A stretch of DNA of 64,000 bases from Catellatospora vulcania (lineage in GTDB: Bacteria > Actinomycetota > Actinomycetes > Mycobacteriales > Micromonosporaceae). The stretch is taken from contig NZ_ML769305.1 in NCBI RefSeq assembly GCF_009720385.1, positions 204,208 through 268,207 on the forward strand. The letters run 5' to 3'. Positions 1-64,000 of this stretch are shown in pieces. A model generated the notes under the pieces. It searched no databases, was not told the origin of the DNA, and saw nothing but the letters and a program-made list of their open reading frames with translations. A program made the position numbers and the translations under genes. The first letter of the stretch is position 1. Every line of letters begins with the position of its first letter.

Positions 1-2901
1 GCGGCCCCACTTCGGGTCGTACGGGATCTTCGCGTCGTCGCAGAGTTTGCGCAGCTTCTCCACGTCGGTGTCGGCGGTGATCTCCTCGCCGAGCGCGGAC
101 GAGATCGCCTCGTCGACGGTGCGCACCGTCCAGTCCCCCGACACGTCGTGCGGCTGGCCGTCATGCATGATCACGCATTCGCCGTTGGCGGCCCGTGCCG
201 CGGACTGCACGACCTCGCGGGTCAGCGTCAGCATCGAGTCGTAGTCGGCATAGGCCTGATACGCCTCCAGCATGGAGAACTCGGGATTGTGCTTGTAGTC
301 CACGCCCTCGTTGCGGAAGGTGCGGCCCAGCTCGAACACCTTCTCCACGCCCCCGACGGCCAGCCGCTTCAGATACAGCTCGGGCGCGATGCGCAGGTAG
401 AGGCGCAGGTCGTAGGCGTTGATGTGGGTGGTGAACGGGCGGGCGTTGGCGCCGCCGTGGATACGCTGCAGGATCGGTGTCTCCACCTCGATGAAGCCGC
501 GGTCGCTGAACGACTGGCGCAGGCTGTGCACCGCCGCGCTGCGCGCCCGCAGCAGGTCGCGGGCCGTGCTGCTGGTGATCAGATCGAGGTAGCGCTGGCG
601 GACCTTGGCCTCCGGGTCGCTCAGGCCGCTGTGCTTGTCCGGCAGCGGGCGCAGGCACTTGCCGGTGATCTCCCAGGTGTCCACGTGCACCGACAGCTCG
701 CCGCGCCTGGTGGTGACGACCTCGCCGGTGACGCCGACGTGGTCGCCGATGTCGACGGTCTCGGTCCACGCCGCTACGTCGCGGTCGAGCATGAGCTGCA
801 GGTCGCCGCTCCAGTCCCGGATGGTCGCGAACGCGAGGTGGCCGTGGTCGCGCTGCAGCATCACCCGGCCGGCGACCTTCACCTGGTCCCCGGTGCGCGT
901 GTCGGCGGGCGTCGCGCGGTGCCGCTCGCGGATCTGCCCGCAGGTCGCGGTCGGATGGAAGCCCACCGGGTACGGGTCGACACCGTCGGCGCGCAGCCGT
1001 TCGAGCTTGGCCAGGCGTACCGCCATCTGCTCGTTGACGCTCTCGTCGGCCGCTGCGGCGGCCAGCGCGGCCGGTTCCACGGGCGCGGGCAGGCCCTCCA
1101 GCACGGGCGCGGCGGTCGCGTCCAGCGCGGCGACCGGGGTGCCCGGCACGGTCAGGAAGCCCTCGGCGATCGCCGAGGCCAGGCCGACCTTGGCCAGGTC
1201 GCGCCGCTCACCGAAGCACAGGTAGCGCGGCACCCACTCGGGCTGGTACTTGATGTTCGACCGGTACAGCTGCTCCAGCTGCCACCACTTGGAGAAGAAC
1301 ATCAGCACCCGCCGCCACAGCCGCAGGACCGGCCCCGCGCCGATGCGGCCGCCCTCCTCGAACACGGCCCGGAACACCGCGAAGTTCAGCGAGACCCGCT
1401 CCACGCCCAGCTTGGGCGCGGCGTTCATGAGCGCGGTGACCATGAACTCCATGACGCCGTTCTCGGCCTCGTGGTCGCGGCGCATCAGGTCCAGCGACAG
1501 ACCGCGGCGGCCCCACGGGGAGAACGACAGCATCGAGCGCACGACGCCGTCGCGGTCGCGGGCCTCGACCAGCACGCACTGCCCGTCGTTGGGGTCGCCG
1601 ATGCGGCCCAGCGCCATGGAGAAGCCGCGTTCGCTGTCGGTGTCGCGCCACCGGGTGGCCAGCTCGGCGATCTCCTTCATCTCGTCGGGCGGGATCTCGG
1701 CGTGCCGGCGCACCGTCGAGGTGTAACCGGCCCGCTCGACCCGGTTGACGGCCTGGCGCACCTGGCGCATCTCCCGGCCTTCCAGGGAGTACCGGTCGGT
1801 CAGCAGGATCGCCTCGTCGCCCAGCTCCAGGACCTTCAACCCGGCCTTGTGGTACGCGGTCGCGCCCTCCTCGCTCGCGCCCATGGCCGCCGGGGTCCAG
1901 GCGTAGCTGCGCGCCTCCACCAGCCACGCCTCGATGGCCTGGCCCCAGGCCTCCGGGTCGCCGATCGGATCGCCACTGGCCAGGCTGACCCCGTTGACCG
2001 GGCGGTAGGTGACGGCCGCCTTGCCGCTCGGCGAGAAGGTCGCCAGCTTGTCCCGGCGGGTGGCGAAGTAGCCCAGCGAGTCGCGCTCGCCGTAGTGGTC
2101 CAGCAGGCCGCGCACCTTCACCTCGTCGGCGGGCGCCAGCACCGAGTTGACCTGCTGCGAGCGCAGCAGCGTGAACAGTGCCGCGAACACCGCGATCGCG
2201 CCGAACAGCCCGAGCACGAAGTTGACCCAGCCGGGCGCCGCCCCGTCGCGGGTCACGTCGAACTCGAACGCGCCGCCGAGCACCTTCTCCGCCGCGTACG
2301 CGAGCTGCTCTCCGGCGTCCGCGCCGAGCGTGCCGGGGAACGCGGCGACCAGGCTGTAACCCAGGCCGATGCCGACCGCGGCGACGCCCGCGAAGACGGC
2401 CAGGGCCTTCCACACCGCGCCCTTGCGGATCCGGGCGTAGAACTGCTTGCGGGCCAGGAACAGGATGACCAGCGCCGCGACGCCGACGAGCACGGCGATG
2501 CTGGTGGCCACCCGGCCCCAGCCGCTGAACAACGGCACTCCGGCGTCGTCGACCAGCTCGCCCTCGGGCACCAGCGTGATGACGCCGAGCGCGAGCACGC
2601 TCGACCCGACGTCGATGACCAGGTAGACGATCATGGTCCACCAGGCGATCCGCTTGCGCCGTGCGGTCGCCGCGGCGAGAACCGCCATGAACGCCGCGTA
2701 CGCGAGGTTCGCCGGGACCGGGATCAGCACGTCGTCCAGGACGCGGCGCACCGGCTGGGTGCTGTGCCCGATCGCGCCGCCGATCGCGGCCAGCGCGCTG
2801 ATCAGCGCGATGCAGGCGATCAGGATGGCGAGGACGCGGGGCACCGATTCCCGCCAGTCGCGTTTCGCGCGGGTCGCCGCGTCCGCAGCAGCTGGAGCCA
2901 C
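1..2901 (-). CDS. lysX: Bifunctional lysyl-tRNA synthetase / phosphatidylglycerol lysyltransferase LysX (C-terminus cut by window edge)
   Basis: LysX-type enzymes charge tRNA with lysine and transfer lysine to phosphatidylglycerol, adding positive charge to the membrane (known of the family). The 967 codons present show a hydrophobic N-terminal third with several membrane segments (about residues 15-250), a DUF2156/MprF-like transferase region (about 270-560), then a linker beginning VRLAKLERLRADG. The C-terminal part is a class II lysyl-tRNA synthetase with an OB-fold and motif 2 residues RTFRNEGVDYKHNPEF near residue 860. The last roughly 150 residues lie outside the window. The GTG start at 2901 follows a GAGGTGG ribosome site. 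The gene is divergent from the 3020 gene across 118 bp, in which a TTGACG hexamer on the minus strand could be its -35 box. Confidence 0.93.
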   Translation of the reverse strand, partial: MAPAAADAATRAKRDWRESVPRVLAILIACIALISALAAIGGAIGHSTQPVRRVLDDVLIPVPANLAYAAFMAVLAAATARRKRIAWWTMIVYLVIDVGSSVLALGVITLVPEGELVDDAGVPLFSGWGRVATSIAVLVGVAALVILFLARKQFYARIRKGAVWKALAVFAGVAAVGIGLGYSLVAAFPGTLGADAGEQLAYAAEKVLGGAFEFDVTRDGAAPGWVNFVLGLFGAIAVFAALFTLLRSQQVNSVLAPADEVKVRGLLDHYGERDSLGYFATRRDKLATFSPSGKAAVTYRPVNGVSLASGDPIGDPEAWGQAIEAWLVEARSYAWTPAAMGASEEGATAYHKAGLKVLELGDEAILLTDRYSLEGREMRQVRQAVNRVERAGYTSTVRRHAEIPPDEMKEIAELATRWRDTDSERGFSMALGRIGDPNDGQCVLVEARDRDGVVRSMLSFSPWGRRGLSLDLMRRDHEAENGVMEFMVTALMNAAPKLGVERVSLNFAVFRAVFEEGGRIGAGPVLRLWRRVLMFFSKWWQLEQLYRSNIKYQPEWVPRYLCFGERRDLAKVGLASAIAEGFLTVPGTPVAALDATAAPVLEGLPAPVEPAALAAAAADESVNEQMAVRLAKLERLRADGVDPYPVGFHPTATCGQIRERHRATPADTRTGDQVKVAGRVMLQRDHGHLAFATIRDWSGDLQLMLDRDVAAWTETVDIGDHVGVTGEVVTTRRGELSVHVDTWEITGKCLRPLPDKHSGLSDPEAKVRQRYLDLITSSTARDLLRARSAAVHSLRQSFSDRGFIEVETPILQRIHGGANARPFTTHINAYDLRLYLRIAPELYLKRLAVGGVEKVFELGRTFRNEGVDYKHNPEFSMLEAYQAYADYDSMLTLTREVVQSAARAANGECVIMHDGQPHDVSGDWTVRTVDEAISSALGEEITADTDVEKLRKLCDDAKIPYDPKWGR

Positions 2902-3019
2902 GTGCCACCTCGTCTCGCGTCGACGAAAGATCCAGGCCGTCAACACGAACATATGGCACTCACTAGACTTAACGCAGCAAATACGATGAAAGCTCAGGTA
3001 TAGGGGCGGGGGTGGGACG

Positions 3020-3802
3020 GTGTCCGACTGGTTCCACCGCACGGTCGTGGAGACCGGCCGGCTGCCGCTGTTCTGCTTCTTCGCCGGGGTGATCTTCGGG
3101 TTCGCCTTCATCCGGTTCTCGGTGCGCATGATCCGGGCGCAGGTGAAGTGGTGGCCCGGCAACGTCACCCCCGGCGGTGGGCTACACATCCACCACGTCG
3201 TCTTCGGCGTGGTGTTCATGCTGGTGGCCGGGGTGGCGGCGCTGATCGTGCCGGACGACTACGTGTTCTGGCGGTCGGTCCTCGCCGCGCTGTTCGGCAT
3301 CGGCTCGGCCCTGGTGCTGGACGAGTTCGCGCTGATCCTGCACCTGGAGGACGTGTACTGGTCGGAGAAGGGCCGCACCTCGATCGACGCGGTGTTCGTC
3401 GCGGTCGCCGTGACCGGGCTGCTGGTGCTCGGCATACGCCCGGCCGGGATCGACACGCTGATCCTGGCCGCCGCCGCGGCGGGCGGCATCGGCTGGGCCA
3501 TCGCCGCCGCGATCGCCTCCACCCACCTCGGGCTGGTGCTGCTCACCCTGGTCAAGGGCAAGATCTGGACCGGGCTGATCGGCCTGTTCATCCCGGTGCT
3601 GCTGATCGTCGGCGCGATCCGGCTGGCCCGCCCGCACTCCCCCTGGGCCCGCTGGCGCTACACCAGGCCCACCCCGAAGGCCGCCGCGAAGCTGACCAGG
3701 TCGACCTGGCGGGAGGTGCAGCTGCGGCGTCCCGTGATCAAGGCGAAGATCTGGTTCCAGGACCTGCTGGCCGGACGCCACGACGCTCCCCCACAACGGT
3801 GA
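3020..3802 (+). CDS. Polytopic integral membrane protein, unknown function
   Basis: A 260-residue protein with about six hydrophobic segments starting at residue 15 (PLFCFFAGVIFGFAFI). A conserved-looking HIHHVVFG motif lies just before the second segment, and a basic cytoplasmic tail starts near residue 210. I do not recognise a named family; similar HIHH-containing membrane proteins are common in actinobacteria (recollection, not checked). The GTG at 3020 has a purine-rich GGTGGGA just upstream. It is divergent from lysX and is followed 50 bp later by the membrane-anchored NUDIX gene, so the two may be cotranscribed. Confidence 0.72.
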   Translation: MSDWFHRTVVETGRLPLFCFFAGVIFGFAFIRFSVRMIRAQVKWWPGNVTPGGGLHIHHVVFGVVFMLVAGVAALIVPDDYVFWRSVLAALFGIGSALVLDEFALILHLEDVYWSEKGRTSIDAVFVAVAVTGLLVLGIRPAGIDTLILAAAAAGGIGWAIAAAIASTHLGLVLLTLVKGKIWTGLIGLFIPVLLIVGAIRLARPHSPWARWRYTRPTPKAAAKLTRSTWREVQLRRPVIKAKIWFQDLLAGRHDAPPQR

Positions 3803-3852
3803 GGCGGGCCGATATGGTGCAACCACCGTCGTCAGTGGAGGAGCAGCCCAAG

Positions 3853-4692
3853 GTGCGCCGTGCTCACGTCATCGCCGCCTGGGCGATCTGCACCCTGCTG
3901 GGCGGTCTGCTGCTGGCCCTGCCCGACGACGGCCCCCGCATGTTCTCGTTCAGCGACGCGCACGGCCCCGGCCTGCTCGACACCGTCGGCGCGGTGCTGG
4001 CCCTGGCCGGGTCCGCGCTGGCCTGGTGGTGGATCTGGCGCGACCGCCGCCGGCTGGCCGCCACGCCGCTGTGGTGGCAGGTGACCGCGCCGATCGCGGG
4101 CGGCCTCGGGCTGGGCCTGGTCCTCGCGTCGGTGTTCGGCGACTTCCCCCTGTGGTGGGCGGTCGGCGCGGTGCTCGTCACGCTGGTGCAGGTCGGGCTG
4201 TTCGTCGCGGTCAGCGGCGTCGGCGCGCACCGGCCCACCCGGGTGCGCGTCACCGGCTACGTCACCCGCGGTGCGAACGACGCGCTGGAACTGCTGGTCT
4301 TCGAGTATCCGAGCACCCCCGGCACGCACCTGCCCGGCGGCGGCGTCGAACGCGGCGAGCTGCTCAACGACGCCATGATCCGGGAGACCTTCGAGGAGAC
4401 CGGGGTGACCGGCCCGCTGGCCGTGCTCAGCGTCGTGGGTGTGCAGAGCGGCCGCTTCGCCGACACCCGCCGGCCCTACCTGAACGTCTACTTCCACCTG
4501 CGCGCCGACGACGAGCGCGACCAGTGGCCGCACACCGTCATCGGCGACCCCGGCGTCTGGGACACCGGACTGGTCGTCACCTGCCGCTTCATCCCCGTCG
4601 CCAAGGCCCGTGAACTGCTGCGCGACACCGGCAACACCCAGCATGCCTTCCTCGACCTGCTCACCGTGCCCGCCGCCAATCCGCTGTCCTGA
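3853..4692 (+). CDS. Membrane-anchored NUDIX hydrolase
   Basis: NUDIX enzymes hydrolyse nucleoside diphosphates linked to another moiety, using a Mg-binding Nudix box. Here the box is complete: GGGVERGE, then RETFEETGV, at about residues 162-184 of a 279-residue protein. The unusual part is the N-terminal 130 residues, which hold about four membrane segments (AWAICTLLGGLLLALP, VGAVLALAGSALAWWWI, IAGGLGLGLVLASVF, AVGAVLVTLVQVGLFVAV). The catalytic domain should therefore sit at the membrane, probably on the cytoplasmic side. GTG 3853 is preferred because GGAGGAG sits 9 nt upstream; an in-frame ATG at 3814 would add 13 residues. Substrate unknown. Confidence 0.8.
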   Translation: MRRAHVIAAWAICTLLGGLLLALPDDGPRMFSFSDAHGPGLLDTVGAVLALAGSALAWWWIWRDRRRLAATPLWWQVTAPIAGGLGLGLVLASVFGDFPLWWAVGAVLVTLVQVGLFVAVSGVGAHRPTRVRVTGYVTRGANDALELLVFEYPSTPGTHLPGGGVERGELLNDAMIRETFEETGVTGPLAVLSVVGVQSGRFADTRRPYLNVYFHLRADDERDQWPHTVIGDPGVWDTGLVVTCRFIPVAKARELLRDTGNTQHAFLDLLTVPAANPLS

Positions 4693-4775
4693 CGGGCCGC
4701 CGGGGCCGCTGTCCGAACGGCTGCCAGGGGGCCGCTGTCTTGACCGCCGCAAGGGCCGCTGTCCTGACCGGCCGC
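4681..4775 (+). repeat. Four-copy short tandem repeat, period about 25 bp
   Basis: The unit CCGCTGTCCTGACGG or a close variant begins at 4681, 4706, 4732 and 4756. The first copy overlaps the stop codon of the membrane NUDIX gene and the rest fill the gap before the next NUDIX gene. Period and sequence drift rule out a CRISPR array. It probably arose by slippage duplication of the gene's 3' end. Confidence 0.6.
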
Positions 4776-4827
4776 CGGCCAGTCCGGCCGGGTCGCCGAG
4801 ATGGCTGGGTGCGCTACGATCCGGGCC

Positions 4828-5376
4828 GTGGCGTCCCCTCATGACCGTTTTCCGTTGCTGTTCGCCCCGCAGCGCTGGGAGTGGGCCGGCGTCGACTGCC
4901 GGTTCTCGACCACCGCGCCCGCGGACCACCTCGTCACCAACGTGCACGTCGTCGGCTTCGACGGCGACCGGATCGTGCTCTGCCGCGACGGGCGGGACGT
5001 GTGGTTCCTGCCCGGCGGCACCCGCGAGCCCGACGAGACCGTCACCGAGTGCGCCGCCCGCGAGCTGCGCGAGGAGGCCGGGGCGGTGCTGCGCGGCCCG
5101 CTGCACGTGATCGGCGCGCACCATGCGGTGTCCGACCGGGCCGCGCCGTACCGCCCGCATCAGCCGCATCCCGAGATGGCCTGGCTGTGGTGCTTCGCCG
5201 AGGTGAGCATCGAGGGCGCGCCGGACAACCCCGACGACGGCGAGACCGTGCTGGAGGTACGCGCCCACTCCTTCGACGAGGCCCGCCGCCTGCTCCTCAC
5301 CGACGGCCCCTGGTATCCCGAGCTCGTCACCCTCGCCACCGAACAGCGCGCCGCGGGCACCGCGACGCCGCTGTGA
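4828..5376 (+). CDS. NUDIX hydrolase
   Basis: A 182-residue soluble protein with a complete Nudix box, GGTREPDE followed by RELREEAGAV, near residues 63-85, so a Mg-dependent nucleotide or related pyrophosphohydrolase of unknown substrate. GTG 4828 is chosen because TACGAT at 4815-4820 lies 7 nt before it, the arrangement of a leaderless actinobacterial transcript; an in-frame ATG at 4801 would lie upstream of that -10 box. It directly follows another NUDIX gene but has its own promoter signal. It is followed by an inverted repeat of the GTTTCGGGGAAAC family. Confidence 0.85.
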   Translation: MASPHDRFPLLFAPQRWEWAGVDCRFSTTAPADHLVTNVHVVGFDGDRIVLCRDGRDVWFLPGGTREPDETVTECAARELREEAGAVLRGPLHVIGAHHAVSDRAAPYRPHQPHPEMAWLWCFAEVSIEGAPDNPDDGETVLEVRAHSFDEARRLLLTDGPWYPELVTLATEQRAAGTATPL

Positions 5377-5390
5377 CCTGTCCCGGCGCT

Positions 5391-5456
5391 GCCAGTTTCG
5401 GTGAAAGTGCACGTGACAGCACCTCATTGCCCGCGGTTTCCCCGAAACTGCGGGCC
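5391..5456. repeat. Inverted repeat, GTTTCGGGGAAAC family (copy 1)
   Basis: CAGTTTCGGTGAAA (5393-5406) pairs with TTTCCCCGAAACTG (5437-5450), one mismatch in 14, around a 30-nt loop. The same core occurs three times at 53943-54034. Here it lies between the 3' ends of a NUDIX gene and the DnaN paralogue and might also act as a bidirectional terminator. No long T-run is present. Confidence 0.6.
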
Positions 5457-5509
5457 GGACGGGGCGGTGATGCGTGGGCTCGGGCGGGGTGGTGGTGGGA
5501 GGAGCTGGG

Positions 5510-6637
5510 TCAGGCGCGGTCGGCGGCGTCCGACGGGCGCAGGGGCACGACGAGGTAGCGCAGGTCGACGCCCGGTTCGGGCGACACCGCGGTGAACGCG
5601 GTGGGCCGCAGCGCCGACTGGATCTCCAGGCGCGCCTGCCGGCCCGCGAACGGGCGCAGCGCGTCGAGCAGGTAGCGGGCCTGGTACTGCCGGGTCAGCC
5701 GGTCGCCCAGCAGGTCGGCCTTGAGCGTTTCGGACGACTCCCCCGCCAGCGGGTCGCTGCTGCGCACGCACAGCTCGCCGTCGCCGAGTTCCAGGGTGAC
5801 CGCGCCGCGCGGCCCGGCGTAGTGCGCCGCGCGGGCGACGGCGGCGGCCAGCTCGTCGGCGTCCACCCGCACCGTCGCCTCCGGCTGCGCGGCCAGCAGC
5901 TGATCCAGCTGCCGGTCGGGGAAGGCCACCGCGAGGGAGGCGGTGCCGACGGTCCAGCCGGGCCAGGACAGCGCGAACCGGCCCTCCTGCGCATGCAGGG
6001 TCACCTCGGCTGATCTGCCCGCCTGCCGGCCCAGCTCGGTCACCAGCGCGGCCGGGATCAGCACGTCCAGCTCCGCGCCCGGCTCCGGCTGCCAGGCCGG
6101 ACGCGCCGCGGCCAGCCGGAAGCGGTCCGTGGCCAGCATGGAGACCACCGCGCCGGCCGAGCGCATGCGCACCGCGGTGAACAGCGGCAGCGCGTCCTCG
6201 CGGGAGGCGGCGCCGGCGACCGCGGCGGCGGCCCGCCAGTCCGCGCCGCTGAGGGTGCCCAGCGCCGCGGGCACGTGCGGCGGCCGCGGGAACGTGTCGA
6301 GGTCGAGCCGGGGCAGCGCGAAGCGGGCCCGGTCGGTGCGCACCGCCAGGCGCGCGCCCTCGGTGCACAGGCGCAGCTGCGGGGCGTCCAGCGTGGCCAC
6401 CGTGTCGGCCAGCGCGCGCCGCGACACCACCGCCTCACCGTCGGTGTGCGCGGTGGCGGGCACCCGCACCTGGGCCCACGCCTCACCGTCAGACGCGGCC
6501 AGCTCCAGACCTTCGGCGTCAGCCCTCAGCAGCACCCCGGCCAGCCCGGGCTGGTGCGCCCGCACCGGCAGCAGCCGCAGCAACTGCGCCGCCGCCTCGG
6601 CCAGCGACCCCGCCCCGACACTCACATCCAACGACAT
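5510..6637 (-). CDS. DNA polymerase III beta subunit (sliding clamp) paralogue
   Basis: A 375-residue protein with the three-repeat organisation of the DnaN beta clamp, the ring that tethers DNA polymerase III. Visible marks include LAEAAAQLLRLLPVRAHQPGLAGVLLRA in the first domain, GADWRAAAAVAG and FTAVRMR in the second, and a C-terminal YLLDALRPF followed by YLVVPLRP. It is Ala-rich and more diverged than a replicative DnaN and has no dnaA/recF neighbours, so it is probably the accessory clamp seen in some actinomycetes (inference). The start at 6637 is supported by TAGCGT (minus strand, 6645-6650), 7 nt upstream, implying a leaderless mRNA; a further in-frame ATG at 6667 lies upstream of that box. 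Divergent from the MazG-like gene. Confidence 0.82.
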   Translation of the reverse strand: MSLDVSVGAGSLAEAAAQLLRLLPVRAHQPGLAGVLLRADAEGLELAASDGEAWAQVRVPATAHTDGEAVVSRRALADTVATLDAPQLRLCTEGARLAVRTDRARFALPRLDLDTFPRPPHVPAALGTLSGADWRAAAAVAGAASREDALPLFTAVRMRSAGAVVSMLATDRFRLAAARPAWQPEPGAELDVLIPAALVTELGRQAGRSAEVTLHAQEGRFALSWPGWTVGTASLAVAFPDRQLDQLLAAQPEATVRVDADELAAAVARAAHYAGPRGAVTLELGDGELCVRSSDPLAGESSETLKADLLGDRLTRQYQARYLLDALRPFAGRQARLEIQSALRPTAFTAVSPEPGVDLRYLVVPLRPSDAADRA

Positions 6638-6644
6638 GCCCCGC

Positions 6645-6684
6645 ACGCTAACCACGGGGTACGACACGGTCGGGCGGGTAGGGT
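6645..6684. promoter_or_regulatory. Back-to-back leaderless promoters of the DnaN paralogue and MazG-like gene
   Basis: On the minus strand TAGCGT occupies 6645-6650, 7 nt before the ATG at 6637. On the plus strand TAGGGT occupies 6679-6684, 6 nt before the GTG at 6691. Only 53 bp separate the two start codons, so the two promoters overlap and may be co-regulated. No convincing -35 boxes are visible. Confidence 0.5.
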
Positions 6685-6690
6685 GCGCCG

Positions 6691-7029
6691 GTGGACGAGA
6701 CGACCCGGCGGGCGGTGGACGCGGCGGTGGGGTGGCTGGACGCGCACCACGGCAGCGGACCGCAGCAGCAGACCATGCGCATCCTCAAGGTGACCGAGGA
6801 GGCGGGCGAGGCCGCCAGCGCCTGGATCGGCGTGCAGGGGCAGAACCCGCGCAAGGGTGTCACGCACTCCCCCCGCGACGTCGCCGACGAGCTGGCCGAC
6901 GTCGCGCTGGCGTCCTTCGTCGCGATCCGCAGCCTGGGCTTCGACCCGGCCGAGGTGCTGTCGGCCAAGGCGGCGACGGTGCTCGACCGGATGGCCGCCC
7001 ACCAGCAGCGCACCGCCCAGGCCACGTAA
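6691..7029 (+). CDS. MazG-like nucleotide pyrophosphohydrolase
   Basis: A 112-residue all-alpha protein with the MazG-type metal site: KVTEEAGEAASA near residues 34-45 and DELADVALASFVA near residues 68-80. The family hydrolyses (d)NTPs to monophosphates and limits damaged or surplus nucleotides. The GTG start at 6691 immediately follows a -10-like TAGGGT. It is divergent from the beta-clamp paralogue, which suggests a shared role in replication fidelity (inference). The specific substrate cannot be deduced. Confidence 0.82.
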   Translation: MDETTRRAVDAAVGWLDAHHGSGPQQQTMRILKVTEEAGEAASAWIGVQGQNPRKGVTHSPRDVADELADVALASFVAIRSLGFDPAEVLSAKAATVLDRMAAHQQRTAQAT

Positions 7030-7117
7030 GGACCGCCGCCCACCGTCGATGCGTGATCATGCGGGCGGTTCGCTCGTTGCACCTCCGTAGCTCCCTCGAC
7101 GCACGGAAGTGAGCCCG

Positions 7118-8578
7118 ATGATGGTGATCAAACGGCGTTCGCTGCTCGGCGGCGCGGCCGTGGCGGGCGGGCTGTTCGCCGCCGGTCCCTTCAGCGGGTT
7201 CCTGGCCCGCCAGAGCGCCCCGCAGCCGCCCACCCGGATCAAGCTCGCACCCGTGGCCGACCTGCGGGACGGGGTGCCGCGCCTGTGGGTGCCGGACGGC
7301 TTCGCCTACCGCTCCTTTCACGACACCGAGTGGCCCGTCGTGCTCGACGACGGCAGCAGGCTGCCGGGCAGCCACGACGGCATGGGCGCGTTCCAGGCCC
7401 CCGGCGGCAACACCATCCTGGTACGCAACCACGAAGTCAAGATCACCGGACAGGCGTTCGGGCCCGGCAACGTCACCTACGACCCGGCGGCCTGCGGCGG
7501 CGCCACGACTATCGAGGTCACCCGGTACGGCGAGGTGGTGCGCTCGCACACGAGCCTGAGCGGCACGCACACCAACTGCTGCGGCGGGCGGATGCCGTGG
7601 GGCACGTGGATCAGCTGCGAGGAGACCGTGCACGGCCCGGACGTGGCGGGCCTGGGCAACTACCTGCTCAAGGAGCGGCACGGCTTCATCTTCGAGGTGC
7701 CCGCCCAGGGCGCGGTGGACCCGGAGCCGATCACTTCGGCGGGCCGCTTCGCGCACGAGTCGGTGGCGTACGACCCCGGCGGCGGCGCGCTCTACCTCAC
7801 CGAGGACAACTTCGCCTTCGCCAGCTGCTTCTACCGCTACCTGCCGCCGCGTGCGCCGGACCCGCAACGCGCGGACGGGCGGGGCATCGCCGACGGCGGC
7901 AGGCTGCAGGCGCTCGCGGTGAAGGGCCGCCCGCGCCTGGACCTCGCGGCCGCCCAGGAGCCCGGCGCGGTCTTCCCGGTGACCTGGGTCGACATCGACG
8001 ACCCGGCGCCGCGCTTCGCGTACACCGCGGGCGTGCCCGCGCCGACCAGCGAGCACAAGGCGCTGCGCCACGTGGGCGACCAGGGCCGCGACGGCGGGGC
8101 TGCGCTGTTCTCGCGCCTGGAGGGCTCGACGTTCCGGCAGGGCGTCGTGTTCTTCACCTCCACGCAGGGCGGCGGCCGGCCGGAGAAGGACGAGGGGCCC
8201 TTCGACAGCGGCTACGGCAACGGCCACGGGCAGATCTGGGCGTACCACTGCGCGGAGGAGGTGCTGCGGCTGGTGTACCAGGCGCCGGCGGTCGACGGAC
8301 TGGACTTCCCGGACAACATCACCACCAGCCCCAACGGCACGCTCATCCTGTGCGAGGACGGCGCGAACAACAACTACGTACGCGGGCTCACCCGGCACGG
8401 GCAGGTGCTGGACATCGCGCTCAACCGCCTGACCAACCGCGCCGGAGTGTCCCGCGAGGCCGACGAGTTCGCCGGCTGCGCGTTCAGCCCGGACGGCCAC
8501 ACGCTGTTCGTGAACGTGCTGGCGATCCACGGGATGACCTTCGCGATCTGGGGGCCGTGGGCGAAACTCGGAATCTGA
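7118..8578 (+). CDS. PhoX/DUF839-family phosphatase, Tat-exported
   Basis: A 486-residue protein with a twin-arginine-like signal (KRRSLLGGAAVAGGLFAAG, about residues 4-22) and the DUF839/PhoX pattern: LPGSHDGMGAF, ILVRNHE, CCGGRMPWGTWISCEE and FPDNITTSPNGTLILCEDG. PhoX enzymes are Ca- and Fe-dependent phosphomonoesterases acting outside the membrane on phosphate esters; the Tat signal fits export of a folded metalloenzyme. ATG 7118 is preferred because GGAAGTGAG lies just upstream; a GTG at 7109 is also in frame. No PhoB-type box was identified, so phosphate control is unproven. Confidence 0.85.
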   Translation: MMVIKRRSLLGGAAVAGGLFAAGPFSGFLARQSAPQPPTRIKLAPVADLRDGVPRLWVPDGFAYRSFHDTEWPVVLDDGSRLPGSHDGMGAFQAPGGNTILVRNHEVKITGQAFGPGNVTYDPAACGGATTIEVTRYGEVVRSHTSLSGTHTNCCGGRMPWGTWISCEETVHGPDVAGLGNYLLKERHGFIFEVPAQGAVDPEPITSAGRFAHESVAYDPGGGALYLTEDNFAFASCFYRYLPPRAPDPQRADGRGIADGGRLQALAVKGRPRLDLAAAQEPGAVFPVTWVDIDDPAPRFAYTAGVPAPTSEHKALRHVGDQGRDGGAALFSRLEGSTFRQGVVFFTSTQGGGRPEKDEGPFDSGYGNGHGQIWAYHCAEEVLRLVYQAPAVDGLDFPDNITTSPNGTLILCEDGANNNYVRGLTRHGQVLDIALNRLTNRAGVSREADEFAGCAFSPDGHTLFVNVLAIHGMTFAIWGPWAKLGI

Positions 8579-8656
8579 GCGCGGCGCACGCTCAGCCCCG
8601 GCGGCAGGGCTGGAAAACTGCTATGTGCGCAGGTCCAATTGCGAGATCATCGACGT

Positions 8657-9739
8657 ATGGGCACTCTGCCACAGCTGTCGACCAACCTCACCCTTGATGA
8701 CTCCGACACTCCTCGGGACGTCGTCGACGCGATGATCCTCGCCCCGTTCAGCACGGGCGAGCAGCCGTACGCCCACACCGCCCGCCTGCCCCGCGTCCGC
8801 AAGGACGCCGACCTGCTGCCACAGGAGGGGCGAGTGCTGCGCGTGGCCACGGACGACGGCCTGCGCAGCCACCTCGCCGCAGGCGACGGCTGGACGCTGC
8901 GCGCCGCGCGCTGGCGCGGCGGCGTCGCCGAGGTCACCGTCACCGCGACCACCGAGGAGCTGGCGCTGCGCATCCTCGACGCCGCCACGCGCAACGCGCG
9001 GGAGGACCACGTCGAGCGCGCCGACACGGTGCCGATGGGCTTCTGGCACCACTCGGCCAAGCGCGGCGCGCAGCGCAGCACCCGGCCGATCACCACACCG
9101 TCGTGGGACGCGATCCGGGACAACTACTCCGCCGACGTCGCCGGCTCGCTGGAGCGCCTGATGACGCTCACCCCGGACTCGATCAGCGGCCGCCTGCTGC
9201 TGCTGCACGGCGTGCCCGGCACCGGCAAGACCACCGCGCTGCGCGCGCTCGCGCGCGCATGGTCGTCGTGGTGCCAGGTCGACTGCGTGCTCGACCCGGA
9301 GCACCTGTTCCACGACTCCAGCTACCTGATGGAGGTGGCCATCGGCGACGACGAGCAGGAGGAGCGCCGCTGGCGGCTGCTGCTGGTCGAGGACTGCGAC
9401 GAGCTGATCTCGTCAGCGGCGAAGGCGTCCAGCGGCCAGGCGCTGTCACGCCTGCTCAATCTGACCGACGGCCTGCTCGCCCAGGGGCGGGACGTGCTCG
9501 TGGGCCTGACCACCAACGAACCGCTCAACAAGCTGCACCCCGCCGTGGTCCGCCCCGGCCGCTGCCTGGCCCAGATCGAGGTGGGTCCGCTGCCCTTCGC
9601 GCAGGCGAGCGCCTGGCTGGGCAGCACGGTGGGCCTCAGCTCGTCCGGCGCCACGCTGGCGGAGCTGTTCGCCATCCAGCGCGGCGACCGCGACCTGGTC
9701 CAGCTCACGCCCGAACCCTCCACCGGCTGCTACCTGTGA
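8657..9739 (+). CDS. AAA-family ATPase with DUF5925-like N-terminal domain
   Basis: A 360-residue protein. The N-terminal 130 residues resemble DUF5925. The ATPase core has Walker A HGVPGTGKTTALR near residue 183, Walker B LLLVEDCDEL near 240-250, a sensor-like VGLTTNE and an arginine-rich RPGRC element. Such ATPases work as oligomeric remodelling motors, but the substrate of this family is unknown. The ATG at 8657 follows GATCAT at 8645-8650, a weak -10 candidate. It is convergent with the ABC permease gene. Confidence 0.78.
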   Translation: MGTLPQLSTNLTLDDSDTPRDVVDAMILAPFSTGEQPYAHTARLPRVRKDADLLPQEGRVLRVATDDGLRSHLAAGDGWTLRAARWRGGVAEVTVTATTEELALRILDAATRNAREDHVERADTVPMGFWHHSAKRGAQRSTRPITTPSWDAIRDNYSADVAGSLERLMTLTPDSISGRLLLLHGVPGTGKTTALRALARAWSSWCQVDCVLDPEHLFHDSSYLMEVAIGDDEQEERRWRLLLVEDCDELISSAAKASSGQALSRLLNLTDGLLAQGRDVLVGLTTNEPLNKLHPAVVRPGRCLAQIEVGPLPFAQASAWLGSTVGLSSSGATLAELFAIQRGDRDLVQLTPEPSTGCYL

Positions 9740-9797
9740 TCCAGGGGTGTCACGAGCCGCGCCCTGCATAGACGCCGGCCGCCGCGTGGGGCCGGGT

Positions 9798-10535
9798 TCA
9801 GAGCAGGCGGCTGCGGCCCCAGCCGCGGTTCATGCGCCAGGCGGCGTACAGGCCTGCGGCGAGCGCGACGAGCAGCAGCACACCGACGCCGCGCAGCACG
9901 GCGCCCGTGTCACCGGCCGTCGCGCCGGACAGCGCCCGCAGCGCCCAGTATCCCGGCGACGCGGGCGCGATCGTCCGCGCCCAGCCGGGCAGCAGCGACA
10001 GTGGCACCATCGCGCCGCCGAGCGTGGACAGCAGCAGCGCGCCGAGGTCGTTGACCGCGCCGAGCTCGCTGTGGCTGCGTACCGTCACCGCCGCGGCGGC
10101 GCCGAGCAGCAGCAGCGTGACCGCCCAGGCCAGCCCCGCCAGCGCGAGCAGGTCCGGGCGGGCCACCCGCAGGCCGAGCGCGACGACGCCGTACCCGAGC
10201 ACCACCGCCTGCTGCGCCAGCAGCACCCCGCCGAGCGCGACCGCCTTTCCGGCCAGGATCTGCCACGCCGACGCGGGCGTGGCCCGCAGCCGGTCCAGGG
10301 TGTGCCAGGAGCGCTCGGTGAGCAGCGAGCCGCCGACGATGGACAGCCCCAGCAGCGAGAACAGCACCAGCATGCCGGTGACCGCGTGGGTGGTGCCCTG
10401 GTCGCCGATGGCGGCGCGGTAGAGCGGGCGCAGCACGGTGATCATCACGAGCGGCATGCCGATGCGGCTGATCACCGCGCCGGGCTCGGCCGCCAGCAGG
10501 GCCAGGTTGATCCGGACGAGGGCGAGGCTACGCAT
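9798..10535 (-). CDS. ABC-2 type transporter permease
   Basis: A 245-residue protein with about six membrane segments and the ABC-2 permease hallmark LTERSWHTLDRLRATP in the loop after the second segment. It starts at 10535 inside the 3' end of the ATPase gene (8-bp overlap), so the two are translationally coupled and should form one exporter. The divergent TetR gene next to the operon suggests drug or metabolite efflux induced by its substrate (inference). Confidence 0.87.
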   Translation of the reverse strand: MRSLALVRINLALLAAEPGAVISRIGMPLVMITVLRPLYRAAIGDQGTTHAVTGMLVLFSLLGLSIVGGSLLTERSWHTLDRLRATPASAWQILAGKAVALGGVLLAQQAVVLGYGVVALGLRVARPDLLALAGLAWAVTLLLLGAAAAVTVRSHSELGAVNDLGALLLSTLGGAMVPLSLLPGWARTIAPASPGYWALRALSGATAGDTGAVLRGVGVLLLVALAAGLYAAWRMNRGWGRSRLL

Positions 10536-11232
10536 GGTCGGCCGCCAGGGCGTGGTAGAGGTCGTCGAGGGTCTCGTGCCCGGCGAGCAGCTCGCCCTGG
10601 CTGCCGCGGCTGATGACCCGCCCGGCCCGGCAGACCGCGAGCGTGGCCCCGAGGTCGGCCAGCTCGGGCAGGTAGTGGGTCGTGTACAGCACGGCCGCGC
10701 CGTCGGCGGCGTGGGCGCGTACGAGTTGGAGCAGTGCGGCGCGGGTGCCGGGGTCGGCGCCGGTGGTGGGCTCGTCGAGCAGCAGCAGCGCGGGGCGGTG
10801 CAGCATCGCGGTCGCGGCCTGGGCGCGCCGGCGCTGTCCGCCGGAGAGCAGCCCGACGGGCCGGCGCAGCACGTCGGTGAGGCCGAGCGCCTGCGTGGTG
10901 TCGTCGACCGCCTGCCGCAGGGCGCGGCCGCGCAGCCCGGCGAGCGCCCCGAACAGGCGCAGGTTGCGTTCGACGGTCACGGACAGGTACAGCGCGATCT
11001 CCTGCGGGGCGACGCCGATCAGGTGGCGGGCGCGGGCCGGCGGCAGGCCGCCCACGGTCACCGTGCCCTCGTCCGGGCGGGTCAGCCCCGTGACGATCTC
11101 CACGAAGGTGCTCTTGCCCGCGCCGTTGTGGCCGATCAGGCCGCAGATCTCGCCGGGCGCGAGGGTGAGGTCGAAGCCGTCGAGGGCGGTGACCGGGCCG
11201 TACGCCTTGCGCACCCCCGACGCGTGCAGCAC
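10528..11232 (-). CDS. ABC transporter ATP-binding protein
   Basis: A 234-residue nucleotide-binding subunit with Walker A GHNGAGKST, signature LLSGGQRRR, Walker B LLLLDEPTTGADP and H-loop YTTHYLPEL. It closely resembles ATPases of ABC-2 drug or antibiotic exporters (DrrA/CcmA group). The GTG start at 11232 is fixed by AGGAGG 6 nt upstream. It precedes and overlaps the permease gene and is divergent from tetR across a 48-bp gap that is mostly operator. Confidence 0.9.
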   Translation of the reverse strand: MLHASGVRKAYGPVTALDGFDLTLAPGEICGLIGHNGAGKSTFVEIVTGLTRPDEGTVTVGGLPPARARHLIGVAPQEIALYLSVTVERNLRLFGALAGLRGRALRQAVDDTTQALGLTDVLRRPVGLLSGGQRRRAQAATAMLHRPALLLLDEPTTGADPGTRAALLQLVRAHAADGAAVLYTTHYLPELADLGATLAVCRAGRVISRGSQGELLAGHETLDDLYHALAADHA

Positions 11233-11244
11233 CCCGCGCCTCCT

Positions 11245-11279
11245 TTGTGATCTACGCTGTATAGATCTACACTGTAGAG
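11245..11279. promoter_or_regulatory. TetR operator and promoter between the ABC exporter and tetR
   Basis: Two 15-bp direct repeats, ATCTACGCTGTATAG (11250-11264) and ATCTACACTGTAGAG (11265-11279), abut the tetR ATG. The second contains the palindrome CTACA-C-TGTAG. On the plus strand TTGTGA (11245-11250) and TACACT (11268-11273) are spaced 17 bp apart, and the -10 box ends 7 nt before the ATG, so tetR is probably leaderless and self-repressed. The same sites would block the exporter promoter on the other strand. Confidence 0.7.
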
Positions 11280-11280
11280 C

Positions 11281-11946
11281 ATGGCGGAACAGGGTGTCGA
11301 GGCCCGGCGGCGGGAGATCCTGACCGCCGCGCTGGCGCTGGCCGACGAACGCGGCCTGGACGCGCTGTCCATGCGCGCGGTCGCGGCAAGGGTCGGCGTG
11401 ACGCCGATGGCGCTGTATCCCCACGTCGGCAACAAGGACGCGCTGCTCGACGGCCTGGTCGACCTGCTGCTGGCCGAACTGCTGCCCGCCGCGCGCACGG
11501 CCGGGCCGTGGCACGAGCGGTTGCGCGCCATCGCCCACGCGGGCCGCGCACTCGCCCACCGGCACCCCGCCGCCTATCCCCTGCTGCTGTCGCGCCCCGC
11601 CGTCACACCGGACGCGGTGCGCCTGGTGGACGCGCTCTACCGGGCGCTGCTGGACGCGGGCGTGCCCGCGGCGCAGGTGCCCCGGCTGGAGCGGCTGGTC
11701 TCGACCTACGTGCTCGGCTACGCGATCGGCGAGATCACCGGCCGCTTCGCGCCGGCCGATCCACGCCGGCACGCACGGGCCACGGCCGCCGGTGGCGCGG
11801 CGCCCGCACATCAAGAGCTTTCGGGGGTACTGGCACAGCCCCCCGACTGGGATGCCGAGTTCGCCGCAGGCCTCGACGACCTGATGCACGTCATCACGGG
11901 CCACGTCCCGTCGGCGGAATCCGCTCGTCGACTGTCCAACCACTGA
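11281..11946 (+). CDS. TetR-family transcriptional repressor
   Basis: A 221-residue protein with an N-terminal TetR helix-turn-helix: ILTAALALADERGLDALSMRAVA, then VGVTPMALYPHVGNKDALLDGLVD (residues about 13-60). The C-terminal domain looks like TetR_C, a ligand-binding and dimer region. It is divergent from the two-gene ABC exporter, with a repeated palindromic operator directly upstream, so it probably represses both itself and the exporter. The inducer is unknown. A dispersed repeat element follows the stop codon. Confidence 0.88.
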   Translation: MAEQGVEARRREILTAALALADERGLDALSMRAVAARVGVTPMALYPHVGNKDALLDGLVDLLLAELLPAARTAGPWHERLRAIAHAGRALAHRHPAAYPLLLSRPAVTPDAVRLVDALYRALLDAGVPAAQVPRLERLVSTYVLGYAIGEITGRFAPADPRRHARATAAGGAAPAHQELSGVLAQPPDWDAEFAAGLDDLMHVITGHVPSAESARRLSNH

Positions 11947-11966
11947 CACGCCGTTCCAGCTCACCG

Positions 11967-12022
11967 AGCGTTAGGAAGGTGCCCTTCCTCTACGAATAGC
12001 GATATGAAGGTGCCCCTCCTTT
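11967..12022. repeat. Dispersed palindromic repeat, GAAGGTGCCCTTC family (copy 1)
   Basis: Two near-palindromic modules, GGAAGGTGCCCTTCC (about 11974-11988) and GAAGGTGCCCCTCC (about 12006-12019), flank a spacer containing CTACGAATAGCGATA. The reverse complement closely matches the element at 50966-51020, including the spacer. Located between tetR and the helicase-nuclease gene. Confidence 0.65.
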
Positions 12023-12068
12023 CCCAAGGGTGCTTGGCGGGGGTGCGCGAGTCTGCCATCGTTGGGCC

Positions 12069-15000
12069 GTGACCGTGTCGGAGAGCGTCCCGCAGCAACC
12101 GCAGCCGTCCCATGTCGCGCTCGCCACCAGGCGGTGGGCGGATGCGCTGGTGGACGACTCCGGGCGCAACCAGCTGGCGTACTACCGCGATCTGCGGGCC
12201 GGCACGCTGCGGTTGGACACCGCGCAACCGGTGGCGGTGACGGCGCTGACGGCCGGGCGCACCGTGACGCTGCGTCAGCTGTTTCCGGACGACGTCGCGC
12301 ATGCCGATGCGATGCGCCGGGCGCGGACCATCCGGACCCGGATGCGCACGCTCGCCGAGGAGCGCGGCGTCGACGTCGGCTACCTGGCCAGCGGGATCGC
12401 GAGCTGGTGGGAGTCGGATCGCACGCCGCGCTCGCCGGTGCTGCTGCACCGGCTGACGGTGCGGACCACGTCGGCGGCCGAGACCGACTTCGCGCTGACG
12501 CTCGATCCGGAGCCGACGGTCAACCCGGTGCTGCTGTTCAAGCTGTTCAAGGAGCACCGCCTCGACCTCGACCCGGAGACGCTGCTCGACGCGCTGCCGG
12601 AGGGCCCCTACGATCCGCTGCCGCTGTTCGAGCAGCTGGCCAAGGCGGCGCAGGACGTGCGCGGCTTCACGGTCAGCCCGGAGCTGCTGGTGGGCACGTT
12701 CCTGTACGAGAAGCTGCCCATGGTCGCCGACATCACCGAGCACAGCGAGCTGCTGGAGAGCAGCGAGGTGATCGCCGCGCTGGCGGGCGACCCGCGGGCG
12801 CTGAGCGAGCTGTACGCCACCGCCCCGGTCGAACCCGACGCGCCGGACCGGCTGCTGCCGGGCGACGAGTTCCTGGTGCTGGACGCCGACTCGTCGCAGA
12901 GCTACGCGGTCAACGCCGCGGTCGCCGGGCACCACCTGGTGGTCAAGGGGCCGCCGGGGACGGGCAAGAGCCAGACCATCGCCAACATGATCATGGCGTT
13001 GGCGGCCCGGGGCCGCACGGCCCTGTTCGTCGCGGAGAAGCGCGCCGCCATCGACGCGGTGCTCGACCGGCTGAACCAGGTCGGTCTCGACGACCTGGTG
13101 CAGAACCTGCACGGCGACCAGAGCAGCCGCCGCGAGCTGGCCCGCGCGCTGGACTCGCGGCTGCAGCGGGCCCGGCACGAGACCCGGCCGACCACCGAGG
13201 ACACCGACCGCAGCCTGGTCGACACGCGCGCCGCGCTGTCGCGCCACCACGCGGCGCTGCACCACCGGCACGACCCGTGGGGCCTGTCCATGTTCGAGCT
13301 GCAGTCGCGGCTGCTGGGCGTCAGCCCCGCGGACATGACTCCGCAGCGCTGGTCCGGCGACGACCTGGTCCGCCTCGACGCCCCGACCGCGGCGCGGCTG
13401 CGCGCCTCGGTGACGGAGCTGGCGCAGCTCGGCGCGTTCGACCCCGAGCCCGGCCCGGGACCGTGGGTCCGCTCGACCGTGCCTGACCGGACCACCGCGC
13501 AGCTGGCGTACACGCTGGCCGGGCAGGCCGCGACGACGCTGGCTCCGGCCCGTCAGCAGCTCACCGCGCTGGCCGCGCAGCTGGGCCTGTCCGTGCCGGG
13601 CACGTTGAGTTCGGCGCAGAAGATGGCCGCCCTGCTGTCCGAGGTGGACACCACGCTGCGGCGGCTGCGGCCGGAGGCTTACACCGCCGACCTCGCCGCC
13701 TGGATCACCGCGTCGGCGACCGGCCCGGAGCGCGGCAGCATGGGCTTCTGGCAGCGGCGCAAGATGCTCAAGCAGATCCGGGCGCACTGGATCGCGCCCG
13801 GCCGCCCCAGCACCGCCGAGCTGCACGAGGCCGCCGTCGCCGCGGCCGACGAGCTGGCCCGCTGGCGCGTGGTGAGCCGCGACGGGCAGCCGCCGCGCAC
13901 CAGCCCGTCGGCCGCCGCCTCGCTGGCGGTGTTCGCCGAGTTCACCGGCGCGCTGGAGTCGCTGCGCGGCTACGTGCCGATCGACAACGACGACCTGACC
14001 CTGCTGCAGCCGGAGCTGGACCGGCTCGCCGGCGACCAGGCCGACCTGCTGCGCACCGCCCGGCGCAACGAGCTGGCCGCAGGCCTGGTGGACTGGCGCG
14101 CCCGGCGGCTGCTGGACGAGCTGGCGGCCCGCGGCGTCGGCGGTGACACGGCCCGTGCCGGGGCCGCGTTCGACCACGCATGGCTCAGTTCGGTGCTGGA
14201 GCACGTGCGCTTCACCGACGAGCACCTGTCGGCGTTCCACGGGGCTGCCCTGCACGCGGCGGTGACCGAGTTCCACACCGCCGACGCCGCGCACATCACC
14301 GCGGCCGCGCAGCGGGTGCGGCACCTGGCCGCCCGAAACCTGATGGCGGTGCTCGACGAGTTCCCCGAGCAGCAGCAACTGGTCCGCCGGGAGGCCGCCA
14401 AGAAGGCCCGGCACCTGCCGGTGCGGCGGCTGTTCGAGCAGGCCCCGGACGCGCTCACCGCGCTCAAGCCGTGCTGGGCGATGAGCCCGCTGCTGGTCAG
14501 CCAGGTGCTGCCGGCCCGGGTGCTGTTCGACGTGGTCATCTTCGACGAGGCCAGCCAGGTCGAGCCGGTCGACGGGGTGCCCGCGATCATGCGCGGCCGC
14601 CAGGTCGTGGTGGCCGGCGACGAGCACCAGCTGCCGCCGACGAACTTCTTCCAGCGCGCCGACGGCGACAGCGACACCCCCGACGACGGCACCGCGCTCG
14701 GCGACGACGTCGAGTCGCTGCTGCAGGCGTTCGCGCACACCCTGCCACTGCCGCAGGTGCGGCACCTGGCCTGGCACTACCGCAGCCGCGACGAGCGGCT
14801 CATCGCGTTCTCGGACCGGCACGTGTACGCCCCGAACGGCAACGCGCTGACCACGTTCCCGGGCGCGGACGCCGGGGACTGCATCAGCCACGTGCTGGTC
14901 ACCGGCGAGGCCGACCCGGACGCCTCCGCCGAGAGCGGCAGCGCCGAGGTGCGCCGGGTGGTGGAGCTGATCCTCGCGCACGCAGCAGGGCGGCCCGCCG

Positions 15001-16055
15001 AGTCGCTGGGCGTCATCACCATGGGCATCACCCACGCCGAGCGCGTCGACGCCGCGCTGCGCCGCGCCCTGGCCACCCGCCCGGAGCTGGAGCCGTACTT
15101 CTCCGAGCACGGGCACGAGCCGTTCTTCGTCAAGAACATCGAGCGGGTGCAAGGCGACGAGCGCGACGCGGTGATCCTGACCATCGGCTACCCGAAGGGC
15201 CTGGACGGGCGGATGCTCTACCGCTTCGGGCCGTTGAACACCAAGGGCGGGCACCGGCGGCTCAACGTGGCCATCACCCGGGCCCGCCGCCGGATGACCG
15301 TGGTCAGCTCGTTCACCCACCTGGACATGGATCCGCAGCGGCTGCGCGCCGAGGGCGCGGTCATGCTGCGCGACTTCCTCGCGTACGCCTCCTCCGGCGG
15401 CCGCCGCGAGACCCTGGCTACGACGACCTCCCCGGCGCTGAACCCGTTCGAGGCCGACGTGCTGGCCAAGCTCACCGCGGCGGGCATCCCGCTGGTGGTG
15501 CAGCACGGCGTGGGCGGGCACCGCATCGACTTCGCGGCCACCCACCCCGACGACCCGGAGCGGCTGGTGCTGGCGATCGAGGCCGACGGGGCGTCCTATC
15601 ACGCCTCGCCGACGGTGCGCGACCGCGACCGGCTGCGCCAGCAGCACCTGGAACGGCTGGGCTGGCGCTTCCACCGGATCTGGTCCACCGACTGGATGCG
15701 CCAGCGCGAGGTCGAGATCGCCAAGGCACGGGCCGTGTACGACCTCGCGGTGTCGGAGTCGGCGGGGCTGCCGATGGACACCGTCGCCGAGGGCGTGACC
15801 CTGCGGCTGCCCTCGGCGACCCCGCGCAGCCTGCCCAAACCCGAGCTGCCGCCGGCCACGCAGATCACCGAGGTGCCGCGGCAGACGCTGGTGGACCTGG
15901 TCCGCTGGATCGAGAGCGACGGCCTCAACCGCACCGAGGACGAGGTCGTCGCCGAAGCCACCACGGAGCTGGGCTTCGCCCGCCGCGGGCCGCGCATCAC
16001 CGAGACGCTGCGCCAGGTCCGCCGCGAGACGATCGAGGGCGGCGCTACTTCTTGA
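12069..16055 (+). CDS. DUF4011 / superfamily 1 helicase / REase-fold nuclease protein (candidate phage-defence protein)
   Basis: A 1,328-residue multidomain protein. The N-terminal region has the DUF4011 pattern GRNQLAYYRDLRAGTLRL. It is followed by a split SF1 helicase: Walker A KGPPGTGKSQT near residue 298, motif II FDEASQ near 825, motif III GDEHQLPPT near 850, WHYRSRDE near 900, RVQGDERD near 1026 and NVAITRARRR near 1066. A Vsr/MTES_1575-like nuclease follows (RIDFA near 1152, AIEADGASYH near 1171, RDRDRLRQQHLERLGW, RIWSTDWM), then a winged-helix-like tail. DUF4011-helicase-Vsr proteins have been reported as anti-phage systems (Hhe), but this one is untested. The GTG start at 12069 lies 6 nt after CATCGT; earlier starts are possible. 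The 3' end overlaps the convergent NUDIX gene by 11 bp. Confidence 0.85.
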   Translation: MTVSESVPQQPQPSHVALATRRWADALVDDSGRNQLAYYRDLRAGTLRLDTAQPVAVTALTAGRTVTLRQLFPDDVAHADAMRRARTIRTRMRTLAEERGVDVGYLASGIASWWESDRTPRSPVLLHRLTVRTTSAAETDFALTLDPEPTVNPVLLFKLFKEHRLDLDPETLLDALPEGPYDPLPLFEQLAKAAQDVRGFTVSPELLVGTFLYEKLPMVADITEHSELLESSEVIAALAGDPRALSELYATAPVEPDAPDRLLPGDEFLVLDADSSQSYAVNAAVAGHHLVVKGPPGTGKSQTIANMIMALAARGRTALFVAEKRAAIDAVLDRLNQVGLDDLVQNLHGDQSSRRELARALDSRLQRARHETRPTTEDTDRSLVDTRAALSRHHAALHHRHDPWGLSMFELQSRLLGVSPADMTPQRWSGDDLVRLDAPTAARLRASVTELAQLGAFDPEPGPGPWVRSTVPDRTTAQLAYTLAGQAATTLAPARQQLTALAAQLGLSVPGTLSSAQKMAALLSEVDTTLRRLRPEAYTADLAAWITASATGPERGSMGFWQRRKMLKQIRAHWIAPGRPSTAELHEAAVAAADELARWRVVSRDGQPPRTSPSAAASLAVFAEFTGALESLRGYVPIDNDDLTLLQPELDRLAGDQADLLRTARRNELAAGLVDWRARRLLDELAARGVGGDTARAGAAFDHAWLSSVLEHVRFTDEHLSAFHGAALHAAVTEFHTADAAHITAAAQRVRHLAARNLMAVLDEFPEQQQLVRREAAKKARHLPVRRLFEQAPDALTALKPCWAMSPLLVSQVLPARVLFDVVIFDEASQVEPVDGVPAIMRGRQVVVAGDEHQLPPTNFFQRADGDSDTPDDGTALGDDVESLLQAFAHTLPLPQVRHLAWHYRSRDERLIAFSDRHVYAPNGNALTTFPGADAGDCISHVLVTGEADPDASAESGSAEVRRVVELILAHAAGRPAESLGVITMGITHAERVDAALRRALATRPELEPYFSEHGHEPFFVKNIERVQGDERDAVILTIGYPKGLDGRMLYRFGPLNTKGGHRRLNVAITRARRRMTVVSSFTHLDMDPQRLRAEGAVMLRDFLAYASSGGRRETLATTTSPALNPFEADVLAKLTAAGIPLVVQHGVGGHRIDFAATHPDDPERLVLAIEADGASYHASPTVRDRDRLRQQHLERLGWRFHRIWSTDWMRQREVEIAKARAVYDLAVSESAGLPMDTVAEGVTLRLPSATPRSLPKPELPPATQITEVPRQTLVDLVRWIESDGLNRTEDEVVAEATTELGFARRGPRITETLRQVRRETIEGGATS

Positions 16056-16491
16056 CGGCGGTGCGCAGCACGTCGCGCACCGCGTCGAGCATCGGGATCT
16101 GGTCCAGTTCGGCCGACGAGTGCCAGCTGGGTTCGACCATGATGCCGTCGGGCTGCGGGCGCAGGTCGCCGCCGAGCACCGTCACGCCGTAGAGCATGAA
16201 CACGCCGTGGAAGTCGATGCCACCGTTCAGCTGACGGTGGTCGGAGCCGACCTCCAGCAGCGCGTCGACGCGCACCTCCAGGCCCGTGGTCTCGGCGAAC
16301 TCGCGCACCACCGTCTCGGCCGGGTGCTCGCCGTGCTCGATGGTGCCGCCGGGCGGCATCCACTTGCCGAGGTCCCCGTGGGCGCTGCGGCCGATCTGCA
16401 CGAGCAGCACGGTGTCACCCTCGCGCGCCAACCCGTACGCCGAGACCCGCTGCCACTGCCTGACCATCGTCACGTTGAGAAAGCCTGCCAT
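16045..16491 (-). CDS. NUDIX hydrolase with a variant Nudix box
   Basis: A 148-residue protein of NUDIX length. The box reads GGTIEHGEHPAETVV then REFAETTGLEV (about residues 47-69): the first Glu and the REF pair are kept, but the usual EE pair of the REuxEExGu motif is ET, so one metal ligand position differs. It could still be active, since the first Glu of the pair is the main base in many members. ATG 16491 is chosen; a GTG at 16509 would add six residues. It overlaps the helicase-nuclease gene tail to tail by 11 bp. Substrate unknown. Confidence 0.75.
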   Translation of the reverse strand: MAGFLNVTMVRQWQRVSAYGLAREGDTVLLVQIGRSAHGDLGKWMPPGGTIEHGEHPAETVVREFAETTGLEVRVDALLEVGSDHRQLNGGIDFHGVFMLYGVTVLGGDLRPQPDGIMVEPSWHSSAELDQIPMLDAVRDVLRTAVKK

Positions 16492-16818
16492 GTTCTCGCG
16501 CGGTCGCACAGATGGTCGAACCGCTGATTCGCCACGCAGAGCGCTTCTCCCAGCTCACACCTGCCACATCTGGGCGGGCTTGATCGCGGTTTCCGGTCGG
16601 AAAGTGTGGCCTGCCCGCATTTCCTGACCGGAAACAGCGATCACCACGCCCCCACGAGCGGCACGCGGACGGCGGCGGACTCCCCCGGCGCGGGTGCGCC
16701 GCCGGGTGGACGCGCCGCGAACAGCAGGTTGACCGCACGATTTCACCGGTTCGGGGGAGGTGAAGTCACCCTTTAGACGAAACCGCAATGACATATGCCA
16801 CCGCCTATGCTCGCGGTC
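16492..16818. other. Intergenic region dominated by a long hairpin
   Basis: About 327 bp without a convincing gene. It lies between the divergent starts of the NUDIX and Imm51-like genes. It contains the 16582-16642 inverted repeat and, near its right end, the -10-like TATGCT (16806-16811) that fits the leaderless start at 16819. Confidence 0.55.
16582..16642. repeat. Long imperfect inverted repeat (hairpin)
   Basis: The left arm (16582-16603) carries GATCGC and GTTTCCGGTC then GGAAA; the right arm (16620-16642) is its reverse complement apart from one mismatch and one extra base. The loop is 16 nt. About 21 of 22 positions pair. It sits more than 170 bp upstream of the next gene, so it is not an obvious terminator. 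It could be a REP-like or small non-autonomous element. Confidence 0.65.
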
Positions 16819-17166
16819 ATGGCACGTGACCCCGACTTCGACCCCGGCAAGCTGGTCGAGCACGACTCCGGTGAGTTCAGCCTGACCTTCGACGACTTCG
16901 ACGACTATGTGGACATCTTCGACGAGCAGGGCTGGCTCGGCAACGGCTACGCCTGGGAGGGCGTGGTGCAGGTGCTGCTGGCCGAACGCGCGCCGGAGGT
17001 GCTCGACCAGATCGAGTTCGACTCCGAGGCGGACCTGTTCTCGGTGCGCGCCGGCGACATCGAGCCGCTGGCGGAGGTGGCCGCCACCATCCGCGAGGCG
17101 GTCGTCGACCTCGACGTGCTGGCCGACGCCATCACCCGCGCCGAGGAACAGGGCCTGCTCGACTGA
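16819..17166 (+). CDS. Imm51-like immunity protein
   Basis: A small acidic protein of 115 residues. SLTFDDFDDYVDIFDEQGWLGNGYAWEGVVQVLL followed by IEFDSEADLFSV fits my recollection of immunity protein 51 (Imm51), a family that neutralises polymorphic or contact-dependent toxins. No toxin gene lies beside it, so it would be an orphan immunity gene, or the family assignment may be incomplete. ATG 16819 is supported by TATGCT 7 nt upstream (leaderless); an ATG at 16795 lies upstream of that box and is less likely. The next gene, an S66 peptidase, has its own -10 box. Confidence 0.6.
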   Translation: MARDPDFDPGKLVEHDSGEFSLTFDDFDDYVDIFDEQGWLGNGYAWEGVVQVLLAERAPEVLDQIEFDSEADLFSVRAGDIEPLAEVAATIREAVVDLDVLADAITRAEEQGLLD

Positions 17167-17207
17167 TATCGGGTGCCGCGATCGGGCGGATCGGCTAGTT
17201 TCCGCCC

Positions 17208-18248
17208 ATGGCCGACCTGACCTACCCGCCCAAGCCCCGCCCCGGTGACCGCATCGCGGTCCTGTCTCCGAGCGCGGGGCTGCCCGCGGTCTTCCCTGAC
17301 GTGTACGAGCTGGGCCTGTCCCGGCTGCGCGACGAGTTCGGGCTGGTCCCGGTGGAGTTCCCGACCACCCGCGCGGTGGCCGCCACCCCGCGGGAGCGGG
17401 CCCGCGACATCAACGCGGCCTTCGCCGACCCGTCCATCGCCGCGGTCATGGCCAGCATCGGCGGCGACGACCAGATCACCGTGCTGCGCCACCTCGACGA
17501 CGAGGTGATCCGGGCCAACCCCAAGCCCTTTTTCGGCTTCTCCGACAACACCAACCTGCTCAATCACCTGTTCGGCCTCGGCGTGGTCGGCTTTCACGGC
17601 GCGACGGTGATGGCCTGCCTGGCCCGCGGCGGCGCGATGCACCCGCTGTCGGCGAGCAGCCTGCGCGCGGCCCTGTTCACGCCGGGCTGGCACGAGCTGA
17701 CCGCCTCGGCCGACTACACCGACGAGCCGAACGACTGGGCGGACGCCTCCCTGCGCGACGTGCCGCCGCGGATGCGGCCTGCGGACGGCTGGGCGTGGGA
17801 GGGGCCGCAGCGGGTCGTGGAAGGGCCGCTGTGGGGCGGCTGCCTGGAGATCCTGTCCTGGCTGCTGCAGGCGGGCTTCGTCGCGCCACCGGAGCGCTTC
17901 GACGGGCACGTGCTGGTCCTGGAGACCTCCGAGGAGATGCCGAGCGCCGACGAGGTCTTCCGGACGCTGCGCAACATGGGCGAGCGCGGCATGCTGGGCC
18001 GCTTCGGCGCAGTGCTGGCCGGGCGGCCCAAGGCGTGGCACTTCGACCGGCGCAACACGGCCGGGCAGAAGGCCGCGTACCGGGCCGAGCAGCGCGACGC
18101 GGTCCGCCGGGCCGTGGCGGCGTACGCGCCGGACGCAGTGCTCGTGTTCGACCTGGACATCGGCCACACCGACCCGCAGCTGGTCCTGCCGATCGGCGGG
18201 GACGTGCGGGTCGACGGGGTGGCGCGGCGCATCAGCGTGCGCTACTGA
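17208..18248 (+). CDS. S66-family peptidase (LD-carboxypeptidase / MccF-like)
   Basis: A 346-residue serine peptidase of the S66 family, which includes LD-carboxypeptidases of peptidoglycan recycling and MccF, which inactivates microcin C. IAVLSPSAGLP opens the fold, IGGDDQITVLRHLD follows, and the nucleophile is expected at Ser112 in FFGFSDNTNL. WGGCLEIL supplies the likely Glu and DIGHTDP the likely His. Length and the DDQ loop look closer to MccF-like members than to LdcA (tentative). ATG 17208 follows TAGTTT (17196-17201) by 6 nt. The stop codon directly abuts that of the convergent MscS gene. Confidence 0.85.
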   Translation: MADLTYPPKPRPGDRIAVLSPSAGLPAVFPDVYELGLSRLRDEFGLVPVEFPTTRAVAATPRERARDINAAFADPSIAAVMASIGGDDQITVLRHLDDEVIRANPKPFFGFSDNTNLLNHLFGLGVVGFHGATVMACLARGGAMHPLSASSLRAALFTPGWHELTASADYTDEPNDWADASLRDVPPRMRPADGWAWEGPQRVVEGPLWGGCLEILSWLLQAGFVAPPERFDGHVLVLETSEEMPSADEVFRTLRNMGERGMLGRFGAVLAGRPKAWHFDRRNTAGQKAAYRAEQRDAVRRAVAAYAPDAVLVFDLDIGHTDPQLVLPIGGDVRVDGVARRISVRY

Positions 18249-19292
18249 TCAGGGCTCGGGCGGCGAGAACACGACCCGGGTCTGGGGCAGGCCTTCGGGG
18301 TGATGCTCGCGCACGTACGCGATGAGCTTCTCGCGGATCTCGCAGCGCAGGTCGTAGGCCTTCGCCGCGTCGTCGGCCGAGGCCAGCACGCGGACCACCA
18401 TCGCGGTCTCGGTGGTGTCGACGACCTGAAGCACCCAGTCCCGGCGGTCCCACAGCGGCGACGCCTCGACGACGCGCTGCGCCTCGGTGCGCAGCGCGTC
18501 GACCGGCATGCGGTGGTCCAGGTAGAGGACCGACGCGCCGAGCACCCGGGAGTCGTTGCGGGTCCAGTGCTGGAACGGCGTGGTGGTGAAGTACGTGGTG
18601 GGCAGGACCAGCCGCCGCTCGTCCCACAGGCGCACCACGACGTAGGTCAGCCGCAGCTCCTCGACGCGGCCCCACTCCCCCTCGACCACGACCACGTCGT
18701 CGAGGCGCAGCTCGTCGGTGAAGGCCAGCTGCAGCCCGGCGAAGATGTGCGCGAGGGTGGCGTGGGCTGCCAGCGCGGCGACCACACCGGCCAGGCCGGC
18801 CGAGGCCAGCAGGGACGCGCCCAGGGTGCGCAGCGGCGCGAAGGTCATCAGGATCGAGGCGATGGCCAGCAGGGTGACGGTGACCGCGGTGAGCCGGCGC
18901 ACCATGCCGATCCGGGTACGCGCCCGCCGGTAGCGCCGGTTGTCGGCGACGTCCACCGGCAGCCGCCGGAACGCGGCGTCCTCCAGCACGAACAGCACCC
19001 GCACCGCGAGCCACGCCGACGCCCCGATGAGCGCGATGATCAGGGCGTGGTGCACGACCTCGCGGGCCGCACCGGTCAGCTGGGTGAACGGCAGCGCCAC
19101 CATCAGCGCCACCACCAGCAGCACGGCCCGCCACGCCCACCGGCACGCCTGGCTGAGCTGCTCCAGGAACCGCCGGTAGCGGCGGCGGGCGACCAGCCGC
19201 ACCACGAGCCGGGACAGCCAGCCGACGACGACCGCGGCGAGGACCGCCACGGTCACCACGATCGCCGATCGCATCAGCTGCTCGGCGTCCAT
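18249..19292 (-). CDS. MscS-family mechanosensitive ion channel
   Basis: A 347-residue small-conductance mechanosensitive channel homologue. N-terminal membrane segments (residues about 8-35, 55-75, 85-105, 130-150) are followed by the pore helix region LGASLLASAGLAGVVAALAAHATLAHIFAGLQLAFTDELRLDD and the MscS beta domain (VVVEGEWGRVEELRLTYVVVRLWDERRLVLPTTYF). These channels release solutes on hypo-osmotic shock. It starts at ATG 19292 and ends exactly next to the S66 gene stop. Confidence 0.9.
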   Translation of the reverse strand: MDAEQLMRSAIVVTVAVLAAVVVGWLSRLVVRLVARRRYRRFLEQLSQACRWAWRAVLLVVALMVALPFTQLTGAAREVVHHALIIALIGASAWLAVRVLFVLEDAAFRRLPVDVADNRRYRRARTRIGMVRRLTAVTVTLLAIASILMTFAPLRTLGASLLASAGLAGVVAALAAHATLAHIFAGLQLAFTDELRLDDVVVVEGEWGRVEELRLTYVVVRLWDERRLVLPTTYFTTTPFQHWTRNDSRVLGASVLYLDHRMPVDALRTEAQRVVEASPLWDRRDWVLQVVDTTETAMVVRVLASADDAAKAYDLRCEIREKLIAYVREHHPEGLPQTRVVFSPPEP

Positions 19293-19390
19293 CAGCGGCG
19301 ACCGGTGCTGGTCGGCGTCACAGTGTCACCTTCTCCGGCGGCGGGGTACGAGATCACGTTCTCATCCCTACCCGCGCCCCTGAACGCGAA

Positions 19391-19470
19391 ACGCCGCCTT
19401 TGCCGGGCAGTCGGCCCTGGCAGAGGCGGCGTGGCGGCCGGGCCGCGGAGAAGATCCGCGACCCGGCCGG
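19391..19470 (-). terminator. Double hairpin terminator downstream of the lipoprotein gene
   Basis: Two consecutive stems follow the lipoprotein stop on the minus strand. The first pairs 19437-19448 with 19459-19470 (CCGGGCCGCGGA type arms, one mismatch). The second pairs ACGCCGCCTTTGCC (19391-19404) with GGCAGAGGCGGCGT (19419-19432), one mismatch, with an inner GGGC/GCCC extension. There is no long U-run, as is common in actinomycetes. Confidence 0.6.
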
Positions 19471-19478
19471 AGCGTGCG

Positions 19479-20264
19479 TCAGAGGTTGGCCAGCAGCTCG
19501 ACCGGAGCCTCGATGACCTTGCCGGCCGGCTTCTCGACCGTCACCGGCTCGCCGAAGCCCGAGTAGGCCACGACCATGTCGGTGATGCCGGCCTGCGGCA
19601 CGGCCTCGCCCACGGCGACGGTCATGTTGACCAGGCGGCCCTGGTCGTCGAAGGCGGCCGTGAACGGCACCGCGGTGGCCTTGTCGCCCAGCGCGGCCGC
19701 CGCGGCCGGGTTCATCGTCGGCGACTTGGTCATGTCGAGGGTGCCCTTGACCTTGTTGGTGCCGTCCCAGCTGACCTGGGCAGCGCTGCGCAGCAGGTTC
19801 TCGCTGAAGGACGGGTCCTCCAGCGACTTGCGCACGGTGCTGTTCGGGCCGAGCTTGGTGATGTCGACGTGCATCCAGTCCTTCGGCAGGCCCGGGACAC
19901 CGGCGTACTTCAGCCAGACCTCATCACCGATCTGCACGGTGTCCATGGTCAGGTTCTGCCCCATGGCCCCGATGACCATGTTCATGGCGGCCTTCTTGTT
20001 CGGGCCGTCCAGGCTGCCGGTGGCCTTCATCGAGGCCGTGCCGCCCATGGTCATGGTGATCTTCGCGGTGGTGGTCTTCAGCTTGGTCGTCGCCGCCGAC
20101 AGCGCGTCGGCGGCCGAGGCCTGCGTCGGCGCCTGCGACGAGGCCGCAGCGGACGGCGTCGCGCCCGCCTCGGTCTTCGGAGTCGCCTGGCAACCCGCGA
20201 CGAGCGCCGCTGCCGCGATCAGTCCGACCGCCGCCACCCCGAGACGTCGTGTCCTCACGTACAT
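19479..20264 (-). CDS. Lipoprotein, LppX/LprG-like fold suspected
   Basis: A 261-residue exported lipoprotein with a basic start (MYVRTRRLG), hydrophobic stretch and lipobox LVAGC near residue 24. An Ala/Ser/Thr/Pro linker follows. The mature part has repeated amphipathic strands, e.g. MTMGGTASMKATGSLDGPNKKAAMNMVIGAMGQ and VWLKYAGVPGLPKDWMHVDITKL, reminiscent of LppX/LprG-type lipid-binding lipoproteins (weak inference). ATG 20264 has GGGGAGG upstream. It is divergent from the PfkB gene and followed by two hairpins. Confidence 0.78.
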   Translation of the reverse strand: MYVRTRRLGVAAVGLIAAAALVAGCQATPKTEAGATPSAAASSQAPTQASAADALSAATTKLKTTTAKITMTMGGTASMKATGSLDGPNKKAAMNMVIGAMGQNLTMDTVQIGDEVWLKYAGVPGLPKDWMHVDITKLGPNSTVRKSLEDPSFSENLLRSAAQVSWDGTNKVKGTLDMTKSPTMNPAAAAALGDKATAVPFTAAFDDQGRLVNMTVAVGEAVPQAGITDMVVAYSGFGEPVTVEKPAGKVIEAPVELLANL

Positions 20265-20489
20265 GTGTCCCTCCCCTTCGAATCCCCGGCAGTTGCCCGG
20301 GGGCACAGCTTCAGCAGCGTAATCAGCGTTCGCCAACCTCGCCTGTCGAGCGGGTGACGCCTTGACGTCACCTGCCCCGTCCGTGATCATCGACAACGAC
20401 ATGTCGCGACCTCGGCGGACACCGCATGATCCGACTGCGGACCGTACGGGCTGAAACGTCGACTACCCATCGACGGAAGGCGACACACC

Positions 20490-21407
20490 ATGCGTGTTCC
20501 TCATCACCCTGCCCTCGACGTCCTGGTGCTCGGCGGCGCCGGCGTGGACACCATCGTCGAGGTCCCGCAGCTGCCACTGCCCTATGCGGACAGCTACCTG
20601 GTTCCGGCGATCACGACGCGGGCCGGGCAGACCGGGGACTTCCTCGCGCTCGGGCTGGCGGCGCTCGGCCTGCGTACGCACCACGTCGACATCCTCGGCG
20701 ACGACCCGGAGGGCGCGCTGGTGCGGGCCCTGCACGCCGACGCGGGCCTCGGGTTCACGGAGCTGACGAGCAGCACCGGCACCAAGCGGGCGGTCAACCT
20801 GGTCGGCCCGGAGGGGCGGCGGCTGTCGCTGTACGACATCAGCCGCGGCGGCGAGCACGACCGGTTCCCCGAGCCGCTGCTGGCGGAGCTGGCCGCGGGT
20901 TGCCGGCACGTGCACGTGTGCATCACCCATCCGGGCGCCTTCGCCCTGGCGCAGCTGGCGCAGCTGGACGTGACCGTCTCCACGGATCTGCACAACTGGG
21001 ACGGCGAGAACCCGTACCACGAGCAGTTCGCCGCGGCCGCAGATGTGGTCTTCGTCTCGGCCGCCGCGCTGGGCGACCCGGCGGCCGCGCTGCGCCGGGT
21101 GCTGGCGCTGGGCCGGGCGCAGATCGCGGTCGCCACCGACGGCGCGCGCGGCGGCTACCTGCTGACCAGCGACGACGACACGGTGCGCCGGTTCGCCGCG
21201 GTGGCGCCGCCGCGGCCGGTGGTGGACTCCAACGGCGCGGGCGACGCGTTCGCCGCCGGCTTCCTGTACGGTCGGTCGCAGGGCCTGCCACCGGACGTCT
21301 GCGCACGTTACGGGGCGATCACCGGGGCTCATGCGTGCACGGTCGCGGCGACCGAAGTGGACCCACTCGGCCGCGCCGCGCTTCTGGCACGCGCGGACAC
21401 GTTTTGA
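20490..21407 (+). CDS. PfkB-family carbohydrate kinase
   Basis: A 305-residue ribokinase-like sugar kinase. The N-terminal strand DVLVLGGAGVDTIVEV starts the fold, TRAGQTGDFLALGLAALG is the substrate-side glycine motif, and DSNGAGDAFAAGFLYG near residue 248 is the PfkB signature with the catalytic Asp. It phosphorylates a sugar, nucleoside or similar alcohol; the actual substrate cannot be read from sequence and no catabolic genes are adjacent. GGAAGG upstream of ATG 20490 supports the start. Confidence 0.87.
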   Translation: MRVPHHPALDVLVLGGAGVDTIVEVPQLPLPYADSYLVPAITTRAGQTGDFLALGLAALGLRTHHVDILGDDPEGALVRALHADAGLGFTELTSSTGTKRAVNLVGPEGRRLSLYDISRGGEHDRFPEPLLAELAAGCRHVHVCITHPGAFALAQLAQLDVTVSTDLHNWDGENPYHEQFAAAADVVFVSAAALGDPAAALRRVLALGRAQIAVATDGARGGYLLTSDDDTVRRFAAVAPPRPVVDSNGAGDAFAAGFLYGRSQGLPPDVCARYGAITGAHACTVAATEVDPLGRAALLARADTF

Positions 21408-21420
21408 GTGGTGCGCGTGC

Positions 21421-21430
21421 GGTTACATGG
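21421..21430 (+). promoter_or_regulatory. Half-site of the CGNR-region palindrome upstream of the DUF4236 gene
   Basis: GGTTACATGG at 21421-21430 is identical over 10 bp to each arm end of the palindrome at 22229-22257. It lies 5 nt before the DUF4236 ATG at 21436 and contains TTACAT, a possible -10 box. This suggests the DUF4236 gene and the CGNR gene share a regulator (inference). Confidence 0.4.
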
Positions 21431-21435
21431 GGTCC

Positions 21436-21624
21436 ATGAGCCTGCTGTTCCGCAAGACCTGGAAACTCGGCCCCCTGCGCCTGAACTTCACCCAGGGCGG
21501 CCTGTCCTCATGGAGTCTCCGCATCGGCCGCTGGTCGTGGAACTCCCGCACCCGGGCGCACCGGGTGGATCTCCCCGGCCCCTGGTCCTGGAAGCAGAAC
21601 AAGGGCGGCGGCGACAAGAGCTGA
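21436..21624 (+). CDS. DUF4236 domain protein (small)
   Basis: A 62-residue basic, Trp-rich protein beginning MSLLFRKTWKLGPLRLNFTQGG, which matches the FRK-x-KLGP-x-RLN-x-(S/T)-x-GG pattern of DUF4236. That domain is of unknown function and often occurs at the N-terminus of small membrane-associated proteins. No membrane segment is present here. It is convergent with the CGNR regulator, with 11 bp between the genes, and has a half-copy of that regulator's putative operator in front of its start. Confidence 0.7.
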   Translation: MSLLFRKTWKLGPLRLNFTQGGLSSWSLRIGRWSWNSRTRAHRVDLPGPWSWKQNKGGGDKS

Positions 21625-21635
21625 CCTGACGAGCC

Positions 21636-22232
21636 TCAAGGTGCGCGCCGCTCCCGCAGGGCGCGCACCTTGCTGCGGTTGCCGCAGCGTTCCATCGAGC
21701 ACCAGCGGCGGCTGCCCGGCCGCGAGGTGTCCAGGAACACCAGCCCGCACCGGTCCCCGCCGCACTCGCGCACCCGGTCGGCGTACGGGCCGGTCAGCAC
21801 GTCGACCACGTCGCGCGCGACCGTCGACAGCAGTTGCGTGCCGGTGGCGGGCAGCGTCCACTCCCGACGGAAGCCCGACCCCGTGACGCGCACCCGGGGA
21901 GCCAGCGGCGGCGGTGCGGCCGCAGCGTCGACCAGGGCGGCCAGCTCGGGCCGCACCGGGCGGGCGCGTGTCAGCGACCGGGCCAGCTCCCACAGCCCGT
22001 CGCGCAGCCCTTTCCCGGCCAGCAGCTCGACATCGGTGACGTGCACCTGCGCGGGGTCGAGCCGGAGCCGGCTCAGCGCGGTCCAGTCGGCCAGGTCGGC
22101 CGGCGTGTGCAGCGTCTCGAACACCGCCAGCTCACCGGGGCCGCCGGAGACCAGCAGGTCCAGCCAGAGCGTGCCGGGATCGAACCGGAACATCCCGCCC
22201 GACGGCGGTCGCAGCACCATGCCCGCTTCCAT
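21636..22232 (-). CDS. CGNR zinc-finger (ABATE-type) transcription regulator
   Basis: A 198-residue protein. The N-terminal region (about 1-140) fits the ABATE domain. The C-terminal CGNR finger reads RECGGDRCGLVFLDTS then RRWCSMERCGNRSKV, with four zinc-ligand cysteines. Such proteins are thought to be stress or ligand-responsive DNA-binding regulators. ATG 22232 lies inside a perfect palindrome that also holds the start of the divergent VOC pseudogene, and TATAGT on the minus strand precedes it by 6 nt (leaderless). Autoregulation through that palindrome is the natural hypothesis. Confidence 0.82.
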   Translation of the reverse strand: MEAGMVLRPPSGGMFRFDPGTLWLDLLVSGGPGELAVFETLHTPADLADWTALSRLRLDPAQVHVTDVELLAGKGLRDGLWELARSLTRARPVRPELAALVDAAAAPPPLAPRVRVTGSGFRREWTLPATGTQLLSTVARDVVDVLTGPYADRVRECGGDRCGLVFLDTSRPGSRRWCSMERCGNRSKVRALRERRAP

Positions 22233-22257
22233 GTAACCACTATATGTGGTTACATGG
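22229..22257. promoter_or_regulatory. Perfect 29-bp palindrome forming a symmetric leaderless divergent promoter
   Basis: Arms CCATGTAACCAC (22229-22240) and GTGGTTACATGG (22246-22257) are exact reverse complements around TATAT. Each arm contains one ATG: the CGNR start at 22232 (minus) and the VOC-remnant start at 22254 (plus). The centre provides a -10-like TATAGT or TATATG for each strand, 6-7 nt before the start. The CGNR protein is the obvious candidate to bind it. Confidence 0.72.
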
Positions 22258-22643
22258 CTGGAGTGCAGACCGGACGAGAGGGGAACCTCGTGGCACTGGA
22301 GTGGAAGGTCGTTCATCGACTGCGCCGACCCGCACGCGCAGACCGCGTTCTGGCACAGGCCTTGGGATACCAGGTCGAGGACAACTCCGCCCTGATTGAC
22401 CAGCTGATCGGACAGGCGCGCTCACCGAGGACCTCCACCTGGAGGTCGACGGCCGCAAGGCCTTCCGCGACCTGGTCGCGGTGCGCCACCCGGACGACCC
22501 GGTGCAGTTGGTCACCGATGTCGGGCTCGGCCGCCGCCTGCTGTTCCAGCGGGTGTCCGAGGGAAACGTGACGAACCAAGAACCAGTCGGGTACGGAACG
22601 ATCCGGTCACGTGGCCTGACGGACGTGGACGATTCTCAGGCAT
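22254..22643 (+). pseudogene. Frameshifted VOC/glyoxalase-fold protein remnant
   Basis: Segments of a VOC-family protein can be read only by switching frame. ALEWKVV is in the first frame, then IDCADPHAQTAFW in a second, back to AQALGYQVEDNSALIDQLI in the first, then LTEDLHLEVDGRKAFRDLVAVRHPDDPV and GLGRRLLFQRVSEGN in another. At least three single-base indels are implied, and the C-terminal half is missing; the last frame runs into TGA at 22643. The start lies in the CGNR palindrome, so the intact gene was probably that regulator's target. Confidence 0.65.
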
Positions 22644-22670
22644 GAGTGGATACGAGTGGAGTGGGAACTG

Positions 22671-23132
22671 ATGAGCCGTCACATCCAAGTCACCTTTGAC
22701 GCCCATGACCCGGGCGCGCTGTCCTCGTTCTGGCGCGATGCGCTCGGCTACGTCCATCCCGGGCCACCTGGAGTCGAGCTGCCCGAGGGCGCCGACCCCC
22801 TGGCCGCGTGGGACGACTTCCTCGAGCGGGCCGGCGTGCCGCAGGAGCAGCGCAACTCGAGGTCGGCCATCGAGGACCCGGACGGGAACGGCCCGCGGAT
22901 CTTCTTCCAGCAGGTTCCAGAAGACAAGATCGCTAAGAATCGTGTGCATCTCGACGTACGCGTGGCTCCCGGGTTGCAGGGTGACGAACGGATGGCAGCC
23001 CTCGAAGCCGAGTGCGAACGGCTCGTGGCGCTGGGAGCGACCCGGGTGCGCCGCTTCGAGCCCGAGCCGCCGATGAGCCTCGGATGGATCGTCCTGACCG
23101 ACCCCGAAGGCAACGAATTCTGCCTCGACTAA
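22671..23132 (+). CDS. VOC-family (glyoxalase-fold) protein
   Basis: A 153-residue protein beginning SRHIQVTFDAHDPGALSSFWRDALGY, with a central DPDGNGPRIFFQQVPEDK and a terminal GWIVLTDPEGNEFCLD, the two beta-alpha-beta-beta-beta modules of the VOC superfamily. Members bind a metal for isomerase, dioxygenase or resistance reactions or simply bind ligands; function here is unknown. The first 43 bp (including GAGTGGGAACTGATG) recur, diverged, at 25151, where a decayed second copy lies. This is the only intact member of the local trio. Confidence 0.83.
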   Translation: MSRHIQVTFDAHDPGALSSFWRDALGYVHPGPPGVELPEGADPLAAWDDFLERAGVPQEQRNSRSAIEDPDGNGPRIFFQQVPEDKIAKNRVHLDVRVAPGLQGDERMAALEAECERLVALGATRVRRFEPEPPMSLGWIVLTDPEGNEFCLD

Positions 23133-23391
23133 GGGTCACCGTGCATCCACAGGATGCCGAGCAGCTCTCTGCCAATGGACTACACCGACACGACACGACC
23201 GCCTTCGCCCTGACGTCGTACGCTCCAGTGGTGGACATGCTGCGCTGTTCGCCATGCGGCCTGGGCCAGCAGAATGGACGTCGGCCCGCCGATCTCGACG
23301 AAGCTATGGACCCAGGGCGACGCTTGATCCGCACCTGGCAGCGGAGATGACTGGCGGAAAACCCGTCACCAGGGCGGCAATGGGCCATGCC

Positions 23392-24015
23392 TCACCGGAT
23401 TGTCAGCGTCAAATTCGGCCCTGGGACCAGCACTCCGGGTGGATTCAGACCTTCGCAGAAGAGCGTCAGATACGTTTGTTCCTGGTAGGTTCCAGCCTGG
23501 GCATCATCGGGTATCTGAGCCATGACGACGAGTCTCCCGGCGCTGCGGGTACGAGTGAACAACGACGCGGGGTTGCGCCAGGCGGGTTTGTCGTCGTCGA
23601 AGAAGTGATAATAGCTGTCGCTGATGCCGTTGCCGACGGTTTCGTCACCCGCCCAACTCAGCCATTGCCATCCGGCTGGCGCGAAGATCACCGCATTGAG
23701 CTCACAACCATCGTGGATGGATGATCCTTCTGAGGTGGACCACTCGACTTCGGTGACGGCGACCTGCCCACCGACATTCGCTCCGAAGTTGTCCGATGCC
23801 GCCATTTCCCGAAAGCGGCGCACCAGAGCGTCCTCGGAGAGCATGTGCCCATCGGTGATGTAAGCGTGTGCGGTCATATTGAGCTGAGGTGGCGTCCACC
23901 GCCGATATTCGACGAACACGAACCAGGCGGCGAAGCCCGCGATGATTGCCAGCGCGACTATCACGGCTGTCTGCTTCTTGTGTCGCATTGGCACAGTCAC
24001 GAACTTCGCCGCCAT
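23392..24015 (-). CDS. Hypothetical protein with N-terminal membrane anchor
   Basis: A 207-residue protein with one hydrophobic segment (TAVIVALAIIAGFAAWFVFV, about residues 15-34) after a basic MRHKKQ, and an extracytoplasmic remainder containing two cysteines (DGCELNAV, LFCEGLNP). The mature region is probably beta-rich. No family recognised. ATG 24015 has TAGGAG 7 nt upstream. It follows the secreted-protein gene by 9 bp, so the two form an operon. Codon use is much less GC-biased than in flanking genes, suggesting recent acquisition. Confidence 0.65.
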   Translation of the reverse strand: MAAKFVTVPMRHKKQTAVIVALAIIAGFAAWFVFVEYRRWTPPQLNMTAHAYITDGHMLSEDALVRRFREMAASDNFGANVGGQVAVTEVEWSTSEGSSIHDGCELNAVIFAPAGWQWLSWAGDETVGNGISDSYYHFFDDDKPAWRNPASLFTRTRSAGRLVVMAQIPDDAQAGTYQEQTYLTLFCEGLNPPGVLVPGPNLTLTIR

Positions 24016-24024
24016 GTCAGGCTC

Positions 24025-24843
24025 CTAGCAGGGAGTCAGGGTGTTGGATCCGGAACTCACGGCCTTCCAGCCGTAGGCGCTCGGTGACCAGCTAACCGAG
24101 ATCGACCATGGTCCGACGCCGACACCATTGATGGAAGTCGTACTCCAGTTGTGGGACACGACGGTCAACGCTCGCAGCGGACCACAGCCCGGATCGGCGA
24201 TACTGTAAACGATCTGGCCACTTGCCCAGTCGTATTTCCAGCCACCATTGCTGGTGCCCATCCATTGAACATAGTCGGGTTCGGCGTAGACGACGCCAGA
24301 CGTGTTCGCGTCCTCCGCGTACGACGCGAGGTAAGAGGCGCCCTTCGTGTCATAGTGAACGAACGACCAACCACCGTAGGAAGCCACCGGGCGAGACAAG
24401 GCAATTCCTGCGACGTCATCCGCACCGAGAACACAGCGGTAGGGGTAGCAGTTCGCCTCCGACTCCCATGCACGGTTCCGCCAGTTGAAGTTCCCGATCA
24501 CGTACCAGCGGTTCTGTCCGCAACTCGTATCGTGGTACAACGTCGGCGCCGGTAGATTGAGGTCGCCCTTGATGCTGAGGGGTTCGACATCCGGCGATGC
24601 GCCGATCCTGACGATCCCCTGCTTGGCAAGTCGGCGGTCGACCTCGGCTTGCGTCGCTCCGCGCTGGCGCCAGCCGCTCGTCTCAAGGTTGATTTCATCG
24701 GCGCGTGACAGGCTGGTGGACGAATCAAACGAGCTCACGAGGCATAGAGGTGCGCTCGGAGCCGCCTGACTGATGCTGGGGACTGCAACCGACCCGGCGA
24801 TAAGCATCAAGCTCACCGCGAGTACTCTGGTGGTCTGCCGCAC
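24025..24843 (-). CDS. Secreted hypothetical protein
   Basis: A 272-residue protein with a Sec signal peptide (MRQTTRVLAVSLMLIAGSVAVPSISQAA, cleavage after about residue 28). The mature protein is rich in Trp, Tyr, Ser and Gly (GNFNWRNRAWESEANCYPYRC, SNGGWKYDWASGQIVYSI) with about six cysteines, consistent with a disulphide-bonded beta-sandwich. No family recognised. The GTG start at 24843 follows GAAGGAG with good spacing. It is cotranscribed with the anchored protein downstream, which could be its cell-surface partner (speculative). Low GC. Confidence 0.65.
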   Translation of the reverse strand: MRQTTRVLAVSLMLIAGSVAVPSISQAAPSAPLCLVSSFDSSTSLSRADEINLETSGWRQRGATQAEVDRRLAKQGIVRIGASPDVEPLSIKGDLNLPAPTLYHDTSCGQNRWYVIGNFNWRNRAWESEANCYPYRCVLGADDVAGIALSRPVASYGGWSFVHYDTKGASYLASYAEDANTSGVVYAEPDYVQWMGTSNGGWKYDWASGQIVYSIADPGCGPLRALTVVSHNWSTTSINGVGVGPWSISVSWSPSAYGWKAVSSGSNTLTPC

Positions 24844-25163
24844 AAGTTCTCCTTCGAGGGTGACGCGTCGGTGACTGCAGCCAGTTGTGGAAGACGGGGC
24901 TGCAGTCTTGGTTCAGGGTCCGGCAGGAATCGCGGGCCCTGAACCATCTTGGCGAGACCGTAACATCAATAGTCAGCCTTCGCTGTCCCCCCGCCACCAA
25001 GATCAACTTGCCCCTCTCGCAGCGGCTCTCCATGGTGTCGCGTGCGGCATTGGTGGTTCGGATCTTGTTCCAGGGGCTGGGGATCGTGTCGCCCCGATAG
25101 CGGTAGCGGGCGACCGCTGGCATGCGCGGCAGGTTGCTCAACTCGATGTCGGAGTGGGAACTG
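24844..25163. other. Gene-poor region upstream of the low-GC operon
   Basis: About 320 bp of intermediate GC. Short open frames exist on both strands, but none has a ribosome site with a recognisable product. It must contain the promoter of the 24843 operon and the junction back to high-GC DNA. The right end carries the repeated GAGTGGGAACTGATG stretch at 25152-25166. Confidence 0.4.
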
Positions 25164-25417
25164 ATGGGCCGTCACATTCAGGTCACCTTCAATGCAGCGA
25201 GGCTGTGGATTCGTCGAGGTCGTCGACGGCGATGCTGTACCGAGGGCGGGTGTCGTGCCCGTGTGCACCTGGACCTGCACGCCGGCCCGGACCGCCGCGA
25301 CGGCGAGGGCGAGCGCAAGGAAGCCCTCGGCGCCACCGTCCTGCGGAGGTGCAGGAGCCGGGCACCCACCACGTGGTGCCGGCCGACCCCGAGGGCAACG
25401 AGTTCTGCGTGCAGTGA
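25164..25417 (+). pseudogene. Second VOC-family remnant (internal deletion and frameshifts)
   Basis: It starts GRHIQVTFNA, parallel to the intact VOC gene at 22671, then loses homology. VHLDLHAGP and KEALGATVLR appear in one frame, and VQEPGTHHVVPADPEGNEFCVQ, the typical VOC C-terminus, in another, ending at TGA 25417. Roughly the middle half of the gene is missing. This marks the right boundary of the low-GC island. Confidence 0.65.
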
Positions 25418-26392
25418 TCAGACCGGCAGTTTCCACTGCTCCCGCACGCCGACCAGGCGGAACCCCAGCCGGTCGTTGATCGCCAGCATGTGACTGTTCG
25501 ACGGGTCGGTGGTGGTGTGCAGGCGGCGCACCACCCCGCCGTCGGCGGCCAGCCGGCGCACCATCTCCGCCTTCACCCACAGCCCGATCCCCCGCCCCCG
25601 GTGCGCCGGGACCACCACGGTGTCGTCCTGATGCGCCAGCTCCGGCGCGAGCAACGGGATCTCCAGCACCGTCAGCCCGGCCACCGCCCCGCTGGCCTCG
25701 TGCACCGCGGCCACGACCCGGCGCTGCAACCCGGCTTCGCGCGCGCAGCGTTCCCTGGCCCGTACCAGCTCCGGCGTGTTCGGCGCGGATTCGTAGCCGA
25801 GCCCGCCGTCGGGTGAGTCGGCCATCGCGTCCACGGCCGCGGCGTACGACGCCAGCAGCTCCTCGGGCGCCTCGTCGGACCAGCTCACCAGCCGGTAACC
25901 CGGCGCGGGCCGGTCCCCGAGCGCCGCCGGGTCGAGCGCGCCCAGGTCCGCCTCGGACTCCCACAGCTCCTGTGCTCTGCGCGCGCCCAGCGCCGCCGCC
26001 CAGGCCGGCCCCGGCGTGCCCCGCATCGCGCTCAGCACCAGCGTGTCCCGGCCCGCGTCGGACGCCGCCGCGCGCATCGCGGCCAGCAGTGCGGTGCCGT
26101 GGCCCGACCGGCGGTGCCGCGGGTGCACCGTGACCTCGGCGAAACCCCAGCCGAGGTTCTCCCGATCGGACAGGAACAACTCGGCCAGCCCCACCACCGC
26201 GCCGTCGGCACAGCCCAGCCAGCGCCGCACCCGGCCGTCGGGGCGGGGTGCGAGCAGCGCCGCGGCGCGCGCCGCCGGGGGCAGTGACGCGTGTCTCGGG
26301 TCGTCGTGGGCGCTCGCAGCCGCGGCCACCTCGTGCCAGCACGCCAGCTGCTCGCGCAGGCCCAGCCGCGGATCGAACGGCGTCACAGTCAT
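25418..26392 (-). CDS. GNAT-family N-acetyltransferase (two GNAT domains)
   Basis: A 324-residue protein with two tandem GNAT modules. The first has AEVTVHPRHRRSGHGTALLAAM (acetyl-CoA pyrophosphate loop R/Q-x-x-G-x-G/A) near residue 105. The second has DTVVVPAHRGRGIGLWVKAEMVRRL near residue 265 and ends TDPSNSHMLAINDRLGFRLVG. Two-domain GNATs include mycothiol synthase-like and antibiotic acetyltransferases; the substrate here is unknown. ATG 26392 follows a minus-strand TACAAC by 7 nt (leaderless). Its stop codon directly follows the VOC remnant. Confidence 0.85.
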   Translation of the reverse strand: MTVTPFDPRLGLREQLACWHEVAAAASAHDDPRHASLPPAARAAALLAPRPDGRVRRWLGCADGAVVGLAELFLSDRENLGWGFAEVTVHPRHRRSGHGTALLAAMRAAASDAGRDTLVLSAMRGTPGPAWAAALGARRAQELWESEADLGALDPAALGDRPAPGYRLVSWSDEAPEELLASYAAAVDAMADSPDGGLGYESAPNTPELVRARERCAREAGLQRRVVAAVHEASGAVAGLTVLEIPLLAPELAHQDDTVVVPAHRGRGIGLWVKAEMVRRLAADGGVVRRLHTTTDPSNSHMLAINDRLGFRLVGVREQWKLPV

Positions 26393-26612
26393 ACCCGGTG
26401 TTGTAGCGCGCCGGACCCGGCTCGCGCCAGCGGCTTTGCGGCATGGTGAAGGGCGGCCCGGCGGCCCGCCCCCGTTGACAGACCGACAGGCCGGATCGCC
26501 ATGCCCCACTGTGTGCGTCGCCATCCTCCGTGCGGCCGGTTGCGCGGCGGTTGCACGCTGACTTGACCGTCGTCACGGTGTCGGACACCCTGGGCGGGAC
26601 AGGGGAGCAAGC

Positions 26613-29453
26613 GTGATCACATTCGGGGTGCTGGGACCGCTGGCGGTGCACCGTGACGGGCAGCCGGTGGAACTTCCGGCCGCGATGCCGCGCCGCCTGC
26701 TCGCCGCGCTGCTCAGCCGGGCCAATCACCCGGTCTCCGCGGACCGGCTGGCCGACACGCTGTGGGACGGCAGCCCGCCCGCCACCGCCCGCAAGACCCT
26801 GCAGGTGTACGTGCACCGCCTGCGCACCGCCCTCGGCGACCCGGCCCGGGTCTCGCACGGTCCGGGCGGCTACCTGATCGCCGCCACGGCCGACGAGCTG
26901 GACAGCCTCGCCTTCGCCGACCTGCTCGGCCAGGCCCGCGCCGCGCGACGCGCCGGTGACGACTCCGCGGCCGCGGACCTGTTCGAGCAGGCGCTGCGGC
27001 TGTGGCGCGCCGAGCCCTACGCCGACCTGCCGCCGGACGCCCTGCTGGCCGACGAGGTGCAGCGGCTGTCCGAGGAGCACCTGCGGGCGCGCGAGGAGAG
27101 TCTCGGCCTGCGCCTGGACCTGGGCGGCCACGCCGAGGCGGGACCGGAGCTGGCCGCGCTGGCCGCCGCCCACCCCTACCGGGAGAGCCTGGCGGCGCTG
27201 CTGATGCTGGCCCTGTACCGGTCCGGGCGGCGGGCCGACACGCTGGAGGTGTACCGGGCGGCCCGCGCCCGTCTCGCCGACGAGCTGGGCATCGACGCCG
27301 GGGCGGCGCTGCGCCGGGTGCACGCCGCGGTGCTGCGCGACGACGACCGGCTGGACCGCGTCGCCGTGTCCGACCTGGACACCCTCACCGAGCCTGCCGC
27401 GACCGGCCCCGCGGGCACCGTGCCCGCGCAGCTGCCCGCGGACACGCCCGTCTTCAGTGGCCGGGCGGCCGAGCTGGACCGGCTGGCAGGGCTGCTGCCC
27501 GGGGACCGGACGACCGGGCTGACCACCGTGGTGATCTCGGCGATCTCGGGCACCGCCGGGGTCGGCAAGACGACCCTGGCCGTGCACTGGGCACACCGGA
27601 TAGCCGAGCGTTTCCCCGACGGCCAGCTCTACCTCAATCTGCGCGGCTTCGACCCGGACGGCACCGCGATGGGCCCGGCCGAGGCGGTGCGCAGCCTGCT
27701 CGACGCGTTCGCGGTGCCGCCGGACCGGATACCGGCCACCCTGGACGGCAGCCTCGGTCTGTACCGCAGCCTGCTGGCGGGCAAGCGGGTGCTGGTGGTG
27801 CTCGACAACGTGCGCGACGCCGAGCATGTACGCCCGCTGCTGCCCGGCTCGCCGACCTGCCTGGTGCTGATCACCAGCCGCAACCAGCTGCCCGCGCTGG
27901 TCGCCACCGAGGGCGCCCGCCCGCTGACACTGGACCTGCTGGCCGACACCGAAGCGGCCGAGCTGCTCAGCCGCCGGATCGGAGCCGACCGTGCCACCGC
28001 CGAGCCGGAGGCCGTCGCACGGATCCTGCGGATGTGCGGCGGCCTGCCGCTGGCCCTGGCGATCGTCGCCGCCCGCGCCGCGATCTCGGCCGAGGTGCCG
28101 CTGGCCGAGCTGGCCGACCGGCTGCAGGCCGAGGGCGCGGGCCTGGACGCGTTCACCGGCTGGGACGCCGCGACCGACGTGCGGGCCGTGTTCTCCTGGT
28201 CGTACCGCGCGCTGAGCGCCCCCGCCGCGCGCATGTTCCGCCTTCTCGGCCTGCACCCGGGCCCGGATCTGGCGGTGCCGGCCGCGGCGAGCCTGGCCGG
28301 GACGCCGCTCGCGCAGGCGCAGGCCGCACTCGATGAGCTGGTGCGGGCGCACCTGGTCGCCGAGCACGCCCCGGGGCGCTACCAGTGCCACGACCTGCTG
28401 CAGCTGTACGCCGCTGAGCTGGCCGAGACCGGCGAACCCGAGGCCGACCGGACCGCCGCGCTGGGCAGGCTGTTCGACCACTACCTGCACACGGCCCAGT
28501 GGGCCGACCGGCGGCTGGAGAGCGTGCGCAAGCCGCTGGAGGTCGACCCGCCCGCCGACGGCACGCTGGTCGAGGAACCAGCCGACGGTCCGGGCGCGCT
28601 GGCCTGGTTCACCGCCGAGCACGCCTGCCTGGTGGCCGCGCTGAACCGGGCCGCGGCGGCCGGCTGGGACCGGCGGGCCTGGCAGCTGTCCTGGCAGCTG
28701 ACGACCTACCTGGACCGGCGCGGCCACTGGTCCGACCTGCTCACCGTGCTGGCGGCCGCGCTCGGCGCGACGGACCGGCTCGGCGACCGGTCAGCCCAGG
28801 CCCACCTGCACCGGCATGTGGCCCGTACCCAGGTGCGGCTGGGCCGGCACGAGGAGGCGTTGGCGAGTTTCCACGCGGCGCTGGAGCTGTACCGGGCGGT
28901 GGACGACCACGCCGGGCAGGGCCACACCCACCACAACCTCGGCGTCGCGCTGGAGATGCAGGGCCGCATCGAGCAGGCGCTGCACCACACCGAACAGGCA
29001 CTGGTCCTGTACACCACCGCCGGTTACGTGCCGGGGCAGGCGCGGGCGCTCAACGGCATCGGCTGGTACCGCACGCTGTCCGGCGAGCACCGGGCCGCGC
29101 TGGAGCACTGCGGCCAGGCGCTGGAGCTGTTCACCGAGCTGGGCGACCGGCAGGGGCAGGCGCACACCCTGGACAGTCTCGGCTACGCCCACGCCCACCT
29201 GGGCGAGCACATCGCGGCGCTGGCGCGCTACGAGCAGGCCGTGGCGCTGTACCGCGACTTCGGCGACCTCGTCGGCGAGGCGGCGACGCACACCCACCTC
29301 GGTGACAGCCACCAGGCCCTGGGCGACCCGGCGGCCGCCGCGTTGTGGTGGCGGCGGGCCCTGGACGTCTACGAGGACCTGGGCCGGGCCGAGGCCGCCG
29401 AGCTGCGCGAGAAGCTGCGCGCTGCCGGTCTGGCGGTCACAGCAGCTCGATGA
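26613..29453 (+). CDS. AfsR/SARP-family regulator with BTAD, NB-ARC and TPR domains
   Basis: A 946-residue regulator. Residues 1-95 form an OmpR-like winged helix (FGVLGPLAV, RLLAALLSRANHPVSADRLADTLW), and 100-245 a bacterial transcriptional activation domain ending LYRSGRRADTLEVYRAARARLADELG. An NB-ARC ATPase follows, with P-loop ISGTAGVGKTTLAVHW near 312 and CGGLPLALAIVAAR near 475. Several TPR units follow from about 730. AfsR-like proteins activate secondary-metabolite or developmental genes in response to kinase or ligand input; no biosynthetic cluster is adjacent. The GTG start has GGGGAG upstream. The last 17 bp overlap the convergent thiolase gene. Confidence 0.9.
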   Translation: MITFGVLGPLAVHRDGQPVELPAAMPRRLLAALLSRANHPVSADRLADTLWDGSPPATARKTLQVYVHRLRTALGDPARVSHGPGGYLIAATADELDSLAFADLLGQARAARRAGDDSAAADLFEQALRLWRAEPYADLPPDALLADEVQRLSEEHLRAREESLGLRLDLGGHAEAGPELAALAAAHPYRESLAALLMLALYRSGRRADTLEVYRAARARLADELGIDAGAALRRVHAAVLRDDDRLDRVAVSDLDTLTEPAATGPAGTVPAQLPADTPVFSGRAAELDRLAGLLPGDRTTGLTTVVISAISGTAGVGKTTLAVHWAHRIAERFPDGQLYLNLRGFDPDGTAMGPAEAVRSLLDAFAVPPDRIPATLDGSLGLYRSLLAGKRVLVVLDNVRDAEHVRPLLPGSPTCLVLITSRNQLPALVATEGARPLTLDLLADTEAAELLSRRIGADRATAEPEAVARILRMCGGLPLALAIVAARAAISAEVPLAELADRLQAEGAGLDAFTGWDAATDVRAVFSWSYRALSAPAARMFRLLGLHPGPDLAVPAAASLAGTPLAQAQAALDELVRAHLVAEHAPGRYQCHDLLQLYAAELAETGEPEADRTAALGRLFDHYLHTAQWADRRLESVRKPLEVDPPADGTLVEEPADGPGALAWFTAEHACLVAALNRAAAAGWDRRAWQLSWQLTTYLDRRGHWSDLLTVLAAALGATDRLGDRSAQAHLHRHVARTQVRLGRHEEALASFHAALELYRAVDDHAGQGHTHHNLGVALEMQGRIEQALHHTEQALVLYTTAGYVPGQARALNGIGWYRTLSGEHRAALEHCGQALELFTELGDRQGQAHTLDSLGYAHAHLGEHIAALARYEQAVALYRDFGDLVGEAATHTHLGDSHQALGDPAAAALWWRRALDVYEDLGRAEAAELREKLRAAGLAVTAAR

Positions 29454-30597
29454 CGGTGGCGTTGGCCATGCCGCCGCCCTCGCACATCGTCTGCAGCCCG
29501 TAGCGGATGCCGTTGTCGCGCATGTGGTGCACCAGCGTGGTCATCAGCCGCGCGCCGCTCGCGCCCAGCGGGTGCCCGAGCGCGATCGCGCCGCCGCGCG
29601 GGTTGAGCCGGTCCGGGTCGGCCCCGGTCTCGGCCAGCCAGGCCAGCGGCACCGGTGCGAACGCCTCGTTGACCTCGTACGCGCCGATGTCGGCGATGGA
29701 CAGCCCGGCCCGCTTGAGCGCCTTCGCGGTGGCCGGGATCGGCGCGGTGAGCATGATCACCGGGTCGTCGGCGGCGACCACGGCGGTGTGGATGCGGGCG
29801 ATCGGGGCGAAGCCGTGCTCGGCGGCCCAGACCGAGGTGGTGACCGCGATGGCGGCGGCACCGTCGGAGATCTGCGACGCGGTGCCCGCGGTGACCACGC
29901 CGTCGGCCTTGAACGGGGTCGCCAGCTGGCCCAGCTTCGCCAGCGACGTCTCGCGCCGGATGCCCTCGTCGGCGTACACGTCGCCGACCGGGGCGATCTC
30001 CGCGGCGAACAGCCCGCCGTCGCTGGCGGCCGCGGCCTTGGCGTGGCTGGCCAGCGCGTACTCGTCGAGCCGGGCGCGGCTGAAGCCCCACCGCGCGGCG
30101 ATCATCTCCGCGCCGACGCCCTGGTTGAACGGCACCGGGGCGTCCCCGGCGAAGCCCTCGACCCCGGCGTAACGCGTGCGCACCTCGGGCCCGTACGGGA
30201 AGCCCAGCTCGCCGACCGACGAGCCCATCGGCACCCGGCTCATCGACTCCACGCCCGCGGCCACCACGAAGTCGGCCTGCCCGGACAGCACGGTCGCCGC
30301 GGCGAAGTGCACGGCCTGCTGGCTGGAGCCGCACTGGCGGTCCAGGGTGGTGCCGGGCACGGTCTCCGGCCAGCCCGCGGCGAGCACCGCGTTGCGGCCG
30401 ATGTTCCAGGACTGCTCGCCGGTCTGCGAGACGCAGCCGAGGATGACGTCCTCGACGTCGGCCGGGTCGAACCCGGTGCGGTCGCCGAGGTCCTGCAGGA
30501 TCTGCCCGGCCAGGTCGACGGGGTGCACGCCGGCCAGGCCGCCGTTGCGCCGGCCGACGGGGGTACGGACCGCTCCGATGATCACCGCATCACGCAT
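29437..30597 (-). CDS. Acetyl-CoA C-acyltransferase (thiolase)
   Basis: A 386-residue thiolase. The acylated Cys lies in DRQCGSSQQAVHFAA near residue 88, the His in GGAIALGHPLGASGARL near 340, and the second catalytic Cys in TMCEGGGMANA near 375. These enzymes cleave 3-ketoacyl-CoA in beta-oxidation or condense acetyl-CoA. ATG 30597 follows minus-strand TAGGCT (30604-30609) by 6 nt, so translation is probably leaderless. No other beta-oxidation genes are adjacent. Confidence 0.93.
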   Translation of the reverse strand: MRDAVIIGAVRTPVGRRNGGLAGVHPVDLAGQILQDLGDRTGFDPADVEDVILGCVSQTGEQSWNIGRNAVLAAGWPETVPGTTLDRQCGSSQQAVHFAAATVLSGQADFVVAAGVESMSRVPMGSSVGELGFPYGPEVRTRYAGVEGFAGDAPVPFNQGVGAEMIAARWGFSRARLDEYALASHAKAAAASDGGLFAAEIAPVGDVYADEGIRRETSLAKLGQLATPFKADGVVTAGTASQISDGAAAIAVTTSVWAAEHGFAPIARIHTAVVAADDPVIMLTAPIPATAKALKRAGLSIADIGAYEVNEAFAPVPLAWLAETGADPDRLNPRGGAIALGHPLGASGARLMTTLVHHMRDNGIRYGLQTMCEGGGMANATVIELL

Positions 30598-30655
30598 GAC
30601 AGCAGCCTACTGCGAAGTAACCTGAACGGTCACTCAGGTCCGCGGGGGTCCGCGA

Positions 30656-31117
30656 TCAGAACCGGGCCAGCCCCGCCACCAGCAGCGCGACCAACACGCC
30701 GACCGTGAGCCAGCGCACCCGCGCCGACACCCGCGGATCGGCCAGCACGGCGGCGAGCGAGTAGGAGGCCATGATGGCGACGACCCACAGCGTGGGAGTA
30801 CCGAGGAAATAGCGTCCCAGCAGGCCGAACGCCAGCAGCAGGAAGACCAGCGGACCGGTGATCGCGACCAGCCACGCCGGGCGCACCCGGGCCAGCCGCA
30901 GCAGTCCCCACATCGACAGCGCCGCGCCGAGCAGGCACAGGAACATGATCCCGATCGCGTCGCCGAGGCACTTCATGCCCTCGGCCGTGCAGCCCTGCAG
31001 CTGGATGAGCGCGTAGGCCAAACCCATCCAGACGGCCAAGGACACGAAGGCGCATCCCGCGGCGCGGGCGGCGCGGGCCACCGGGGTCACACCGGGATCG
31101 GGCTCGATGCTCGTCAT
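30656..31117 (-). CDS. Small integral membrane protein, unknown function
   Basis: A 153-residue protein with about four membrane segments (CAFVSLAVWMGLAYALIQL, IGIMFLCLLGAALSMWGLL, WLVAITGPLVFLLLAFGLL, VRWLTVGVLVALLVAGL). Two cysteines in the first loop (QGCTAEGMKCLGD) could form a disulphide. No family recognised. ATG 31117 is preferred because minus-strand CACGAT (31125-31130) is 7 nt upstream; an ATG at 31126 is also in frame. Divergent from the glutathione peroxidase gene. Confidence 0.7.
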   Translation of the reverse strand: MTSIEPDPGVTPVARAARAAGCAFVSLAVWMGLAYALIQLQGCTAEGMKCLGDAIGIMFLCLLGAALSMWGLLRLARVRPAWLVAITGPLVFLLLAFGLLGRYFLGTPTLWVVAIMASYSLAAVLADPRVSARVRWLTVGVLVALLVAGLARF

Positions 31118-31174
31118 GACCGACATCGTGACAGACCGTCCGGGCTCCGGGCACCGGCGCTATGGTTGGCCCCC

Positions 31175-31660
31175 ATGAGCCTTTACGACGTAACGATCAA
31201 GACCCTGCAGGGCGGCGACGCCGACCTCGCCCAGTACCGCGGCAAAGCCGTGCTCGTCGTCAACGTCGCCTCCCGGTGCGGGCTGACCCCGCAGTACACC
31301 GGCCTGCAGAAGCTCGCCGAGGAGTACGCCGGCCAGGGGCTGGTCGTGCTCGGCGTGCCGTGCAACCAGTTCGCCGGGCAGGAGCCGGGCAGCGCCGAGG
31401 AGATCGCCGAGTTCTGCGACGTGAACTACGGCGTCACCTTCCCGCTGACCGAGAAGGTCGACGTCAACGGTCCCGCCCGGCACCCGCTGTACGACCTGCT
31501 CACGCAGACCGCCGACACCGACGGCGAGTCCGGCGACGTCAAGTGGAACTTCGAGAAGTTCGTGGTCGACCGGTCCGGGGCGGTCGTCGCCCGGCTGCGC
31601 CCGCAGGTCACCCCGGAGTCGCCCGAGCTGGTCGGCGCCGTCGAGCGCGCGCTGGCCTGA
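31175..31660 (+). CDS. Glutathione peroxidase family thiol peroxidase
   Basis: A 161-residue cysteine-type GPx homologue. The peroxidatic Cys lies in VNVASRCGLTPQYTGL (about residue 35), with the family motif LGVPCNQFAGQEPGS supplying the Gln, and WNFEKFVVDRSG supplying the Trp/Asn of the catalytic tetrad. Bacterial members usually reduce peroxides with thioredoxin or mycoredoxin rather than glutathione. ATG 31175 follows TATGGT (31161-31166) by 8 nt. The stop codon abuts the stop of the convergent YihY gene. Confidence 0.93.
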   Translation: MSLYDVTIKTLQGGDADLAQYRGKAVLVVNVASRCGLTPQYTGLQKLAEEYAGQGLVVLGVPCNQFAGQEPGSAEEIAEFCDVNYGVTFPLTEKVDVNGPARHPLYDLLTQTADTDGESGDVKWNFEKFVVDRSGAVVARLRPQVTPESPELVGAVERALA

Positions 31661-32779
31661 TCAGGACCGGCCCTCGTCGGGCCGTGCCTCCTCCTCCGCC
31701 GACGGCTCGGCCACGGGCGCTGCGGGCTCCTCGGACGTCTCCGGCTCTGCGGGCAGCGCTTCGGGTCCCGCCTCCAGCGCGGGCAGCCCGTTGCGGGGCT
31801 CCTGCTTGGGCACGTCGCGCAGGGGAAGGTACGGCTCGGCGTCGGGCGGCATGCCCGCCGCGATGGCCCTCGCCCGGCCCAGTTCGGCGTCGAACTTCGC
31901 CCCGAGCAGCACCGCGACGTTGGTCAGCCAGAGCCAGACCAGGAACGCGATGATCCCGCCGAGCGCGCCGTAGGTCCGGTTGTACGAGTCGAAGGTCGCG
32001 ATGTAGTACGCGAAGCCACCCGACACGGTGATCCAGGTGCCCATCGCCACCATGGTCCCCGGGGTGATCCACCGGAAGCCGCCGAGCCGGGCGTTCGGCG
32101 CGGCCCAGTAGAGCAGCGCCAGCAGCAGGTTTATCACCACCACCAGGACCGGCCACTTCACCACGTCGAGCACCTTGACGGTGGTGTCCTCGACGCCGAA
32201 CGCGCGCCCCACGCTGGTGGCGACCCGGCCGCTGAGCACCACCGCCAGCGCGCTCGCGGCCAGCGACACGCCGGTGACCGCGGTGACGAACAGCTGCACC
32301 GGGATCGTCTTCCACATCGGCCGGCCCTCCGGCACGTCGTAGATCACGTTCGCGGCGCGCATGAACCCGCCGATGTAACTGGTGGCCGACCAGAACGCGA
32401 TGCCGAGACCGACCGCCAGGGCCACCCCTGCCGCCCGCTGGTCGTAGCGCAGGTTGTCGATGATCTCCAGCACGGCGTGCCGGGCCGGCGCCGGCGTCAG
32501 CTCGCTCAGGTTCTCCGCGACCGCGTCGCTGGTCGCGCGGCCGAACAGGCCCACTCCGGCGACCAGCACCAGCATGCCCGGCAGGATCGACGTCACGCTG
32601 TAGTAGGTCAGCGCCGCCGCGCGGTCGGCCAGTTCGTCGTTGAGCAGCTCGACCACGGTGCGGCGGATCACGCCCAGCCAGGCCCGGAAGCCGAGCTGCG
32701 ACGGCCGCTCCGGGCCGCGGGCAAGGATGTGCAGCAGCCGCTCCCGGTGTGCCCGGCCCGGTTCCCTCGTACGCGCCAC
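31661..32779 (-). CDS. YihY/virulence factor BrkB family membrane protein
   Basis: A 372-residue inner-membrane protein. It shows the YihY hallmarks DELADRAAALTYYSVTSILPGMLVLVAG near residue 50, a central WSATSYIGGFMRAANVIYD and YGALGGIIAFLVWLWLTNVAVLLGAKFDAEL, with about six membrane segments. The Glu/Pro-rich C-terminal tail (about 65 residues) is cytoplasmic and probably disordered. Family function is unsettled. GTG 32779 has GAGG upstream; longer in-frame starts up to 32839 exist. Confidence 0.87.
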   Translation of the reverse strand: MARTREPGRAHRERLLHILARGPERPSQLGFRAWLGVIRRTVVELLNDELADRAAALTYYSVTSILPGMLVLVAGVGLFGRATSDAVAENLSELTPAPARHAVLEIIDNLRYDQRAAGVALAVGLGIAFWSATSYIGGFMRAANVIYDVPEGRPMWKTIPVQLFVTAVTGVSLAASALAVVLSGRVATSVGRAFGVEDTTVKVLDVVKWPVLVVVINLLLALLYWAAPNARLGGFRWITPGTMVAMGTWITVSGGFAYYIATFDSYNRTYGALGGIIAFLVWLWLTNVAVLLGAKFDAELGRARAIAAGMPPDAEPYLPLRDVPKQEPRNGLPALEAGPEALPAEPETSEEPAAPVAEPSAEEEARPDEGRS

Positions 32780-32972
32780 CGCTGCCTCTTCCACCGAACG
32801 ATCGATACCCCGGTATGACACCAGAGGTGAACGGCACACTACAACCTCCGGGCGGGCACAGCGTCGTCAGTGGATCACGCACGCGGACCCTGCCCGGCAC
32901 GTATTATCAGGTCACCCCCGGTGACGGCAGCGCACCTCAGTGTGCTGCGGCAAGCACGACGGGGGTAGGGCG

Positions 32973-34994
32973 ATGGGCTGGAAGTACCACTCACCACCGG
33001 GATGGCCGACGCCGCCGGAGGACTGGACCCCTCCTGCGGGCTGGCGGCCCGACCCCGCCTGGCCGGCCGCGCCCGACGACTGGCAGTTCTGGGTCGCCGA
33101 CGGCGCCGACGACCCCACGCTGATGTTCGAACTGCCTGACGACGGGCCTTTCACCAGCCTCGACGAGCTCATCGGCCATCGCGCCGACCCTGTCGCCGGT
33201 GAGCCGCCGACCGACCCGGTGCCGGACCGCGCGACGGACGACGCCGTCGCCGTGCCCGCCGCAACCGACCTGGACCCGTCCCCGCAGCCGGAGTCTGCCC
33301 TGGTCACGGCGATGGAGACGGCCGAGTCGGCACCGGCCGCAGACCTGGTGCCACCGGCGGACGCCGCACCCGTGACTGCGGCCGCCACCCTGCTCGGGCA
33401 GCCGGCGCAGACCGGCCCGCCGCCGCCCGCACCGGTCCTGGCCGCGGAGACGGCCCTGGCGATGGACGCGGCCACGAACACGGTGTGGTCCCACGAGCGG
33501 CCGCAGCCGGCCTGGCCGGTCGATCCCGCCCTGTCGGCCGAGCCCGGCTGGATCGCCGAGCCCGCGCCCGAACCGGCCCTGTCCGACGAGCCGCCCCCGG
33601 CCTGGACCGATGCGCACGCCGCACCGGCCTGGGACGCCGAGCCCGCCGCGTCTGCCGTACCAGCCTGGGCGGATGCTGCCGCCCAGGAGGGCGCGGCGGT
33701 GGACGGCCCACCCGCGGAACCGGCGCCCGCCGCGGCGGCGGCCGAGCCCGCACCGTCGCCGGACCCGGAACCCGCAGCAGCCTCGACCGCGGCGGGCGAA
33801 CCCGAGCCGGTCGAGCCCGCCGCGGCTCCCGAACTCGAACCGGCGGGCATGGCGTTCACCGCCGAGCCGGTGGGCGCGGCCTTCACGGCCGGACCCGAGC
33901 CGGTGACCATGGCCGTGACATCGGGATCCGAACCCCACGATGCTGCCCATACGCCCGGAATCGAGCCGGTCGTGCTCGTGCCGGTCGGGCCGGTGTACGG
34001 GCCGGTCGCCGCCACGCCACTGACCTCCGGCATCGCCTGGCCGGCAGCGGATCCGGCTCACGAGGCGACACCGGCCATGCCCGTGACCGGCGTGCCCATC
34101 GCAGGCGTGCCGCTCGCGGGCATGCCCGCCGCAGGCGCGCCGACCATGGCGTTCGCGGCGGAGCCGGCCGGGGTCGCGCCGCCGCCCGAAGCCGCGCACG
34201 TGCCGGCGCACGCGGCGGGACACGTGCCCGCGCACGCTGCCCCGGCGCGGCGCAAGCCCTGGTGGGTATGGGGGCTGGCCGGTGCGGCCGGGTTGCTGCT
34301 GTGCACCGTGCTGGGCGTGGGCGGCTTCCTCGCCACCCGGCTCGGCGGCTCACCCGGCGCCGTCGCGGAGCCGGGCGCGACCGAGGTCGGCGAGCAGCCC
34401 GCCACCGAGCCCACCCGGCAGGCGCAGGACCGTCCCATCCCGGCCCCGAGCCGGGAAACCACCCAGGCGCAGCCGCAGGACCAGGTCTTCGAGGGCACCG
34501 GGCCGCAGGTGGTGCCGGTGGAGCTGGGCAGCACGTTCCACACCGTCGCGCTGACCTACTCCGGCACGGGCCCGTTCGTGGTGCGCACCGTGAAGACCGA
34601 CGGCCGGGAGATCCAGACACTGGTGAGCGCCGCGGAGAGCTACGAAGGGGTACGGCCGCTGGATCTGGGTGAGATCCGGCCGGACGCGGTGAGCATCCAG
34701 GCCGAGGGCGGCTGGCGGATGGTGGTGCGCCCGCTGGCGTCCGCGCAGACGTTCAGCGGCACCGCGTCCGGGGTGGGCGCGGACGTGCTGCTGATCCCGC
34801 GCACCGCGGCGGAGTCGGTCAAGGTCGCGTTCGACCACCGCGGCTCCGGCAAGTTCACCGTGCAGGCCATCGGCTCGGACAGCGCCACGCTGATCAGCCA
34901 GGAGGGCGACTTCACCGGCGAGACGATGCTGCCCCGCGGCACGGTCGTGGTCGTGATCGACACCAACGGGGTGTGGACCTTCAGCCGCGAATAA
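32973..34994 (+). CDS. Pro/Ala-rich membrane-anchored protein with extracellular C-terminal domain
   Basis: A 673-residue protein. The N-terminus (about 1-45) has Trp/Pro repeats of the type PPGWPTPPEDWTPPAGWRPDPAWP, resembling DUF2510-like segments. Residues about 70-420 are low-complexity Ala/Pro/Glu with drifting repeats (EPAP, AGVP, GMPAAG). One membrane segment follows (VWGLAGAAGLLLCTVLGVGGFLA, near 430), then an extracellular domain of about 220 residues (TFHTVALTYSGTGPFVVRTVKTDGR, GSGKFTVQAIGSDS). The topology suggests a cytoplasmic disordered arm with an external sensor or adhesion domain. ATG 32973 has GGGGGTAGGG upstream. No named function. Confidence 0.75.
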   Translation: MGWKYHSPPGWPTPPEDWTPPAGWRPDPAWPAAPDDWQFWVADGADDPTLMFELPDDGPFTSLDELIGHRADPVAGEPPTDPVPDRATDDAVAVPAATDLDPSPQPESALVTAMETAESAPAADLVPPADAAPVTAAATLLGQPAQTGPPPPAPVLAAETALAMDAATNTVWSHERPQPAWPVDPALSAEPGWIAEPAPEPALSDEPPPAWTDAHAAPAWDAEPAASAVPAWADAAAQEGAAVDGPPAEPAPAAAAAEPAPSPDPEPAAASTAAGEPEPVEPAAAPELEPAGMAFTAEPVGAAFTAGPEPVTMAVTSGSEPHDAAHTPGIEPVVLVPVGPVYGPVAATPLTSGIAWPAADPAHEATPAMPVTGVPIAGVPLAGMPAAGAPTMAFAAEPAGVAPPPEAAHVPAHAAGHVPAHAAPARRKPWWVWGLAGAAGLLLCTVLGVGGFLATRLGGSPGAVAEPGATEVGEQPATEPTRQAQDRPIPAPSRETTQAQPQDQVFEGTGPQVVPVELGSTFHTVALTYSGTGPFVVRTVKTDGREIQTLVSAAESYEGVRPLDLGEIRPDAVSIQAEGGWRMVVRPLASAQTFSGTASGVGADVLLIPRTAAESVKVAFDHRGSGKFTVQAIGSDSATLISQEGDFTGETMLPRGTVVVVIDTNGVWTFSRE

Positions 34995-35013
34995 GCTGCG
35001 TACCATCACCGCC

Positions 35014-36105
35014 ATGGGTCCGCTGGACGGCTTGAAGGTGCTCGAGGTCGGGGGGATCGGCCCCGGTCCGTTCTGCGGCATGTACCTGGCCGACCTGGGC
35101 GCGGACGTGGTGCGGGTGGACCGTCCGGGCGGCGGCGTCACGGCCGTGGACCCGCGGTTCGACCTGCTGCACCGCGGTAAGCGCGCGATCGCCGTCGACC
35201 TGAAGGACCCCGACGGCGTGGCCCTGCTGCTGCGCCTGGTCGACCGGGCCGACGTGCTCGTCGAGGGCTTCCGGCCGGGCGTGGCCGAGCGGCTGGGCTT
35301 CGGACCCGACGTGTGCCTGCACCGCCGCCCGCAGCTGGTGTACGGCCGGATCACCGGCTGGGGCCAGGACGGGCCGCGGGCGCAGACCGCCGGGCACGAC
35401 CTCACCTATCTCGCGGTCACGGGCGCGCTGCACGCGATCGGCCGGACGGGCGGCCCGCCGCAGATCCCGCTCAACCTGCTCGGCGACTTCGCGGGCGGGG
35501 CGATGTACCTGGTGTCGGGCCTGCTCGCCGCGCTGTGGCGGGTGCGCGGCGGCGGGCCGGGCCAGGTCGTCGACGCGGCCATCGTGGACGGGGCGGCGCA
35601 CCTGATGGCGATGCAGTGGGGCATGTACGCGGGCGGCACCTGGCTCGACGAGCGCGGCGTGAACCTGTTCGACGGCGGCACGCCGTTCTACGACGTGTAC
35701 GCCACCGCCGACGGCCGCCACGTCGCGGTGGCCGCGCTGGAGCCGCAGTTCTTCGCCGAGCTGCTGGCCCGGCTGGACCTGCCCGCCGACACCCCGCAGT
35801 ACGACCGGACGGCCTGGCCCGAGCTGCGCAAGCTGCTGACGGCACGGTTCGCGGCGCAGCCGCAGGCACACTGGGCGCAGCTGTTCGCCGACTCCGACGG
35901 GTGCGTGGCCCCGGTGCTGTCGATGGGGCAGGCTCCTACCGATCCGCAGCTCGCCGCCCGCAGCACCTACGTCGTGCACGACGGCGTGACCCAGCCGGCG
36001 CCCGCGCCGCGCTTCTCGGACACCCCGGCCGGACTGGACATGCCCCCGGCGCTGCCGGGCGAGCACACCGCGGAGGTCCTGGCCGACTGGTGCGGACAGG
36101 ATTGA
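35014..36105 (+). CDS. CaiB/BaiF family CoA transferase (alpha-methylacyl-CoA racemase-like)
   Basis: A 363-residue class III CoA-transferase fold protein. LKVLEVGGIGPGPFCGMYLADLGADVVRVDRP is the family N-terminus, RGKRAIAVDLKDPDG follows, GHDLTYLAVTGAL supplies the racemase-type His, and VVDAAIVDGAAHL the Asp. CVAPVL near the end is typical. The His/Asp pair and the N-terminal glycine pattern fit alpha-methylacyl-CoA racemase better than a carnitine or formyl transferase (moderate inference). ATG 35014 follows TACCAT (35001-35006) by 7 nt. Confidence 0.88.
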   Translation: MGPLDGLKVLEVGGIGPGPFCGMYLADLGADVVRVDRPGGGVTAVDPRFDLLHRGKRAIAVDLKDPDGVALLLRLVDRADVLVEGFRPGVAERLGFGPDVCLHRRPQLVYGRITGWGQDGPRAQTAGHDLTYLAVTGALHAIGRTGGPPQIPLNLLGDFAGGAMYLVSGLLAALWRVRGGGPGQVVDAAIVDGAAHLMAMQWGMYAGGTWLDERGVNLFDGGTPFYDVYATADGRHVAVAALEPQFFAELLARLDLPADTPQYDRTAWPELRKLLTARFAAQPQAHWAQLFADSDGCVAPVLSMGQAPTDPQLAARSTYVVHDGVTQPAPAPRFSDTPAGLDMPPALPGEHTAEVLADWCGQD

Positions 36106-36133
36106 GGTTGCGGTGCGCGGTTAGCGTCGGGGC

Positions 36134-36502
36134 ATGACAGCGAGCATCGTGTACGACCGCAAGGAACAGCTCCAGCAGATCCAGAGCGGGCTGCTGCCCG
36201 GCGAGCAGGTGATCGCCGTGTACGACGCCATCGGGGCAGGCACGGGTTTCATCGGGCTGACCGATCGCCGCGTGATCATTCAGGACAAGTCCTTTGTGGG
36301 CAAGAAGACCGCGATCACCAGCATTCCCTATACGAAGATCACCAGCGTGAGCGTGGTGAGCAACAAGTCCTGGGCCGGGCAGTTCTTCTCGACCGGGGCC
36401 ATCGCCATCAACGTGGGCACGCACGTGTACGAGATGGAGTTCCGCGGTGATGAGAAGTCGCACCATGTCCACGATCTGATCCTGCACCGCATCACGAGTT
36501 GA
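36134..36502 (+). CDS. Bacterial PH-domain protein
   Basis: A 122-residue protein consisting of one bacterial PH-like domain: LLPGEQVIAVYDAIGAGTGFIGLTDRRVIIQDKS, then ITSIPYTKITSVSVV and a C-terminal helix. The domain is known from PF08000-type proteins with roles in protein or lipid binding. Base composition is noticeably lower in GC than neighbouring genes. ATG 36134 follows TAGCGT (36122-36127) by 6 nt. Function unknown. Confidence 0.78.
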   Translation: MTASIVYDRKEQLQQIQSGLLPGEQVIAVYDAIGAGTGFIGLTDRRVIIQDKSFVGKKTAITSIPYTKITSVSVVSNKSWAGQFFSTGAIAINVGTHVYEMEFRGDEKSHHVHDLILHRITS

Positions 36503-36603
36503 GCAACCTCCCGGCCCCCGTCGCGCGTCTGGTGACGCGGCAGGGTTACGGCGACGGCCTGCGAATGGCAGGATGTCGCGTGACTCAGCGGGGACAGTCC
36601 GTA

Positions 36604-36630
36604 AGGCCGCGGCGCATTGAGCCGCGGCCT
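36604..36630. terminator. Perfect 10-bp GC stem-loop between PH-domain and kinase genes
   Basis: AGGCCGCGGC (36604-36613) and GCCGCGGCCT (36621-36630) are exact reverse complements with a 7-nt loop. It is 100 bp after the PH-domain gene and 35 bp before the kinase start, so it could terminate the former or fold in the kinase leader. Confidence 0.5.
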
Positions 36631-36664
36631 CGACGGGCATCGAGAACGGGAGATCGAGTCCATC

Positions 36665-38434
36665 ATGGTCGGCGCCGACGCATCGCGGCCGCTGCGGCCC
36701 ACGGACCCACGTGAGCTGGGCGGTTACACGCTGCTGGGCCGCCTCGGCGAGGGCGGCATGGGCAGCGTCTACCTGGCCCGCGATCCCCAGGACAGCCTGG
36801 TCGCGGTCAAGGTGATCCGGGCCGATCTGGCCGGCGAGCCGGAGTTCCGGCAGCGTTTCCGCAGCGAGGTGGAGCGGGCCAAGCAGGTGCCGCCGTTCTG
36901 CACCGCCGAGGTGCTCGACGCCGACCCCGACCACGACTCCCCCTACCTGGTGGTCGAGTACGTCGACGGCCCCAGCCTGTCCAGCGTCGTCCAGCAGCGG
37001 GGCCCGCTGACCCCGGCCAACCTGCACGGCCTGGCCATCGGCGTGGCCACCGCGCTGACCGCGATCCACGGCGCGGGCGTCATCCACCGCGACCTCAAGC
37101 CCAGCAACGTGCTGCTGGCGCCGGGCACCCCGAAGGTCATCGACTTCGGCATCGCCCGCGCGGTCGAGGGGCAGCCCGGCAACACCCGCACCGACCAGCT
37201 CATCGGCACGGTCGCGTACATGGCCCCGGAGCGGCTGGACACGAAGGCGCGCAAGGCGCTGACCCCGGCGGCGGACGTGTTCGCCTGGGGTGCCGTGGTC
37301 GCGTTCGCGGGCACCGGCCGGGTCACCTTCACCGCCGACTCGATGCCCGCGGTCGCGGTGCGCATCATGACCGCCGAACCCGACCTCGACGGCCTGACCG
37401 GGCCGCTGCGCGAGCTGGTCGAGGCGGCCCTGTCCAAGGACCCCGCCGACCGCCCGACGGCCCGCGACCTGCTGGACCGGCTGCTCACCCGGGGACCGGA
37501 CCGGGCGCTGAGCTCCGGCGAGCTGCCCCGGCAGGCAGCCGCGGCGGCCGAGGCGGGCAGCAAGTTCGCCGTGGTCGACGCGGACCCGACCAGCCTTCAG
37601 CCGGGTGCCGCCGAACCGCGGCTGCGCGACTCGAGGTGGGCCAAGCCGGCCGCTGCCGGGCTCGGCGTGACCACGCTGCTGCTGGGCGGCTTGACGGTGG
37701 CGCTGCTGACCGGTGCGCTGCCGGCCGGGTTCGCGGCAGGCAGCGCACCGTCCGCCTCGCCGAGCGCCTCCGCCTCCGCGGCCGCGTCGCCGTCGGCATC
37801 GCCGAGCGCGTCGGCATCGCCCTCGCCGTCCCCGTCTGCCTCGCCTTCGCCGAGTCCGTCACCCTCGTTGCGGCCCTACCGGGTCGACAAGATGGCCAAG
37901 CCGGGTAACTGGCCGGAACGCAACGACGACCCCAACGGCGCCACCTGCCAGTACGTGAACAAGTCCTTCGAGGTGACGACCCTGAAGGACTGGAGCTACC
38001 AGTGCAGCGGGCCGGACGACACACTGGACGACTTCCGGTTCGAGGCGGATGTGACGCTGGTCGACGAAGGGGCCTGCGCGGCGGTCTGGTTCCGGTATCG
38101 CAACCAGCTGGGCTACGAGATGCGGGTGTGCCAGGACAAGGTGCGCTTCATGCGCCACGACGTCGACGATCCCGGCAACGGACGCTCCCTGCTCGACACC
38201 GCGCTGACGGCGCCGCTGAAGCCGCTGGCGCTGGGCCGCAGCACCCGGATCGCGATCTTGGCGACAGGCTCGGAGTTCCGGCTGTTCCTCGGCGGCCAGG
38301 AGATCACCCAGGTGCCGGTGGTGAACGACCTGTTCCTCGAGGGCCGGGTGATCCTGGGAGTGTCGACCGTGGGCCACGAGGGCGTCGCGCCGTGGCGGGT
38401 GCGCTTCAAGAACGTCTCCATGTGGCGCTGGTGA
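36665..38434 (+). CDS. Transmembrane Ser/Thr protein kinase with extracellular lectin-like domain
   Basis: A 589-residue Pkn-type receptor kinase. The kinase domain spans about 20-280: glycine loop GRLGEGGMGSVYLAR, Lys in VAVKVIRA, HRDLKPSNVLL, DFGIARA and APERLD. One membrane helix follows (PAAAGLGVTTLLLGGLTVALLTGAL, about 326-350), then a Ser/Ala/Pro linker of about 45 residues. The external C-terminal domain of about 180 residues (DFRFEADVTLVDEGACAAVWFRYRN, LGVSTVGHEG) resembles concanavalin/LamG-type sugar-binding folds. It probably senses cell-wall or sugar ligands and signals inward. ATG 36665 is preferred; GGGAG lies 12 nt upstream. Confidence 0.88.
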   Translation: MVGADASRPLRPTDPRELGGYTLLGRLGEGGMGSVYLARDPQDSLVAVKVIRADLAGEPEFRQRFRSEVERAKQVPPFCTAEVLDADPDHDSPYLVVEYVDGPSLSSVVQQRGPLTPANLHGLAIGVATALTAIHGAGVIHRDLKPSNVLLAPGTPKVIDFGIARAVEGQPGNTRTDQLIGTVAYMAPERLDTKARKALTPAADVFAWGAVVAFAGTGRVTFTADSMPAVAVRIMTAEPDLDGLTGPLRELVEAALSKDPADRPTARDLLDRLLTRGPDRALSSGELPRQAAAAAEAGSKFAVVDADPTSLQPGAAEPRLRDSRWAKPAAAGLGVTTLLLGGLTVALLTGALPAGFAAGSAPSASPSASASAAASPSASPSASASPSPSPSASPSPSPSPSLRPYRVDKMAKPGNWPERNDDPNGATCQYVNKSFEVTTLKDWSYQCSGPDDTLDDFRFEADVTLVDEGACAAVWFRYRNQLGYEMRVCQDKVRFMRHDVDDPGNGRSLLDTALTAPLKPLALGRSTRIAILATGSEFRLFLGGQEITQVPVVNDLFLEGRVILGVSTVGHEGVAPWRVRFKNVSMWRW

Positions 38435-38545
38435 ACCCGACCCGTTATGGCCGAGCCGGGCCTGCGCGGCCCCGGCACGCCCTATCGTGGAGCGTGCGGG
38501 CCGCCGCCAGGTCGGCGGGTCTCGTGCGACCGGAGGGGTGACCCG

Positions 38546-39400
38546 ATGTCGGACGTGGAGGTCTTCGACTCCCGGCGCTGCGAGCTGGGTGAGGGGCCGG
38601 TCTACGGCCATCGCGAGGGTCGCGTCTGGTGGGTGGACATCCTGGGCCGCCGCGTACTGTGGCGCTCCGACCACGGCGGCGAGCAGGGCGAGCTGAGCAT
38701 CTCGGCACACGTCGGCGCGGCGGTGCCGGTGTGCGGCGGCGGCTTCGTCGCCTGCCTGCCCGGCGGGCCGGTGCGAATGCTGCCAGGCGGCGGCGAGCAG
38801 CGGCTGCCCGGGTACCCCGGCGACACCGACGGGCTGCGCTCCAACGACGCGAAGGCCGACCCGGCCGGACGGCTGTGGCTGGGCACGATGGCCTACGACG
38901 AGCGGCCGGGCGCGGGCGCCCTCTACCGGCTCGACCCGGGCGCCGACGCGCTGGCCACCGTGTTCACCGGGCTGACCATCAGCAACGGGCTGGGCTGGTC
39001 GCCCGACGGCGCGACGATGTACCACATCGACACCCCGACCGGCCGGGTCGACGCCTACGACTACGACTCCGACACCGGGCAGCCGACGGCGCGGCGCACG
39101 TTCGCCGAGATCGAGCAGGGCCATCCCGACGGCATGTGCGTGGATGCCGAGGGCGGGGTGTGGGTGGCGCTGTGGGCGGGGGGCGCGGTGCGCCGCTACA
39201 CCCCGGACGGGCGGCTGGACCGGGTGGTCACGCTGCCGACCCCGCTGGTGACCAGCTGTACGTTCGCCGGACCGCGGCTGGACACGCTGGTGATCACGAC
39301 GGCCTCGGTGGGCCGGCCCGATGATCCGCACGCCGGCCTGGTCTACGCCCACCAGCCGGTGGACGTGGTGGGACGCCCCGCGGACTGCTTCCGGGGCTGA
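38546..39400 (+). CDS. SMP-30/gluconolactonase family protein
   Basis: A 284-residue six-bladed beta-propeller lactonase. Metal-site residues are visible: Glu in LGEGPVYG near residue 16, Asn in LRSNDAKADPAGRLWLGTM near 100, Asn in ISNGLGWSPDG near 150, and Asp in HPDGMCVDAEGGVWVALW near 197. Members hydrolyse aldonolactones with Ca or Zn. ATG 38546 has GGAGGGG with 7-nt spacing. It follows the kinase gene but has no obvious functional link to it. Confidence 0.9.
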   Translation: MSDVEVFDSRRCELGEGPVYGHREGRVWWVDILGRRVLWRSDHGGEQGELSISAHVGAAVPVCGGGFVACLPGGPVRMLPGGGEQRLPGYPGDTDGLRSNDAKADPAGRLWLGTMAYDERPGAGALYRLDPGADALATVFTGLTISNGLGWSPDGATMYHIDTPTGRVDAYDYDSDTGQPTARRTFAEIEQGHPDGMCVDAEGGVWVALWAGGAVRRYTPDGRLDRVVTLPTPLVTSCTFAGPRLDTLVITTASVGRPDDPHAGLVYAHQPVDVVGRPADCFRG

Positions 39401-39470
39401 GCTTTCTCCACACGGGACCGCCGCGTATAAGCATTAGTGAATCTTCCTCACCTCGGTATGCTGACCTGCC

Positions 39471-39476
39471 TATATT
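39471..39476 (+). promoter_or_regulatory. -10 box of the penicillin-binding protein gene
   Basis: TATATT at 39471-39476 ends 7 nt before the ATG at 39484, so the transcript is probably leaderless. The surrounding 80 bp is unusually AT-rich (GCATTAGTGAATCTTCC), as expected of a promoter. Confidence 0.55.
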
Positions 39477-39483
39477 CGGGGCT

Positions 39484-41643
39484 ATGGTGCAGCGGTTAAT
39501 CAGCGCTTTCAGCCGGTACAGCGGAATGCTCCGCGCCGGCGTCCTGGGCGGGGTCGTCCTGGCCCTCGCCTCGCTACCGCTGGCCGTACCGGCGGGCATC
39601 GGAGCCATGAAGGGCGCGGCCATCCTCGACAGCCTGCCGACCCAGCTCAAGGAGCATCAGGTCGGGCAGACCACGTACGTCTACGCCAGCGACGGCAAGA
39701 CCCTGATGACGATGTTCTACGACGAGCACCGCAAGTTCGTGCCGCTGGCGTCGCTGAACCCGAACATCGTCAACGCGGTGATCGCCGCCGAGGACGCCCG
39801 GTTCTACTCCCACATGGGCGTCGACTTCCAGTCCATCGCCCGCGCCTTCGTGGCCAACCGGCAGCAGGGCGAGGTCTCCCAGGGCGCCTCGACGCTGACC
39901 ATGCAGTACGTCCGGATGGCGCTGCGTGACAGCGCCACCACCGCACAGGAGGCCGTCGCGGCCACCGAGCAGACCCCGCAGCGCAAGCTCACCGAGATCC
40001 GCCTTGCGATCAAGCTGGAAGGCCAGTGGACCAAGGATCAGATCATGGAGGGCTACCTCAACATGGCCTACTTCGGCCATCGCGCGTACGGGATCTATGC
40101 CGCCTCCCAGATCTTCTTCTCCAAGGAGCCCAAGGACCTGACCCTGGTCGAGGCCGCCACCCTGGCGGGCCTGGTCAAGGCGCCCTCGTCGTTCGACCCG
40201 GCGAACCAGACCACCCCGGCACTCGACCGGCGCAACTACGTGATCCGCCGGATGGCCGAGCTCAACTTCATCACCACCGACCAGGCCAACAAGGCCGCCG
40301 CCGAGCCGATCAAGCTGAAGCTCAGCAGCCCGCCGCGCGACTGCGGCTCGGTGCCCGCGAGCACCCGCGACTGGGGCTTCTTCTGCGACTTCTTCAAGAA
40401 CTGGTGGATGCAGCAGCCGGCGTTCGGGCCCAACCCGGTGGCCCGCCTGGACAACCTGCGCACCGGCGGATACAAGGTGGTGACCAGCCTCGACCCGAAG
40501 CTGCAGGCGTACGGGATGAAGGACCTGCTGAGCCGGTCCAAGACCGACATGCGCCTGGCGTACGGCAACGTGGTGGTCCAGCCCGGCACCGGTCGCGTGC
40601 TCAGCATGGCCGTCAACCGGATCTACTCCATGGACCAGAGCAAGAACGGCCCGAACTCCGACCCGATCAAGCGGTCCTTCAACGTCAAGGGCAGCTACCC
40701 GAACACGGTCGCGCCGCTGCTGGGCGGCGGTGACATCCCGGGTTACCAGGCCGGATCGACGTTCAAGATGTTCACCATGGTCGCCGCGCTGGACTCGGGC
40801 ATGAAGATGTCCAAGTCGTTCTACTCCCCGCAGCGCTACACCTCGATCTACGTGGTGGAGCCGGGCGGGCCGGCCGCCTGCGGCAACCGCTGGTGCCCGT
40901 CCAACGCCAGCGCCAGCATGACCGGCAAGCAGAACATGTACTCCGGCTTCGGCAAGTCGGTGAACACCTACTTCGTGCAGCTGGAGCAGGCCGTGGGCTC
41001 GGACAAGGCGGTCCGCATGGCCGAGAAGATGGGCCTGGTCTGGCACACCGACGTGGACCGGCTGCACGCCTCGCCCAAGCACGCCGACAAGTGGGGCGCT
41101 TTCACGCTCGGCGTCGCCGACACCACTCCGCTGGAGATGGCCAACGCGTACGCGACCGTCGCCGCCGAGGGCATGTACTGCAAGCCCAGCCCGGTGCTGT
41201 CCATCAAGAAGCCCGACGGGCAGGAGCTGACCGCGACCGTGGACGGCAAGCAGGTCGAGGCCGCCGCCCCGCAGTGCAGCCGGGTGTTCAGCCAGGACGT
41301 CGCCCGCGCCGCCACCGACGCCGCGCGCTGCGTCACCGGGTACAAGGCCGCCCGTGGCAGCTGCGGCGACTGGTCCACCGGTTCGCGGGTGTACGGCATG
41401 ATGGAACGCCCGATCGCGGGCAAGACGGGCACCACCGACGACACCCGGGCCGCCTGGTTCGTCGGGTTCACGCCCGAACTGGCCGCGGCCAGCTTCATCG
41501 CCGACCCCGACTACGTCAAGAACGTGGCCGGTGACGGCAACTACAACATGCCGCTGGACGCGGTGACCAACTCGCTGAAGTTCGCGCTGAAGGACAAGCC
41601 GGTGCGTGACTTCAACCCGCCGTCGTCGGACATCCTCAACTGA
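39484..41643 (+). CDS. Class A penicillin-binding protein (transglycosylase/transpeptidase)
   Basis: A 719-residue bifunctional peptidoglycan synthase. An N-terminal membrane segment (about 17-35) precedes the GT51 transglycosylase with the catalytic Glu in AAEDARFYSHMGVD near residue 102 and QGASTLTMQYVR. The transpeptidase has SxxK as STFK near 425, SxN as SVN near 496 and KTG in AGKTGTTDD near 645. It builds and cross-links cell wall outside the membrane. No PASTA domain or long C-terminal tail is seen. Leaderless start; a strong terminator follows at 41656. Confidence 0.93.
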   Translation: MVQRLISAFSRYSGMLRAGVLGGVVLALASLPLAVPAGIGAMKGAAILDSLPTQLKEHQVGQTTYVYASDGKTLMTMFYDEHRKFVPLASLNPNIVNAVIAAEDARFYSHMGVDFQSIARAFVANRQQGEVSQGASTLTMQYVRMALRDSATTAQEAVAATEQTPQRKLTEIRLAIKLEGQWTKDQIMEGYLNMAYFGHRAYGIYAASQIFFSKEPKDLTLVEAATLAGLVKAPSSFDPANQTTPALDRRNYVIRRMAELNFITTDQANKAAAEPIKLKLSSPPRDCGSVPASTRDWGFFCDFFKNWWMQQPAFGPNPVARLDNLRTGGYKVVTSLDPKLQAYGMKDLLSRSKTDMRLAYGNVVVQPGTGRVLSMAVNRIYSMDQSKNGPNSDPIKRSFNVKGSYPNTVAPLLGGGDIPGYQAGSTFKMFTMVAALDSGMKMSKSFYSPQRYTSIYVVEPGGPAACGNRWCPSNASASMTGKQNMYSGFGKSVNTYFVQLEQAVGSDKAVRMAEKMGLVWHTDVDRLHASPKHADKWGAFTLGVADTTPLEMANAYATVAAEGMYCKPSPVLSIKKPDGQELTATVDGKQVEAAAPQCSRVFSQDVARAATDAARCVTGYKAARGSCGDWSTGSRVYGMMERPIAGKTGTTDDTRAAWFVGFTPELAAASFIADPDYVKNVAGDGNYNMPLDAVTNSLKFALKDKPVRDFNPPSSDILN

Positions 41644-41655
41644 GGCCCTCCGGAT

Positions 41656-41685
41656 CGCCGCCCCACCCGCCCGGGTGGGGCGGCG
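41656..41685. terminator. Strong bidirectional terminator hairpin
   Basis: CGCCGCCCCACCC (41656-41668) and GGGTGGGGCGGCG (41673-41685) form a perfect 13-bp stem with a 4-nt loop, directly between the 3' ends of the convergent PBP gene and the 41693 membrane-protein gene. Confidence 0.75.
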
Positions 41686-41692
41686 CGGTGTG

Positions 41693-42865
41693 TCAGGACA
41701 GCACCGAGCGCTGCTCCGGCACCCGCCAGTCGTTCATCCAGGACTGTTCCAGGGCCAGCGCGTGGCACAGCGCCTCGGCGGTCCACTGCTCGTACGGCGC
41801 GGGCAGGGTCACCGCGTCGGCGCGCAGCCGGCGGCAGGCGGCGTCGAGCAGCCGCTGATCGTGGCGCCCGGAACCGCCCTCCAGCAGCCGCCGCGCCTTC
41901 ACCAGCTCCTCCACCAGCGCCCGCTCGACCTGCCCGGCCAGCAGCGGCGGCTTGGCGTCGACCTCGACCCGTCGGCCCAGCAGGGCGGCCACGGCCACCG
42001 CCAGGATCAGCAGCACGGCGAGCCGGTACACCACGGCCAGGCCGTCCTGCAGCCCGCCGGACGCCAGCGCCGCCGGGCGCGCCCAGCCGAGCACGTCGGC
42101 CAGCCCGAGCAGCGGCACCATGTCCACCAGGTGCCAGGCGTAGTCGGCGACCGCGGCAACCGCGACGTCCAGCGCGGGCAGCACGTCCGGGTTGGGCACC
42201 CGGCCGCCCAGCTCCGCGTCCGCGGGCACCGCCGCCGGGGCCTGCGCGCTCAGCCAGCCGGCCCGCCACGCGGCCACGGTGAGCACCGCGGCGAGCGCGG
42301 TCACCCCGGTCAGCCGGGGCACGACCATACGCAGCTCACGGCTGTACGCCCAGCGGTGGGCCCAGCGCACCCGGTCGGCGTGCGGGGCCGTCCGCCGCGG
42401 GCGCACCAGCCGCAGCAGCCGCCGGTGCATCGGGTCGGCCAGCCACGACGGCAGGTCGACGGGGGCGGGTTCGTGCTCGAAGCGGGCCGGCGGCCGCCGC
42501 CAGGACCAGTACTCCCGGGCCACCGCCGCCTGCCGGCTCGCCTGGCTGCGCCGGCGCAGGCCGCGTGCGAACCGGACCAGCAGCGCCGCCAGAGCCGTCG
42601 CGGCCATGGCGAACAGCACCGGTCCCGGCACGCCGGGCAGCACCGCGGCCGCCGCGACGACACTCACCAGCAGCAGCGCCCCGGCCGCCCACACCACCAG
42701 GCGGAGCAGCGTCGCCGGCCCCACCCACAGCCACATCGCGCCGGGGAACGGCAGCACGCCGTCGCGTTCCCGCCGCGGCAGCCGTTCTGTCCGCACCGCC
42801 AGCTCGTTGACCCTGGTGAAGTCCGGCTGCAGACGCGTCGTCCCGCCGACGGTCCTGACGTCCAT
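41693..42865 (-). CDS. Multi-pass membrane protein, unknown function
   Basis: A 390-residue protein. Two membrane segments lie near residues 45-90 (LLRLVVWAAGALLLVSVVAAAAVLPG), a cytoplasmic basic stretch with RRPPARFEHEPAPVDLPSWL follows, then two or three more segments (VTALAAVLTVAAWRAGWL, VYRLAVLLILAVAVAALLG). A helical tail closes it (ERALVEELVKARRLLEGG). No family recognised. ATG 42865 has GGGGAG 4 nt upstream. Convergent with the PBP gene across a shared terminator. Confidence 0.72.
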   Translation of the reverse strand: MDVRTVGGTTRLQPDFTRVNELAVRTERLPRRERDGVLPFPGAMWLWVGPATLLRLVVWAAGALLLVSVVAAAAVLPGVPGPVLFAMAATALAALLVRFARGLRRRSQASRQAAVAREYWSWRRPPARFEHEPAPVDLPSWLADPMHRRLLRLVRPRRTAPHADRVRWAHRWAYSRELRMVVPRLTGVTALAAVLTVAAWRAGWLSAQAPAAVPADAELGGRVPNPDVLPALDVAVAAVADYAWHLVDMVPLLGLADVLGWARPAALASGGLQDGLAVVYRLAVLLILAVAVAALLGRRVEVDAKPPLLAGQVERALVEELVKARRLLEGGSGRHDQRLLDAACRRLRADAVTLPAPYEQWTAEALCHALALEQSWMNDWRVPEQRSVLS

Positions 42866-43082
42866 GGCGCTCCCCAGATCTCGCGCCCACGGCGCGGCAA
42901 CGGTATTCAAGCCGCACACTAGGGCAAATCCGTGCCATTGACAGTCAACTGTCTTACACCTGGACGGACCGGGTGTGCGACACGGTAGTCCGGACAGGTG
43001 GACCCACCACCCCGCGGGTGAACGGCCTACCCGGTCGAGCGACGGCCGTGAGCAGCAGCGATCCCGGGCCGGACGACACGAA

Positions 43083-43119
43083 GGGCGCCTTCACATCGCC
43101 ATGCGACGTGAAGGCGCCC
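43083..43119. repeat. Palindromic repeat of the GAAGG-x-GCCTTC type, also a likely terminator
   Basis: GGGCGCCTTCACATCG (43083-43098) pairs with CGACGTGAAGGCGCCC (43104-43119), one mismatch in 16, loop CCATG. It lies 27 bp after the asparaginase stop, so it may terminate that operon. The arms and spacer are variants of the dispersed element found at 45984 and 60711. Confidence 0.62.
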
Positions 43120-43145
43120 ATCCTTGCTCTTGACGGGGGCGCCGG

Positions 43146-44105
43146 TCAGAGGCGGGCGAACCAGGCTCGTACGGCGTCCACGCCGTAGCCGTCGCCGAGG
43201 GCGGCCATCAGGGCGATGCGGGCCTTGTCCGCCCGCAGGCCGCGGGCCGGGATCGCGCCGAGGCGCTCGGCCATGCCGATGTCGCGCGGCAGGTCACCAG
43301 ATCCGGCCGGGTGGTGGCTGCGGGAGGCGATCACCACCGGGACGTCGTCGTCGATCAGGTCGCTGATCGCGGCGAACAGGCTCGCCGGGACGTTGCCCTG
43401 CCCCGTGCCCTCCAGCACGACGCCCTGCACGCCACGGTCGGGCAGCCCGGCGAGCAGTTCGGGGTCCATGCCGGGGTGGGTCTTGAACAGCACGACGTCC
43501 CACTCGGGTTCACCGCCGCCGTACGGTGGGCGCGGCGGAGGCGCGGCCAGCCGCTCGACCCGGCCGTCGACGATCCGGGCGAGCGGACCGGACGGAGCCG
43601 AGCTGAACCCCGGCCCGGACGCGTCCACCAGGGTGGCCCAGCGCGCGGCGTGCAGCTCGCCGGCGGCGCAGACGAGCGCGCCCAGGCCGCGTGCCGCCGG
43701 GTCGGCCGCGGCGGCGAGCGCCGCGGCCAGGTTCGCCGGGCCGTCGGTGTCCGCGTCGTCCAGCGCCCGGAACGCGCCGGTCAGCACGATCGCGGCCCGC
43801 TCGGCGGCCGGGCCGGCCATCAGGTCCACCAGGTACGCGGTCTCCTCGACGGTGTCGACGCCGTGGGTGAGCACCACGCCGTCGTACTCCCCCGCCGCCT
43901 GCCGCACCCGGCGGCCCAGCGCCAGCATCGTCGTCGGCGAGATGTCCCAGCCCGGCTCGGAGGTCACGTCCACGACGGTGACCTCCGCGCCGACCGGTCC
44001 CGCCGCGGCCAGCAGCTGCGCGCCCGACGCGACGGACTCCCGACCGGCACGCCGCCGGTACGCGATGGTGTCCTTGGTGGCCAGCAGCAGGACCCGGCTG
44101 CCCAT
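43146..44105 (-). CDS. L-asparaginase (type II-like)
   Basis: A 319-residue asparaginase/glutaminase. The two catalytic Thr regions are present: RVLLLATKDTIAYRRR near residue 10, with the usual TGGTIA changed to TKDTIA, and VVLTHGVDTVEETAYL near residue 80 with HGxDTxEET. It hydrolyses asparagine to aspartate and ammonia. No signal peptide, so probably cytoplasmic. ATG 44105 has AAGGAG at good distance. It lies 14 bp after the small membrane-protein gene, forming a two-gene operon. Confidence 0.88.
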   Translation of the reverse strand: MGSRVLLLATKDTIAYRRRAGRESVASGAQLLAAAGPVGAEVTVVDVTSEPGWDISPTTMLALGRRVRQAAGEYDGVVLTHGVDTVEETAYLVDLMAGPAAERAAIVLTGAFRALDDADTDGPANLAAALAAAADPAARGLGALVCAAGELHAARWATLVDASGPGFSSAPSGPLARIVDGRVERLAAPPPRPPYGGGEPEWDVVLFKTHPGMDPELLAGLPDRGVQGVVLEGTGQGNVPASLFAAISDLIDDDVPVVIASRSHHPAGSGDLPRDIGMAERLGAIPARGLRADKARIALMAALGDGYGVDAVRAWFARL

Positions 44106-44119
44106 GGGCACTCCTTCGA

Positions 44120-44620
44120 TCAGGCGGGCGGGTTGAGCGCCGAGGGCAGCGTGACCCGGCCACCCAGGGCCAGGAACACGCGCAGCACGGCGTATCCGGC
44201 CAGGGCGACCAGGCCGAGGCGGGCGATGGTCAGCACCACGTGGCCGAGCGCGTCGATCGTCTCCGGGAAGGTGTCGACCCAGCCCAGGCCGCCCAGGCCG
44301 ATCAGGAAGGTGATCCCTCCGAACAGGACCGCCACGGCGTACTCGACCAGCGCCACCAGCGCGAAGATCTTCGAACCGGTCAGCTGCGGCGACAGGTGCG
44401 TGGCGATCAGGACGGCCAACAGCGGGAACGCCATCACGAACAGGTCCAGGAAACCCGACGACTGCGACCGGGAGATCAGGGTGGAGTTCTCCGACGGGAT
44501 GATCCAGTGCAGGAACTGGAAGCCCAGGTACAGCGCGACGTAGCCGAGCAGCGCGAGCGTGAACAGCAGCCGCAGCGGCTTGACGCTGGAGTCGGCCGAG
44601 GTGGTGACAGGGGTGGTCAT
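44120..44620 (-). CDS. Four-segment membrane protein, unknown function
   Basis: A 166-residue protein with membrane segments near residues 18-38 (LLFTLALLGYVALYLGFQF), 58-75, 85-108 and 130-155. No motif of a named family. It is the first gene of an operon with asparaginase, so a link to amino-acid transport or its regulation is possible but unsupported. ATG 44620. Confidence 0.72.
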   Translation of the reverse strand: MTTPVTTSADSSVKPLRLLFTLALLGYVALYLGFQFLHWIIPSENSTLISRSQSSGFLDLFVMAFPLLAVLIATHLSPQLTGSKIFALVALVEYAVAVLFGGITFLIGLGGLGWVDTFPETIDALGHVVLTIARLGLVALAGYAVLRVFLALGGRVTLPSALNPPA

Positions 44621-44699
44621 GGCGGCATCCTAAACGCGCCGTCCGCACCGGACAAAAGATCCGCTCGCTCGTGCGGGCGGACCCGATGCGGCGCGCCGC

Positions 44700-44729
44700 T
44701 TGACGGCGATCGTACAGGCGTTCGAGAAT
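44700..44729 (+). promoter_or_regulatory. Promoter of the NUDIX gene at 44736
   Basis: TTGACG (44700-44705) and GAGAAT (44724-44729) are separated by 18 bp, and the -10 box ends 6 nt before the GTG at 44736. This favours a leaderless GTG start over the in-frame TTG at 44700, which would place the -35 box inside the gene. Confidence 0.5.
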
Positions 44730-44735
44730 GCGCAG

Positions 44736-45185
44736 GTGAAGCACAGGGCACAGGCGATCGTCGCGGTACACCTGATCCTCCGGCGCGGCGACGACGTGCT
44801 GCTGGGTCTGCGCCTCAACACGGGTTGGTCCGACGGGTGCTGGCACCTGCCGGCCGGGCACGTCGAGGCGGGCGAGTCCCCGCTGGACGCGCTGGTGCGC
44901 GAGTCGGCGGAGGAGCTCGGCCTCGCCCTCGACCCCGCGCACGCCGAGCTGGTGCACCTGTTGCACCTGCCCGGGTCCACACCGCGGCTGAACCTGTTCT
45001 TCCAGGTCCGGCAGTGGTCCGGCAGCCCGGTCAACGCCGAGCCGGACAAGTGCGCCGACCTGCACTGGTTCTCGCTGCGCAAGCTGCCGACACCGCTGGT
45101 CGGCTACGCCGGGGCGGCGCTGGCCCGGCTGCGGGACGGCACCGCCTACAGCGAGTGGGCCGAGGCCGGGTCCGCTGCCCGGTAG
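44736..45185 (+). CDS. NUDIX hydrolase
   Basis: A 149-residue protein with a complete Nudix box, GHVEAGESPLDALV then RESAEELGLAL, near residues 43-65. AIVAVHLILRRGDDVLLGLRLNTGWSDGCWHLPAGH is the classic N-terminal half of a MutT-like pyrophosphohydrolase. Substrate unknown. The start is chosen from the promoter spacing. Its 3' end overlaps the convergent zincin gene by 40 bp. Confidence 0.87.
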   Translation: MKHRAQAIVAVHLILRRGDDVLLGLRLNTGWSDGCWHLPAGHVEAGESPLDALVRESAEELGLALDPAHAELVHLLHLPGSTPRLNLFFQVRQWSGSPVNAEPDKCADLHWFSLRKLPTPLVGYAGAALARLRDGTAYSEWAEAGSAAR

Positions 45186-45814
45186 GCCAGGTGCCGCAGC
45201 CCGCGCCGCAGCTGCACGCGCGAGCCGAAGCGCAGGTCGCCGGCCCAGTCGGGGGTGCTCTCGCCGCGCTGCCAGGCATAGTTCGCCAGCGCGTACGCGT
45301 ACAGCGGCAGGGCCATCCCGGGCCGGCGGCGCGCGCACCGCGCCGCCACCCGGGAGCCGAACACGCCCAGCCCGAAGTAGACGCTGACCAGGTCGGCGAG
45401 CCGTTCGGCGTCGGGCTGGTCGGGTTTGATCCGCCCGTCGCCGACGAGCAGCACGTGGCCCAGCTCGTGCGCGATCGTGGCGACCAGCGGCACCGGGTCG
45501 GCGGCGTGGCCGAACGCGACCGCGATCACGGGGTGACCGTCGCGCAGCCGCAGGTGCCCGTCCGGCACCTCGCGCGAGTGCAGCTCCAGCTCCACCCGTA
45601 CCGGGTCGACGCCCATCCGCAGGCAGATCGCGTCGAGCAGGGTGCGTGCCTCCTGCACGCCGCCGGAGTATCCGGCGGGCACCAGGTCCGCCGGGCGCAC
45701 CGGCGGCAGTTCCAGCGGCCCGCGGCCGAACTCGCCCACGAGCCACGTCAGGGACGACGCCACCCAGGCGTCCTCCTCGGGACTGACGGGACACCGGGGA
45801 CCGAACCAACGCAT
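45146..45814 (-). CDS. Zincin-type metallopeptidase-like protein (HELGH)
   Basis: A 222-residue protein with ATIAHELGHVLLVGDG near residue 112, an HExxH zinc site. It is followed by DAERLADLVSVYFGLGVFG, where an Asp/Glu may be the third ligand, similar to ImmA/IrrE-like or minigluzincin enzymes. No signal peptide. Target unknown. ATG 45814 is supported by minus-strand CACAAT 7 nt upstream; an ATG at 45823 is in frame but lies within that box. Confidence 0.7.
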   Translation of the reverse strand: MRWFGPRCPVSPEEDAWVASSLTWLVGEFGRGPLELPPVRPADLVPAGYSGGVQEARTLLDAICLRMGVDPVRVELELHSREVPDGHLRLRDGHPVIAVAFGHAADPVPLVATIAHELGHVLLVGDGRIKPDQPDAERLADLVSVYFGLGVFGSRVAARCARRRPGMALPLYAYALANYAWQRGESTPDWAGDLRFGSRVQLRRGLRHLAYRAADPASAHSL

Positions 45815-45983
45815 GATCCGCATTGTGCGACGTACACGCCACCGTGAGCTAGTGCCTTCACGGCAGTCGTCCGCGTCTGACGCTTGCCTTTCAGGGTTCG
45901 GGCTGGTCAGGGCACCGCTGCGGCGGTCGGCAATCCGACCGTACAGTTTGCGCGGCCGCGCCGCCCGGGCCCGCGAACCGTTG

Positions 45984-46029
45984 GGAAGGGCACCTTCTAC
46001 ATCGAAAACCGATGTGAAGGTGCCCTTCC
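45984..46029. repeat. Dispersed palindromic repeat, GAAGGTGCCCTTC family (near-perfect hairpin copy)
   Basis: The left arm GGAAGGGCACCTTC plus TACATCG (45984-46004) pairs with CGATGT plus GAAGGTGCCCTTCC (46010-46029): 20 bp paired with a single bulged T, loop AAAAC. It lies 11 bp after the amylase stop and would be an efficient terminator. It is the most symmetrical member of the family. Confidence 0.75.
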
Positions 46030-46039
46030 TTCGCTCGAA

Positions 46040-48796
46040 CTACGGGTGGAGCCAGGTGGTGTCGGCGCCGATCTTGCCGGGGGCGGGGTTGTTGGGCAGC
46101 GCGAGCACGTACACCCGCAGGTTGCCCTTGCCGGAGGCGGTGGCGGACAGGGTGCCGTTGCTGACGGTGATCGACGTGCCGGTGACGGCGTCGGTGTAGA
46201 CGCCGTTGGGGATGCCGGTGAAGGTGGCGCTGCCGGAGACGGTGACCAGCGCGAAGCTGTCCACCGATCCCCTGGTGTAGCGGCGTTTGTAGGCCATCTG
46301 GCCGGTCACGCCCTCGGTCGAGTACTGGCCCATCTGCAGCGCGGGCACAGCCCGGCGGATCTGGTTGAGCCGCTGCAGGTGCTTGACCAGCGGCTTGTTC
46401 AGGGTCGTCGCGACGGCCCCGGAGGCGCTGGAGACCACGCCGAAGTCGGGGGCGGTGACGCTGCCCTCGACGTTGGCGCCGTAGTAGGCCCGGCCGGTGC
46501 CGGCCAGCGGGCAGGTGGGCCCGCAGTCGATCTGCTTGCCGGCCTGGAATTCGATCTCCGAGCCGTAGTACAGCGTGGGCACGCCACGGAACGTCCACAT
46601 CAGCGACATGTTCTCAGCCCAGGCGTCGGTTCCCCCGGCGTAGCGGGTGCTGGACTTGTTCGGGCCGTAGTCGTGCGAGTCGACGTACACCACGTTGTAG
46701 GTGGCGTCGTTGACGCTGTCGTCGCTGTCCTTGCCGTTGTTGAAGGCGTTGGGCGCGTCCCCGAAGTTCATGTGCATGCGCATGTCGATGATGTTCATGC
46801 CGGAGAACTGCGTGCGGTCGGGCGCGTGGTAGACGTTGCCCTGCAGGAACGCGTTGGTGCTGGTGGGTTGGTTGCCGGGGCCGAGGTTGTTCTCGTAGTT
46901 GAACTGCTCGATCGCCGCGGTCACGTCGTTCGCGCTGTAGGTGGCCCGCTCCTTCCAGGTGAAGAACTGGGCGGAGTGGTTGACCGAGCCGCGGTTCCAC
47001 TTGTCGTTGACGAACGCGGCGACCTCGCCGAAGACGTAGAAGTCCTTGGCCTTGGCGGCACCGTACTTGCTGATCAGCTTCTGCTCCAGGGCGGGCAGGA
47101 AGCGGCGGTTCCAGGTGACGCGCGGGATGTGCACCGCGGTGTCGATGCGGAACCCGTCGACGCCCATGTCGATGAACCGGTTGTACGCGTCGATCAGGTA
47201 CTGCTGCACCGCCGGGTTCTCGGTGTTGAAGTCGGCCAGGTCCTCGTGCAGCCAGCAGCTGCGCGCGTCCTCGCCCTCCCAGTTGCCGATCCAGCACTGG
47301 TGGAACAGGTTGCTCGGGAACATGCCGGAGGTGGGGCTGGGCCACTGGCAGTTGTACACCTTGTAGCCCTCGGCGCTGTAGAAGCCGCTGAACACACCCC
47401 AGTTGCGGCAGGTGTTGCCCGCCGGTTCGGGCGTCGACCACAGGTCGCCGGTGTAGTGGCTCTTGCCCGAGCCCGGCTCGACGGACAGGCCGTCGTAGGT
47501 GAACGACGGGTTGGGCACGTCGTAGTACCAGCTCCACTGGCTGTCGCGCACGCCGTACACGGTCGGCGTGAACAGGCCCTTGGCGCCCCAGCGGGAGCTG
47601 TGGTTGTACACCACGTCCTGGTAGATCTTCAGGCCCTTGGCGTGGGCGGTGTCGATGAGCGCCTGGTAGCTCGCGCCGGGCGACTCCAGGCGGGCGTCGA
47701 TGCGGAAGAAGTCGTACCCGTGGTAGCCGTGGTAGTCGTAGTCGGAGCGGTTGAGCACCACCGGCGTGATCCAGACGGCGGAGAAGCCCAGGCCCTTGAT
47801 GTAATCCAGCTTCTGGATCAGGCCGGAGAAGTCGCCGCGGAACATCGGGTCGTTGTTGGCGGCGTTGCCGGACTTGGTGTGCTGGCTGCCGCCGCGGTTG
47901 TTGGCGGCGTCGCCGTCGTAGAACCGGGCGGTCATCACGAAGTAGATGGCGTCCTTGCGCGGGTCGCCGCCGAGCATGGTGCCGGTCGTGGTCGGCGGCG
48001 GCGTGCTCGGCGAGGTGGACGGCGTCGGCGACGGCGAGGCCGGGGGCGAGCTCGACGCCGACGGCGAGGGTGAGGCGGTGGCGCACGGGTCGCCGGCGCC
48101 CTTGACCCCGCCGGACACGGTCACGTTGCCGGTGCCCAGGCTGTAGTTGGCCCCGCCGTTGTTGTCCCAGGTGCCGGAGCCGTTGTTGAACACCACCTGC
48201 AACCCGGTCGCCGTACCCAGGCTGATGGTCTTCTTGCGCCACCCGGTGCAGGCGGCGTCCATCGCCACACCGGGCGCTGTCGTCCAGGACCCGCCGGTCG
48301 GCGCGTAGTGGATGTTCACCGTGGTCCAGGCCGCGTTCGGCTGGTAGAACACGGTCGCGGTGTTGCCCGCGCCCGGTGACGGCGTCGGCGACGGTGAGGC
48401 GGTGGCGCACGGGTCGCCGGCGCCCTTGACCCCGCCGGATACGGTCACGTTGCCGGTGCCCAGGCTGTAGTTGGCCCCGCCGTTGTTGTCCCAGGTGCCG
48501 GAGCCGTTGTTGAACACCACCTGCAACCCGGTCGCCGTACCCAGGTCGATGGTCTTCTTGCGCCACCCGGTGCAGGCGGCGTCCATGGCCACGCCCGGCA
48601 CCGTGGTCCACGAGCCGCCGGTGGGCGCGTAGTGGATGTTGACGGTGGTCCAGGCGGTGTTCGGGCGGTAGAACACGGTGACGGTGTTGGCGGCCGACGC
48701 GGGCTGCGTCAGCAGCGGTACCAGGCTCGCGACGAGACCGGTCAGGGCGAGCGCCATTGCTCCCCACCGGGCGCGAGCACGACGTTGTGCGCTCAC
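46040..48796 (-). CDS. Secreted GH13 alpha-amylase/pullulanase-type enzyme with two CBM25-like modules
   Basis: A 918-residue extracellular starch-degrading enzyme. It has a signal peptide (1-35), two near-identical starch-binding modules of about 95 residues (FYRPNTAWTTVNIHYAPTGGSWTTVPG type, CBM25-like), Ser/Pro/Thr linkers, then a GH13 barrel. GH13 regions are DVVYNHSS, GFRIDTAVH (nucleophile Asp near 549), FGEVAAF (acid Glu near 589) and VDSHDYG (Asp near 704). A C-terminal beta domain ends the protein. Exact bond specificity is not deducible. A hairpin repeat follows the stop; a CTTGCGCAAG palindrome lies 72 bp upstream of the start. Confidence 0.9.
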   Translation of the reverse strand: MSAQRRARARWGAMALALTGLVASLVPLLTQPASAANTVTVFYRPNTAWTTVNIHYAPTGGSWTTVPGVAMDAACTGWRKKTIDLGTATGLQVVFNNGSGTWDNNGGANYSLGTGNVTVSGGVKGAGDPCATASPSPTPSPGAGNTATVFYQPNAAWTTVNIHYAPTGGSWTTAPGVAMDAACTGWRKKTISLGTATGLQVVFNNGSGTWDNNGGANYSLGTGNVTVSGGVKGAGDPCATASPSPSASSSPPASPSPTPSTSPSTPPPTTTGTMLGGDPRKDAIYFVMTARFYDGDAANNRGGSQHTKSGNAANNDPMFRGDFSGLIQKLDYIKGLGFSAVWITPVVLNRSDYDYHGYHGYDFFRIDARLESPGASYQALIDTAHAKGLKIYQDVVYNHSSRWGAKGLFTPTVYGVRDSQWSWYYDVPNPSFTYDGLSVEPGSGKSHYTGDLWSTPEPAGNTCRNWGVFSGFYSAEGYKVYNCQWPSPTSGMFPSNLFHQCWIGNWEGEDARSCWLHEDLADFNTENPAVQQYLIDAYNRFIDMGVDGFRIDTAVHIPRVTWNRRFLPALEQKLISKYGAAKAKDFYVFGEVAAFVNDKWNRGSVNHSAQFFTWKERATYSANDVTAAIEQFNYENNLGPGNQPTSTNAFLQGNVYHAPDRTQFSGMNIIDMRMHMNFGDAPNAFNNGKDSDDSVNDATYNVVYVDSHDYGPNKSSTRYAGGTDAWAENMSLMWTFRGVPTLYYGSEIEFQAGKQIDCGPTCPLAGTGRAYYGANVEGSVTAPDFGVVSSASGAVATTLNKPLVKHLQRLNQIRRAVPALQMGQYSTEGVTGQMAYKRRYTRGSVDSFALVTVSGSATFTGIPNGVYTDAVTGTSITVSNGTLSATASGKGNLRVYVLALPNNPAPGKIGADTTWLHP
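48068..48691 (-). repeat. Two tandem near-identical 300-bp copies encoding the starch-binding modules
   Basis: 48068-48367 and 48392-48691 match at an offset of 324 bp. They are almost identical in bases over the first half and somewhat diverged at the other end. This points to a recent internal duplication or gene conversion within the amylase gene. Confidence 0.8.
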
Positions 48797-48867
48797 GACA
48801 GCTCCTCACACGGGGCCGTGCGGCATCGACGGAGGCCGGTTCATCCTGTGTGGATGCGGACACCGTT

Positions 48868-48877
48868 CTTGCGCAAG
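48868..48877. promoter_or_regulatory. CTTGCGCAAG palindrome upstream of the amylase gene
   Basis: A perfect 10-bp palindrome at 48868-48877, with TGAAAG repeated just beyond (48883-48888 and 48893-48898). Similar CTTGC/GCAAG motifs are bound by MalR-type repressors in front of maltose and amylase genes of Streptomyces, so maltose or glucose control is a reasonable guess. Confidence 0.4.
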
Positions 48878-49053
48878 GCGATTGAAAGTTTCTGAAAGCT
48901 AGCAACAGATTTCAGGCGTGTAAAGAGCCGTACACATCTATGGCATGCGCCTGACCCGCCGCCCCTGCTCCAGCGGCAGCCTGAAATTCCTTTCAACACC
49001 CGGCGGGCACGCGACACCGTGCGGCCGCTTGACGGCCGCTCCCGGTGAACGGG

Positions 49054-49782
49054 TCAGGCCAGCAGTCGCGCTCCGAGCGGGCTTTCGGTGACCGCACCGG
49101 CGGCGTCGGCCTCGACGCGGTACGCGTCCGCGCCCTCGGCGCTGGTGACCGCTTCGACCAGCTCGGTGCCGACGTAGTGCAGACCGGTGCCGTCGTCGGT
49201 GGCGTAGCCGGCGGGCAGCAGGCCGCTGCCGACGTACCCGTGGAACCGTTCGCGGCGGGGCTGGTCGGGAAAGTCGTGGTGCACGCCGTTGCTGTACGGC
49301 AGGAAGGCCAGCGCGTCGGTGACCGGGTCCAGGTCGTCGGAGAACGAGTCGGTGCTGCCGCCCACGTGCCAGCAGATGCTGCCCGCGCTGCCGCCGCCGA
49401 GCACCACGCCCGCCTCCCACGCCTCGCGCATGACCGCGTCGAGCCGGTGCGCCCGCCACACCGCCAGCAGGTTGACCACGCTGCCGCCGCCGACCCAGAT
49501 CAGGTCCTGCGCCAGCAGGTGCGCCCGCACGTCGGCATGGTTGGGCTGCGGAAACAGCCGCAGGTGGGTGACCGTGTGGTCGGTGTCGTCGAATGCCTGG
49601 CCGAAGGCGGCGATCGCGGCGGGGTCGTCGCCCACGGCGGTCGGCACGTAGCAGATCCGGGCCCGGCGCACCCCGGTCAGCGATACCACGTGCTCCATCA
49701 GCAGGCTGCGCTTGCGCGGCGCGACACCCGGCGGCGGGCGCAGCAGTCCGGATGCGGCGAAGATCTGCGGTGGGCGGCCCAT
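49054..49782 (-). CDS. Peptidase E (S51 family)
   Basis: A 242-residue protein with the S51 fold: IWVGGGSVVNLLAVWRAH, then the nucleophile Ser in VVLGGGSAGSICWHVGGSTDS near residue 127, and NGVHHDFPDQPRRERF supplying His/Asp. Peptidase E cleaves Asp-X dipeptides; the related cyanophycinase cleaves cyanophycin. ATG 49782 is favoured by minus-strand CATGAT (49789-49794) 6 nt upstream; a longer frame to 49848 exists. Confidence 0.86.
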   Translation of the reverse strand: MGRPPQIFAASGLLRPPPGVAPRKRSLLMEHVVSLTGVRRARICYVPTAVGDDPAAIAAFGQAFDDTDHTVTHLRLFPQPNHADVRAHLLAQDLIWVGGGSVVNLLAVWRAHRLDAVMREAWEAGVVLGGGSAGSICWHVGGSTDSFSDDLDPVTDALAFLPYSNGVHHDFPDQPRRERFHGYVGSGLLPAGYATDDGTGLHYVGTELVEAVTSAEGADAYRVEADAAGAVTESPLGARLLA

Positions 49783-49928
49783 CAGGTGATCATGCCACAA
49801 CGCCTCGGCGCAGGTCGTGATGTCGATGTTCTGTCCGGAATAGAACACGGATCGTATCAGGGACAGTCCGAACGCGACTTTGTTTCTAGGATCGACGCCA
49901 CATGCCGTTCCGATAGTAAGGGGAAGCT

Positions 49929-50966
49929 ATGCGGAGAATGCGCAAGTTCGCGGTCGGGCTGTGCCTGGTCGCCGCCACCGTTGCAGTCCCGGTCTCGCCG
50001 GCCGCCGCCGTCGACCCGGGTGTCCCGGGCAAGGTCGCCTTCATCCGGGGCGGGAACCTGTTCGTGGCCGAGGCCGGCGGCACCGTCTGGCAGGTGACCA
50101 CCGGCGGCGGCTACGAGTGGCCGCGCTGGCGTCCGAACACCGACGACCTCGCCGTCATCAAGAACGGCAACCTGTTCCTGGGGCACTACACGGCGTCCAG
50201 CCACAGCTTCGCCACCACGCTGCAGATCACCTCCAGCGGCAGCATCGGAGCCGGCGCCTGGTCGCCCGACGGGAACCGGCTGGCGTACGCGTACGGCACG
50301 CTGCCCTACTCCCCGACGATCTACATCGCCGAGCTCGGCTCGTCCCCGGCCCTGGCCAAGGGCGCGGCCACGGTGACGACGACGAAGGTGGACTCCCGGC
50401 TCAGCCCGGCCGCGCAGGCCGAGGCCGACCGCCTGCCGAAGAAGGCCCAGCGTCCCGCCGTGGCCGCCGCCGCTGCGCCCGCCTGGCACCCGACCAAGAA
50501 CTCGCTGGCCGTGGCCTGGTCGCCCGACGGCAGGTACATCGCCTACCCGAACGGCGAGTGCTTCGCGGTGTACGACGAGTGCCTGTCCCTGCTGGACACC
50601 ACCGACTGGACCGAGATCTGGTTCACCGGTTTCGGCGGGGGCGGCTCGCTGCTCAGCGGCTTCGCCACCGTGCCGGCGTTCACCGCCGACTCGTCGCGGG
50701 TCATGTGGAACGAGCAGACGATCCCGCGCATGGAGCCCAACCCGCAGCTCGGCTGGGTGCACATCAACTCCGCGCCGATCAGCGCCCCCAACAACCAGAC
50801 CCGCGTCGGCGTCGACACCGAGTACAACGCCGTCCCGTCCCCCGCGAACAACGCCGACGTCCTGGTCACCGGCGGCCGCAACGGCGTCGCCTGGATCGCC
50901 CGCCGCAACGGCCCCACCCGCACCTGGCTCTACCAGGGCTACCACCAGGACTGGCAAGCCCTATAA
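49929..50966 (+). CDS. Secreted TolB-like beta-propeller protein
   Basis: A 345-residue exported protein with a signal peptide (RKFAVGLCLVAATVAVPVSPAAA, cut near 27) and repeated PD40-type propeller motifs: GKVAFIRGGNLFVAEAGG, AWSPDGNRLAYAYG, AWSPDGRYIAYPNG and AFTADSSRVMWNE. No catalytic motif is seen, so a binding role is likely. ATG 49929 has AAGGGGAAG upstream. The stop codon leads straight into a dispersed repeat and then a strong terminator. Confidence 0.8.
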   Translation: MRRMRKFAVGLCLVAATVAVPVSPAAAVDPGVPGKVAFIRGGNLFVAEAGGTVWQVTTGGGYEWPRWRPNTDDLAVIKNGNLFLGHYTASSHSFATTLQITSSGSIGAGAWSPDGNRLAYAYGTLPYSPTIYIAELGSSPALAKGAATVTTTKVDSRLSPAAQAEADRLPKKAQRPAVAAAAAPAWHPTKNSLAVAWSPDGRYIAYPNGECFAVYDECLSLLDTTDWTEIWFTGFGGGGSLLSGFATVPAFTADSSRVMWNEQTIPRMEPNPQLGWVHINSAPISAPNNQTRVGVDTEYNAVPSPANNADVLVTGGRNGVAWIARRNGPTRTWLYQGYHQDWQAL

Positions 50967-51020
50967 GAAGGAAGGGCACCTTCTTATCGCTATGCGTAGA
51001 GGAAGGGCACCTTCTTAACG
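50966..51020. repeat. Dispersed palindromic repeat, GAAGGGCACCTTC family
   Basis: Two direct copies of GGAAGGGCACCTTCTTA (from about 50970 and 51001) flank a spacer containing TCGCTATGCGTAG. The first unit can also fold as AAGAAGG/CCTTCTT. The spacer matches that of the 11967 element in inverted orientation. Confidence 0.68.
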
Positions 51021-51021
51021 C

Positions 51022-51055
51022 CCACCGGCCGTCGTGCTGCCACGACGGCCGGTGG
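51022..51055. terminator. Perfect 15-bp terminator hairpin
   Basis: CCACCGGCCGTCGTG (51022-51036) and CACGACGGCCGGTGG (51041-51055) are exact reverse complements with loop CTGC. It lies after the beta-propeller gene and the repeat, and 45 bp before the next gene on the same strand. Confidence 0.72.
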
Positions 51056-51100
51056 CGTGCGTGGCCTAGCGTGCACGGCAGACATCCGAGGAGGGCAGTC

Positions 51101-51445
51101 ATGACCGACGCGCAGCAGCCGCAGAACCCGCCGCCACCGCAGCAGCCGCCGTACCCGTACGGCCACTACCCGCCGCAGCCGCCGTACAACACCTACGCGA
51201 TCCTGTCGCTGGCGCTGGGCATCTTCGTCCTGCCCCCGCTGGGCATCTACTTCGGCATCAAGGCCAAGGAGCAGATCGCGGCCTCCGGCGAGCGCGGCAT
51301 CGAGCTGGCCAACGCCGGGGTCATCGTCGGCTGGGTCCTGACCGGCCTGTTCGTCGCCTTCTTCCTGGTGTGGTGCGTCATGGCCGTCTCCATGTTCGGC
51401 GCGTTCGGCATGTTCAGCGTCGCCGCGGTCGGCGCCTCGTCCTGA
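51101..51445 (+). CDS. DUF4190-type small membrane protein
   Basis: A 114-residue protein with a Pro/Gln/Tyr-rich cytoplasmic start (QQPPYPYGHYPPQPPYN) and two membrane segments: YAILSLALGIFVLPPLGIYFGIKAKEQI and LANAGVIVGWVLTGLFVAFFLVWCV. The first segment with the G-x-KA-x-EQI turn matches DUF4190. Function unknown. GAGGAGG precedes ATG 51101 at good spacing. Confidence 0.8.
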   Translation: MTDAQQPQNPPPPQQPPYPYGHYPPQPPYNTYAILSLALGIFVLPPLGIYFGIKAKEQIAASGERGIELANAGVIVGWVLTGLFVAFFLVWCVMAVSMFGAFGMFSVAAVGASS

Positions 51446-51534
51446 GGACCGGCATCGGGCGGGCCTGAGCGGAGCGCCGGAGGTCTGCCGCGACGGGGCG
51501 GCGCGGCCGGCGGCCGAACGGCTCAGCGCCTCGG

Positions 51535-53163
51535 TCAGGCCGGGGGCACCCGGTCCAGGATCGCGGCCAGGTCGAGGCCGGCCGGCAGGGTGCCGAAGGC
51601 CAGACCCCGGTCGCCGGCCAGCCGGGAGGCGCAGAACGCGTCCGCGACGGCGGCCGGGGCGTGCCGGACCAGCAGCGAACCCTGCAGCACCAGCGCCATC
51701 CGCTCGACGATGCGCCGGGCCCGCAGCTCGGCGTCGGCCGGGTCGGCCAGTTCCTTGCGCAGCTCCTGCCAGGCCTGGTCGAGCCGGGCGTCGCCGCCCA
51801 GGCCGGCCACGACCTCCCGCTCGTACGCGGCGAGGCTCTGCGGTTCGCGGGTCAGCGCGCGTTGCACGTCGAGGGCGTTGACGTTGCCGGAGCCCTCCCA
51901 GATGCCGTTGAGCGGCGCCTCGCGATACAGCCGCGGCAGGCCGGAGTCCTCGGTGTAGCCGTTGCCGCCAAGGCATTCCAGCGCCTCGGCGACCATCGCC
52001 GGCTGCCGCTTGCACACCCAGTACTTGGCCAGCGCGGTGCCCAGCCGCGCGAACTCCTGCTCGCCGCGATCGTCGCGGGCCGCCCGGTCGACGGCGCCCG
52101 CGACCCGCATGACCAGTGTCGTCGCGGCCTCGGACTCGATCGCCAGGTCGGCGAGGACGTTGCGCATCAGCGGCTTGTCCAGCAGCGGGCCGCCGAACGC
52201 GTGCCGGTGCCGGGCGTGGTGCACGGCCTGCGTCAGCGCGGCCCGCATGCCGGCGGCCGAGCCGAGGCTGGAATCGAGCCGGGTCAGCGACACCATCTCG
52301 ATGATGACGGCCACGCCCCGGCCCTGCTCGCCGACGAGCCAGGCGACGGTGTCGTCGAACTCGGGTTCGCTGCTGGCGTTGCTGCGGTTGCCGAGCTTGT
52401 CCTTGAGCCGCTGGATGCGGAACGTGTTGCGGGTCCCGTCGGGCAGCACCCGGGGCACCAGGAAGCAGGACAGCCCACCGGGCGCCTGGGCCAGCACGAG
52501 GAACAGGTCGTTCATGGGCGCGCTGGTGAACCACTTGTGCCCGCGCAGCAGCCAGGCTCCGTCCCCGGCCGGAGTGGCCGTGGTGGTGTTGGTCCGTACG
52601 TCCGAGCCGCCCTGCTTCTCGGTCATGCCCATGCCCGCGAGCAGGCCCCCCTTGGTCTGCGGGGCGCGCAGGCCGGGGTCGTACACCCGGCCGGTGAGCA
52701 GCGGCTCGAAGCGCGCGGCCAGGTCGGGCTGGGCGCGCAGCGCGGGCACCGCGGCGTACGTCATCGAGATCGGGCACGTGTGGCCCTGCTCGACGGTGCT
52801 CCACACCAGCAGCCCCGCGGCGCGGGCCACGTGCGCGCCGGGCCGCGGGTCGGCCCACGGGGCACCGGCGAGCCCTTCGGTGACGGCGACCCGCATCAGC
52901 TCGTGCCAGGACGGGTGGAAGTCGACCTCGTCGACGCGGTTGCCGTAGCGGTCGTGGGTGCGCAGCACCGGGGTGTGCCGGTTCGCCTGGTCCCCCCAGG
53001 CCTGGGCCTGCTCGGTGCCCGCGAGCCGGCCGAGCCGGTGCAGGTCGTCGAGGTGCCAGGCCGCGCCCTCGCGGGCCACCGCCTCCAGCAGCGCCGGGTC
53101 GGCGGCGACGTCGTGCCCGGCCAGCGGCGGCGCCTGGTTGAAGACCTCGTGGGTGGCGGCCAT
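51535..53163 (-). CDS. AidB-like acyl-CoA dehydrogenase family protein
   Basis: A 542-residue flavoprotein that follows E. coli AidB (as remembered) along most of its length: THEVFNQAPPLAGHD, EVDFHPSWHELMRV, GMGMTEKQGGSDVRTNTT, LKDKLGNRSNASSEPEF, LGGNGYTEDSGLPRLYREAPLNGIWEGSGNVNALDV. AidB binds FAD and DNA and is induced in the adaptive response to alkylation; its physiological reaction is unclear. No other alkylation-repair gene is adjacent. ATG 53163 is used; a GTG two codons upstream is possible. Confidence 0.9.
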   Translation of the reverse strand: MAATHEVFNQAPPLAGHDVAADPALLEAVAREGAAWHLDDLHRLGRLAGTEQAQAWGDQANRHTPVLRTHDRYGNRVDEVDFHPSWHELMRVAVTEGLAGAPWADPRPGAHVARAAGLLVWSTVEQGHTCPISMTYAAVPALRAQPDLAARFEPLLTGRVYDPGLRAPQTKGGLLAGMGMTEKQGGSDVRTNTTTATPAGDGAWLLRGHKWFTSAPMNDLFLVLAQAPGGLSCFLVPRVLPDGTRNTFRIQRLKDKLGNRSNASSEPEFDDTVAWLVGEQGRGVAVIIEMVSLTRLDSSLGSAAGMRAALTQAVHHARHRHAFGGPLLDKPLMRNVLADLAIESEAATTLVMRVAGAVDRAARDDRGEQEFARLGTALAKYWVCKRQPAMVAEALECLGGNGYTEDSGLPRLYREAPLNGIWEGSGNVNALDVQRALTREPQSLAAYEREVVAGLGGDARLDQAWQELRKELADPADAELRARRIVERMALVLQGSLLVRHAPAAVADAFCASRLAGDRGLAFGTLPAGLDLAAILDRVPPA

Positions 53164-53195
53164 CCCCACATCCTGCCCTACCGGCTGAACGAGCG

Positions 53196-53858
53196 TTAGC
53201 CCTCCGGGAGCGTCGCCGTCGCGGCAGGCCCGCCCTGCTCGGGTGTCGTCACGGCCTCGCCGCCCGCCGCGGCCGTCGTCGCATCCGGTCCGCGGACCAG
53301 CCGTATCCACCCGGCCAGGTTGCCCAGCGCCACCAGCACCAGCGCCAGCAGCGCGAACCCGAACCCGCCCTGGTCCTGCACGAAGTCGCCGACCTCCTTG
53401 CCCGCCGGCAGCGGTCCGGTGAGCTGCTCGCGCAGCCGCTCCTCCACCAGCACCCGTACGGTGGCCTGGTTGACCAGCAGGAACAGTGCCGCGATCGCGG
53501 CGAGCGCGGCCACCACGCCGCGGCGGGTGCGGGCCCGGCCGACCCCGATCGCGACGAGCACGCCGACGACGAGCACCACCAGCACCGCGCCCGCCAGCGG
53601 CTGCGGGGCGAGCACGTCGCTGCGCCGCTGCTCGGGCGGCAGCAGCTTGTCCGCGGTGACGTCGGGGGTGCCGCCGACGGCCAGGTCCCAGCCGGTGTAG
53701 GTGGTCGTGCCGCCCGGCGCGGCGCGGCCGTAGCCGCCGGGCGCCTCGCAGGACACGGTCAGGAACGGGGCCAGGAACAGCAGGCCCGCCAGCACCAGCC
53801 CGGCCGGGCTGAGCAGCCGGGAGAACCGGCGCACCGATCGACGCTCGTCGTCTGCCAT
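53196..53858 (-). CDS. Membrane protein, unknown function
   Basis: A 220-residue protein with about four membrane segments (LSPAGLVLAGLLFLAPFLTVSC, LAGAVLVVLVVGVLVAIGVG, VVAALAAIAALFLLVNQAT, FGFALLALVLVALGNLAGWI). The first external loop contains SCEAPGGYGRAAPGGTTTYTGWDLAVGG. No family recognised. ATG 53858 is supported by minus-strand TACGCT (53866-53871) 7 nt upstream. It precedes the AidB-like gene on the same strand with a 32-bp gap. Confidence 0.75.
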   Translation of the reverse strand: MADDERRSVRRFSRLLSPAGLVLAGLLFLAPFLTVSCEAPGGYGRAAPGGTTTYTGWDLAVGGTPDVTADKLLPPEQRRSDVLAPQPLAGAVLVVLVVGVLVAIGVGRARTRRGVVAALAAIAALFLLVNQATVRVLVEERLREQLTGPLPAGKEVGDFVQDQGGFGFALLALVLVALGNLAGWIRLVRGPDATTAAAGGEAVTTPEQGGPAATATLPEG

Positions 53859-53942
53859 TCGCGACAGCGTAGGCGGCTGACGCCCTCCCGTCACCCCCAC
53901 CCGCGCTCCCCCCGCCGCCGGGTTCACCGGGCGGGCGCGAGC

Positions 53943-54034
53943 CGCGTGCGGTTTCGGGGAAACTGCACGAATGCCCGGGGCCAGTGCGCCACTTTCCCCG
54001 AAACTGCACGCGGCTCCCCGAAACTGCACGCGGC
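53943..54034. repeat. GTTTCGGGGAAAC family repeats (copies 2-4)
   Basis: The left arm (53943-53963, core GTTTCGGGGAAA) pairs with 53994-54014 (core TTTCCCCGAAAC) over 21 bp with one mismatch. A third, direct copy of CCCCGAAACTGCACGCGG follows at 54017-54034. It sits between divergent genes, so it is not a simple terminator. Same core as the element at 5391. Confidence 0.7.
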
Positions 54035-54084
54035 AGCGGCCGCCGGGGCGGCGACCGGGCCGCGGGCGCGGGCATAATCGGCGG

Positions 54085-54861
54085 GTGTTCGAGGAGCTTT
54101 GGGTGACGGCCGCGCATGTGCGGGCGCTCGACGAGCGGGTGCGGGGGCTGGTGACGGGGCTGTTCGTGACCGGTTCGGTGCCGCTGGGCGACTACTGGCC
54201 GGGCCGCAGCGACATCGACTTCGTCGCGGTCATGGACCGTGCCCCGACCACCGGGGAACTGGGCAGGCTGGCGAAGGCGCACCTGTCGCTGCCGGAGGAC
54301 GGCCCGGTCTACGACGGCATCTACCTGACCCGCGCACAGCTCGCCGCGCCCCCGGCCGACGGCGACACCGCACCGCAGATCCTGGCCGGAGACTTCCAGC
54401 CCGCGAAGGCCGGCGGGCAGCTCAACCCGGTGACCTGGCTGGAGCTGGCCCGCCACGGCCTGCCCATCCTGGGCGAGCGGCCCGAGGTCGCGCTCGACGA
54501 GGGTGTGCTGCGCCGGTGGCTGCTGGACAACCTGTCCGGGTACTGGGCGGACTTCGCCAAGCGGGCGACCCCGCAGTTCGCGGCGTTGCCGCCGGACATG
54601 GCGATCCCGCCGGACCCGGTGCTGTGGGCGGTGACCGGGCCGGGGCGGCTGCACTTCACGCTGGCGACGGGTGAGGTGACCACGAAGACGGGCGGCGCGC
54701 GGCACACCGCCGAGGTGCTGCCGCAGTGGGCCGAGCTGTGTGCGCGGGTGGAGCGCTCGCGCGCCGGCGACGACGTGTCGTTCACCGCCGCCGACGGCCT
54801 GGCCTCCATGCGACTCGTCACCGACGTCGTCACCGACGCCCGCGCCCGCTGGACCGCCTGA
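54085..54861 (+). CDS. Nucleotidyltransferase-domain protein (aminoglycoside adenylyltransferase-like)
   Basis: A 258-residue protein with the nucleotidyltransferase core LFVTGSVPLGDYWPGRSDIDFVAVMD (GS-x-D-x-D) near residues 28-52 and a helical C-terminal half. Domain order resembles ANT(3'')-type aminoglycoside adenylyltransferases (DUF4111), but substrate and resistance are unproven. The GTG start at 54085 lies 6 nt after CATAAT (54073-54078), implying a leaderless transcript. It sits next to the multi-copy inverted repeat. Confidence 0.78.
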   Translation: MFEELWVTAAHVRALDERVRGLVTGLFVTGSVPLGDYWPGRSDIDFVAVMDRAPTTGELGRLAKAHLSLPEDGPVYDGIYLTRAQLAAPPADGDTAPQILAGDFQPAKAGGQLNPVTWLELARHGLPILGERPEVALDEGVLRRWLLDNLSGYWADFAKRATPQFAALPPDMAIPPDPVLWAVTGPGRLHFTLATGEVTTKTGGARHTAEVLPQWAELCARVERSRAGDDVSFTAADGLASMRLVTDVVTDARARWTA

Positions 54862-54888
54862 CCACCGCCGTCCCGCCCGCCCCGAGCT

Positions 54889-55100
54889 AGCGAGCGGACC
54901 ACCTGGGCGCGGACTTCCCGCAGCTCAGAGTGTTCGGTGACCGTGTCGCCGGCGAAGACTTCGCGTTGGTACGTGATGTGCTGCTCCACCGCGACCATGC
55001 CGCGCGCGGACGACCCGAGGTGGTCCGGCGTACTGCCCACCGTGCTGAACAGGCGCCACGTCGCCCCGTCGACCTTGCCTGCGTGCCGCATGACGATCAT
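54889..55100 (-). pseudogene. Thioesterase (4HBT) remnant
   Basis: On the minus strand, [52 protein letters not shown] reads as the N-terminal half of a hot-dog-fold acyl-CoA thioesterase. Homology then stops and the usual second half is absent. The rest of the 54862-55262 gap contains no other recognisable gene. Confidence 0.5.
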
Positions 55101-55262
55101 GCGCGGTCCAGCGCCCCTGAACGCTCACTAGGGCAGGCGCGGAACACAGGTCACGGTACGGTCAACCGCTACGTGCATCTATTCGCATTAATCATTTCGA
55201 TGGCTAGTCTGCGCCTGCCGGTAACCCCCGGCACACCCCGTGATCCCCTGAGGAGTCAGGCC

Positions 55263-56786
55263 TTGCGACCCTACGCAGCAACACGCGCCCTGCTCGCCCT
55301 AGCCCTGGCGGGCACCGCGCTGGCCGCTCCGGCGGCCGCCACCGCCGCCCCGGCGCCCGTCGCCGCGCGGGCAGCGTCCCTGGCCCTGGCCGCGCCGGAC
55401 ATCTCGCTGACGAACGTGAAGGCGCACCTGCAGCAGTTCCAGACCATTGCCACCAGCAACGGCGGCAACCGGCGCTCCAACACCGCGGGCTACACGGCGT
55501 CGGTGAACTACGTCTACAACAAGCTGGTCGCGGCGGGCTTCTCCGTGGTCAAGCAGAACTGCACCTCCGGCTGCACCAGCGGCGCGGGCCCGAACGTGAT
55601 CGCGGACTGGCCTGGCGGCGACGCCAACACGGTCTACATGTTCGGCGCGCACCTCGACGGCGTCGCCGCCGGTCCCGGTATCAACGACAACGCGTCGGGC
55701 TCGTCGACGCTGCTGGAGATCGCGCTCACCCTCGCCGCGACCAACCCGTCGATGCTCAACCACGTGCGGTTCGGCTGGTGGACCGACGAGGAGCAGGGCC
55801 TCAACGGCTCGGAGTTCTACGCCAACAGCCTGCCCGCCGCCGAGCGCACCAAGATCAAGGGCTACTTCAACTTCGACATGGTCGGCTCCACCAACGGCGG
55901 CTACTTCATCAACCGGATCACCTCCGGCGTCGGGCAGGTCCTGAAGGCGTACTACGACACGAACTTCCCGGGCCTGAACCCGGAGGAGAACGTCGAGGGC
56001 GCGGGCCGCTCCGACGACGCGTCGTTCAACGCGGTCGGCATCCAGACCTCGGGCGTGGCCGCCGGCGCGAGCGCGAACAAGACCTCGGCGCAGGTCGCCA
56101 AGTGGGGCGGCACCACCGGGGACTACGACCCCTGCTACCACTCGTCCTGCGACACGTACCCGGCCAACATCAACGACACGGTGCTGAACCGGGCCGGCGA
56201 CGCCGCCGCGTACGCGCTGTGGACGCTGGCCACCGGCACCCCGGCGACCACGGTGTGGACGGACACCTTCGAGACGGCGACCGGCTGGACGACCAACCCG
56301 AGCGCGACCGACACCGCCACGACCGGCGCGTGGGAGCGCGGCGACCCGGGCGACACCAACTCCAGCGGTGCCAAGCAGCTCGGCACCACCGTCTCCGGGT
56401 CCAACGACCTGGTCACCGGGCGGCTGGCGGGCACGGCCGCGGGCGACTACGACCTCGACGGCGGCGTGACCAGCGTGCGCTCGCCGGCGGTGACCCTGCC
56501 GGCCAGCGGAACGATCAACCTGAGCCTGAACTGGTACCTGGCGCACGGCACGAACTCGTCCAGCGCCGACTACTTCCGCGTGTCCATCGTGCACAACACC
56601 GGCACTGCCGTGCTGTTCACCCAGGCGGGCGCGGCCAGTAACCGCAACGGCTCGTGGGCGCTGGGCACCTGGAACATCTCGGCGTACGCGGGCCAGTCGG
56701 TGCGGATCCTGATCACCGCCGCCGACGCCTCCACGGCGAGCCTCGTCGAGGCCGGCGTGGACGACGTCAAGATCACGGTTTCCTGA
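55263..56786 (+). CDS. Secreted M28-family aminopeptidase
   Basis: A 507-residue zinc aminopeptidase. The signal peptide ([22 protein letters not shown]) is followed by an M28 domain with metal ligands in GAHLDG (His/Asp), NDNASGSS (bridging Asp), [11 protein letters not shown] (catalytic and ligand Glu), FNFDMVGS (Asp) and YHSSCDTY (His). A C-terminal beta domain of about 170 residues ([18 protein letters not shown], then [26 protein letters not shown]) resembles proprotein- or carbohydrate-binding jelly rolls. The TTG start at 55263 is chosen for GAGGAG 9 nt upstream and the signal peptide fit; an ATG at 55200 is in frame. A terminator follows. Confidence 0.87.
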
Positions 56787-56803
56787 CGCCTGTCGATCGT
56801 CTG

Positions 56804-56840
56804 AGCCCCACCCGCGCTGCTCGGCCGCGCGGGTGGGGCT
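56804..56840. terminator. Perfect 14-bp terminator hairpin
   Basis: AGCCCCACCCGCGC (56804-56817) and GCGCGGGTGGGGCT (56827-56840) are exact reverse complements with a 9-nt loop, 18 bp after the M28 gene stop. Confidence 0.78.
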
Positions 56841-56922
56841 CTGATCACGTCAGGGGCCGAGCGTCACCCACACGGAGTATGAGTATCGACACACTGCGTC
56901 GCGGCATCCCGAAGGCGGTCCG

Positions 56923-56989
56923 TTCACCATTTGGCCCTAGACTCCACCGTCGGCAATCAAACGGGCCGCATTCACCATTTTCACTGGAG
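56923..56989 (+). promoter_or_regulatory. Leader of the polyamine operon with repeated TTCACCATTT
   Basis: TTCACCATTT occurs at 56923-56932 and again at 56971-56980. TAGACT (56938-56943) is a -10 candidate, and GGAGG at 56986-56990 is the ribosome site for ATG 57003. The AT-rich direct repeats stand out from the flanks and could be a regulator site or part of a leader structure. Confidence 0.42.
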
Positions 56990-57002
56990 GATTAGCGAGA
57001 CG

Positions 57003-58190
57003 ATGGCGATGACCAACGGCAAGACCCTGGTCACCATGATCGCGGCAGGAAACCGCGAGATCCAGGACTTCCTCGACTCAGACCAGCGCGAGACTCCCTA
57101 CCTGGTCATTGATCCCAAGGTCGCGGCGTTGCAGTACCGCCGCCTGACCGACGCCTTCCGCGAGACCCAGGTCTTCTACGCGGTCAAGGCGAACCCCCAG
57201 CCGATACTGATCAGGCTTCTGGCCCGGCTGGGATCTTCCTTCGACGTGGCGAGCCCCGCCGAGATCGACCTCTGCCTCTCCGAAGGCGCCGATCCGAGCA
57301 GGCTGTCGTACGGCAACACGATCAAGAAGGCCGCGGACATCCGCTACGCCTACGATCGCGGCGTACGCATGTTCGTCTTCGACAGCGAGGCCGAGCTGCA
57401 CAAGCTGGCCGAGCACGCCCCCGGTTCCGCCGTCTTCTGCCGCCTGCTGGCCGGAAGCGCCGGCGCCCAGTGGCCGCTGAGCCGCAAGTTCGGGTGCTCC
57501 CCGGACATGGCGGTGGAGCTGCTGGACTCCGCCCGCACCCTCGGGCTGAAACCGATCGGGGTGTCGTTCCACGTCGGGTCGCAGCAGCTGGACCCGTCCC
57601 GGTGGGATCCGAGCATCGCCCAGGCCGCGCGGGTGTTCCGCGAGCTGGGCGAGCGCGGCGTCCAGCTGACGCTGCTCAACTGCGGTGGCGGCTTCGCCAC
57701 TGGCTACCAGGAGCCGGTCGCGCCGATCCAGGCGTACGCCGATGCGATCAACACCGCGGTCGAGCGACATTTCGGCCCGTGGCGGCCGTCGCTGGCGATC
57801 GAGCCGGGCCGCTTCATCGCGGCCGACTCGGGAGTGCTGCGGGCACAGGTCGTGCTGGTGTCCCAGAAGTCCTACGACGATGACCACCGATGGGTCTACC
57901 TGGACATCGGGCGCTTCGGCGGGCTGGCCGAGACCGAGGGCGAGGCGATCCAGTACCGCCTGGTCACCGCGCGCGACGGGGAGCCGACCGGTCCGGTCGT
58001 GCTGGCCGGGCCGACCTGCGACAGCGTGGACATCCTCTACGAGAAGGCGCCCTACCGGCTGCCCCTGGACCTGAGACCGGGCGACTACGTCGACATCCTC
58101 GGCACCGGCGCCTATACGACCACGTATTCTTCCGTTGGATTCAACGGTTTTGCACCTTTAGCAACGTTTTGTATCGGAGACAACGCGTGA
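57003..58190 (+). CDS. Ornithine (type III PLP) decarboxylase
   Basis: A 395-residue alanine-racemase-fold decarboxylase. The PLP lysine is in VFYAVKANPQP near residue 58, with the glycine loop in LLNCGGGFATGY, IEPGRFIAADSG, and the active-site Cys in GPTCDSVDILYEKA near 342, the eukaryotic-type ornithine decarboxylase pattern. It converts ornithine to putrescine, the substrate of the next gene. ATG 57003 is used; the leader has GGAGG 12 nt upstream. Its TGA overlaps the GTG start of the homospermidine synthase gene (GTGA), giving translational coupling. Confidence 0.9.
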   Translation: MAMTNGKTLVTMIAAGNREIQDFLDSDQRETPYLVIDPKVAALQYRRLTDAFRETQVFYAVKANPQPILIRLLARLGSSFDVASPAEIDLCLSEGADPSRLSYGNTIKKAADIRYAYDRGVRMFVFDSEAELHKLAEHAPGSAVFCRLLAGSAGAQWPLSRKFGCSPDMAVELLDSARTLGLKPIGVSFHVGSQQLDPSRWDPSIAQAARVFRELGERGVQLTLLNCGGGFATGYQEPVAPIQAYADAINTAVERHFGPWRPSLAIEPGRFIAADSGVLRAQVVLVSQKSYDDDHRWVYLDIGRFGGLAETEGEAIQYRLVTARDGEPTGPVVLAGPTCDSVDILYEKAPYRLPLDLRPGDYVDILGTGAYTTTYSSVGFNGFAPLATFCIGDNA

Positions 58191-59665
58191 CCACGATCCC
58201 CAAGCTGGCCTTCGCCGGCCGCATCCTCCTGCTCGGCAGCGGCTCGGTGTCGCAGTGCCTGCAGCCCCTGCTGCTGCGCCACGTCGACATGGACTTCACG
58301 CGTCTGACCGTGATGGACTTCGAGGACCTCGCCCACACCGCCGCGGAGATCACCGCCGCCGGCGCGACCTACGTGCGTGAGCGCATCACCCCGGAGAACA
58401 TCGAGACCAAGCTCGCCGAGTACGTCGGCGAGGGCGATGTGCTGATCAACCTGGCGTGGAACATCGACACCGGCGTGATCATCGACTGGTGCCAGCGCCA
58501 CGGCACCCTCTACGTCGACACCTCGGTCGAGGAGTGGGACCCCTACGCCGACCAGCTCAACGCGACCCCGCAGTCGCGCACGCTGTACGCCCGGCACATG
58601 AAGCTGCGCGAGCGGGCCAAGGGCTGGAAGAAAGACGGCCCCACCGCGATCGTCGAGCACGGCGCGAACCCCGGCCTGGTCAGCCACTGGGCCAAGATCG
58701 CTCTGATGGACATCGCCACCGCGATGCTCAAGGAGCCCGAGCGCCTGCCCAAGCCGCTCGACCCGGCCCGCAAGGCCAAGCTCGAAGAGGCCCTGGCCAA
58801 CCGCGACTTCGCGGCCCTGGGCATGCTCACCGGCACCAAGGTCATCCACATCTCCGAGCGCGACACCCAGGTCAGCGACAAGCCCAAGCAGGTCGGCGAG
58901 TTCGTCAACACCTGGTCCGTGGAGGGCTTCTACGAGGAGGGCATCGCGCCCGCCGAGATGGGCTGGGGCACCCACGAGCCCACGCTGCCCGACAACGCGT
59001 ACACCCACGAGTCGGGTCCGCAGAACCAGATCTGCCTCGCCCAGACCGGCATCACCACCAAGGTCCGCTCCTGGGTGCCGCTCGGCGGCCCCATCATCGG
59101 CATGGTCGTGCGCCACGGCGAGGCGTTCACCATCAGCGACCACCTGACCGTGTGGGAGGACGGCAAGGCGGTCTACCGCCCCACCGTGCACTACGCGTAC
59201 CAGCCGTCCGACGCCGCGCTGAACAGCCTGCACGAGTGCCAGATGACCGGGTACACGCTGCAGACCGACCAGCGCATCATGAACGACGAGATCGTCAGCG
59301 GCATCGACGAGCTCGGCGTGCTCCTGCTCGGCCACGAGCTCAACGGCTGGTGGGTCGGCTCGCAGCTCGGCATCGACGAGTCCCGGGCCCTGGTCCCGCA
59401 CCAGAATGCCACCACGCTGCAGGTCGCGGCGTCGGTCCTGGGCGCCGTCCACTGGATGGTCAACAACCCGAACCGGGGCCTGTGCGTCCCCGACGACCTC
59501 GACCCCGAGGCCGTCCTCGACGTCGCCAACCCGTACCTGGGCCCGGTCCCGTCGGTCCACACCGACTGGACCCCGCGCAGCTCCTACTACGAGCCGTTCG
59601 CCAACTTCCGCCCGAAGACCGGCGACGACTCCGAGCCCTGGGCCTTCGCCAACTTCCTGGTCTAG
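58187..59665 (+). CDS. Homospermidine synthase
   Basis: A 492-residue NAD-dependent enzyme of the saccharopine dehydrogenase-like fold. The Rossmann motif GRILLLGSGSVSQCLQPLL is at residues 11-29, and VDTSVEEWDPY, IVEHGANPGLVSHWAK and WGTHEP follow. It condenses two putrescines (or putrescine and spermidine) to homospermidine with release of ammonia or diaminopropane. Coupled by a 4-bp overlap to the ornithine decarboxylase gene, with GGAGA before the GTG, so the pair is a complete ornithine-to-homospermidine route. Confidence 0.92.
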   Translation: MTTIPKLAFAGRILLLGSGSVSQCLQPLLLRHVDMDFTRLTVMDFEDLAHTAAEITAAGATYVRERITPENIETKLAEYVGEGDVLINLAWNIDTGVIIDWCQRHGTLYVDTSVEEWDPYADQLNATPQSRTLYARHMKLRERAKGWKKDGPTAIVEHGANPGLVSHWAKIALMDIATAMLKEPERLPKPLDPARKAKLEEALANRDFAALGMLTGTKVIHISERDTQVSDKPKQVGEFVNTWSVEGFYEEGIAPAEMGWGTHEPTLPDNAYTHESGPQNQICLAQTGITTKVRSWVPLGGPIIGMVVRHGEAFTISDHLTVWEDGKAVYRPTVHYAYQPSDAALNSLHECQMTGYTLQTDQRIMNDEIVSGIDELGVLLLGHELNGWWVGSQLGIDESRALVPHQNATTLQVAASVLGAVHWMVNNPNRGLCVPDDLDPEAVLDVANPYLGPVPSVHTDWTPRSSYYEPFANFRPKTGDDSEPWAFANFLV

Positions 59666-59712
59666 GAAACGAAGGCATCGTCGGCTCGCGTCAGCGAGAC
59701 GAGCGACAGCTC

Positions 59713-59787
59713 TGCACATCGCCATGCGTTGTAGAGGGGCGCCTTCTTGACACCGCGGCCCCGGTCACCACCAGGTGATCGGGGCCG
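59713..59787. terminator. Degenerate repeat plus terminator after the polyamine operon
   Basis: GCACATCGCCATGCG and GGGGCGCCTTCTTGA (59714-59750) resemble half of the dispersed repeat element. A hairpin follows: CGGCCCCGGTCACC (59756-59769) with GGTGATCGGGGCCG (59774-59787), one mismatch in 14, loop ACCA. It lies between the 3' ends of convergent genes. Confidence 0.6.
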
Positions 59788-59874
59788 TCGGCTGTCCGGG
59801 CGCGGCGGCGCACGGTGCGCGACGCACCACCCCGCGGATGCGGCGAGTGGCGGGTCACGCCGCGGGCGTGCCGG

Positions 59875-60579
59875 TCAGGCGGGCACCTTGGCGAGCTGAG
59901 CCTCGGCCGCCGTCTTCACCTGTGTCAGCAGGAACTCGGCCATCTCCTGATCCGCCCCCAGCGCGGACAGCATGGTCACCACCCGGCCGCGGCCCAGGTA
60001 CGCGTGGCACTCCACGACCCCGGCGACGGCGAAGCAGGCCGCCGCGCCGCGGTACAGGCCCGACTGCACGGCGACGGTGTTACGCGCCGTCTTGCGGTAG
60101 GTGTCGCCGTCCGAGTAGCTCTTGCAGCCCTTCAACAGGCTCGCCACCTTGGCCACGACGTCCTTTCCGTGCTGCCTGGGCAGCACGAACGCCTCCTGGA
60201 CCACCACCCAGCCGTTCGCTGTCCAGGCTCGCGCGTGACCCTTGACCTGCTTGGCGTCCCCGGTGGACGAGGCAGAACGCTTACCGCACGCGGTGACGAC
60301 CCCGGCCGGGTACCCCGGCGAGTGGTCGCCGTCGTAGGTGCGGTCGACCTCCGCCGTGCCGCCGCTCAGCATCGACGCCAGCAGGTCGTCGCCGATCAGC
60401 ACCGTGTCCAGCAGCTTCGCGGCAGTGAGCACGGGGGCGGGCGACGGGGAGGCCGGTGCGGGCGGCGCGGCGGAGGCCGCCGGCGGTGACGGCGCGCCCG
60501 ACGGTGTGGCCGGGTCGGCCGGGCCGCAGCCGCCCGCGAGCAACACGGCGACGACGGCGAGCGGTGCGAGGCGTCTCAA
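59875..60579 (-). CDS. Lipoprotein, unknown function
   Basis: A 234-residue exported protein. LAPLAVVAVLLAGGCG places a lipid-modified Cys near residue 18, then an Ala/Pro/Ser linker (about 20-48). The mature domain has four cysteines (VTACGK, LKGCKS, AACFAV, VECHAY) and resembles PknH-sensor-like or DUF5642-like extracellular domains only loosely. The TTG start at 60579 is chosen because AGGAG lies 7 nt upstream and it gives a short signal. Function unknown. Confidence 0.72.
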   Translation of the reverse strand: MRRLAPLAVVAVLLAGGCGPADPATPSGAPSPPAASAAPPAPASPSPAPVLTAAKLLDTVLIGDDLLASMLSGGTAEVDRTYDGDHSPGYPAGVVTACGKRSASSTGDAKQVKGHARAWTANGWVVVQEAFVLPRQHGKDVVAKVASLLKGCKSYSDGDTYRKTARNTVAVQSGLYRGAAACFAVAGVVECHAYLGRGRVVTMLSALGADQEMAEFLLTQVKTAAEAQLAKVPA

Positions 60580-60710
60580 GGTCTGGCTCCTGCGCTCAGA
60601 TGAGGGAACGCCGCACGATACCGCTGCCCGCGACCGCCACGCCGTCCCCCGGGCCGCCTCAGCCGCCACGCGCCGGCAGGCGGCGACATCGCTGGTCACG
60701 GCCCCCGACG

Positions 60711-60766
60711 CGTTAAGAAGGTGCCCTTCCACCACGTATGGCGAGGTGAAGGTGCCCTTCCTTACC
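60711..60766. repeat. Dispersed palindromic repeat, GAAGGTGCCCTTCC family
   Basis: GAAGGTGCCCTTCC occurs twice in direct orientation (60718-60731 and 60748-60761) around a 16-bp spacer, in which CACCACG and CGAGGTG can pair. The right end supplies the stop codon of the EamA transporter gene. Confidence 0.68.
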
Positions 60767-61958
60767 TCTGGGCGGGGTGGTGGGGGGCGCGCTGGTCGCG
60801 GCGGTTGGGTGCCGGGTCGGTGGGCGGGCGGGTGCCGGCGGCGGGGGCCGAGCGGGCGCGGCGGGAAAGGCGGGCGAGACGGCGGCGCACACCGCGGCCG
60901 GGCGCGGCTACGACCTCGGCCGGGGCGTCGGCCAGGTCGGCGGGGTGGCCGGGCGCGGCCACGGCCTCGGCAGGGGCGTCGGCCGGGGCGGTGGCCGCGA
61001 CCGTGGCGGGCTCGGGTGTCTGGAGCGCGGGGTGCGGGCGGGTGGCGCGGCGGCGGAGTTGCAGGACGGCGACCGAGGACACGACGGCCAGGCCGCCGAG
61101 AGCCTGCATGGGACTGAGGCGCTCGCCGTAGACCAGGGCGGTGGTGGCCACCGTCACGGCGGGCTCGGCGCAGGACAGGATCGCGGCGGCGGAGGCGCCG
61201 ACGTCGCGTACGCCGACGAACATGCCGGCGATGGGGACGACGGTGGAGACCACGGCGAGTAGGGCGATCCACACCCAGCCCGACGCCTGGTGGGGCGCGT
61301 GCAGGGTGCCCGTGGCCAGGCCCGCGGCGGCCAGGCTGGCCGCGGCGGAGGTGCAGACCACCGCGGTCACCGCGAAGATGTCCAGTCCGGCGGGCAGGCC
61401 CGCGGAGACGGTCAGGTAGAGGGCGTACGCGACCGCGGCGCCCAGCGCCAGCAGCACTCCCCCGGTGGCGGCCGCACCGCCGACGCCGCCCGCCCCGAGC
61501 ATCAGCAGCATGCCCACGGCCGAGCAGCCCAGCGCGGCCAGCCGGCGGCGGTCCGGCCGCTCCCGGCGCAGCGCGATCGCGAGCACGGTGACCAGCGCCG
61601 GGTAGGCGTACAGCAGCAGCGCGGTCAGCGAGGCGTCGATCTGGGCCAGTGCCCCGAAGTAGAACCCGGCCTGCAGCGCGTAGCCGAGCGCGCCCAGCCC
61701 GACGCAGACGGCCAGGGCCCGCCCGCGGGGCAGCGGCGCGCGCCGCCAGGCCACCACGGCCCACAGCAGCACGGCGGCGAGCACGAACCGGCCGGACAGC
61801 ATGGTCGGCACGTTGAACCCGGCCGCGTACGCCTGCTTGGCGAACACCGCCGACATGCCGAACCCCGTCGCGGAGACGAGCACCAGCACGGTGCCGCGCC
61901 GGGCGGAGCGGGCGATCGGCGTGCTCACGGCGGAGGGCGCGGAGAAGGTGGCGGTCAC
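60762..61958 (-). CDS. EamA/DMT-family transporter with long Ala/Pro tail
   Basis: A 398-residue protein with ten membrane segments in two EamA repeats (GTVLVLVSATGFGMSAVFAKQAY start; ALLAVVSTVVPIAGMFVGVRDVGASAAAILSCAEPAVTVATTALVYGERLSPMQ in the second). The cytoplasmic tail of about 90 residues is Ala/Pro/Arg-rich and atypical for the family. The substrate is probably a metabolite or amino acid to be exported. GTG 61958 follows minus-strand TAACGT by 8 nt. Divergent from a LysR gene that probably controls it. The stop codon lies in a repeat element, so the tail may have been extended by insertion. Confidence 0.85.
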   Translation of the reverse strand: MTATFSAPSAVSTPIARSARRGTVLVLVSATGFGMSAVFAKQAYAAGFNVPTMLSGRFVLAAVLLWAVVAWRRAPLPRGRALAVCVGLGALGYALQAGFYFGALAQIDASLTALLLYAYPALVTVLAIALRRERPDRRRLAALGCSAVGMLLMLGAGGVGGAAATGGVLLALGAAVAYALYLTVSAGLPAGLDIFAVTAVVCTSAAASLAAAGLATGTLHAPHQASGWVWIALLAVVSTVVPIAGMFVGVRDVGASAAAILSCAEPAVTVATTALVYGERLSPMQALGGLAVVSSVAVLQLRRRATRPHPALQTPEPATVAATAPADAPAEAVAAPGHPADLADAPAEVVAAPGRGVRRRLARLSRRARSAPAAGTRPPTDPAPNRRDQRAPHHPAQR

Positions 61959-62053
61959 GGAACAGAACGTTAGGCCGCCGCAAGCCATCGAGGTAGCCTT
62001 GGTTTCCAGCGCTGTCCACAGGAATCTCCTATAGATCGGTCGAAGGCCACCAC

Positions 62054-62980
62054 GTGCTCTCGCTGCACCAGCTCCGCTGCTTCCTCGCCACCCTGGAACA
62101 CGGCTCCTTCACCGCCGCCGCCGGCGCGCTCGGCTACGCCCAACCGTCGATCTCCGAGCAGGTCCGGCTGCTGGAGCAGCAGCTCGACACGACCCTGTTC
62201 CGGCGGGTCGGCCGCGGCCTGGTGCCCACCGAGGCGGCCCGCGCCCTGCAGCCGCACGCCTCCGCCGCGCTGGCCGCCGTCGCCGAGGCCGGCCGGGCCG
62301 TCGCCTCGGTGCGCGAGCTGCTCACCGGCACGGTGCGCTTCGGGGTGTTCCGCACCGCCCGCTTCTACCTCGCCGCCGACCTCGTCGCCGACGTGCTGCA
62401 GCGCCACCCCGGCGTGCGGGTCGAGCTGGTCGGGCAGAACTCCGCCGAGGTCCTGGAGCACCTGCGCAAGGGCCGCCTCGAAGCGGCGGTGATCGCACTG
62501 CCGGTCGAGGACGAGAACATGGTCGTCACCCCGGTGCTGCGCGACGAACTGGTGTACGTCAGCGCCGACCCGGCCCGGCTGCACGCCCGGATCACCCCCG
62601 CCGACCTGGCCGCGGCCCAGCTCGTGCTGCCCGACGCGAGCTGGCGGGAGACCGACACCACCCGCCGCCAGCTCGCCCAGGCCGTGCAGCGCACCGGCCA
62701 CCCGCTGCGCCCCCGGATCGAGGTCGAGGACACCGAGACGGCCCTGGAGATCGCGGCCCGCGGCCTGGCCGACACCGTCACCTGGCGCGGCGTGCTGCAC
62801 GGCCTGGCCGACCGGCTGCCCGCCGGGCTCGGCTGGGCCCCGCTGCGCCCGGCGATGTACGAGACGTTCGCCGTGGTGCACCGCGAGGGCGAGCTCTCCC
62901 CCGCCAGCCGCGTCGTGGTCGACCTGGTCACGGCCCGGATGCGCGGCCTGGACCGGGCGATGCGGGCGCGGACCGGCTGA
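62054..62980 (+). CDS. LysR-family transcriptional regulator
   Basis: A 308-residue regulator. The winged helix at residues 1-60 (LHQLRCFLATLEHGSFTAAAGALGYAQPSISEQVRLLEQQL) is canonical LysR, and the C-terminal effector domain starts near 90 (LTGTVRFGVFRTARFYLAADLVADVLQRHPGV). It is divergent from the EamA transporter gene across 95 bp, which contains AGGAATCTCCT, a palindrome suitable for LysR binding. It probably activates or represses the exporter in response to its substrate. Confidence 0.92.
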   Translation: MLSLHQLRCFLATLEHGSFTAAAGALGYAQPSISEQVRLLEQQLDTTLFRRVGRGLVPTEAARALQPHASAALAAVAEAGRAVASVRELLTGTVRFGVFRTARFYLAADLVADVLQRHPGVRVELVGQNSAEVLEHLRKGRLEAAVIALPVEDENMVVTPVLRDELVYVSADPARLHARITPADLAAAQLVLPDASWRETDTTRRQLAQAVQRTGHPLRPRIEVEDTETALEIAARGLADTVTWRGVLHGLADRLPAGLGWAPLRPAMYETFAVVHREGELSPASRVVVDLVTARMRGLDRAMRARTG

Positions 62981-63064
62981 TCCGCGCCCGCCCCGCTCAG
63001 GCGGTCTCCTCCGTGGCGGTGTCGCTGCCATCCGCACGACGGCGTCGGCGCGGCGATCCTGCCG

Positions 63065-63481
63065 GTGCTGCCCGACGGCCGCATCCTGCTGGTCCGGCAC
63101 TTCCGCCACGCCACCCGGCGCTGGCACTGGGAGACCCCCCGCGGCTTCGCCGAGCCCGGCGCCGACGGCGCGGCCACGGCCGCCCGCGAGATCGAGGAGG
63201 AGGTCGGCGTGCCCGCCGACGAGGTGATCTTCCTCGGCGCGCTCGACGTCGACACCGGCGCCGAGGTCGGCGGGGACGAGATCTACCTGGCCCGGCTGGC
63301 GCGCGTGCCCGAGGAGCACCCGGCCGGCGCGGCCGAGGAAGGCATCGACGAGTTCCGCGCGGTCACCGCCGACGAGTTCACGCAGATGATCCGCGACGGC
63401 CGGCTGGGCGACGCGTTCACCCTCGCCGCGTACGCGTACGCGCAGGTCCGCGGCCTGTGGCCGCCGACCGCCGCCGCCTGA
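63065..63481 (+). CDS. NUDIX-domain protein, N-terminally truncated, variant box
   Basis: A 138-residue product starts at GTG 63065, the only canonical start after the in-frame LysR stop. The reading frame upstream already encodes NUDIX-like HPHDGVGAAILPVLPDGR, so the natural N-terminus is probably lost or frameshifted. The box reads GFAEPGADGAATAAREIEEEVGV: the REIEEEVG part is intact but the first conserved Glu is Ala. It may be a decaying gene or a non-catalytic member. Confidence 0.6.
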   Translation: MLPDGRILLVRHFRHATRRWHWETPRGFAEPGADGAATAAREIEEEVGVPADEVIFLGALDVDTGAEVGGDEIYLARLARVPEEHPAGAAEEGIDEFRAVTADEFTQMIRDGRLGDAFTLAAYAYAQVRGLWPPTAAA

Positions 63482-63626
63482 CCGCTCTCCTCACACCACT
63501 GCCGTGCCCCGGCGCGTTCGCGCCTCGTGGTGCGCGGCACCATCGCTACGCCATCCTAGGCTGCTAGGTGAGTGGCCTGATCGGAGGATCGCCGCGGCGC
63601 CCGTCCACACGAGACCGTGACCGGGT

Positions 63627-63667
63627 GCGTGACACTTTGCCGTCTAGCGTCACACTTCTATGTGTGG
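63627..63667. promoter_or_regulatory. Repeated and inverted GTGACACTT/CACAC motifs upstream of the secreted-protein gene
   Basis: GCGTGACACTT and GCGTCACACTT are near-identical direct repeats about 20 bp apart, and CACAC/GTGTG (63650-63654 and 63661-63665) form an inverted repeat beside TAGCGT (63644-63649). This looks like an operator or promoter region, 65-100 bp before the ATG at 63731. Confidence 0.35.
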
Positions 63668-63730
63668 TAAAAATCTTCCCATCGCTGCGCAGCGGACGGC
63701 AAATAACTCCAACACCCCTCAGGAGCCCCC

Positions 63731-64000
63731 ATGTCCCGCTTCGTACCCCGGGCCGTCACCGTCATCGTGGCCGGTGTGATCGCGTCCGTGCTGGCCTTCG
63801 CCAGCCCCGCGCACGCCGCGACCTTCCTCACCCACGCGCAGGCGGCCTCACAACTCAGCGCGTCCGGGATCACCTGGTCGTCGAGCGGCAACTGCAGCAA
63901 CCGCAACAACGCGAGCTGCACCTCGTTCACCGACGTCCGCCAGGTCACCATCAGCGGCATCAAGACGCTCAAGAGCGCCAGCGGCTGCGCCATCAACATC
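63731..64000 (+). CDS. Secreted protein, N-terminal part only
   Basis: Ninety codons are present. A signal peptide (RAVTVIVAGVIASVLAFASPAHA) is followed by ATFLTHAQAASQLSASGITWSSSGNCSNRNNASCTSF. This beginning is familiar from actinomycete secreted proteins whose later part carries a His/Asp peptidase-like (M15-type) motif, but that part is outside the window, so the function cannot be confirmed. AGGAG 6 nt before ATG 63731 supports the start. Confidence 0.7.
   Translation, partial: MSRFVPRAVTVIVAGVIASVLAFASPAHAATFLTHAQAASQLSASGITWSSSGNCSNRNNASCTSFTDVRQVTISGIKTLKSASGCAINI

Follow-up and report, generated by a model that had tools for sequence, protein, structure and literature searches.

The gene at positions 12069 to 16055 (+ strand) of the window, the whole 64,000-nucleotide stretch of DNA of the soil actinomycete Catellatospora vulcania that was analysed, encodes a 1,328-residue protein comprising a DUF4011-type domain, an SF1 helicase and a Vsr-like nuclease. 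We consider, at a probability of about 50%, that the protein is a resident single-chain, ATP-driven DNA-surveillance helicase-nuclease, a short DUF4011 form within PDC-S37 that is fixed in the chromosome and is most likely directed against phages or plasmids. The gene, its architecture, its conserved catalytic residues, its genus-wide synteny and its purifying selection are established by this analysis, and a role in phage defence appears more likely than one in repair. The defence reading is favoured because the best profile matches are to anti-phage models and because the gene is patchy outside its genus, as expected of defence; it is weakened by the core status and fixed position of the gene within the genus, the lack of a defence neighbour and a tree that is clustered by taxon.

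The open reading frame is real and intact. Its translation is free of stops and the start region is conserved in close relatives; the GTG start and the preceding ∼40 nt are nearly identical in five of ten Catellatospora congeners, and in G002, G007 and G008 a GTG likewise occurs at a roughly equivalent position. Gene calls in the window and its flanks were made with codon-bias scripts, in which starts and small genes are approximate. Residue conservation was assessed in an alignment of 61 rows, chosen for length and diversity, that comprises the query, nine genome loci and 51 of the best 80 of 434 confirmed relatives, a copy with an in-frame stop (G040) being excluded. The relatives were retrieved with the patterns KGPPGTGK and LFVAEKRA, a scan that, by its use of the Walker A pattern, could hardly detect members lacking an intact Walker A.

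The initial annotation had proposed a DUF4011 N-terminus, an SF1 helicase, a Vsr/MTES_1575-like nuclease and a winged-helix tail, the first three of which hold up. The N-terminal DUF4011-type domain (residues ∼16–250; 12114..12818, +), also delineated by the model, is matched by Pfam at residues 75–159 (E 5e-8), covering only positions 71–158 of the 158-position profile. As W23 (60 of 61 aligned members), D29 (58/61) and N34 (61/61) are conserved upstream of this partial match, the domain looks whole but divergent. The motor, matched by both AAA_11 and AAA_12, is by sequence and model a UPF1/SMUBP2-like SF1 helicase interrupted by a helical insertion. Its first part (residues 265–385; 12861..13223, +) contains the Walker A motif GPPGTGKSQT (12948–12977, +) with K300, and its second (residues 801–1095; 14469..15353, +) the motifs DEASQ (D826/E827), HYRS (R905), VQGDERD (Q1028) and NVAITRAR (R1071). 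The ∼415 residues between the two parts (386–800; 13224..14468, +), modelled as a mostly helical insertion or linker and matched by no Pfam family, diverge faster than the motor or the nuclease. The MTES_1575/Vsr-like nuclease (residues 1127–1220; 15447..15728, +) was identified by Pfam at E 2e-29 (102 bits against a cut-off of 38) and, in profile, conservation and fold, displays a PD-(D/E)XK-type core with a D...ExD motif (D1154, E1171 and D1173) and RDR (R1184-D1185-R1186). D826, E827, R905, Q1028, R1071, D1173 and R1186 are kept in all 61 aligned members, and D1154 and E1171 each in 60; K300 is also kept in all 61, largely by construction for the 51 rows retrieved with Walker A-containing patterns. 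The C-terminal tail domain (residues ∼1271–1324; 15879..16040, +) is modelled as three helices without strands, and no wing is seen in the model.

In the AlphaFold2 models mean pLDDT was 87.9 for residues 1–1195 and 83.8 for residues 1090–1328. A nuclease fold is predicted, with I-Bth0305I, NGO0050, TnsA and Vsr as PDB neighbours of the nuclease part; the best E-value was 0.0023, and no neighbour was found at E ≤ 0.001. PDB neighbours of the long part were SETX/Sen1, Aquarius, IGHMBP2, UPF1 and Dna2, with AddAB also among them. The presence of Dna2 and AddAB is consistent with an alternative that we regard as possible rather than probable, in which the protein is a Dna2/AddAB-like genome-maintenance enzyme acting on stalled forks, flaps and broken ends of the host, its likeness to the anti-phage proteins Hhe and ProA reflecting shared motor ancestry.

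In the defence mechanism that we propose, the DUF4011 domain and the helical insertion would place the UPF1-like motor on DNA that is single-stranded or aberrant, at sites that may include ends and replication intermediates. The motor would then translocate at the expense of ATP, probably 5′→3′ as judged from fold neighbours only, and carry the Vsr-like nuclease at the C-terminus to the DNA for cleavage; the host would most likely benefit because invading DNA of phages or plasmids is destroyed. Coupling of a helicase and a nuclease that act on single-stranded or aberrant DNA is described for Hachiman HamAB (PMC12278908), AbpAB (PMC10732053) and Druantia III DruE (PMC13192584); these are multi-protein systems whereas the window protein is a single chain, and they are compared with it only in the way in which they work. 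The analogy with HamAB, AbpAB and DruE was counted for defence, as were the conserved catalytic residues and the UPF1/IGHMBP2/Dna2-type and Vsr-type folds.

The best match among all PADLOC profiles was PDC-S37 (838 bits, E 4e-252), split into two stretches, the better at residues 637–1319, followed by Hhe at 455 bits; the short-form members L070 and L091 match PDC-S37 likewise. The protein is, judged by this match, a member of an already catalogued candidate family, although the 1,550-position profile also takes proteins of 1,842–2,102 residues (854–923 bits) and so does not separate the short form. We take the S in PDC-S37 to denote a single gene. PDC is PADLOC's term ‘phage defence candidate' (PMC11514479). 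The literature searched yielded no paper on PDC-S37 by name, and none whose title concerns a ProA anti-phage protein. The NCBIfam models gave 808 bits for ProA (NF058533; best stretch 616–1230) against a curated cut-off of 1500, and 577 bits for Hhe (NF042953) against one of 2000. These missed equivalog cut-offs rule out membership of either family, and with it the Hhe type first assigned to the gene. By contrast, a 2,009-residue control from another Micromonosporaceae genome (L137) matched the full ProA profile with 1,711 bits, above the cut-off. ProA can be aligned with the window protein over the motor, the nuclease and a large part of the linker, but the ProA-passing protein has ∼690 residues ahead of the motor compared with ∼264. 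Similarly, the SF1 helicase and Vsr-like nuclease region of Hhe, a DUF4011-named anti-phage protein, is alignable and the window protein, like Hhe, carries DUF4011, an SF1 helicase and a Vsr-like nuclease on a single polypeptide, but it falls ∼470 residues short of the 1,797 positions of the Hhe model. In the literature Hhe appears as ‘Gao Hhe'. The MTES_1575-type giant proteins (PMC3710099) combine an SF-I helicase, a Vsr REase and a C-terminal DNA-binding-type domain with additional HEPN, transglutaminase and two wHTH domains; neither HEPN nor transglutaminase was matched by Pfam in the window protein at E 0.1. That the strongest profile matches are anti-phage models argues against genome maintenance as the role of the protein.

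Within Catellatospora the gene occupies the same chromosomal place in all ten other genomes sampled, 11 with the window. In motor and nuclease dN is well below dS (Nei-Gojobori), as in the nuclease compared with congener G004 (dN 0.004, dS 0.177), and the gene is under purifying selection in the genus; for distant pairs, such as that with congener G008 (0.189/0.349), the dN/dS ratios are likely too high, as dS may be underestimated in this GC-rich, codon-biased genome. A convergent NUDIX hydrolase gene (16045..16491, −) adjoins the helicase-nuclease gene in 10/10 congeners, a constancy that would also suit a maintenance enzyme. The two 3′ ends overlap by 11 nt in the window and in six of the ten congeners, the other four having gaps of 4–17 nt, and this overlap alone, rather than a functional partnership, may keep the genes together. 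In the six genomes inspected outside the genus, the helicase-nuclease gene was not adjoined by the best NUDIX homologue. Beyond the NUDIX gene, whose initial identification is confirmed, the supposed immunity-like neighbours are an Imm51 family gene (16807..17166, +; homologue nearby in 10/10 congeners) and an S66 LD-carboxypeptidase gene (17208..18248, +; 9/10), neither of which is, to our knowledge, a known phage-defence family. Upstream, Pfam identified an ABC-2 permease (9798–10535, −) and an ABC ATPase (10528–11232, −), followed by a TetR-family regulator (11281..11946, +) with a homologue beside the gene in six of ten congeners; a TetR-helicase operon is ruled out, since no TetR homologue adjoins the gene in G001, G002 and G007 and only a short remnant does so in G006. 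The palindrome taken initially to flank the gene is imperfect, with 29-nt arms (16581..16643), and lies ∼525 nt past the stop, beyond the NUDIX gene. It is one copy of a dispersed Catellatospora repeat, with 68 matches in the host genome when both strands are counted, and is thus ruled out as a part of the system. Upstream of the gene lies another, short palindromic repeat (11971..11992), with a second copy at 50997–51018.

These data bear on the view that the gene is a single-gene defence cassette of the mobile kind typical of defence islands, which we consider unlikely. It would fit the candidate status that the name PDC-S37 confers, but the gene occupies an identical locus in each of the 11 Catellatospora genomes sampled, which speaks against it. 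A Pfam scan of ten neighbours in the window (PhoX, AAA/DUF5925, the ABC pair, TetR, NUDIX, Imm51, S66 peptidase, a mechanosensitive channel and one without a match) named no defence family; the gene therefore shows neither the variability within a genus nor, in the window, the defence neighbours of a mobile defence island. Sequence records also argue against mobility: only one of 50,697 phage records contained a relative, at 30% identity, and relatives occurred in 429 plasmid records, all below 60% identity, of which one spanned 80% of the query. A phage or plasmid origin is thus without support from these searches. Support for a mobile defence gene is only partial: the PDC-S37 match and the kinship to Hhe and ProA stand, but the gene is genus-core and has no defence gene beside it in the window.

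Outside the genus the distribution is patchy. The full-length short form was found in 4 of 26 Micromonosporaceae genomes of other genera (≤10 candidates scored per genome) and in 4 of 60 genomes of an order sample that overlaps the first, one of these copies (G040) having the in-frame stop. The gene thus falls well short of near-universal presence across the family and is not a universal housekeeping gene; the refuting case named initially, a housekeeping helicase orthologous and syntenic across relatives, is borne out in part, in that the gene is orthologous and syntenic in the ten congeners. That no full-length short form was found in 22/26 family and 56/60 order genomes also implies that it is dispensable for basic repair, contrary to a maintenance role. 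The ∼1,330-residue form occurs under nine phylum names in the 61-row tree, these names being taken from record titles, many of them of bins. Taxa cluster in this tree (11 label changes against a minimum of 8 and a shuffled mean of 17.4, with 13 of 61 rows unlabelled), which favours maintenance and disfavours a mobile cassette. The longer ProA/Hhe-like proteins form one clade separate from the short forms, although the tree is unrooted and the short forms need not be a clade. The suggested distinct short subgroup is therefore upheld as regards its separation from the long proteins, but is not confined to actinobacteria. All trees were quick searches with SH-aLRT support only.

Neighbourhoods of distant members are varied. 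Some members lie near restriction-type genes, as at L086, where Bro-N and then a type III Res-like endonuclease gene are downstream, or near a ZorD/DpdE-like helicase, two genes away at L039, contexts that would suit a mobile cassette. Conversely, ATP-dependent ligase and LigD-type polymerase genes lie directly downstream in Skermania, and a ligase homologue adjoins the gene in Antrihabitans, as might be expected of a maintenance enzyme. A PADLOC scan of neighbours at 36 other loci (143 of 179 chosen neighbours covered) reported 117 families among 143 proteins with ≤2 members per family, whereas the control, 135 proteins drawn from 20 arbitrary stretches, gave seven families of up to six members each; the scan reports families rather than members and so yields no member count, and the control was not phylum-matched. 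Besides the lineage-wide contexts, the only recurrent partner was a ∼280-residue gene directly downstream at four loci, the one copy scanned having no Pfam match. In Pseudomonas aeruginosa a DUF4011 gene, perhaps related to that of the window, is itself core and flanks a defence hotspot (PMC10250203), which was weighed against the defence reading.

A second fixed position is seen in a sister lineage that comprises Intrasporangiaceae and further actinobacteria, in which the gene often adjoins mscL. Among the best 80 of 434 relatives, 16 loci have titles that name Intrasporangiaceae or one of its genera, Luteipulveratus or Micrococcales, and in 13 of them an MscL-like gene lies one or two genes downstream, a further point for maintenance; in Intrasporangiaceae the MscL-like gene and the gene that follows it were identified by reading the sequences and from the A. 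oris annotation. Eight of the members examined in this lineage have degraded ATPase motifs, and mscL is shown beside four of them, from only two groups. The branch dividing motif-less from intact rows has an SH-aLRT support of 15, and the tree thus does not establish a single origin of motif loss. In three congeneric motif-less members dN/dS is ∼0.2 (Nei-Gojobori). Together with the degraded motifs, this could suggest that the protein is chiefly a scaffold or regulator whose enzyme activities are dispensable, but for the window protein such a role is very improbable, as the catalytic residues checked are intact in it and in its ten Catellatospora orthologues. We tentatively suggest, as a joint reading that is possible rather than probable, that the short-form DUF4011 helicase-nucleases may be, in the main, not mobile defence genes but an old, mostly vertical DNA-surveillance system of Actinomycetota that became fixed in position at least twice, in Catellatospora beside NUDIX and in Intrasporangiaceae and further families beside mscL. 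Several families would then have kept a long protein despite the loss of its Walker A lysine, Walker B DE and other residues, and purifying selection in at least one motif-less genus would point to a non-enzymatic core role in that lineage for a protein that is catalogued under phage defence.

The current cataloguing of single-gene helicase-nucleases as defence systems draws on profile matches and on island context. The window protein shows that a strong PDC-S37 match can be genus-core, fixed in position and without defence neighbours in the window, and that such a label should be put to the test. Whether the family does anything besides cutting DNA can be asked directly with its motif-less sister proteins.

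The helicase-nuclease gene (12069-16055, plus strand) is real and intact, with 1,328 codons in an uninterrupted frame. Pfam reported a partial DUF4011 match at residues 75-159, matched parts of the motor to AAA_11 and AAA_12, and assigned residues 1127-1220 to the MTES_1575 restriction-endonuclease family (102 bits; cut-off 38). AlphaFold2 models built on alignments of family members were good for both residues 1-1195 (mean pLDDT 87.9) and residues 1090-1328 (83.8). The fold of the longer part matched SETX/Sen1, spliceosomal Aquarius, IGHMBP2, UPF1 and Dna2, with TM-scores over the whole model that are low (0.16-0.34 among the matches listed) because it is mainly the motor that aligns; SMUBP-2 was found by sequence alone at 1e-12. 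The nuclease part resembles I-Bth0305I, NGO0050, TnsA and Vsr (best E 0.0023, probability 1.00), which, with the Pfam match, bears out the nuclease domain proposed in the initial annotation. The 'winged helix' suggested for the tail was not confirmed, since the modelled tail comprises three helices and no strands. From sequence and models, a single chain is predicted to combine an ATP-driven motor of the UPF1/Dna2 kind with a DNA nuclease.

D826, E827, R905, Q1028, R1071, D1173 and R1186 are invariant in a 61-row alignment, 51 rows of which derive from the best 80 of 434 relatives, and D1154 and E1171 occur in 60 of these rows. K300 is also present in 61/61 rows, but those 51 came through a scan in which the Walker A stretch was one of the two patterns. 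The same alignment shows that short forms share modules of about 260, 125, 420, 295 and 131 residues, followed by a tail of mostly about 100 residues, shorter in some. Within Catellatospora, Nei-Gojobori analysis indicated purifying selection, strongest in the motor and nuclease and weakest in the linker and tail. The host genome also encodes a second, stand-alone MTES_1575-like nuclease of 386 aa (L141, G000:C5:226800-228400), 49% identical across the nuclease domain, with a different RDR stretch and an N-terminus that reads as hydrophobic.

The protein had been proposed as a phage-defence candidate of the Hhe type. Its best PADLOC profile is the candidate PDC-S37 (838 bits), followed by Hhe (455 bits), and the helicase-nuclease is already catalogued as a candidate; the Hhe assignment did not hold, as the protein scored 577 bits against the curated NCBIfam cut-off of 2000. 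It likewise missed the ProA cut-off (808 bits against 1500), which a positive control from another genome of the family (L137, 2,009 aa) passed with 1,711 bits. In an unrooted tree of 44 short forms and nine other proteins, eight of the nine grouped as a clade (SH-aLRT 99), set off by a branch 0.79 long, and the ninth, from Actinomyces oris, had a very long branch; in a second tree it groups in the mscL-linked lineage of short forms. Short forms thus lie apart from the longer proteins, and need not be a clade because the 53-protein tree has no root. Their phylum names span Actinomycetota, Acidobacteriota, Planctomycetota, Chloroflexota, Bacteroidota, Chlorobiota, Armatimonadota, Myxococcota and Bacillota.

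Among 60 relatives searched, the gene was full length in all 10 congeners of the Catellatospora host (74-96% identity; in two as two adjoining pieces), in 4 of 26 other-genus Micromonosporaceae genomes (G019, G026 and G028 at 56-59%, G014 at 41%) and present in 2 of 24 further genomes of the order (G048, and G040 with an in-frame stop). An even draw of 60 genomes across the order, overlapping these relatives, yielded the full-length short form in four (G095, G048, G040 and G063, the window's genome excluded) and one partial match within a longer frame. Leaving aside Dactylosporangium and G014, the members from Micromonosporaceae group in a single clade (support 99), within which Catellatospora is itself a clade (support 99). 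Around the gene, a convergent NUDIX gene (90-97% identity) adjoins it in 10/10 congeners, an Imm51 homologue lies nearby in all ten, an LD-carboxypeptidase homologue occurs in nine, and a TetR homologue in six, with a remnant in one more. Outside the genus, the best homologues of the NUDIX and carboxypeptidase genes lie elsewhere in the genome. Pfam scans of ten neighbours identified a PhoX phosphatase, AAA/DUF5925, an ABC transporter pair, TetR, NUDIX, Imm51, an S66 peptidase and a mechanosensitive channel, and left one protein without a match.

The fixed place and the clustering of the tree by taxon argue for a resident role, possibly with a part in repair; patchiness outside the genus and kinship to Hhe and ProA favour defence. 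We put the probability of a defence function at about 0.5 and regard repair as possible but less likely. The natural reading of the parts is that the enzyme would load on aberrant DNA and then cut it, for which Hachiman, AbpAB and DruE (PMC13192584) offer analogues. In Hachiman the helicase is triggered, and the nuclease activated, by a free ssDNA end (PMC12278908), and the activators of AbpAB are a phage ssDNA-binding protein or interrupted host replication or repair (PMC10732053). For giant proteins of the MTES_1575 type, a 2013 study of the HEPN superfamily proposed that the C-terminal wHTH domains recognise invading DNA independently of its modification (PMC3710099). A DUF4011 gene of P. 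aeruginosa is likewise core and lies at the edge of a defence hotspot (PMC10250203). The genus-core behaviour of this already catalogued candidate is informative.

Repeats lie on both sides of the gene. The imperfect 63-nt palindrome at 16581-16643 is a dispersed Catellatospora repeat: with up to 40 candidates scored per genome and matches on both strands included, the host genome has 68 and G001 has 62; seven other congeners have 13-25 each, G005 and G009 have 1-2, and the 10 genomes sampled from other genera have none. A short palindromic repeat has two window copies (11971-11992 and 50997-51018; 0.00 expected in shuffles), one of them upstream of the gene. A conserved stretch (~12029-12069) reaches exactly to the GTG start in 5/10 congeners and contains no obvious ribosome site; the transcript is perhaps leaderless.

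Other neighbouring genes occur in relatives. Four genomes (L035, L036, L049 and L096) carry a ~280-aa gene directly downstream of the helicase gene, a possible partner or effector, with no Pfam match in the one scanned (L035). Two further loci, L054 and L061, concern ligases: in Skermania, genes for an ATP-dependent DNA ligase and a LigD-type primase-polymerase lie directly downstream, and in Antrihabitans a ligase homologue likewise comes next.

A sister lineage appears to have a second fixed place, often near mscL. Among the best 80 of 434 relatives, 16 loci had titles naming Intrasporangiaceae or one of its genera, Luteipulveratus, or Micrococcales. In 13 of these the first or second gene downstream is MscL-like, and genes resembling those for a SAF-domain protein, a phosphorylase, an antiporter and a cyclo-ligase follow it in 10-12 loci. 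Gene names here come from the A. oris annotation and our own reading of the sequences. In A. oris, on a record filed as a 415-kb plasmid, a 1,437-aa homologue is followed in order by mscL, SAF and cyclo-ligase. A class sample of 79 genomes (up to 8 candidates scored in each), biased to this lineage because the query was L076, gave a match at 1e-60 in 13, the window's included. Besides the window's, nine short-type loci were read (L147, L148 and L150-L156). All motor residues checked are present in L147 and L148 and not in the other seven; L150 carries an in-frame stop and L156 is a partial match only. The A. oris homologue likewise lacks the motifs. The eight motif-less members (L145:2194-6507 and L150-L156), most in one long frame, have lost several residues of the motor, the Walker A lysine among them. 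In one group of genomes, f34, the gene is present in 4/4, with Walker A reading AAPGTGRTQT in three and APPGTGRTQT in one; every one of the four has altered DEASQ, Q1028 and D1154 positions, and three also have an altered R1071 position. An MscL-like gene lies within ~1.5 kb in L147, L151, L153 and L155 and was not found within that distance at the other five loci; among motif-less members it is therefore seen for three of the four f34 genomes and for A. oris. Together with seven intact Intrasporangiaceae-type proteins, the eight motif-less ones make up a single group (support 99). The three congeneric f34 genes gave dN/dS values of about 0.2 (0.037/0.187, 0.060/0.268 and 0.065/0.298), and motif-less members therefore appear to be kept by selection in that group, a conclusion that we do not carry over to the window protein, with its intact motifs. 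Traced beyond the window through the family, this sister lineage is the most interesting result.
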